From a virus, in the IMG/VR virus record IMGVR_UViG_3300029309_000251, positions 1 through 28,698 of that record: a DNA stretch of 28,698 nt, one strand, 5' to 3'. The position numbers and the translations under genes were made by a program. The notes under the pieces are model-generated. The model was not told the DNA's origin. It worked only from the letters and a program-made list of their open reading frames with translations, and did not search any database. Below, in pieces: positions 1 to 28,698 of this stretch. Each line of letters starts with the position of its first letter. Position 1 is the stretch's first letter.

Positions 1-1681
1 TCCTCGACTGCACCATGTTCCTGAAGCCAACGTTCTCCAAGGCGGCTACCGTCAGCGACAGCGGGACCTTCAGCTTCAGCTTGTCCTTTTCGCTAATGTC
101 CCGGAGCTCCGGGTCCTTACGAAATTCCTCGTCAACGTGGTCGGAGGTCTGGGTATACAGGCGCCCCAAGCGCGTTCCCGCACCCATGAGTTTTCCAAAG
201 GCGGACTTGCCCAAACCAATAAACGCAGGTACAGACTCAAAAGCACCGAGGATGGCTCCGCCCCACCAGTTTTCTTTGGCAAGCTCAAAAGCAGTGGGGT
301 CACGCTCCAGTTCCCCAAATGCCCACATCATCCCATCAAATGCCTGCTGACCCAGACCCTGCTCTCCGATGAACTCCTTTTGTTCGGGCGTAAAGCCCAC
401 CATTTTTTCGAGGTCTTCACCACCGAACTTGATGGCCTTAGAGTAGTCGTCGAGCATCTTCACCTCCACGTCATTGCGAAGAGCGTCTCCTACTCCGTCT
501 ACCCAGTCCATGGCGCCTTCCTCTGGAATGCCAACAACGCCCATTTCGCGAGCAGTTTCAATGAACTGTTGCTTGTAGCTATCCGTGTCTCGCTCAGCAA
601 ACATGTCGATGCGACGACCGGGAGTGCCGATATCAACGAGTAGGTCAACTGTTCCACGAGCAATACGCGCCGCACCAGTAACAAGGGCTCGCTTTACGAG
701 ACCAAGGTTGGTTGAGATACCGCCTTGTACCTCAAGATATTCTCCTGCGGCACGATTGATTTCTTGGTTGGCATACAGCAGCTCTTGGCTGCGCCGCTGA
801 AGCTGACCCTGTAAGTCTTCAAGGCCAGCCATGTCGGCTGCGTAAGCATCGTATTGAGCCTTGTATTCGTCGTACTCCTCGGGGTTGGCACGCAAGTACT
901 CCTCGGTGTATTTGTTGAGACCAGCGTGCTTCTTTTGAATGTCTAGCGCCGCCTGTTCTACGTCGCGCTGGAATTGCTGGAAGTCATTAGCCTCCTCATT
1001 CAAACGAGCTACGTTCTCATCAATCTGCCTTTGGTTTGCAAACTGAAGCTTGGCCTCTTGATAATCGTCAGCTTGACGGGCAATGTTTTCTGATTCCTTG
1101 CGGTTTTCGACAATGAAGTTCCGGAGCCGGCGCGCCTCCTTGTCTCGACCGATATCGAGGATAGGGTCGAGGTTGATGCTAATCTCTTGCCCGTTTGCCG
1201 CTTTTACATTAACCCTGTCATTAAAGTCAAAAGGCGTTGTCTCAAACGTAAACCCGTAGGCGCCAAGGAGCTTATTGAGTTCCATAGCGGTATCACGGTC
1301 GTCAGGTCGGTCAATCAGCTCGGGCGTAACCGCCTCCAAAGCCATGTCGAAGAAGGTGTCCGCCTCAGTGCGGGGCTGCTCCTCCTCAACGACTGGGACC
1401 TCCTCAACAACGACAGTCTCTTCAACAACGGGTGGCTCCAATGAACCAACCTCCGATACAGATTCCGTATCGTCTTTTTTTTTATCGTCGAATAGCTCGG
1501 GGAACTTGGGGTTTACTACCCCATAGTCATACTCGTTGGCCTCAGCCGTAGCGATATAATCCTTGAGCAACTGAAGGTCATACCCCTCAAGCTCGGGGAA
1601 CTTGGGCATGACCACATCGTAGTTATAATTATTGGCCTGCGCGGTCGCAATAAAATCCTTGAGTACCTGCTCTTCGTTCAT
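1..1681 (-). CDS. Large virion (cargo/ejection-type) protein, C-terminus cut by window edge
   Basis: The reading frame opens at ATG 1681-1679 and runs 560 codons without a stop to the left edge, so the C-terminus is missing. The start overlaps the stop of the 649-residue gene as ATGA. The N-terminus holds two tandem 32-residue units (residues 5-36 and 37-68, each with a KFPEL core). An acidic linker rich in VVEE follows (about 70-95), then a long charged region (about 180-300) that looks like coiled coil. No catalytic motif was recognised. As the last of three large proteins after the tail genes, it is probably an internal or ejected virion protein, as in short-tailed phages. That role is inferred from position and composition. 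A virion-associated enzyme in the missing part cannot be excluded. Confidence 0.85.
   Translation of the reverse strand, partial: MNEEQVLKDFIATAQANNYNYDVVMPKFPELEGYDLQLLKDYIATAEANEYDYGVVNPKFPELFDDKKKDDTESVSEVGSLEPPVVEETVVVEEVPVVEEEQPRTEADTFFDMALEAVTPELIDRPDDRDTAMELNKLLGAYGFTFETTPFDFNDRVNVKAANGQEISINLDPILDIGRDKEARRLRNFIVENRKESENIARQADDYQEAKLQFANQRQIDENVARLNEEANDFQQFQRDVEQAALDIQKKHAGLNKYTEEYLRANPEEYDEYKAQYDAYAADMAGLEDLQGQLQRRSQELLYANQEINRAAGEYLEVQGGISTNLGLVKRALVTGAARIARGTVDLLVDIGTPGRRIDMFAERDTDSYKQQFIETAREMGVVGIPEEGAMDWVDGVGDALRNDVEVKMLDDYSKAIKFGGEDLEKMVGFTPEQKEFIGEQGLGQQAFDGMMWAFGELERDPTAFELAKENWWGGAILGAFESVPAFIGLGKSAFGKLMGAGTRLGRLYTQTSDHVDEEFRKDPELRDISEKDKLKLKVPLSLTVAALENVGFRNMVQSR
1478..1669 (-). 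repeat. Two tandem 32-codon repeats
   Basis: Two consecutive 96-base units encode near-identical 32-residue blocks. Both follow the pattern LKD-aromatic-IATA-x-AN, then Y-x-Y, VV-x-PKFPEL. Unit 1 covers 1574-1669 and unit 2 covers 1478-1573. Identity is higher in protein than in DNA, so the duplication is not very recent. Confidence 0.85.
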
Positions 1682-3627
1682 TGCCGTACGTTACCTCCTG
1701 ATGCGGTTCCTGATGTTGTGTTAGGGTTTGCTACTTGCGCCGCAGCAGCCGGGTAAGCGTTTCGCATCTCCTGAGTGTTGAAGTTCTTGTAGTTCTCTGG
1801 ACCAAGGATAGACTGCAACTCCTCTACCGTAATTTCACGGTTTTCGCTACGAGCAATATCGGCCATCTCGATAAGCTGACCTACAATGCCAGCGGCATTG
1901 GTATCAGGGATGAACACTTGGTACGGCATCACATCCGGGATGAAGTATTTGATGAGGTTCATCTCAGTGTCCAAGAGCTGGAGCCCGGGGCGGTCTATGT
2001 CCTGAATAATCTCAACGTCTACACCGCTGAAGTTCATGCGGCTCAGAGCATCTACTGCCGCTGCCGCAACTTGGTCTTGACCCTCGTCATCTTGACCAAC
2101 CCCTTGCGTTCGCAGTTCGTATTGAGCACGTGGGCTAGACTTCTTTAGCACCCCCTCGACACCAACCTCAATCTCGTCGTCATATCCGACAGTCTCGTCG
2201 AGGCCAGCGATGACCCCAAAGCCATGGCGAGTCAACCCCTCGTCATATACGCCCGCTTTCTTGAGTGCGTCGGGTAGGTTGACTGCCCTGTCCTTGTACA
2301 CCGCATTGATGATAGACTCCACAAAAAGGTCAGCTTGGTCGCCCTTGGTAATGGGAATTAAGTCCCCGTCCTTCATGCGGATGACAATCTCATCTTCACG
2401 CAAATCAATCTTGCGGACGTTGGGGTTGAGCTGCTGGATATAGCTCACGGCAGCGCTAACGTCCTCCTCTGACTCGCCCTCCTTCAAGGAGTGCAACTTT
2501 CGAATATTGTTTACCACGTCGACGGTACGCTGAGCCTTTCTGCTCTCTTCTGCGCTCGGCGGCTTCGGAGTCACATCCGCCGTCGGGGTCTCCTCCCAAT
2601 CGAGTCGGGCACGGAGCTGCTCACGGACAGCCTCCACAGAACGCTCTTGCTGCGCGTCACGGTGGCGACGGAGGATAGCCTTCTCCCCATCGGTAAGGGG
2701 TTGACCGTCTCGGGTGGCTTGCTCGTCGATGTACCTATCAAAGGCAGCATCGTCTTCGACAGCACCAATCATCCTGTTTGGATTCCTAGAGCTAGGGACC
2801 ATAAGGATGGCGTTGGGGTCGTTGATGGCGTCGTTGATGTCGTGGGTCGTGCTGTATGCACCCCTGTCGTAATCGACCAAAACGGATGTGTGGGCGTTGT
2901 CGCCAACAAGTATGCCACTTATGGCTTCGTCCTCGGCAGCGATGTAATCTTTGTTCTGCAATGCGCTCTTCAAAGTCCGAACGCCTCCGCGCTTGAGAAC
3001 CTTAACCGTAGTGCCCATCTGCCCTGCGACCTCGGTGGTGGCACCGTTTACATCGAGCCTATCGTACTGAGACATAACGGCTACGCCAAGCTGAGTCATG
3101 CTGGCGAACTTGGTTCCGTCTTCTCCCACCAATCCAATAGCGCCTGTAGGCGCGTCGATAACGGGAGTGAACTTGCTGAAGTTGCCGAAGTCCTCTACGC
3201 GGGCCAGCTCAGAAACCTCTACGCCAGAGGCAATCTGCTCCTCCATCCGCTTCATATGCTTCTCGTAGTTGGCAGCGTACTTCTCGGCCTGACTGAGGTA
3301 TCCCTCGGTATTGGTCTTGAAGTTGTTGGTCGCAGCCATGTACTCCCGGTAGCTCATCTGCCCGCTACGCCACAGCTTGTTCATCATGAGCGAGTACTCC
3401 TGCGCGTCAGCCGCAAACTCAGCCACTCTCTGGTTGGCATTCACGTCGGACCCCATCGGGGCCTCGGACAGGGTGGTCGTGACTTCGCCTTGGAGCTTTA
3501 CCGCCTCGTCGAGCTTCTCGTTGCGAAGGCGCGTCTGCTCCTTGAGCATGTCGACCATGCCCTTGCTAATCTCATTCCAGTCTACCCGAGATTCCGAGGA
3601 CCGTTCGGCGTACTTGAAATAGCTCAT
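1678..3627 (-). CDS. 649-residue virion-associated protein, probable cargo/internal protein
   Basis: Start ATG 3627 overlaps the upstream stop as ATGA, and its own stop overlaps the next start in the same way, so three large genes are coupled. The protein is charged and mostly helical. An N-terminal block (about residues 1-150) has the motif SRVDWNEISKGMVDML followed by heptad-like helices. The middle is rich in D/E and Q, and the C-terminal tail is low complexity (A, N, T, S, G). There is no signal peptide, membrane segment or enzyme motif. The VDW-x-E opening recalls cargo proteins of crAss-like phages, but this rests on memory rather than an alignment. Function is inferred from its place downstream of the tail genes. 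Confidence 0.85.
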   Translation of the reverse strand: MSYFKYAERSSESRVDWNEISKGMVDMLKEQTRLRNEKLDEAVKLQGEVTTTLSEAPMGSDVNANQRVAEFAADAQEYSLMMNKLWRSGQMSYREYMAATNNFKTNTEGYLSQAEKYAANYEKHMKRMEEQIASGVEVSELARVEDFGNFSKFTPVIDAPTGAIGLVGEDGTKFASMTQLGVAVMSQYDRLDVNGATTEVAGQMGTTVKVLKRGGVRTLKSALQNKDYIAAEDEAISGILVGDNAHTSVLVDYDRGAYSTTHDINDAINDPNAILMVPSSRNPNRMIGAVEDDAAFDRYIDEQATRDGQPLTDGEKAILRRHRDAQQERSVEAVREQLRARLDWEETPTADVTPKPPSAEESRKAQRTVDVVNNIRKLHSLKEGESEEDVSAAVSYIQQLNPNVRKIDLREDEIVIRMKDGDLIPITKGDQADLFVESIINAVYKDRAVNLPDALKKAGVYDEGLTRHGFGVIAGLDETVGYDDEIEVGVEGVLKKSSPRAQYELRTQGVGQDDEGQDQVAAAAVDALSRMNFSGVDVEIIQDIDRPGLQLLDTEMNLIKYFIPDVMPYQVFIPDTNAAGIVGQLIEMADIARSENREITVEELQSILGPENYKNFNTQEMRNAYPAAAAQVANPNTTSGTASGGNVRQ

Positions 3628-4778
3628 TCGTACATCAAGTATGACGGGAAGCCAAGGCCAGAGTACTGTCCGAGATTAGGCGGTCCCGGAGGCAACGGGC
3701 GCGGACCAGTAGGCATTTCAGAAAACCCTCTATACATGGTCATCGTGTTCCTTGCGTAAGGCCCGAAATCATCCGGGATGTTTGGGTTTCCAAAAACACT
3801 TCCTACCCTATTCGCGGGGGCGAGGTCTTCACGCATGACTCTCCGCCCGGAAGGGCGCTCCTGCGCACGTGGAACGAAAGCCTCCGCTTCGGCACGGCGA
3901 CGAGCAAACTCATCGCGAGAAATACCGAGGTTGCGGCGCTGCTGGTTGAGGGCTTGACGCTCACCACGGCGGGCTTGGTTCAACTCTCGGTTGGTCATGC
4001 CCGGGGGGACGTAAGGGTCGGGAGCCGTAATATCAAACTGTTGGTCGAAGCCAAAATCGTCACCATACTTAGGCGGCTGACTCCGGCTCTGACGCATCTG
4101 CCGCCGCCCCACACGGGTGTCCGGTGAAGCTACTCCCTCACTCTGACGCAAGTCTGCGTTGCCTTGTCGAGCCTGACCGAAGTTCCCCTCCGCGTAATTC
4201 GTGCTCAACCCCTCGGCGATACTGCCCAGAGTGCCGACTCCTTGTTCGATGTACGCTGCCCGGTCCTCTTCCGCGTCGCGGATAGCGGCTTGAGCTCCCG
4301 CCGCCTCTTCCATAGCGATGCCCGCCAATTGCTGTTGGATACGTGCGTCGTCCTGAGCTACGAGCTTGTCGATGGCCATCATCTGCTCACCCATGGCAGA
4401 GCGGATGCCGGCCTGCTGAGCTTGCTGAGCCATCTGTATCCGTCCTGCCGTAGCTGCTGAGCCACGTTGGTCACCCTCTACACCGGCCTGCATACCTGTG
4501 GCCCCCTGCACCAGTGAAGCCTCACGCATAAGCTCGAATGGCTCCTTGGGGATAGACAACTGCTCGTAGGCATTGACGTCGATACGTCGCTTAGCCTCTT
4601 CCATACTCTTCAGTAGGTCCCGCTGCGCGGCCTCGCCACGTTTACGCGCCTTGTTGGCATCGCTGAAAGACTTTGCTCCCCCATACAGGGTTGTGCCCGC
4701 GCCGATACCGGCGGCTACCAGAGCTCCGGTACCAACGGCAGTCCCTCCGATAGCTGTAGCTAGAATTACTCCTGACAT
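3624..4778 (-). CDS. 384-residue Gly/Ala/Gln/Arg-rich virion protein, probable internal/ejection protein
   Basis: The N-terminal 35 residues are a glycine- and alanine-rich hydrophobic stretch (ILATAIGGTAVGTGALVAAG and beyond) that could insert in a membrane. Residues 40-180 are alanine- and glutamine-rich helices. From about 200 onward the protein is low complexity, with many R, Q and P residues, and ends in a proline-rich tail. A membrane-seeking N-terminus on a helical body is typical of internal proteins ejected into the host envelope by short-tailed phages (T7 gp14 is the known analogue), so this role is inferred. The start lies inside the end of the cupin-like gene (13-base overlap). 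No homologue was recognised with certainty. Confidence 0.85.
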   Translation of the reverse strand: MSGVILATAIGGTAVGTGALVAAGIGAGTTLYGGAKSFSDANKARKRGEAAQRDLLKSMEEAKRRIDVNAYEQLSIPKEPFELMREASLVQGATGMQAGVEGDQRGSAATAGRIQMAQQAQQAGIRSAMGEQMMAIDKLVAQDDARIQQQLAGIAMEEAAGAQAAIRDAEEDRAAYIEQGVGTLGSIAEGLSTNYAEGNFGQARQGNADLRQSEGVASPDTRVGRRQMRQSRSQPPKYGDDFGFDQQFDITAPDPYVPPGMTNRELNQARRGERQALNQQRRNLGISRDEFARRRAEAEAFVPRAQERPSGRRVMREDLAPANRVGSVFGNPNIPDDFGPYARNTMTMYRGFSEMPTGPRPLPPGPPNLGQYSGLGFPSYLMYE

Positions 4779-5248
4779 AATTTCTTTTGGATTACGGCCT
4801 CCGGAAGCTCCCGGAAGTCCATAGTATACACCTCTTTCTCCGCCTCTTCAATGGTCTTGGCATCAGTGCGATACACGCACGCCCACTTCGTGTCCTCATG
4901 GATATAAGCCACGCGCTGCGTGCCCACCTCGGTATGCACCACCATAGGCGCCTTGACGCGCTTGACCGTACCGTCGTCGAGGAGCAGAGACATATCCCCC
5001 TCCATAAAGAAAGAGGGGTGGTTCTGCTTGTGGATGAAGCTCACCACGAGCTGCCCCGCTGGCATGAAAATCTCACGCGTATACAAGCCGTTCTCGAGCT
5101 TGTGTGTTACAGGCATTAGCTCCTGCATCTCTTCGGTGTGGTGCTCTACAGTCTCGTTCAAACCCACCAGAGCGAGCTGCAAATCCTCAATGGATTCCCA
5201 AAGCAAACCCCTCTCGGTATGTACGTGGCGTAGAATCTCTTCCATCAA
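4766..5248 (-). CDS. Cupin-like (RmlC-fold) small protein
   Basis: This 160-residue protein starts with Met-Met, so initiation at 5248 or 5245 cannot be separated. Residues 1-45 are helical. Residues 50-128 look like a single small beta-barrel of cupin type: a PAGQLVV strand, then H73 and H77 (HKQNH), E83-G84, a glycine turn DDG, then APMVVHTEVG with H105. These positions resemble cupin metal ligands, but the spacing is not the textbook motif and metal binding is not shown. Such single-cupin proteins recur in phage genomes with unknown role. Its place between tail and cargo genes suggests a virion or assembly part rather than metabolism. Confidence 0.9.
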   Translation of the reverse strand: MMEEILRHVHTERGLLWESIEDLQLALVGLNETVEHHTEEMQELMPVTHKLENGLYTREIFMPAGQLVVSFIHKQNHPSFFMEGDMSLLLDDGTVKRVKAPMVVHTEVGTQRVAYIHEDTKWACVYRTDAKTIEEAEKEVYTMDFRELPEAVIQKKLCQE

Positions 5249-5263
5249 CTATAAAAGTACGGA

Positions 5264-6067
5264 TTAGCCGGGATACGACTTCATCACCTCCGACCGTGCC
5301 ACAAACAGCTCCACAGCAGTAGTGTCCGTATTGGTGAGCTCAAAGACACCGTAGTGTCCGAGCAGGCCGTTGGACTCCGCCACTTGGTTCTTGATGCCCA
5401 GCCAAAGCGGGTCGTTGATGCCGGGTGCAGCGCCGCTTCCATCGTGCGTAACGCGGTTGATACCGTTGGGGATATCGACCTCGATGTTGGTTACGAAGCC
5501 AGCGAAGGTGATGGCAGTATACGGGGGCGGGGAGAAGTAGAACGAGTCTCCCACACTAAGCACACTGCCGATACTAACCGTGAGCGGGAAGTTGACGACG
5601 TTGCCGACAACGGTGGTGCTTTGACCAATGCCATTGAGTGAGCGCAAGGCGTAGTCGTCAGGCTCAGCAGGGTTGTTGTTTGCGGTGCGTACAAACGCGA
5701 AGAAGTCACCTTCCTTTTTCTCGAAGTATTCAGCGTTGATGAACCTCCCGTCCTGCTGGTCGCTGCTCATGGCAGCCGCCCAAGGCTTGTTGCCCTCCAG
5801 TTGCAGCGTCTTGAAAATCTTGTTTTCGATGGGCTGGTCGTTGAAGACACTCTTCAAGATGCTGGGGTATGCCGCAGGATTACCCTCCCCGTCCACGGGG
5901 AGACCATAGAAGTTGTTGCGCACCTCGTTGGTATTGTGGCGGAAGATATTGCCGCCACTGAACGTATAGAGGTATTGGTTCATGCCCTGAATCCACTCAG
6001 GTTCGAAGGAGTAGAACGAAGGCCACCCCTCAGCAGGCGGGCTGTATGTCAGAGTGTAGTTAGGCAT
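5264..6067 (-). CDS. 267-residue tail-associated structural protein
   Basis: The start is coupled to the preceding very large tail gene through TAATG at 6065-6069. The N-terminus (residues 10-50) is rich in aromatics and carries GWPSFYSFEPEWIQGMNQYL, then GGNIFRHNTN and NNFYG. This pattern is one I associate with conserved structural proteins of crAss-like phages, located directly after the large tail protein. The rest is beta-rich, with V, T, G and N strands and no catalytic motif. It probably belongs to the tail tip or muzzle assembly. Family placement is from memory and position only. Confidence 0.9.
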   Translation of the reverse strand: MPNYTLTYSPPAEGWPSFYSFEPEWIQGMNQYLYTFSGGNIFRHNTNEVRNNFYGLPVDGEGNPAAYPSILKSVFNDQPIENKIFKTLQLEGNKPWAAAMSSDQQDGRFINAEYFEKKEGDFFAFVRTANNNPAEPDDYALRSLNGIGQSTTVVGNVVNFPLTVSIGSVLSVGDSFYFSPPPYTAITFAGFVTNIEVDIPNGINRVTHDGSGAAPGINDPLWLGIKNQVAESNGLLGHYGVFELTNTDTTAVELFVARSEVMKSYPG

Positions 6068-9000
6068 TATGGAGACGAATAATCCCAGATTAGATACAAG
6101 TATGACCCAGAAGAAGGAACCGTAAATGAAGCCTTGTATTCACGGTCTGCTCCCACCGGTACAATCGCCGTTGAAAGACTGATGATAGTTGCTATATCTG
6201 TCTGAGTGTAGTTTGTAGATGTCCGCAAAAATCTAAATCTATCTACCGGTCGAAGGATATAGTTATCCGGATTAATACGGTTGTAAATCATATTCACCGT
6301 GCTTCCGTCGGTGGGGCCAAGGTTACTGCCCTGATTCACAGTGTAGTCCTGCCAGTTAGAGATGACGGGGTCGGTGCCCGGCTGGAACGTAACGGCGGTA
6401 CTGCTGAGAGGAGAAACAAAGATTCCGTCCTCCCACTGGAACTCACTGTGAATAGACTTCCTTGAGTCAACATTGCGATTGACTGTAATGAGGCGGACGT
6501 TCATCCCTTGTGCCTGAGGACACTTGACCTGAACCTGCAATACAAACCGCTTTGTGCCCGTGTAGTTAAGGTCAACCTTAACCGTATTGTCCGTAATCGA
6601 GTTCTTGTTCACGTCTGCGATAGCAGGCTGAGAACTATTACTGATGGGTGCCGAGACAACGGGAGTCGTAGTCGTCTCGTTAGGGTATGTGGTAGAGATA
6701 GTGGCCGTGTCGGCGTCGTCAGCAGATACGATGACATAGCTGATAGATACCGGTCCTACTTCGCTACCTAAATTCACACAGAACGATTGTTCCGCTGCCG
6801 TAAGCAAAAACGTCTGCACTGTATTGCACTCAATACAATCCTCTTGACCGGGTAGGAAGACATCGTTACTAGCCAGAACATACTCGTTCATATAGGGGTC
6901 GTAACCTCCCAGCTTTTGAGTGTTGAAGCCAGAGATAAACTCGTCGCGGAACCACCCGCGCATCCCCTTTTCGCTGATGACCTCGAGATTCTCATTTTGA
7001 CCGTCGCCGAACAGATGTATAACTGCTCCACGCTTGGCGTCGGTAAAGAATTTATGAGGCCCCCACTCAGCAAAGCTCTCGGGGTTGTTACTAATGCCAA
7101 AGTCCTCAGTCCTAGCCACTTGCGTTCCTAGAACCTCAGGAACAGAAGTAACAACACTCTCACCAGTAGCGTCGGTAAGTAGGTTCTTACCCGCCAAGAC
7201 GTAGCTAATCTTATCCTCTTGCAGCGTGAGGATATCAGTTCGTCTACCAAACAGTTTCTCTACAGGCCCATATAAATCCTCTAAGGGCTTGAAGTTCAGC
7301 AACCCAAGGTTGAACTCATTTAGCTTATTGACATTCGTTTCGTCATTGATAACTCCGCTATATGTCAGGTCGGCAAACCGGCGTACTTCAGAGAACTCCT
7401 CCTCAGTGTTTGAAAGAGCACGGTTGCCCAACGTAATAGGCTTTCCTTTTACGGAGTCTCGAATCTTGTAGCTCTCAACGCCATTGCCATAGCTGATGCA
7501 GTTGAAGAACGCGGTGTCAACAATAGCTGGCTGAGCATTCGTTTGGTTCTGTACATTTCCAAAGTGTAGACCGTTTTGCCGGTCAATTTGATATGAAGCG
7601 CTAGACTCATACCACAGGTTGGGTAACGCTGGCGTCGGTTCAGTTTCGAAAGCAACCACGTCAGTAGCTCTCGTGATGGTCCATTCTGCATCAACTCGTG
7701 AGCGGCGATTGGGGCTACTCCCAGAGCCAAGCAAGCCGTCACACTTCTCGGTTCCGATTGCTACAAATCTAGGATTAGTAGCGGCAGTGTTGAAGAAAAC
7801 CTTGTTAATAAGCAGGTTCCCGTTGACTGCAAAATTAGATGCGCTGCTACTGTTTGAGGGCTCAACCTGATTTGTCGGCGCCGCTGCGGCAGGGTCGCCA
7901 GATACACCGGATGCGGCTTCTATAACCGCAGTAACGTTAGGGTCTCCATAGAACCACGCGACGATATCGGTGTACGTAGCGTCGGCCACCCATGTGTGGT
8001 CAAAGTCCAAGGTTCTAGTTTCGCACGCGGCGTCGCCTCGACCTTGACGAGTAAAACTCATAGTCAGTCGGATTCGAGTGCCTTGAGGAATACTATCGGA
8101 GTCGAAGCCAGTGTAGACCAAATACGGAAAGTCGCCCGCATTAGACGCCCCATTTTCAGTGCACTGGTCGTTGCCCCCATTTGTTCCGGCAGACTGCTTC
8201 CCGGGGCTCACATTATTTAGTGTTGTGCCTGCGGGGTTTTCAGTTGGACCAAAAGAAAAGTCAGGCCGCATTTTCATATACGTACCAGCAACGGCAGGCA
8301 CCAAGGCGCTGGGCGTAGAGTCATCGAACTCCCCTACCGCGTAAGCCTTTTTCTCCAGTACGTTAGCAGAAATACAAGACGTAACGGCACCAGAAGTGTC
8401 CCTCTTTACAATCAGGTCGTCACCCTTTTCAACTTTAGCTGCGTTCTCGCCTTCAAGAAGGAAGTACACATCGCCGGAGCTAGCTGGGAACTCAAAGTTC
8501 TGATTTGTGTAAATAGTCTCGTAAAGGTCTGCGTCAGACTTGATGGCCAACTTGTATTGAACGGCCCACTCAGGCGGCGACATAAGAGTGGGAATGGTAA
8601 CCCGAATCTGATTCTGAAATATTGACTGACCGCAATCAACCTCGACCTTGTTATTGGGTGCTGTAAGAACCGTACTAGAGCGCCCATACTCGTCCATGTA
8701 TATAATGCCGACTTCATAGTTTCGATTGCTGTGAAGGCTAGTAGCCGAATAAACCTCAGGTGTTTCTACAGCCGGGTTGTCGTTGTCAAGAGGGGTCTGT
8801 AGTAATGTAGCGCTGAAGCCTACCCTTACGCGCAGTTCATCCTTATTGATAAGGTTGTACCCTTCGAGATAGTTGCCATATATAATCCGGTTACCCATCA
8901 GGGTCTGTGCCTTTGCCAGCCTAGGTACGTTGTCATACAGCCGTAGAATCTCACTCTCCGGAAGGATGGTGAAAATTTGCTGCTTACTGAACTGAATTAC

Positions 9001-9927
9001 ATAATCGGAGTTGTCTGTTAAAGCAGAATTGGCCTTGTTTACTTTTTGAATTACTCGGATGATGGAGTCGTCCATCTCCTTAAACAAGATGTCAATACCT
9101 TTCACCAAAGAACTTCCAGTGCGCACTGTCACGTTGCATGCCTGAATGGAATTCTCCATACCTACATTTAGGTAGTCTTCTTGGCTAAACGCAAACGGCT
9201 TGCTTTCGAATATCGGAGCACTAAACTGTGACGTAGCCGAGTATTCGTTGTTGGCATACTCCCACCGGTAACCAAAGCACAGGAGGCGGTCCTCCATATA
9301 ATCTTCACGAGAGTCAACATCTACAGCAGTAACTACAGGGGCCTCTAAAGGAGGTGCTTTAATAACAAGGATATCATCGCCTAATACCCCGCTGTCTAAG
9401 TTCGCCACTGGAAGCGGGTACGCCGTGGCTACGTTGATTCGGCGAGGAGGGTTGAAATCGTCGGTAAAGAACAGCAGCCCGTCAACCAAGTCCACGCCAG
9501 TAATCAAGTGCTGCGGGTCGAAATTAAGAGTAGTAGTTCCGGTTGTAGAAGGGTCGTCGATGCTGACCACATGATATGTCAGCAGGTCGCTGCGCATGTT
9601 GTACGAGACGATAAGGTCGAGTTTCCCTACCGCAGGCACCAAAGTGAAAGCCGGGTCGTGAACGAACCAGTACATGGTCTCGTTGGCGCCGTCGCTGTAA
9701 GCCCCGATGCACGTGGCTTGAGCACTCAAAGCTGCTCCCGTAGGGGGGTATACTAGAGTGGTAAGCTGGGTGTTACCCTTGGTGTTTTCTACCGTACCGA
9801 TTTCAGAATCCTCGGTAGAGCCCATGCGAATATTTAGAGCATCGATATACTCACCGTCTGGAACAAGGCGCTCGTCGACGCTCTTGTTCATCCGGCCCTT
9901 GATGAAGTTCCTTACCAGATTTGCCAT
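6067..9927 (-). CDS. 1286-residue tail protein, muzzle/stabilisation-type
   Basis: This is the largest complete gene of the window. It starts by TAATG coupling to the ring-protein gene. The N-terminus contains FIKGRMNKSVDERLVPDGEY and then DALNIRMGST and VENTKGN. That arrangement is typical of large beta-propeller-like tail proteins that close the lower end of short tails (called muzzle in crAss-like phages and stabilisation protein in P22-like phages). The body is beta-rich, with many Y/F-D-x-G-type turns, and has no membrane segment. Two CxxC-like pairs occur around GQEDCIECNT near residue 1030. Position after the adaptor and ring genes supports the tail role. The precise homologous name is an inference. 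Confidence 0.92.
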   Translation of the reverse strand: MANLVRNFIKGRMNKSVDERLVPDGEYIDALNIRMGSTEDSEIGTVENTKGNTQLTTLVYPPTGAALSAQATCIGAYSDGANETMYWFVHDPAFTLVPAVGKLDLIVSYNMRSDLLTYHVVSIDDPSTTGTTTLNFDPQHLITGVDLVDGLLFFTDDFNPPRRINVATAYPLPVANLDSGVLGDDILVIKAPPLEAPVVTAVDVDSREDYMEDRLLCFGYRWEYANNEYSATSQFSAPIFESKPFAFSQEDYLNVGMENSIQACNVTVRTGSSLVKGIDILFKEMDDSIIRVIQKVNKANSALTDNSDYVIQFSKQQIFTILPESEILRLYDNVPRLAKAQTLMGNRIIYGNYLEGYNLINKDELRVRVGFSATLLQTPLDNDNPAVETPEVYSATSLHSNRNYEVGIIYMDEYGRSSTVLTAPNNKVEVDCGQSIFQNQIRVTIPTLMSPPEWAVQYKLAIKSDADLYETIYTNQNFEFPASSGDVYFLLEGENAAKVEKGDDLIVKRDTSGAVTSCISANVLEKKAYAVGEFDDSTPSALVPAVAGTYMKMRPDFSFGPTENPAGTTLNNVSPGKQSAGTNGGNDQCTENGASNAGDFPYLVYTGFDSDSIPQGTRIRLTMSFTRQGRGDAACETRTLDFDHTWVADATYTDIVAWFYGDPNVTAVIEAASGVSGDPAAAAPTNQVEPSNSSSASNFAVNGNLLINKVFFNTAATNPRFVAIGTEKCDGLLGSGSSPNRRSRVDAEWTITRATDVVAFETEPTPALPNLWYESSASYQIDRQNGLHFGNVQNQTNAQPAIVDTAFFNCISYGNGVESYKIRDSVKGKPITLGNRALSNTEEEFSEVRRFADLTYSGVINDETNVNKLNEFNLGLLNFKPLEDLYGPVEKLFGRRTDILTLQEDKISYVLAGKNLLTDATGESVVTSVPEVLGTQVARTEDFGISNNPESFAEWGPHKFFTDAKRGAVIHLFGDGQNENLEVISEKGMRGWFRDEFISGFNTQKLGGYDPYMNEYVLASNDVFLPGQEDCIECNTVQTFLLTAAEQSFCVNLGSEVGPVSISYVIVSADDADTATISTTYPNETTTTPVVSAPISNSSQPAIADVNKNSITDNTVKVDLNYTGTKRFVLQVQVKCPQAQGMNVRLITVNRNVDSRKSIHSEFQWEDGIFVSPLSSTAVTFQPGTDPVISNWQDYTVNQGSNLGPTDGSTVNMIYNRINPDNYILRPVDRFRFLRTSTNYTQTDIATIISLSTAIVPVGADREYKASFTVPSSGSYLYLIWDYSSP

Positions 9928-10850
9928 TACTTAATCCACTTGTCTCGGCCACGGAGGTTCATAAGCAACCGTCCCGGATGGATGTTGCTGATGCGAATCT
10001 TCGCGTTGCGCAATAAGGCGCTCTTCTTTTTCTTCGCTCTGTTTACGATGTACTCCTGCACCCCCAACTTCGCGTCTAGGATGGCGTAGTTGATATAGGC
10101 ATAGACGTAGTCCTCGAAGAGCTTGTTGACCGTGATGGCCGTATTGTCGCCTCCCTCCATGCCGTCGCTAACGTACTCGAGTATGACCAACTCCCCCGCT
10201 ACGTCAGAACTGAAGTTAATGACGCCACCCTTCCTGTCGATACCAAACGTTGGGTTAGCGTTTGCCGTCTCCGTGTTCAAGCCGTACCGAGCACCGATGG
10301 CATAATCGAAATACCAATAGCCGTCGCAGCAATGACCTAGATGCCCATCGAATTGACTGTCTCCGTTCAAGTAGATACTCTTCTTGGTGCCCTTGATACG
10401 GTCGAAATCAAGAGTAGAGTTTTCTGGCCTCAGCGCGTTTCCGTTCTCGTCAAACAAGATGCGGCAGTCGTTGTCCTGCAAATAAGCTGCGCTGAATGTA
10501 GTCTGAATGTTTTCTGTTAAGGGGCGTAAAACGCCATCCTTGTACAAGCTAATTCGAACCCAGTTGACGTAGTCGGAAGGCAGGATGAAACGCAGTTGGT
10601 CACATACGTTGAGCTCAAGGATTTTAATCTCCTTAAACGCATCGTAGTTCAACTCTTGAATCGCTCTCTTGGCGTGGAACAAAACCTTGTAACGCTCTTC
10701 GTTATTGACCAACGAGTGATTGCCCATATACATGAGCTGATAGTTGGTTACAATATCTTGGAGCGTAACGTACTGGTAGCTACCCCAGTTAGCATCTTCT
10801 GGTGCGTTGCCGTCGTTTTCGTAATACGCGTAGTCTGATAGGTATGGCAT
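9927..10850 (-). CDS. 307-residue ring/tubular tail protein
   Basis: Both junctions are TAATG (10848-10852 and 9925-9929). Residues 45-110 hold the conserved block NNEERYKVLFHAKRAIQELN, then EIKILELNV and LPSDYVNWVRISL. I associate this block with a widespread family of short-tail ring or tubular proteins in aquatic phages. The C-terminus (about 240-307) is helical and strongly basic, with the run KKKKSALLRNAK. It sits between the presumed head-tail adaptor and the very large tail protein, as expected for a dodecameric ring. It could alternatively be described as a tail tubular protein; the structural class is inferred. Confidence 0.9.
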   Translation of the reverse strand: MPYLSDYAYYENDGNAPEDANWGSYQYVTLQDIVTNYQLMYMGNHSLVNNEERYKVLFHAKRAIQELNYDAFKEIKILELNVCDQLRFILPSDYVNWVRISLYKDGVLRPLTENIQTTFSAAYLQDNDCRILFDENGNALRPENSTLDFDRIKGTKKSIYLNGDSQFDGHLGHCCDGYWYFDYAIGARYGLNTETANANPTFGIDRKGGVINFSSDVAGELVILEYVSDGMEGGDNTAITVNKLFEDYVYAYINYAILDAKLGVQEYIVNRAKKKKSALLRNAKIRISNIHPGRLLMNLRGRDKWIK

Positions 10851-11566
10851 TACTGTTGGGCTTCTTCAGCGTTAGCAAACTGGTATACGTCACCCTCGCG
10901 GATGCTCATGCCAGCCAATTGCAAAATGCGGTATATGAGGCGTGGCTCATCGTCGATGGGTACCTCGAAGTCTTGATAGTCGGGTAGGCTTTGGTTGAAC
11001 ACGGGCTCGCCGTTGGTCAAAACACTAAACGTCCACTTCGGGTCTTTAGGGTAACGGATGTATTGACACACTACATCGTTGGCGCCGGTGATGGTGGCAG
11101 GGTAGATAGTGGCTACCTGAGCCCCTCCCGTGCCCGTATCCAAAGTATACGCAGGGTACTGAACCGAAGGCGCCGTAAGCGGGCTCGCGTTGAGCAAAGT
11201 AATCTTGCTGTGGTGCACTGGCTCCGCCTCTACGCCACCAGCCAAAACCTTATTTAGCAAATAGTAGTCGTCGCTTGTAGTGGTGACGCTAGGAGTGAAG
11301 TACGCATTGGCGGCATCCTGAGTGAGCGTAGCCGTGCGAGAAAAAATGTCGATGTCTTCGCGAACGCCCTTGTTGAGGTCGGCGTATTCCGTACCCGACA
11401 TGCGAGCGTTCTCAGCGTTGATGACCTTGTTGAGGTCGGTAGCGTACCCCCCGAAAATCTCTAGCTGCGCCTGCTTGGCAAACAGGTTGAAGTCCGAAGG
11501 AGAAATGTATCCGTAGTTGTTCTTGTTGAGTATGGACAGTACGGTGTCACGGACCGAGTTAATCAT
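10850..11566 (-). CDS. 238-residue head-tail adaptor/ring protein
   Basis: The N-terminal 50 residues (INSVRDTVLSILNKNNYGYI, then SPSDFNLFAKQAQLEIF) form amphipathic helices like those of head-completion adaptors. A beta-rich middle follows, with VVCQYIRYPKDPKW near residue 170, then a C-terminal helix after PRLIYRILQLAGM. This layout and its place as the first tail gene fit an adaptor that docks under the portal; that is an inference. The gene begins 13 bases after the stop of the CHU_C gene and ends in a TAATG junction with the next ring gene. Confidence 0.88.
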   Translation of the reverse strand: MINSVRDTVLSILNKNNYGYISPSDFNLFAKQAQLEIFGGYATDLNKVINAENARMSGTEYADLNKGVREDIDIFSRTATLTQDAANAYFTPSVTTTSDDYYLLNKVLAGGVEAEPVHHSKITLLNASPLTAPSVQYPAYTLDTGTGGAQVATIYPATITGANDVVCQYIRYPKDPKWTFSVLTNGEPVFNQSLPDYQDFEVPIDDEPRLIYRILQLAGMSIREGDVYQFANAEEAQQ

Positions 11567-11579
11567 CCTCTAAAGATAA

Positions 11580-12773
11580 CTATCTCAGCACCACTATGTG
11601 ACCAAGGCGCTCTACCCACTGATAGGTGTACTTATTCCTAGCAATAAAGCGGTAGCTGTACACGTCGTCGCGAACCATAGCACGGGTGTAGCCCCCGTCC
11701 CACTGCTCTTCTAATGAGTTGGAAAGCCAAACCATATCGCCCCATCGAGAGTAAACGCTAATCTCAACATTATTCCAGCAGTCTTCTGTCGCCACCACGC
11801 GCCACGAATCATTGACTCCATCGTTGTCCGGAGTAAAGCTGTTGGGGATGTATACGGGGCACTCTATGGCCTCTAAACACTCTTCGCCAGTAACGCAGTC
11901 CACCTCAATGATAACAGTGTCTACAATCGTTACGTACGTGGTGTCGTAGAAATACCAGTTTATAGGGACAATAATAGTGTCATACACTGTGATAGGCGGT
12001 AGTTGCACATACGCCGTATCGTACTCTACAACAGTGTCCGTGACGTAGATATACGTGGTGTCGTACTCTAGAACGATGACGGTGTCTGGGGGCAGCTCTA
12101 TGTAAACCGTGTCTACGATAACCTCAGGCAGGGGTTCGCCACAACCGCCTACTACAAGCCAATTGTCTTCAAAGTTTTCGTCGTCATAAACCCCAGAACC
12201 CCAACTTGAACCGTCGCCGTTGGCGCCGACCTCAGCCCAACCACCGTCTTCAGCGTACATAGTTGGACCAAAGCTGATTTGCCATATCACAACCTGTATG
12301 CTCAAGCCAAGGCTAAGCCAGTGCTGTATGCAGCCCTCGACATTGCAATACAACTGCGCAGCATAAGGGCCGTCAACACAGTCGCTTTGATACGAGTTGT
12401 ATATGGGAAAGACGACAGTGTCTCCAGTGTAATACGGGGCGTCTATCGCATCGTCATACAGGTTTGTCCAATTGTTAGAGCTTTCCGAAGTAGTGGCTGA
12501 GTATATCCAACCGGGATGGGCAGAGCCGTCAGAAATAGAAAATCCAGACGGGAAGTCCCACCCTGCATTGATGGCATTGCAGTCGTTATCTAAAGCTTGG
12601 AAACCAAACTGTATTTCTGCTATACCGTCAGGACCAGCCGTACCACCACAGTTTTCAGTGTTGTTGAAAGCAACAGTAACAGTGCCCGCGACTACATCAA
12701 AGTCAAGGAGCTCAAGGTCACATTGAGCATAAGAAGAAAGAGGGAAGTAGAGTAATAGGAGCCAACGCTTCAT
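11580..12773 (-). CDS. Exported protein with type IX secretion CHU_C C-terminal domain
   Basis: The ATG at 12773 is preferred over 12800 because it puts a classic signal peptide at the N-terminus (MKRWLLLLYFPLSSYA, then Gln). Cleavage before Gln is the usual Bacteroidota pattern. Residues 17-210 are an unrecognised cysteine- and aromatic-rich domain. Residues 220-292 are a low-complexity stalk of DTxY/DTVxI units (EYDTTYIYVTDTVVEYDTAY). Residues about 307-397 match the gliding-motility-associated CHU_C (type B T9SS sorting) domain: PNSFTPDNDGVNDSW, VEISVYSRWGD, WDGGY, then DVYSYRF and a final HIVVLR. About eleven cysteines in the mature chain suit an oxidising location. The gene sits between head and tail genes, after a terminator. 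A surface or exclusion function is plausible but not shown. Confidence 0.93.
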   Translation of the reverse strand: MKRWLLLLYFPLSSYAQCDLELLDFDVVAGTVTVAFNNTENCGGTAGPDGIAEIQFGFQALDNDCNAINAGWDFPSGFSISDGSAHPGWIYSATTSESSNNWTNLYDDAIDAPYYTGDTVVFPIYNSYQSDCVDGPYAAQLYCNVEGCIQHWLSLGLSIQVVIWQISFGPTMYAEDGGWAEVGANGDGSSWGSGVYDDENFEDNWLVVGGCGEPLPEVIVDTVYIELPPDTVIVLEYDTTYIYVTDTVVEYDTAYVQLPPITVYDTIIVPINWYFYDTTYVTIVDTVIIEVDCVTGEECLEAIECPVYIPNSFTPDNDGVNDSWRVVATEDCWNNVEISVYSRWGDMVWLSNSLEEQWDGGYTRAMVRDDVYSYRFIARNKYTYQWVERLGHIVVLR

Positions 12774-12782
12774 GACATGAAG
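12768..12782 (-). repeat. Perfect 7-bp inverted repeat covering the CHU_C start codon
   Basis: CTTCATG and CATGAAG flank a single base. The ATG of the CHU_C gene (12771-12773) lies inside one arm. In RNA this could form only a very tight hairpin with a minimal loop, so a protein-bound operator or chance are alternatives. Confidence 0.4.
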
Positions 12783-12786
12783 TTCC

Positions 12787-12812
12787 AAAAAAAAAGCCAC
12801 CCGAAGGTGACT
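12787..12812 (-). terminator. Intrinsic terminator after the head genes
   Basis: Read on the minus strand, AGTCACC-TTCG-GGTGGCT forms a seven-pair stem (one G-T pair) closed by the exceptionally stable C(UUCG)G loop. It is followed at once by nine T residues (12795-12787). It begins 22 bases after the stop of the 244-residue gene and ends 13 bases before the ATG of the CHU_C gene. It therefore separates the capsid genes from everything downstream. Confidence 0.9.
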
Positions 12813-12834
12813 CTTTTCTGGTAGTATGAGAGAC

Positions 12835-13569
12835 TCAATCTGAGGTCATGGCCTCGAGAGCGCGGAGGTGCTCAAGGCCCTCTTCGCTAAGTAGATATGA
12901 AATCGCAACCGACAGGTAGTCTTGGCCGTGTGGAATGGTAACAAGCTTCTTCTTGTTGTTAGGCCCATTGTACCAAATCTCTGTCTTGTTGCGACGGAAG
13001 GAAAGGAGGTTCTCGTCGAAGAACCGCTGCACCTGCCCCTGCAACTTCACGTCGGGGTCGTTGACCAAAGTCAGGAAGTGCTCGGGGTCGCGGCGTACAG
13101 AAACCAGCATATCTCGTCGCAACTCCGCCGTAGTGTACTTGCTGGGGTCTACGCCAAGCATAACGCGAGACATGGTTTCGAGCTGGTCTAGCGTCAAAGC
13201 CTTACACTCGATGAGTGCGTCGACTTCCATATTCAATTGCTCTACCTCGGCCTCAGCATCGCGCTCGAGGTTGACCTCCTCAAAATGAGCGCCATTAAAC
13301 GGGTGATGGGCAAGGAACTGCTGCAAAACCGGGTTAGTCTTGGGGACGTGGAGCATACCGTCCTCAAAGACGATGGGCTCTACGATAGCGTTCCCGTCCT
13401 GCTCATCTTCAAAAGGGCTCCTTTGGTTTCGAGCGTAGCGTAGCACGCGGTTCTCACCCTTTTCCTCATCCCAATACAGAAGAGGTTTACGAGTGGTGCT
13501 GCGACCGGGAATCATAAAAGAAAGGGGGGCCTGCCCTCGGAGCAGGCGGTAAGTCTTATCTGTACTCAT
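12835..13569 (-). CDS. 244-residue conserved head-region protein of unknown function
   Basis: The gene follows the major capsid gene after a 63-base spacer; the leader before ATG (CCTAATTAAAATAAAC) is AT-rich with no Shine-Dalgarno. The N-terminus carries PLSFMIPGRSTTRKPLLYWD, then EEKGENRVLRYARNQRSPF and EDEQDGNA, which looks like a strongly conserved family signature. Residues 95-160 are helical and acidic, and the C-terminus is helical. There is no signal peptide or membrane span. I recall similar proteins beside capsid genes of aquatic phages, but I cannot assign a biochemical role. A head-completion or minor capsid function is an inference from position. The intrinsic terminator follows its stop. 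Confidence 0.9.
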   Translation of the reverse strand: MSTDKTYRLLRGQAPLSFMIPGRSTTRKPLLYWDEEKGENRVLRYARNQRSPFEDEQDGNAIVEPIVFEDGMLHVPKTNPVLQQFLAHHPFNGAHFEEVNLERDAEAEVEQLNMEVDALIECKALTLDQLETMSRVMLGVDPSKYTTAELRRDMLVSVRRDPEHFLTLVNDPDVKLQGQVQRFFDENLLSFRRNKTEIWYNGPNNKKKLVTIPHGQDYLSVAISYLLSEEGLEHLRALEAMTSD

Positions 13570-13593
13570 GTTTATTTTAATTAGGGGTGGATA

Positions 13594-13617
13594 GGGGGGA
13601 CGCCCATTGCGCCCCCC
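13594..13617 (-). other. GC-rich hairpin between capsid gene and the next gene
   Basis: On the minus strand GGGGGGCGC-AATGG-GCG-T-CCCCCC folds into a nine-pair stem with one bulged base. It starts 16 bases after the capsid stop codon. There is no T-run after it, so it is not a canonical terminator; it could stabilise the capsid mRNA 3' end or pause polymerase. Confidence 0.6.
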
Positions 13618-13632
13618 ATACCCGATTCACAA

Positions 13633-15069
13633 TCAGTCTTGGAACAAGAAGAAGTTGTTGGCGCCCATGACGCAAACAGCTCGCTCCGAGAGGAAGTGGA
13701 CTTCCATGGCGTCCAGAGAGCTCGTGCGAGCGCCTCCAGCAGAACCCGTAATCCACGTCTTGTAGCGACGGTCTTCGGTTTCGCTTGCGCGGTAACGGAC
13801 GTGCAGGAACGGACGCTTGGCGTTCTTACCGAGCACTTGGTCATAAACCGTGGTGCTTCCAGCAGGAACCAGCAAGCCGTTGACAACACCATTGGTGAGG
13901 CCACCGCGCATAGTTGGGTCGTTCAGGTACTTCCAGTCAGACTTGTAGAAGTCGTAACCACGGCGGAAGCCTGTGAAACCAAGGTTGAGCGCCATCTGCT
14001 CGTCGTTGTCGAAGAGACCGTAGCTAGTACCGCCGCCACCGTAGCTGTTCTGTGCAGCCAACATGTCGTCGATATCGAAGCTCATGTCACGATTCACGAA
14101 GATAACGTTCTCCTCAATAGCCCCCTGCTTATCCAAGCGGCTGATAACAGCATCGAAGTCAGCCAAAGCTGAGGGGATACCGCCAGACCAGAGGTTTCCG
14201 CGAGTCTCTACAGCGTAGAAGATACCCTCGGAACCAGCGCCTTGGAGGGAGCCAGCAGTAGCGTTTGGAACACCGAGTGCAGCAGCAGCACCAGAGCCCA
14301 CGCCAGCAGGCACGGCCTCAATCATAGCTGTCTCGAGGTAGTCGTCAAAGCGGAGACGGGTCTCGTGCTCGGACTTCATGTACCACAAGTATCCGGTAGC
14401 ACCGTTCTCCGTGGTCACCTCAATCCATCCAATCTGAGCCATGTCAGAACCTGACACCTCGTACTTGTCCTTCAAGATGATAGGCTTGTTGTCGAAGATG
14501 AGGTCGTCGGCTTCGAGAGAGTTCTCCATGCCTAGCTCGCCCTTCTTGAACTCAGAGCCATAAATCATAACGGTGCAAGCCGTCGCAGCAGCCATAGTCT
14601 GACCGCCACCTTCGTAGTACGCAACGTCAAAAGTGCCGTTAGCGTAATCGACGTCGGTAACAACAGCTTTGTTGCTGAGACCACTGGCCGCAGTGTTATC
14701 CGTGATGAACACCGTCTGACCCTTGCGGATGGCGATGCCGCCAGTGCCGGGGTTGAGGGTGTCGTTCACCGTCCACGTAGCTGTGTCTTGCGCCGCATTG
14801 GCACCCGACGTGCAGTTGGTGTACTTGGTGTGGAGACGACCTTGCTCCGCCCACTTAATCATGTCGGAGTTGGTGGGCATCTCGGCACCAACCATGCGAA
14901 GGAAGCCAGACACAGTCCGGTTGCCATAACGCTCGAACTCCTTCTCATAAGTATCGGGGAGATACTGATTGAGGAAGTCGAAGTTGGTGATGTAATTGGT
15001 TGCGAGAGCAACGCGCTCTGCGCTGGGTTGTAAATCGAACCCCGGGGTGGCTTGTACTGAACCTGCCAT
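13633..15069 (-). CDS. Major capsid protein
   Basis: This 478-residue protein sits in the canonical order portal, scaffold-like protein, capsid. N-terminal region: residues 10-60 (LQPSAERVALATNYI, then FLNQYLPDTYEKEFERYGNR). The middle contains a beta-rich insertion with repeated G, T and A residues (about 90-180). The C-terminus carries RYKTWITGSAGGARTSSLD, then AMEVHFLSERAVCVMGANNF, which matches the remembered C-terminal signature of crAss-like HK97-fold capsid proteins. The ATG lies in an AT-rich leader without Shine-Dalgarno, 20 bases after the scaffold stop. The downstream hairpin and terminator suggest that high capsid expression is separated from later genes. HK97 fold is inferred from family and position. 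Confidence 0.9.
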   Translation of the reverse strand: MAGSVQATPGFDLQPSAERVALATNYITNFDFLNQYLPDTYEKEFERYGNRTVSGFLRMVGAEMPTNSDMIKWAEQGRLHTKYTNCTSGANAAQDTATWTVNDTLNPGTGGIAIRKGQTVFITDNTAASGLSNKAVVTDVDYANGTFDVAYYEGGGQTMAAATACTVMIYGSEFKKGELGMENSLEADDLIFDNKPIILKDKYEVSGSDMAQIGWIEVTTENGATGYLWYMKSEHETRLRFDDYLETAMIEAVPAGVGSGAAAALGVPNATAGSLQGAGSEGIFYAVETRGNLWSGGIPSALADFDAVISRLDKQGAIEENVIFVNRDMSFDIDDMLAAQNSYGGGGTSYGLFDNDEQMALNLGFTGFRRGYDFYKSDWKYLNDPTMRGGLTNGVVNGLLVPAGSTTVYDQVLGKNAKRPFLHVRYRASETEDRRYKTWITGSAGGARTSSLDAMEVHFLSERAVCVMGANNFFLFQD

Positions 15070-15089
15070 GTTTTCTGTTTGTCAAAAGG

Positions 15090-16160
15090 TTAGGAAGAAC
15101 GACGTGCGCTCTTGATTTTGAGCCCTCGGCCAGAGTCCTGACTGATGGCTCGTATTTTCAATCCTCCCTTCGTCGTGGTTTGCGGCGCCGAACGCTCAGA
15201 CATGTTTATGTTTTTTGTCTTGCGCATGACATCATCCACGGCATTAGCTTTCCCTTGCTCATAAAAGAACTGGGCAAACTTCTCGGGATTCATGGCGACA
15301 GCCAAAGACTTATGGTATCCCGCAGCGTCTTTGACGAGGCCCTTGTCATCCAGATACTTGTTTAACCAAGCTTCTGGAGTCCGTTGGAGCTTCTTCAATT
15401 CAGTGCGGTCACCGGGAGTATACACGTAGGATTTGTCGTCGATACTGAACTCAAAACCTTTGAATCCATCTGAAAAAACTTCATTGGTCTTCTCGTCGAA
15501 CCAGTCTTTCCTGCGTCTCTGTTCCTCTTGGTGCGTCTTCGCCTGCTCAACATATTGCTTATAAGCTTGGTATTCCTCAGAGTCCTCCAGAGACCCGACA
15601 CCCCTTGACTCAAGAGGTGCCTGATACTTCTCCTTTTGCTCTTCGAAGTATTTCTTCGCTTTAGCAACAGCTTTCTTTTTGGCCAATTTGGCCTTCTTGA
15701 TATCAGACTCGTCATCTAGGTCTGCATCAAACTTGTAATCATCCATCATCATCTCCACGTCCTCAGCATCGAGGCCGTCTTCAGTAATCAGGAAGTATTC
15801 CTTTAGCAAGGTGTCGCCGTCAGCCTCGTCGAGGTTGCGATTCACCTTCATAAAATCGTTTAGACCGCGACCGGTCTCTTGCTTAAACTTGTAGTAAGCG
15901 GCTACATCTTCGGGCAACTCAGGAGCCTCGGAACGCGCCTCGGCCAGCTCGTCAAGAGAATTAATTTCCCGACCGTAACGCTCACTCAAAAAAGAACGCA
16001 CCTCTTCCTCAGAAAGACCTTTAGGCTCTTCCTCTGGGGCTGGCTGCTCTTCGGTAGTTTCGCCGTTTACTTCCGCCTCATGCTTTTGTAGAAGTTCCTG
16101 TTCTACCTCTTGGGTAGATTTGGATTCTACCTCGCTAACTTCACGGACTTTAATTTCCAT
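15090..16160 (-). CDS. Scaffold-like acidic/coiled-coil protein
   Basis: The 356-residue protein is highly charged. Residues 1-60 are Glu-rich (EVEQELLQKHEAEVN, EEQPAPEEEPKGL). Residues 130-210 are lysine- and glutamate-rich helices (KKAKLAKKKAVAKAKKYFEE) that look like coiled coil. The C-terminal 40 residues are basic (GGLKIRA, GRGLKIKSARRSS). An acidic helical body with a basic C-terminal tail that can dock on capsid, placed just before the major capsid gene, is typical of phage scaffolding proteins. No protease domain was seen. The ATG follows a 19-base AT-only-like leader after the portal stop. The function is inferred from composition and order. Confidence 0.88.
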   Translation of the reverse strand: MEIKVREVSEVESKSTQEVEQELLQKHEAEVNGETTEEQPAPEEEPKGLSEEEVRSFLSERYGREINSLDELAEARSEAPELPEDVAAYYKFKQETGRGLNDFMKVNRNLDEADGDTLLKEYFLITEDGLDAEDVEMMMDDYKFDADLDDESDIKKAKLAKKKAVAKAKKYFEEQKEKYQAPLESRGVGSLEDSEEYQAYKQYVEQAKTHQEEQRRRKDWFDEKTNEVFSDGFKGFEFSIDDKSYVYTPGDRTELKKLQRTPEAWLNKYLDDKGLVKDAAGYHKSLAVAMNPEKFAQFFYEQGKANAVDDVMRKTKNINMSERSAPQTTTKGGLKIRAISQDSGRGLKIKSARRSS

Positions 16161-16179
16161 TAGTGTAAAATTATATTAT

Positions 16180-18615
16180 TTATCTCGGACTAAATTCTGC
16201 CAAGTCGAAGCCGTCCAAGCTGTCTTCATTCGACTCGAAATTAATTGGAGGCAAGTTGTTCTTTCGTTGGTCGATAAGCTTGCTCTGCTCAGTATTTTGT
16301 TGACTAATACGACTGGCTTTAGCGACTTCGCGACGGTCCTCGCGAGACTGTAGCCCCTGCTCTTGTACGCCCGCGATTTGCATCTGGTACTGGAACTCCC
16401 GCTCCATAAGCTGTGCCTTGAGCTGTGCCTCGGCCTGCATCTTCTCAATCTCAAATGCAATCTCCGCCTGCTTGACCTGCATCTTGCTCTGGCCCTCAGC
16501 TTGAATCTTTTGCATGGCCGTCTGCGCAGCCATCTGCTGTGATTGCATGTTGTTCTGGGCCTGCATCTGCTGCTGCTGAAGTTGGAACTGCCGCTCCTCC
16601 TCTTGCTTAGCAATACGCTTAATCTTCAAGAGCTGGTTGGCCAGCTTCAGGTTCTTAATCTCACGGATATCGATGGCGTCCTCAAGGTCTATACCACCCT
16701 TGCTCAAAGCCATTTGGATATTGGCCTCGAGCTGCGCACGCTGCTCCTCGTCAGGACTAATCTCAATGAAGATGCCGAAGTCGTAGATATACAACTCGTT
16801 AATCTCCTTTAGAATACTGACGTTGTACTTACCAATCTGGTTTACAAACTCGTCCTTAAAATCTGCGTACTCAAGGATGTCGCTAACGCGGTATGTCAAA
16901 GCCTCAGCCAGAGTACGGAACATATATACGCTGCCGTCAAGAATGTGTCGCGTAGCCGTGTTGCTGTTCGCCGCGGCCAACTTCTGCAAGCCCACCAAGC
17001 CACGAGGGTCGGGAGTGCTGCCGTCGCGAGCCTCGTTCAGGCCCGTAACGTCACGAATCATTTGCAGATAGTGATTCATATTGCCAATCAACATCTGCGT
17101 CTTCGCAGCACCACTGTTGCTGTTGAGCTCTTGGATAGGAACCTTGCCCTGATTGTAATCCCCGTCCTGAGTGTATGACCTTCCGATAACGCTACCCGTT
17201 TGGAAATAGAGCCGTAGAGCGTCTTCCGGGTTGTATGCGTTGCCCGTCCCTAGGTCGACCTCGTTGAGGCCGTCAGCGTCGATATAAACGCCGTCAGGAA
17301 CAGTGCGAGAGATAACCTGCTGGAGCTTGAGGTGCGTGATTTGTATGAGGTCGGCGAAAGGAATCATGCGCCGAGTGAGAGACTCGATGACACCCTTGTA
17401 CATACGTGGTGCTGTAGCCACGTAGTTGGGGAGCGCATGCTGGCTGGCAGACTTAGGGCGAACCATGTTCTCTGCCACCTCCCACTTGAGCAAGATGTTT
17501 GTGCCCATAACCATGATGCCCTCGTACCAGACGTCGATGGTCTTTTCAACCTTTTCGAAGTTGCCCTCCTCCATCATCTCCTCCGGCGGATTGAACTGGT
17601 CGTCCTTTTCAATCATCCGGGCACCGTCGCCGTCAAGCTTCTTACGCTTGTATACAATCTTCTTGGTCGTCTTGTAGTTGAAGTACATCAACGTAGCTAC
17701 GTCACGATAGAACATATCGTTCTCGTAGAACTGAGCCACGTTATAGTAGTCGTACCAACTCTGACTGTATTTGCTAATCTCCTCCAAGTCCTCGTTGGTG
17801 AGGCTGGGGTCGATTTTCATTAGCTCCGTGATAGGGAGGGTCTTAACCTCACCCCAGTAGAAGCAGTCCTTGAAGTATGGGTCTTCCGTGTAGCTATATA
17901 CCACGTTGGCAGGGTCCACATACGAAAGCTCTACACCCGCACCCGGCAAAAACTCGTGCTTGGCGACACTGATGCCTAAAACGGCGAGGTCGTAGTCCAT
18001 GCGCTTCCGCAAGTCCGAGTAGTGGTTTTCTTCGAGGATAGTATTGATGGCTTCCTCCTCAGCAATCTCAATGGCAGGCTTGTAGTTGAGCTGCATATAT
18101 ACCTGCAACTCTTCGTCGGTGCTAGGCAGGTCGTCAGGGTTCATAGTGAACGGGTCGACGCCAGTCTTTTGCTGGATGATGTCCAAGACAGGCTTGGCTA
18201 CCATCTGCCCCTCAATCATATCCTGATACTTGCTGCGCTTGGCCTGAGACAAAGCGTCTTGCGCGTAAGCCTTGACCTTGAAGATGCGCTCCGACAAGCC
18301 GTTGACTACGATATCAATGAACTTAGGCAAGATGGGCACCGGAGTCCAGTCCAAATTCAAATACGAAAGGTCGCCGTCTACGGCAAGCTCGTTCTTGTAC
18401 TTGGATACGCTCTGCTCGCCACGGGCATACAGGCGCAGACGGTTGAAGTCGCGCCACTGGTTGTAGAACCGACACTGGTTTCCATCTTTCTTAAACCACT
18501 CGTATTGAATGGCTTGCCCGACCATCAAGCCGTAATCATCGCTGGCTTTTTCCGCGTCAGAAACAAACTGACTGGGAAAACCAGCAGTAGAGATGTTCAC
18601 CTTGACGTCCTTCAT
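16180..18615 (-). CDS. Portal protein
   Basis: This 811-residue protein starts directly after the TerL stop (TAA then ATG), the usual terminase-portal coupling. The N-terminal half includes QCRFYNQWRDFNRLRLYARG and LDWTPVPILPKFIDIVVNGL. The core contains SYVDPANVVYSY, a stem region near ADLIQITHLKLQQVISRTVP, and the sequence RDVTGLNEARDGSTPDPRGL near residue 550, which I associate with large portals of crAss-like phages. Residues about 650-780 are a glutamine-, alanine- and methionine-rich coiled coil (QFQLQQQQMQAQNNMQ), a long barrel-like extension. The C-terminus is acidic (GFDLAEFSPR). Length is at the large end for portals but fits the proposed group. Confidence 0.93.
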   Translation of the reverse strand: MKDVKVNISTAGFPSQFVSDAEKASDDYGLMVGQAIQYEWFKKDGNQCRFYNQWRDFNRLRLYARGEQSVSKYKNELAVDGDLSYLNLDWTPVPILPKFIDIVVNGLSERIFKVKAYAQDALSQAKRSKYQDMIEGQMVAKPVLDIIQQKTGVDPFTMNPDDLPSTDEELQVYMQLNYKPAIEIAEEEAINTILEENHYSDLRKRMDYDLAVLGISVAKHEFLPGAGVELSYVDPANVVYSYTEDPYFKDCFYWGEVKTLPITELMKIDPSLTNEDLEEISKYSQSWYDYYNVAQFYENDMFYRDVATLMYFNYKTTKKIVYKRKKLDGDGARMIEKDDQFNPPEEMMEEGNFEKVEKTIDVWYEGIMVMGTNILLKWEVAENMVRPKSASQHALPNYVATAPRMYKGVIESLTRRMIPFADLIQITHLKLQQVISRTVPDGVYIDADGLNEVDLGTGNAYNPEDALRLYFQTGSVIGRSYTQDGDYNQGKVPIQELNSNSGAAKTQMLIGNMNHYLQMIRDVTGLNEARDGSTPDPRGLVGLQKLAAANSNTATRHILDGSVYMFRTLAEALTYRVSDILEYADFKDEFVNQIGKYNVSILKEINELYIYDFGIFIEISPDEEQRAQLEANIQMALSKGGIDLEDAIDIREIKNLKLANQLLKIKRIAKQEEERQFQLQQQQMQAQNNMQSQQMAAQTAMQKIQAEGQSKMQVKQAEIAFEIEKMQAEAQLKAQLMEREFQYQMQIAGVQEQGLQSREDRREVAKASRISQQNTEQSKLIDQRKNNLPPINFESNEDSLDGFDLAEFSPR

Positions 18616-20844
18616 TTAGTCCAGCAATTCACTACGAAACCCACGATTGTTATACTTAGGCAAGGTAATACTTATTGAACTCTTCTGTTCTTGAGGAGTA
18701 TACAGGTGCTTTTGGTTTGCCATAATCGCAAGACCACTGCTGATAGTAGCGTCAAAAGAAGTGCGATTGCTTATGTCAAAGCGGGCCCAATCTTCTAAAG
18801 TCCTAACGAAAGGCATAGTGCCCATCTCCCCTGCATCGCGGAAGGTGCCGTCCATATCTATTCCCACGTGCTTTTCTATATAGCTCTCGACAGCCGCTGC
18901 GTGAGCTTGCTTGACGTCTTCAGAACTGTTGGGGATACCTCCCAGCTCACGCTCCGTTTTGCTGAGCTTATTGAAGTGTTTGTCCGGCCTGTTCATACAG
19001 AACCCTCTATACCCACGGTTCTTGAAGTGGTACAATAGACGAGGCTTGTTGTTCTCGATAAGGATGGGCATACCATAGAAAACGCAAGCCATAAGGACCT
19101 CCTCAAAGAAAATCTCTGCCGTCTGCGGGCGAGCCACATACTCCAAAAAAAACTCGTTAGTAGGGGCGTCGTCCATGTGGAACTTGGTCATTCCGTGAAG
19201 AGCACCGTTAGAACCACCACCACCCACAGTACCACTAATGTCGTAGGAGTCACATCCAAAGGAACCAATATGCTCATTGCCGGGGTATTTGACGCCCCTC
19301 TTGTCAAGCCACCGGTTTTGCATGCCCTTAGCAGGTGTCCAAGACACGTTAAAGCGACCGCGTTTGTCCGGGCTAAAAATAACTTTACTGTCGCGAATGC
19401 CGTTCTCCCACTGGAAAGAACCCCGCGTGAGGTAGTGCTCTTTGACAAGGCTGTCTGCGTAATCAATCTGCTGGTAAATCTTGGTCAGATTAAATAAACT
19501 CTGCTTACTCTCATCTCGGAAAGCATGGGACTCAGTACGAGGAAATTGACGGTAAAACTCATTGAGCGCATCGGGGTCGTTCTTCATGCTTTCGACCTCC
19601 GCCTCCCAGTAGTCGATGGCGCCAGAACGAATCATCTCCCCGTCGACACCCTTCACAGATTTTTCTTGCGCACGGAATACGGGGTGCCCGAACTCATCGA
19701 TGAAGCCCTCCATGTTGTACTCCATCGGGATGAAGAGGGAGTACATACCGCTCTTGGTTTGTCCGTTGGCGTTGCGCACACGCGGGTCCGAATCCTCGTA
19801 TAGCTTCTTAAAATTTGAGCCTCCCTTGGCGAGGGCGTTCGACGTAGAGCCCATAAGGCACTTGCCGATAATTCGGCTACCCAAGCGTAGACACGTCTTA
19901 GTAACACGCCAGTTGTTGAGGATGTTGTTGGGTTTGACCCACTTCCCGCTCTCGTCATGGACTAGGAGCAAAAGCTTTTCTCCGTCGTAAGAGTTGTCGT
20001 CGGTGTTTTTCCAGTCGATGGTGGTGTCCAGTCCGAAAATCTCTTCGTCCTCCACATCGTACATATTCTTCTTTGTAATCTTCGAAGCAGGTATACGAAA
20101 CGCCAGTTCCGTTTTCGGCTTATCCATGCCGTCCTGTATCGGTTTGAAGAAGAATGGAAGGCGGTTGGCGATGGGTACCACCTTATCGGTGAACATCTTC
20201 TTGGCGTCGCCACCTGTCTTTGAAAGTATCCCAACTCGTGAATCCTTGGCTAGTGTTCCTGTGTTGACGCACTCGGAAGACCCCATAAACGAAAACCCGG
20301 AGCGACGAATCTTTAGGTACGTCATACCAAAGCTGCGTGGGTCTGCCTTGCACGCCTCCCAGAAGATAAAAAATATCCTGTTGGCCTCGCGAAAGTCAGG
20401 ATACCCGACGTCGATGCTAGTCCACTGCAAGTACATGTAGTGAGCACCAGTGATATACGTCGGGGTACCGTCATTATAAAACCAATAGCCTTGCTCGCGA
20501 CGGTCGAACTCCTCTTCGATATAGTCCACCCACTCTGCCTTGAAAAGCTTGTGCATGTCGTTCCACTGGAAGATGCTGGAGATTTTAGACAGAGCTTTGG
20601 GTAGCGGCTCACGAACCCACTTGTTGCCTTCGCTAAGTTTTTTTGGAGCCAGAGGAAGGGCGATGACAAGACCGTTGATGTCTATTATGTCACCAATCTG
20701 TCCGGTCTTAGAGATTACGACCATGTCGTATTTCTCGCTGTACCCGTATTGCCACGTCTTAGCGCGGTTCTTATTTGACACTACCCCCTTAGACACATGG
20801 TCATAACGGATGGAGTACAGTTTATCTGGAGCGTCGTTCTGCAA
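18616..20844 (-). CDS. terL: Terminase large subunit (ATPase and nuclease)
   Basis: The 742-residue protein powers DNA packaging at the portal. The Walker A region (residues 177-186) reads LKIRRSGFSF, a degenerate form without GK[ST]; crAss-like TerL proteins are remembered to have a similar R-R-x-GFS. Walker B with catalytic carboxylate is at 291-298 (LLLLVHDE), and a coupling motif GSTSN is at 332-336. The RNase H-like nuclease begins near residue 525, with D532 in GCDSYD and E597 in ILIENN as acidic ligands; a third acid is probably in the segment FDATISSGLAIM near the C-terminus. It overlaps the small upstream gene by 23 bases and is followed immediately by portal. The residues 70-100 region precedes the ATPase and is unassigned. 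Confidence 0.93.
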   Translation of the reverse strand: MQNDAPDKLYSIRYDHVSKGVVSNKNRAKTWQYGYSEKYDMVVISKTGQIGDIIDINGLVIALPLAPKKLSEGNKWVREPLPKALSKISSIFQWNDMHKLFKAEWVDYIEEEFDRREQGYWFYNDGTPTYITGAHYMYLQWTSIDVGYPDFREANRIFFIFWEACKADPRSFGMTYLKIRRSGFSFMGSSECVNTGTLAKDSRVGILSKTGGDAKKMFTDKVVPIANRLPFFFKPIQDGMDKPKTELAFRIPASKITKKNMYDVEDEEIFGLDTTIDWKNTDDNSYDGEKLLLLVHDESGKWVKPNNILNNWRVTKTCLRLGSRIIGKCLMGSTSNALAKGGSNFKKLYEDSDPRVRNANGQTKSGMYSLFIPMEYNMEGFIDEFGHPVFRAQEKSVKGVDGEMIRSGAIDYWEAEVESMKNDPDALNEFYRQFPRTESHAFRDESKQSLFNLTKIYQQIDYADSLVKEHYLTRGSFQWENGIRDSKVIFSPDKRGRFNVSWTPAKGMQNRWLDKRGVKYPGNEHIGSFGCDSYDISGTVGGGGSNGALHGMTKFHMDDAPTNEFFLEYVARPQTAEIFFEEVLMACVFYGMPILIENNKPRLLYHFKNRGYRGFCMNRPDKHFNKLSKTERELGGIPNSSEDVKQAHAAAVESYIEKHVGIDMDGTFRDAGEMGTMPFVRTLEDWARFDISNRTSFDATISSGLAIMANQKHLYTPQEQKSSISITLPKYNNRGFRSELLD

Positions 20845-21097
20845 AACCCACCTTCGTTTCCGTCTTGGTGGACCCCAACTCCAACTCCTCCTCTTCGGAG
20901 TCTATGCGATTAAGAATTTCAAAGGCGTCCATAATAGCCAGCTTCTTAGTAGCAGCGGCGTTCTTGAGCCTATCGGCAGCCAAGTCGTCATCTTCGCCCG
21001 GCTTGAGGATGTCCTCCTGAGCAACCTTAATGAGTTGCTCTACGGCTATCCTACCTGCGGCGATGATGCGTTCCTTTAGCTTCCTTGAATCTTGCAT
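20822..21097 (-). CDS. Small helical protein, candidate terminase small subunit
   Basis: This 91-residue protein overlaps the start of the terminase large gene by 23 bases, the classic position of TerS. Residues 1-30 (DSRKLKERIIAAGRIAVEQL) and 42-70 (AADRLKNAAATKKLAIMDAF) are amphipathic helices, with an acidic segment EEEELEL and a basic tail FAERRSR. This helical composition suits a ring-forming DNA-recognition subunit, but there is no clear helix-turn-helix and it is shorter than most TerS. The assignment therefore rests mainly on synteny. Confidence 0.85.
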   Translation of the reverse strand: MQDSRKLKERIIAAGRIAVEQLIKVAQEDILKPGEDDDLAADRLKNAAATKKLAIMDAFEILNRIDSEEEELELGSTKTETKVGFAERRSR

Positions 21098-21627
21098 GTG
21101 ATTTGGTGGTCAAACATTCGGTACATCTTTTTACCCCCTACATTGAACTCGTACTCGCTATCGGGCTTGAAGGTTACCGTGTCACCAGACTTAATTCCTT
21201 GGGCCATAAGATAATCATTTGGGTAACTCATTATCCCCATCAAAGGCTCTTCTGTCAAAGGCTTGAATATGGTAGACTCCTGAGGAGGTATAGGGCTAAC
21301 AAAACAAAACCTGTCGTGAGAGTTCCAATCGCCATCCCGACGCCACATATAGAACTGGTCGAAGTCTACTAGGAACAGGTCGTCACGAAGGAAGCTGCGC
21401 CCGCTCTGTCGGCGCCCCTTCATGTCGTTGTAATGCTTGAATACGTTGTGGTGTACAAGCAGCGTATCGCCAACTTGTATTGGGCCCGTATACCCCACTG
21501 GGAGCGCTACCACCTCACCCTCTCGGTTCGAAAACCGATGGTCCTCTTCGTTGCTACTTACGATAAGGTCTCCTTTGGTGTTGGCGTATCTCTCTCCCTT
21601 TACGATGAATTGCTCTACTGCCCTCAA
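21076..21627 (-). CDS. Conserved protein with GroES-like features
   Basis: The 183-residue protein has two half-barrel-like segments. Residues 36-70 read GEVVALPVGY, IQVGDTLLVHHNVFKHYND, resembling the GroES pattern GKV-x-A-V-G followed by VKVGD-x-V. Residues 145-180 read GIKSGDTVTFKPDSEYEFNV, then GKKMYRMFDHQITCKI, like the final strands of a co-chaperonin. Between them is a tryptophan-rich stretch MWRRDGDWNSHDRF. Phage co-chaperonins assist capsid folding, and the gene lies just ahead of terminase and head genes. However, no mobile-loop sequence is certain and length is almost twice that of GroES, so function stays tentative. The start is ATGA-coupled to the previous gene. Confidence 0.9.
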   Translation of the reverse strand: MRAVEQFIVKGERYANTKGDLIVSSNEEDHRFSNREGEVVALPVGYTGPIQVGDTLLVHHNVFKHYNDMKGRRQSGRSFLRDDLFLVDFDQFYMWRRDGDWNSHDRFCFVSPIPPQESTIFKPLTEEPLMGIMSYPNDYLMAQGIKSGDTVTFKPDSEYEFNVGGKKMYRMFDHQITCKIQGS

Positions 21628-21842
21628 AAGTTGATGTTGTATTCTATTGAAATTGGCATGGGCGCCGTAAACTCTTTCCAGAGTATTACGGTATCCTCTT
21701 GCTCAATGTATATGAGAAAGCTGCCTTCGCTGTATTTAATTAAATGCACATGGTGAGACCCGCCAAGAACGGCTTGTCCCACCACGTAACACATCGAGTC
21801 CTTGTAATTCGGACCCACACAAATCTTGCGGATGTCTCTCAC
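21624..21842 (-). CDS. 72-residue conserved hypothetical protein
   Basis: The gene is ATGA-coupled at both ends (21839-21842 and 21624-21627), strong support that it is translated. The sequence contains VGPNYKDSMCYVVGQAVLGG, HHVHLIKY, then FLIYIEQEDTVILWKEF and PISIEYNINF. It looks like a compact beta-rich single domain with no signal peptide or membrane span. I recall similar short proteins in aquatic phage contigs next to the GroES-like gene, but I know no function. Being in the head-assembly cluster it may be an accessory factor. Confidence 0.88.
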   Translation of the reverse strand: MRDIRKICVGPNYKDSMCYVVGQAVLGGSHHVHLIKYSEGSFLIYIEQEDTVILWKEFTAPMPISIEYNINF

Positions 21843-22369
21843 ACCGTAATAATACGGTAGAGTATCTCAATAGTCACAGGAGAATCTCCTGTTGTTGGGC
21901 TAGGGTTGCTTGCTGTGCCCAAAATCAAAGGTTGATTTGCACCCAACACGCCTGCGGTAGCACCAGTAGCAGGAAGGAATGCTGCCGCAGCATCGGAAGA
22001 AGAGTTTACTGCACCAAAGGGAAGAGTAAACTGGTCAGCCGTAGTCGTACCCAACGTCAAGTCGGTGCTAAAGCTATATGCCGTAGTGTTGAAGTCAAGC
22101 TTAAACGTAGCCGACACCACCTGAATGTAGTTGCCTGCTCCGGGAGCAACTATAAGGGTGCTGGAACTAGCACCAAGGTTGTTCATCTTTACGAACGTAA
22201 CGCTTTCCGTAGCCAACTGCGTGTAATTAGCCTCGACCAAGCTTGCAATACCAGACAGAGGAAACTGCTTGGTAGCACTGTTGTTCGCAGAATCGGTGCC
22301 AATAACTGTATCCGCCCCTACCGGAGTGCTTTTGAGCGGATAGCTTGCCGCGTTACCAATCTTAGCCAT
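21839..22369 (-). CDS. 176-residue tail-fibre-like structural protein
   Basis: The ATG directly follows the stop of the 52-residue membrane gene. The opening (KIGNAASYPLKSTPVGADTV, then IGTDSANNSATKQFPLSGIA) resembles the N-terminal attachment segment of phage fibre proteins and parallels the opening of the 560-residue fibre gene in this window (ITDLTALTTPANNDVLAIVD). The body is beta-rich with S, T, A and G residues and ends in strands VTIEILYRIITV. It may be a short fibre, fibre adaptor or head decoration. No catalytic motif is present. It is separated from the other fibre genes by the lysis cassette. Confidence 0.88.
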   Translation of the reverse strand: MAKIGNAASYPLKSTPVGADTVIGTDSANNSATKQFPLSGIASLVEANYTQLATESVTFVKMNNLGASSSTLIVAPGAGNYIQVVSATFKLDFNTTAYSFSTDLTLGTTTADQFTLPFGAVNSSSDAAAAFLPATGATAGVLGANQPLILGTASNPSPTTGDSPVTIEILYRIITV

Positions 22370-22528
22370 TCACTTCCGGCGGTCGCCAGTAATTGAGGTG
22401 ATGAGCATATCGATGTACGAAAAGACAAGGTTGTCCTGCTGCGTAGGAGTCAGGTTAACAACAACTTTCGCGAAAGCCAGAGTGGCGAGCAAAAGCTCAG
22501 CCCAGAAATCAATAATGAAGTCAATCAT
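22370..22528 (-). CDS. 52-residue single-pass membrane protein, holin candidate
   Basis: Translating the gap after the endolysin gives a complete frame from ATG 22528 to TGA 22370-22372, immediately followed by the next ATG. It contains IDFIIDFWAELLLATLAFAK then VVVNLTPTQQDN and FSYIDMLI, ending in the charged tail TGDRRK. The hydrophobic run at residues 2-26 is long enough for one membrane span. Small size, one span, charged C-terminus and position next to the M15 endolysin make it a holin candidate. It has no Shine-Dalgarno. Exact abutment of stop and start is the main evidence that the gene is real. Confidence 0.8.
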   Translation of the reverse strand: MIDFIIDFWAELLLATLAFAKVVVNLTPTQQDNLVFSYIDMLITSITGDRRK

Positions 22529-22546
22529 AGAACCAAGGTACGGAAT

Positions 22547-22900
22547 TCAATACAACCACGCTACGTTGCCAGATTTGCTTGGGTCACAGTCCACGTGAAC
22601 AAAGCTTTGGCCAATGCCGATGCGATTGAATCCCGCCTCGATTAAACCCTTGACAACAAGAAACCTACGATTGGAACTGTCCGTCCTGATGTCGGCTGCC
22701 CAACCCGTAAGATGGGAAGAGTTAAGTACCCCGCCCACCTCGGAGTTGTGCTCTGCCGTACGAAAGCCCGAGTTAATGACATAGGGAACCCCGCTGAGCT
22801 CGCGAGCCAAGTCGAGCTTTTCCAAAAAGATGTCTTGCATCTCGTGGCCAGACCCCGGCTGGTCCGGGCTATCGAACTCTTCGTATTTGAAATACTTCAC
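22547..22900 (-). CDS. Endolysin, M15-family zinc peptidase (VanY/D-Ala-D-Ala carboxypeptidase type)
   Basis: The 117-residue protein contains the M15 signature: SSHLTGWAAD at residues 61-70 (zinc ligands H63 and D70, with G66) and FVHVDCD at 100-106 (third ligand H102). The N-terminal MKYFKYEEFDSPD is the usual opening of short M15_3-type enzymes, and VINSGFRTAEHN at 41-52 holds the conserved Ser-Gly-x-Arg turn. It should cleave peptide cross-links of murein during lysis. There is no signal peptide or binding domain, so it needs a holin for access. It is ATGA-coupled to the membrane protein upstream. No key residue is missing. Confidence 0.95.
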   Translation of the reverse strand: MKYFKYEEFDSPDQPGSGHEMQDIFLEKLDLARELSGVPYVINSGFRTAEHNSEVGGVLNSSHLTGWAADIRTDSSNRRFLVVKGLIEAGFNRIGIGQSFVHVDCDPSKSGNVAWLY

Positions 22901-23106
22901 TTGATGCCTTTCTGTGCCAGCAAAAGCTTGAGCTCATCGACGGAAACAACAAGCTTCTCCAGCATACCCATAACCTGTAACTCCTGTTTCTCTAGCATCG
23001 CGATGCGGGCCTTCAGCTTTCCGATTTCGGTTTGGAGCTTGAAGTATACCCCAACGAGGGCCCCCGCGAGAGTGAGGATTTCGAATAGGGTAATGGTGTT
23101 GTCCAT
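22897..23106 (-). CDS. 69-residue membrane-anchored coiled-coil protein, holin/spanin candidate
   Basis: Residues 5-24 (ITLFEILTLAGALVGVYFKL) form one membrane span. Residues 25-62 are a coiled coil (EIGKLKARIAMLEKQELQVM, LEKLVVSVDELKLLLA), followed by a short basic end QKGIK. Anchor plus coiled coil next to an endolysin is typical of small phage lysis proteins (XhlA-like or spanin-like, or an accessory holin). The stop overlaps the endolysin ATG as ATGA, so the two are co-translated. The family is not recognised with certainty. Confidence 0.9.
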   Translation of the reverse strand: MDNTITLFEILTLAGALVGVYFKLQTEIGKLKARIAMLEKQELQVMGMLEKLVVSVDELKLLLAQKGIK

Positions 23107-23192
23107 GATGCTTTATCCTGCCACTCAGGTTCCTGCCAGTAAATCCAATATTGCTGGTGTCTTTTACTATGGTAAATATACCTAAGCGACAT
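23013..23192 (-). CDS. Possible overlapping 59-residue gene
   Basis: An 85-base stretch between the 136-residue gene and the 69-residue membrane gene is otherwise empty. An ATG at 23192 overlaps the upstream TAA as TAATG, the same junction used at four surer sites here, and opens a frame beginning MSLRYIYHSKRHQQYWIYW then QEPEWQDKASW. Only the first 29 codons lie in the gap; the remainder overlaps the membrane-protein gene by 94 bases and becomes serine-rich. The aromatic N-terminal part looks protein-like and the tail does not, so the gene may be real, decayed, or merely a re-initiation leader. Confidence 0.35.
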   Translation of the reverse strand: MSLRYIYHSKRHQQYWIYWQEPEWQDKASWTTPLPYSKSSLSRGPSLGYTSSSKPKSES

Positions 23193-23602
23193 TATTCCTC
23201 TGGCAACTCTGGCAACCAACCCAGCTCCTTGGCTTCCTCTTCAGTAAGCTGTACACAAGTGGATGGGATAAGCTGCTCGAAAAGAACGGAGCCGCCCTTG
23301 TTGGACTCCACCAAAGCAATCAAAGAATCCATCTCGGCAGCAGGCACGCCGGGAAGAAGCGCAACAAGCTCGTCCAAAACCAAGGCTGGGTTCATGTAAA
23401 TCTCCTCCGCCGTGTCCCCTACGATGGCCACCTGTCCCGTGTCGGGGTGGGTGATGCGGGGGAAGTAGTATTTTGTTAAATCCTGCGAGGATTGCAGAGA
23501 GAGAGGTCGACGCAGGCACCAAATTTGTGCGTCTATAGCTTCCGCCCGCTCCGCGCTGGTCAAGCTCAATTCCGGCTCGATAGGTATGTATACAGTGCTC
23601 AT
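23192..23602 (-). CDS. 136-residue acidic hypothetical protein in the tail-fibre/lysis junction
   Basis: The start lies 3 bases beyond the stop of the second LamG-like gene. The chain is acidic, with a helical N-terminus (SLTSAERAEAIDAQIWCLRR), a middle strand region (KYYFPRITHPDTGQVAIVGD) and helical leucine-rich segments (NPALVLDELVALLPGV, MDSLIALVES), ending TEEEAKELGWLPELPEE. There is no signal or membrane segment. I do not recognise the family. Position between fibres and lysis genes suggests a fibre chaperone or tail accessory, but nothing in the sequence proves it. Confidence 0.85.
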   Translation of the reverse strand: MSTVYIPIEPELSLTSAERAEAIDAQIWCLRRPLSLQSSQDLTKYYFPRITHPDTGQVAIVGDTAEEIYMNPALVLDELVALLPGVPAAEMDSLIALVESNKGGSVLFEQLIPSTCVQLTEEEAKELGWLPELPEE

Positions 23603-23605
23603 GGA

Positions 23606-24577
23606 TTAGTAAATCTGAAAATGCGAGTTCATGTTGTTTTCTATGTCGCTGCGGTTGTTGAATTGGTCAGCGCCCCACACAATAAACTCCTGCATGGTTC
23701 CATTCCATCGAAGGTTCGATGTGTGATAGTTTCCCAGAACTTGTTGGCTTGCCGTCAAAGTAGCATTTACCAAAGCAGGCGTTGTGCTTCCTTGGGTTCC
23801 GTTTAAAAATGAACGCGCTACAGTGGAGGTAGAACCAGCAATAAAGGTGCGCAGTCGCTGATTAGTATCCATTGCGCCGTGATTAACGCGCCACGACGCC
23901 CCAGGACCTCCATACTGCATTGTATCATCGCCATTATACATATAATGCCAGTATCTGTGATTCCCCCCTGTATTCAGGGTAAACTGCATTTTGCTACCGC
24001 TCGTAGCATTAGATTGGCACACGGTGACGGCGCTTAAATTGTTGATGTTCAGCCCGGACAGGGAAAGCGGAAATTGTGCCGAGCCATCAAAGTCAAGCGC
24101 AGGCTTGCCGTTTTCAGTAATCAAATCCGTATTGACCGTACCGTCGTGAATCTGCGGTTGGTTGCCCGGAGTGCTCTGCGTAGCGTCGTTACTATTGCCA
24201 CTCTGGTCGTACCAAGAATCGCAGTAACCTTCAGCCGTGTTACTCAAGCTGTCCGTATCAGGATATGTAACGCCGTTAACCGTACCCACGTTTAGGAACG
24301 AACCCAAAGTAGTGGAGTTAACTCCAGTATCGGCATTGCTAATGGGACTGTTAAGGCTCAGCTCATTGTTACTGTCGTACCTAAAGTCCGCCTCGTCGTC
24401 GTTACCAGTATTGCCTACCCCGGTAACGCGGCGAACACGAATAAGGGCGCCGGTAGAAGAACTAAGTCGACGTACCGAATATGCAGCCGCAGCGCCGCTC
24501 GCGTAGCTCTGGTCCAGAAGGAACGCACCGCCAGAAGCTGGGATGGTTAAACCGTTTATTTCTGCAATACTAGCCAT
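23606..24577 (-). CDS. LamG-like receptor-binding candidate, paralogue 2
   Basis: The 323-residue protein starts in a TAATG junction with its upstream paralogue. Shared N-terminal blocks are GGAFLLDQSYASGA, AAYSVRRL, RVRRVTG, and DDEAD, then NVGTVNGVTY, YDQSGNSNDATQ, QPQIHDGTVNTDLIT and GKPAL. The YDQSGN-NDAT block is known from concanavalin-like/LamG and arabinofuranosidase-type modules. The middle (about residues 178-285) is unlike the paralogue, and the C-terminus returns to similarity (TMQEFIVWGAD, NRSDIENNMN). This is a beta-sandwich carbohydrate- or receptor-binding protein by inference, placed next to the fibre gene. No catalytic residues were identified. Confidence 0.9.
   Translation of the reverse strand: MASIAEINGLTIPASGGAFLLDQSYASGAAAAYSVRRLSSSTGALIRVRRVTGVGNTGNDDEADFRYDSNNELSLNSPISNADTGVNSTTLGSFLNVGTVNGVTYPDTDSLSNTAEGYCDSWYDQSGNSNDATQSTPGNQPQIHDGTVNTDLITENGKPALDFDGSAQFPLSLSGLNINNLSAVTVCQSNATSGSKMQFTLNTGGNHRYWHYMYNGDDTMQYGGPGASWRVNHGAMDTNQRLRTFIAGSTSTVARSFLNGTQGSTTPALVNATLTASQQVLGNYHTSNLRWNGTMQEFIVWGADQFNNRSDIENNMNSHFQIY
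24495..24533 (-). repeat. 39-bp exact repeat shared with 25427-25465
   Basis: The 39 bases encoding the AFLLDQSYASG region are identical in both LamG-like genes. A second exact match of 28 bases joins 24116-24143 to 25042-25069. Exact DNA identity inside partly diverged genes suggests recent exchange or conversion between the copies. Confidence 0.9.
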
Positions 24578-25539
24578 TAGTAGATGCTGAAGTAGTTGTT
24601 GATATTGGTCTCTATGTCGCTGCGGTTGCTGATGTTGTCTACCCCAAAAAATATTTGCTCTTGCATAAGGCCACCAAACGTGAATGAACCGTTATTAAAA
24701 GAGTTTATATAGAAATTTCCCCAAGTACTTGTACCAGCCTCAACTATACTAAGTAATAGAGTGCTATTTATAGCAAGTTCTGTATGCGCGTCATCCATAG
24801 TGGAAATGGTAATACTTGACCCATTTTTGTAAAAACTAGGCACGCCAAAATCCCTGTAACCAGCAGCAGATAAATTATTAATGGAAATTGGAGCGTATGC
24901 AGAGGATGGACCACCACCGTATGTGCAGAAAGTCTGGTCGCCATTTGAATTGTATACCTCAAAGCTTGACCAATCGGAGGACAAGGTTATTCCGCTAACG
25001 GCTTCATATCGCCCCCCTTGAAGCGCCGGCTTTCCGCCATTAGTAATCAAATCCGTATTGACCGTACCGCTGTGAATTTGCGGTTGGCTGCCTGCCGTGT
25101 TTTGCTCTGCGTCGTTTCCGTTGCCACTTTGGTCTTTCCACTCATCCACGAAACACGAAGCCGTCACCGTCAAGGAGTCGGGGTTGGTGTACGTCGTGCC
25201 ATTGACCGTACCCACATTGATGAACTGGCCCAACGTTGTCGCCGTAACTCCAGAGGATGCGTTGGAAATAGCTGAGTTCAAGGAGATGGTCGGAGTAGAG
25301 AGGAAAGTATCGAAAGCTACATCCGCCTCGTCGTCGTCTCCCGCGCCTCCCCCCGTATCCCTGCGGACGCGCATGGAAATAGTTTCGCCCGTACGAAGCT
25401 GTCGCACGGAATATGCAGCCTCAGCCCCGCTCGCGTAGCTCTGGTCCAGAAGGAACGCACCGCCACCAGAAACTGTTAGCCCGTCTACCTCCGCCAGATT
25501 AGAAATGGCAGTGCCGTTAACTTCGCTTATATCAGGCAA
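24577..25539 (-). CDS. LamG-like receptor-binding candidate, paralogue 1 (TTG start)
   Basis: I choose TTG at 25539-25537, overlapping the end of the fibre gene by 8 bases, over the upstream ATG at 25596. The TTG start gives an N-terminus (PDISEVNGTAISNLAEVDGL) that aligns with the paralogue opening ASIAEINGLTIP, whereas the extra 19 residues are arginine- and cysteine-rich and lie inside the fibre gene. The 320-residue product shares GGAFLLDQSYASGA, GDDDEAD, NVGTVNGTTY, WKDQSGNGNDAEQ, QPQIHSGTVNTDLIT and GKPAL with paralogue 2. The middle differs, and the end (LMQEQIFFGVD, NRSDIETNIN) is shared. It is probably a tail-tip adhesin. Confidence 0.88.
   Translation of the reverse strand: MPDISEVNGTAISNLAEVDGLTVSGGGAFLLDQSYASGAEAAYSVRQLRTGETISMRVRRDTGGGAGDDDEADVAFDTFLSTPTISLNSAISNASSGVTATTLGQFINVGTVNGTTYTNPDSLTVTASCFVDEWKDQSGNGNDAEQNTAGSQPQIHSGTVNTDLITNGGKPALQGGRYEAVSGITLSSDWSSFEVYNSNGDQTFCTYGGGPSSAYAPISINNLSAAGYRDFGVPSFYKNGSSITISTMDDAHTELAINSTLLLSIVEAGTSTWGNFYINSFNNGSFTFGGLMQEQIFFGVDNISNRSDIETNINNYFSIY
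25427..25465 (-). repeat. 39-bp exact repeat shared with 24495-24533
   Basis: Partner copy, within the first LamG-like gene. The two copies are in direct orientation 932 bases apart, so recombination between them would delete one gene and make a hybrid. Confidence 0.9.
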
Positions 25540-27214
25540 TCTTAATCCAGTCTTGTGATGGCGTGAAGAGCACCTTGGCAAGACTGCCCTCAACACCTAT
25601 CTGGTGAGCTATAACGCGAGAATATTCGTCGGCGGTGCTAGGCTGAGTGGCCGTAAGCTCGCCAGCCGTACCCGTACCAACATACAAAATGTCGCCAGCA
25701 GAACCCGGGTTGTGGTCCAAAACGCCGATGCCCTGAATAAGCATGCCATTGACCGCAGGGTTGGCACCTAAAGCCATAGCTACCAAACCCTTGGTGGTAG
25801 CTTCTCCGCCCACGCTGGCGTCGACAGCGACCCAAGAGCCGCTAGAGAAAGTGTACACCTTACCGGGAGAAAGATTGGTGGGGCTACCGAACTTAACAAC
25901 AGTACCCTCGGCATTGCCAGCAGCAGTAATGTTGGCGCTCGAGGCCTCGAAAGTAATTTGAGCACCTACCACAGGGCCCTGAACAGAGCCCTTGATGGTG
26001 TCAGAAAAAGAAAGCTGACCGCTGCCATTAGTAACCAAAGGCTGGTTGGTAGTGCCGTCAGCCTCAGGTAGCGTAAGCGTATAGGTAGCATTAGCAGTGT
26101 GAGCAGGGCTTTTGAGCGTTACGCCATGCGAGTTGCTTTCGCAGTTTAACCGAATCGCTCCCGGATTGGTGTTTCCTTTAACCTCTACAAAGCCAGTGCC
26201 GTTAGCAGTAAGCTTAATGTTGCCGTTAGTAGTAGACGTGTCTATCTCAAAAGATTGAACGTCAAGGTTGCCACCCAATTGAGGAGTCGTATCATCGACG
26301 ACAGCAGCGATGCCAGAAGCAGAACCGTTGGCAGCAGCCGTAATACGACCCGATGCGTCGACAGTAATGTCAGCGTTGGTATAGCTTCCAGCGCCTACCC
26401 CCGTAGTAGCCAACTTAGCCGTAGTAACGGCTAAGTCGTTAATCTTAGCCGTAGTAACGGCCAAGTCGTTAATTTTAGCCGTAGTAACAGCATCGTCGGC
26501 AATTTTAGCCGTAGCAACCGCGTCGTCAGCAATCTTAGCCGTAGTGACAGCATTGGCCGCGAGGCGAGCCTCAGTAACGCCAAGGTTGCTAATGCCGACA
26601 GACATAGTGCCAGCACCCGTGATTGGGTTGGTGCCACCGATAGTAATGCCGCCACCGTTGCTCAAGCCTACAGACGTAACCGTACCGCCACCGCCAGTAT
26701 TAGCCGTAATCTCTATGGAGCCGTCGCCCTCAACAAGTGTGATGCCGGAGCCAGCCGTAAGCGTAGCGTTGGTGAAAGTGCCGTCCGTCTTTCCGATAAG
26801 GAGCTCGCCGTCAGTAACGCCGGACACAGAAACGTCGGTGAGGTCGTTGACCGAAGCGTTCAAAGCAATGGTGCCAGAACCAGTAATGGTGCCCCCGCTC
26901 AAGCCCGTGCCAGCAGTAACGCTAGTAACCGTACCTACCTCAGCCCCAGCAGCGATACCGTCCAACTTGGTCTTGTCGGCAGCGCTCATAGAGCCCGCAG
27001 CACTAGTAGTGGCCGCAGAAATACCGATGTCAGGAGTATTGCCCCCCGTAGAAGTGATAGGTGCTGTAGCAGTAACGCCGGTAACCGAGCCACTAACGAG
27101 GTCGGAAACGGCTACCTTTTTGGTAATGTTAGCCGCGACGTCGACGATGGCCAGAACGTCGTTATTCGCTGGGGTAGTTAGCGCCGTTAAGTCAGTTATC
27201 TTCTTATCTGCCAT
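25532..27214 (-). CDS. 560-residue repetitive tail fibre protein
   Basis: The N-terminus (KKITDLTALTTPANNDVLAI) is the usual attachment-type opening of fibre proteins. Residues 69-93 carry TTSAAGSMSAADKTKLDGIA, a module common in phage fibres. Residues about 210-270 hold six 10-residue units (TTAKIADDAV and TTAKINDLAV types). A block after residue 350 reads NPGAIRLNCESNSHGVTLKS then TYTLTLPEADGT, common in aquatic phage fibres. The C-terminal 110 residues look like a globular end (GLVAMALGANPAVNGMLIQG, VLDHNPGSAGDILYVGTGTA). The start is one base after the stop of the 56-residue gene. The two LamG-like proteins downstream probably complete the adhesion apparatus. Confidence 0.93.
   Translation of the reverse strand: MADKKITDLTALTTPANNDVLAIVDVAANITKKVAVSDLVSGSVTGVTATAPITSTGGNTPDIGISAATTSAAGSMSAADKTKLDGIAAGAEVGTVTSVTAGTGLSGGTITGSGTIALNASVNDLTDVSVSGVTDGELLIGKTDGTFTNATLTAGSGITLVEGDGSIEITANTGGGGTVTSVGLSNGGGITIGGTNPITGAGTMSVGISNLGVTEARLAANAVTTAKIADDAVATAKIADDAVTTAKINDLAVTTAKINDLAVTTAKLATTGVGAGSYTNADITVDASGRITAAANGSASGIAAVVDDTTPQLGGNLDVQSFEIDTSTTNGNIKLTANGTGFVEVKGNTNPGAIRLNCESNSHGVTLKSPAHTANATYTLTLPEADGTTNQPLVTNGSGQLSFSDTIKGSVQGPVVGAQITFEASSANITAAGNAEGTVVKFGSPTNLSPGKVYTFSSGSWVAVDASVGGEATTKGLVAMALGANPAVNGMLIQGIGVLDHNPGSAGDILYVGTGTAGELTATQPSTADEYSRVIAHQIGVEGSLAKVLFTPSQDWIKIA
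26411..26590 (-). repeat. Six tandem 30-bp repeats in the fibre gene
   Basis: Units of 30 bases with the core CTTAGCCGTAGTAAC (plus-strand reading) run head to tail. The units at 26412-26440 and 26441-26470 are almost identical, and those at 26471-26500 and 26501-26530 are close. The outermost are degenerate. They encode ten-residue TTAKI-x-D-x-AV blocks. Confidence 0.9.
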
Positions 27215-27215
27215 C

Positions 27216-27386
27216 TTATTGGATTAGGAGAAAGCCTGTGCCGTCCTGTAAAACTATCTTGAATGAGTCTTGCTGAAGCAAGAAATTGAGTGGAGGCCCC
27301 GGAATGGAGCCGCCGCTACCGCCAGCACCAGTTCCGGTGCCGTCGCTGCCTTTGATGCTATTGCTTATGCCTATGTCGATAGGCAT
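27216..27386 (-). CDS. 56-residue Gly-rich small protein
   Basis: A complete frame fills the gap between the 153-residue protein and the fibre gene. ATG 27386 lies one base after the upstream stop, and TAA 27216-27218 is one base before the fibre ATG. The sequence is MPIDIGISNSIKG, a glycine-serine-threonine linker (SDGTGTGAGGSGGS), then IPGPPLNFLLQQDSFKIVLQ and DGTGFLLIQ. The LLQQD and FLLIQ strands look like a short beta-arcade. Exact fit to both neighbours argues for a real gene. Similar short proteins are remembered near fibre genes in aquatic phages; a fibre-tip or connector role is an inference. Confidence 0.8.
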   Translation of the reverse strand: MPIDIGISNSIKGSDGTGTGAGGSGGSIPGPPLNFLLQQDSFKIVLQDGTGFLLIQ

Positions 27387-27387
27387 G

Positions 27388-27849
27388 TCACCAAAGAGCT
27401 ATGATGTTAGGGCTGTTCATAGTGCCAGAAGTAAAGACCTTCACCACTTGAACAGGAATAAAAGCACCAGCAACAACACTAAACGTGACGTCGTCGCCGC
27501 CAGCCGTCAAAACACGGATGGTGCCCGCTGCGCCGCTCTGCAAAACGCAACCGTTGTTGTTGTCTTCGTAAACGACGTAGTTATCTCCGCTGGTCATAAT
27601 ATTCGCACTGAGAGTAAGAACAGTGCCGCTGTCGACAGCCGTAACGCGGGCTACAGTGCTATCTGTAGTGTTGTACACGATATATCCCACTAAGTTCGTG
27701 CTGAACGTAGCGCCGCTGTCTACCAACTTATTTGGTACAGCACCGTCGGTAACGCCGCTAGTGCTTGCGCCAGCTACATTGGGGATATTGATGGTGTCGC
27801 TAGGAATAACCTTCAGCGCACGCTCGACTTGTAGTTTCTGATATGCCAT
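27388..27849 (-). CDS. 153-residue virion structural protein
   Basis: The start is in a TAATG junction. The N-terminus AYQKLQVERALKVIPSDTIN and IPNVAG is a familiar opening of small structural proteins in T4-like and other aquatic phages. A DSGATFSTNLVGYIVYNTTD segment and a TVLTLSANIMTSGDNYVVYE segment follow; the second half reads GAAGTIRVLTAGGDDVTFSV and VVKVFTSGTMNSPNIIALW. The chain is beta-rich with no signal or membrane segment. It is probably a head decoration or tail component; which one cannot be told from the sequence. Confidence 0.9.
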   Translation of the reverse strand: MAYQKLQVERALKVIPSDTINIPNVAGASTSGVTDGAVPNKLVDSGATFSTNLVGYIVYNTTDSTVARVTAVDSGTVLTLSANIMTSGDNYVVYEDNNNGCVLQSGAAGTIRVLTAGGDDVTFSVVAGAFIPVQVVKVFTSGTMNSPNIIALW

Positions 27850-27998
27850 TACTTACCAAATGGGAATTGACGGTTTAGACTGTCTTTGCGACGACCGCAA
27901 CCGCAGTCCTTGCCCGTAGCCTTAGACACCCTGTCTACGACGTACTTAACTCCGGTAGCCTTAGTTACCTTTTCTACCGCGTCGCCCAGTCCCTTCAC
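27849..27998 (-). CDS. 49-residue basic protein with CGC motif (GTG start)
   Basis: The frame begins at GTG 27998-27996, overlapping the upstream TGA as GTGA, and ends in TAA overlapping the next ATG as TAATG. The product is MKGLGDAVEKVTKATGVKYV then VDRVSKATGKDCGCGRRKD and SLNRQFPFGK. Two similar halves (VEKVTKATGVK and VDRVSKATGKD) suggest an internal duplication. The pattern DCGCGRRKDSLN, with two cysteines, is one I recall from small proteins of aquatic and Bacteroidota phages. The function is unknown; a metal site shared between subunits would be possible. Confidence 0.85.
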   Translation of the reverse strand: MKGLGDAVEKVTKATGVKYVVDRVSKATGKDCGCGRRKDSLNRQFPFGK

Positions 27999-28201
27999 TT
28001 GCGAATGCAGTTTGAAAGGTGAGCCTTGACGTTGTTGACACGACGAGTCTCCTCCATAGAGTGGTCGCCAGCATAAGCATTCTTTCCGGCAGCTTTACTA
28101 GCGCCTTTAGATTCATCGCGACGAGCCTTCATAGACTGAGACTTTTTTCCGTGACGGGCCCCAAGAGATTCATCGAGGCGAGAGTTATATCCCTGTTTCA
28201 T
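27995..28201 (-). CDS. 68-residue basic protein
   Basis: ATG 28201 is preferred over the upstream ATG at 28378 because the extra N-terminal part overlaps the preceding gene and looks non-coding. The product starts MKQGYNSRLDESLGARHGK, then KSQSMKARRDESKGASKAAG and KNAYAGDHSMEETRRVNN. It is hydrophilic, basic and probably disordered, with two DES motifs (RLDESLGARHGKK and RRDESKG). Similar short proteins recur near structural genes of aquatic phages. A DNA-binding or internal-head role fits its charge but is not shown. The stop overlaps the next start (GTGA). Confidence 0.85.
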   Translation of the reverse strand: MKQGYNSRLDESLGARHGKKSQSMKARRDESKGASKAAGKNAYAGDHSMEETRRVNNVKAHLSNCIRK

Positions 28202-28211
28202 AGCCCCTAAG

Positions 28212-28502
28212 TTAATACTTTCCCCTTCTTCCTTTGGGACTGCTCTTAGTACTTCCACCCTTGCCAGCCCATAGCTTCTTGCAAGACCAGTATCGTGCCG
28301 TGAGCTTATCGTTGGCGGTGTCACACTTGTGCCGCGCCTTGAAACTCTTTCGCGCAGCCGGACTATAGTTGTGACCATATCCCTTTGCTCCGAAATGAAT
28401 AATCTTCTCCTTGCCGCCAGAACATGCCTTGACCATCATCTTCTTGCCCTTGCTCGTACTGCGACGAGGTTTGTTACAGGGCATGTCTTTCTTACTTGCC
28501 AT
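28212..28502 (-). CDS. 96-residue Lys/Arg- and Cys-containing basic protein
   Basis: The start ATG 28502 (ASKKDMPCNKPRRSTSKGKK) is chosen over 28550, because the longer form overlaps the previous small gene fully. The chain contains MVKACSGGKEKIIHFGAKGY, then GHNYSPAARKSFKARHKCDT and LTARYWSCKKLWAGKGGSTK. The pattern KEK-x-I-HFG-x-KGYGHN with RKSF-x-ARH-x-C recurs in small proteins of many aquatic phages and large DNA viruses. Four cysteines (C8, C27, C57, C71 approx.) could form a zinc site. The function is unknown; it is compatible with nucleic-acid binding. Confidence 0.87.
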   Translation of the reverse strand: MASKKDMPCNKPRRSTSKGKKMMVKACSGGKEKIIHFGAKGYGHNYSPAARKSFKARHKCDTANDKLTARYWSCKKLWAGKGGSTKSSPKGRRGKY

Positions 28503-28575
28503 GCTTCTTCCTAAATCTACGAACCGCGCGGTTGATAACCACCTTGGCAACCCACCTCGGGATACGACGCGACAT
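28492..28575 (-). CDS. Possible 27-residue very basic peptide
   Basis: An ATG at 28575 lies 13 bases after the stop of the gene at the window edge. It encodes MSRRIPRWVAKVVINRAVRR then FRKKHGK, with nine arginines or lysines and an amphipathic helix. The stop overlaps the next gene by 11 bases. The spacing suits this tightly packed operon, but the length is too small for certainty. Confidence 0.4.
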   Translation of the reverse strand: MSRRIPRWVAKVVINRAVRRFRKKHGK

Positions 28576-28588
28576 AAACTTCAAGACC

Positions 28589-28698
28589 TTACCTACGACT
28601 GGTGACACGGGCTGCTTTAGTATTAGAGACAAACTGCTTGCGCTTACCCTGAGCCTTTTTCTTCCGAGCCGTCTTGGCACGCTGGGCTTTGCTCAACC
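28589..28698 (-). CDS. C-terminal fragment of a basic protein, cut by window edge
   Basis: The last 35 codons of a gene enter from the right edge and end at TAA 28591-28589. The visible end is LSKAQRAKTARKKKAQGKRK then QFVSNTKAARVTSRR. It is strongly basic and hydrophilic, like the other small proteins at this end of the window. The start lies outside the window and no function can be given. The frame fits the operon spacing better than the overlapping 62-codon frame. Confidence 0.7.
   Translation of the reverse strand, partial: LSKAQRAKTARKKKAQGKRKQFVSNTKAARVTSRR

Follow-up and report, generated by a model that had tools for sequence, protein, structure and literature searches.

Two adjacent genes next to the tail fibre gene of an uncultured phage encode proteins that resemble each other at both ends and diverge in the middle. 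How such a centre comes to vary inside an otherwise conserved protein, and what it might be for, are the questions raised by this locus. The proteins are very probably tail adhesins, in which a constant frame holds a centre cassette diversified by homologous recombination, and their role would be the binding of a receptor. The window, meaning the whole stretch of DNA analysed, comprises an entire virus record (28,698 bases), which is probably a fragment of a genome.

The tandem genes and their neighbours

The genes are read from the minus strand in the order tail fibre (25532–27214), P0002 (24577–25539), P0001 (23606–24577) and orf23192 (23192–23602), followed by a small coiled-coil or holin-like gene and then an M15 peptidase endolysin; the large terminase and portal genes lie farther along. 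The tail fibre (560 aa), directly upstream of P0002, has matches among PHROG tail fibres and is probably the carrier of the two putative adhesins. Its short tandem repeats of the AVTTAKINDLAVTTAKI type (26431–26655) are a low-complexity stalk, common in phage fibres. The terminase of the window has matches of about 45% in Flavobacterium and Cellulophaga podophages and one of 74% in an uncultured podovirus. No DNA similarity to the window is found in the isolate phages searched, and the isolate-type record nearest by terminase, MW202828, has no such unit in the 13 kb that were read.

P0001, a stand-alone unit of 323 aa, is the downstream copy and P0002, of 320 aa, the upstream one; both frames are open throughout. 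The ATG of P0001 at 24577 overlaps the TAA of P0002 (TAATG). The start of P0002 is most likely the TTG at 25539, which overlaps the stop codon of the tail fibre gene. A doubled motif at this start (ISEVNGTAI / LAEVDGLTV, 25480–25539) resembles the single motif at the start of P0001 (IAEINGLTI), and is possibly a docking peptide.

The two proteins are 41% identical overall (BLASTP, E 8e-61), with their first ~160–175 and last ~17–30 residues in common. As the earlier note had noticed from the letters alone, the ends are alike and the centre is divergent: identity reaches 64% in the N part and 56% over the final ~32 residues, and drops to 22% in the centre, the level of shuffled centres (23%, p 0.64). 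The variable cassette of P0001 comprises about residues 161–306 (23660–24097, minus strand), where DNA similarity to the relatives L001 and L009 ends at both borders and entropy jumps. That of P0002 comprises about residues 171–303 (24631–25028, minus strand), its left border being placed where DNA matches end (25025–25042) and its right border by homology. The exact matches of 39 and 28 nt described earlier are correct, and a further match of 18 nt lies at the 3′ border. The 28-mer, at 24116–24143 in P0001 and 25042–25069 in P0002, marks the left homology arm, and the 18-mer, at 23640–23657 and 24611–24628, the right one, where it encodes NRSDIE of the C-terminal helix. The 39-mer (24495–24533 in P0001, 25427–25465 in P0002; like the others on the minus strand) lies far upstream in the constant stem.

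The conserved partner gene, orf23192, encodes 136 aa without a Pfam, PHROG or NCBIfam match, and no relatives are found in 84,980 prokaryote genomes or in isolate phages at the sensitivity used; a tail-fibre chaperone or assembly partner is a guess. It serves as a marker independent of the unit, by which 80 loci are found in IMG/VR. In 77 of the 78 testable loci, a unit is found immediately upstream of this marker (within 60 nt in 75, at 73 nt in two), L031 being the sole exception; three further contigs begin too near the marker to be informative. Units also move within the locus, because L004 and L010 have an extra unit downstream of orf23192, about 0.4–1.45 kb past the start of the marker. 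Preferential breakage of contigs inside units due to microdiversity was considered and rejected, as contig ends within 1 kb, counted by eye, are about equally frequent on either side of orf23192.

Replacement of the centre among related phages

Across 86 units, entropy is about 1–1.5 bits over most of residues 1–160, about 3 bits at 161–290, and 1–2 bits at the end. Over 4,095 pairs of units, identity is 58% in the N part, 24.9% in the centre (23.6% when shuffled) and 47% at the end. The entropy profile and the regional identities exclude uniform divergence along the unit, and the differing centres exclude identical copies in all relatives.

Phages that are 95–99.5% identical at the DNA level downstream have, yet, unrelated centres. 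L069 and L076 share 99.5% over 6,254 nt downstream, and their centres are 27% identical. The window is about 95% identical in the adjacent region to both L001 and L009, with terminase proteins at 100% and 99.7% and centres at 26% and 22%, respectively. Further pairs with an almost identical downstream region and unrelated centres are L073/L082, L061/L085, L075/L076, L081/L082, L073/L081, L043/L054 and L001/L009. Intermediate identities over full-length centres do not occur among close pairs, apart from re-assemblies and L071/L075. The pairs L036/L037, L044/L045, L062/L063 and L012/L013, with identical centres and 99.9–100% downstream, were each counted as a single virus, and in L071/L075, with 97% downstream and 99% in the centre, the centre is genuinely retained. 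In most of about 20 pairs, not all of them independent since some members are in common, the left DNA arm stops 3–6 codons short of the centre, and similarity resumes on the right mostly 13–20 codons before the stop codon; a few pairs deviate. Judged from these alignments, the centre is a discrete cassette exchanged at recurrent borders, and the relatives give strong support to the earlier proposal of a constant frame with an exchangeable centre. The exchange seen is between phages. Donors are rarely seen because the pool of centres consists mostly of singletons (65 clusters from 93).

The centre is almost without linkage to the rest of the genome. In 63 terminal units, identity of the marker is correlated with that of the N part at rho 0.48, and with that of the centre at rho 0.038 (Mantel p 0.09); in the 18 pairs whose markers are at least 97% identical, the centres have a mean identity of 24.6% and a maximum of 30%. 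The correlation of DNA blocks with the backbone falls from 0.43–0.55 to 0.20 at the left border and to 0.02–0.09 inside the cassette, and past the right border it is 0.17 and then 0.27. Compared with the remaining N part, the 27 codons that precede the cassette and the 20 that follow it have reduced synonymous diversity, both in the complete set and in two subsets. The reduction is interpreted as a sign that recombination homogenises the arms, another constraint at the nucleotide level being possible.

The centres of L036 and L019 are 93% identical in nucleotides (dS 0.11), their N parts have a dS of 1.36, and the two contigs show almost no DNA similarity elsewhere; judged by these values, a cassette has been transferred between unrelated backbones. 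The relatives are nearly all metagenome contigs, so that chimeric assembly could account for the association of a centre with a distant backbone, although on its own contig every centre runs on into the conserved end and the adjacent gene. A candidate transfer between L033 and P0002 was rejected, as the centres (45–47%) are no closer than the N parts (50%).

Gordonia phages of different genera (L090–L096), from one host strain, 3612, have one common unit with a centre identity of 96–100% in amino acids and a dN/dS in the centre of about 0.01–0.1. In places, the annotation of this unit (gene 27–32) reads alpha-L-arabinofuranosidase or minor tail protein. Since the centre is conserved and dN/dS is low, the centre is under selection where the host is constant, as expected of a segment for receptor specificity. 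The sequenced examples are all from that one host strain and the surrounding genes are likewise shared (89–99% in nucleotides over 2–4 kb), and therefore the case is suggestive rather than a proof.

Could the centre have diverged fast in place, with positive or relaxed selection acting on point mutations and small indels, and with no exchange? Centres that cannot be aligned, and lengths that vary by about 10 residues, would fit such a course. However, close phages have centres that are either identical or unrelated, the borders recur, the centre common to L036 and L019 stands at a dS of 0.11 across unrelated backbones, and the Gordonia centres are under strong purifying selection, all of which makes divergence in place very unlikely. 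Diversity-generating retroelements, which mutate their target by means of a reverse transcriptase and a template, diversify tail lectin folds in other phages, a precedent for mutation of the present centre. That origin is nevertheless extremely improbable, because the variants differ over the whole centre, length included, instead of at adenine-derived sites within a repeat that can be aligned; between near-identical phages, no alignment of the centres is possible at all. In addition, no reverse transcriptase is present among the ~20 proteins scanned in the window, a partial genome.

Precise borders and reduced synonymous diversity in the flanking codons would also arise if a site-specific recombinase or an inversion switch swapped cassettes between stored copies. 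Against this, no inverted repeats of at least 14 nt, as crossover sites of the Gin/Cin type around the variable part would form, are found in 23000–26200, a silent store of cassettes is not seen, the DNA at the left border varies, and the decay of linkage is gradual rather than stepwise, so that a switch of this kind is most unlikely.

Fold, probable activity and number of units

Both proteins were modelled with AlphaFold (P0001, pLDDT 83 and pTM 0.87; P0002, pLDDT 79 and pTM 0.81, with residues 209–233 of the centre below 50). The best structural match of each model is a GH54 alpha-L-arabinofuranosidase over the whole length (P0001, Z 21.9, 254 residues aligned, rmsd 2.9; P0002, Z 19.2, 244 residues, rmsd 3.1). 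Because both models match GH54 in full length, the variable part would be the middle of one beta-sandwich, and the two proteins are likely to be equal in predicted fold across the centre, where the model of P0002 is less confident. At the sequence level, a search of the PDB with P0001 alone gives nothing, and GH54 is found only by the family profile, which was built from 79 aligned units and matches arabinofuranosidase B (1wd3; E 6e-8) in the N-terminal part only. PF09206 (GH54) is matched by 51 of the 79 members (best 2.8e-15) and Laminin_G_3 (PF13385) by 7, P0001 and P0002 themselves matching neither; the sequence libraries give almost nothing for these two except one PHROG virion structural family. 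The description of the pair as LamG-like in the earlier note comes near, since the concanavalin-like fold is common to both, with the catalytic domain of GH54 arabinofuranosidase being the closer match. Toxin binding domains, pentraxins and sialidases were rejected as functional relatives, as they have only the general concanavalin-like fold in common.

The GH54 fold, the N-terminal sequence match and the annotation of some phage homologues as alpha-L-arabinofuranosidase raise the possibility that P0001 and P0002 are virion glycosidases, i.e., depolymerases of the GH54 type, in which a change of the centre would alter the substrate specificity of the enzyme. This is unlikely, since the centre of P0001 contains no Glu and therefore lacks the nucleophile of GH54 (E221, in the middle of the domain); in the centre of the family, where the alignment is unreliable, Glu reaches at most 16% in any column. 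For want of this residue, P0001 is probably a binder rather than an enzyme.

In the relatives, a unit either is a protein by itself or forms the end of a long fibre (up to 1,870 aa), and a locus holds one to three units, separate or fused. Internal copies close with linkers such as YLIYQPTDxPTSGLL or FQIGNFGTPTSG, and terminal copies with YFSIY. In L001, the terminase of which is 100% identical to that of the window over the 374 residues compared, an upstream unit is followed by one gene of 651 aa holding two units, whose first start and last end correspond to those of P0001. One unequal recombination between repeated N parts would interconvert the arrangements of L001 and the window. The same type of change in unit number is shown by L042 (two units) against L054 (one; 91% downstream) and by L066 (two) against L061 (one; 95% downstream). 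Of what had been suggested earlier for the direct repeats, fusion and change of copy number find support in relatives such as L001; the 39-bp repeat does not act as a border of the cassette.

A model of cassette exchange and its parallels

Together, these data are consistent with the following course of homologous recombination. As adhesins of the tail, P0001 and P0002 would probably sit at the tip of the 560-aa fibre encoded upstream, each folded into one GH54-like (concanavalin-like) beta-sandwich. The constant frame consists of the first ~160 residues together with the strand and helix at the C terminus, and the intervening ~130–145 residues are the variable and probably ligand-binding part. 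When two phages meet in one cell, homologous recombination would occur across the conserved DNA immediately before the centre (..ENGKPA..) and at the 3′ end, in the DNA for ..NRxxIE.. and the conserved downstream genes, and one centre would replace another in frame. Unequal recombination at the same repeats would yield one to three units, separate or fused via the conserved linkers. The swap of a centre probably lets the virus grip different bacteria. More speculatively, and with a small chance of being right, this widespread lineage of uncultured phages may have an antibody-like system, in which a constant beta-sandwich frame accepts binding cassettes from a huge, freely circulating pool, and the flanks are kept uniform as dedicated exchange arms, possibly aided by a phage recombination function and orf23192.

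The compact, alignable frame allows the recognition segment of uncultured phages to be excised automatically. Phages with near-identical neighbouring genes and different cassettes are a natural experiment linking cassette to host.

The best mechanistic parallel is gp38 of T-even phages. Recombination between the conserved motifs of gp38 reportedly swaps specificity, as Tetart and co-workers are said to have found in 1998. There, too, the adhesin adjoins a long tail fibre, and a variable part flanked by conserved motifs is exchanged between phages. In gp38, hypervariable segments lie between conserved glycine-rich motifs and are followed by a conserved end (PMC12529663). Unlike gp38, with its several short segments and polyglycine fold, the present unit has a single cassette of ~130–145 residues inside a GH54-like beta-sandwich and occurs in one to three tandem copies, and no sequence relation is claimed. 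With the catalytic domain of GH54 alpha-L-arabinofuranosidase B (PDB 1wd3, 6sxt; PF09206), the units have in common the full-length fold and an N-terminal sequence motif, whereas they lie in a phage tail region, have a hypervariable centre, without the catalytic Glu in P0001, and lack the C-terminal part of the enzyme past residue ~335.

The nearest isolate relative is Synechococcus phage S-CBS4 (31.7% over residues 116–323), in which the adjacent genes gp058 and gp059, both annotated as virion structural proteins, match the unit profile. They form a tandem pair (L089, 2896–4651), of which gp058 matches weakly. Unlike the units of the window, this pair is distant and has no close sister phage.

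It is established that receptor-binding proteins are mosaic (PMC10684548) and that marine phages have metaviromic islands for host recognition (PMC3909814). As in those cases, recognition genes here vary among near-identical phages and shuffle between distant ones. Mosaicism of receptor-binding proteins usually swaps whole terminal domains, whereas here it is the interior of a single fold that is exchanged, and the two borders coincide in most of the pairs tested. What sets the present case apart is that, within one GH54-like fold and at borders that recur, a centre almost fully unlinked from the ancestry of the phage is exchanged.
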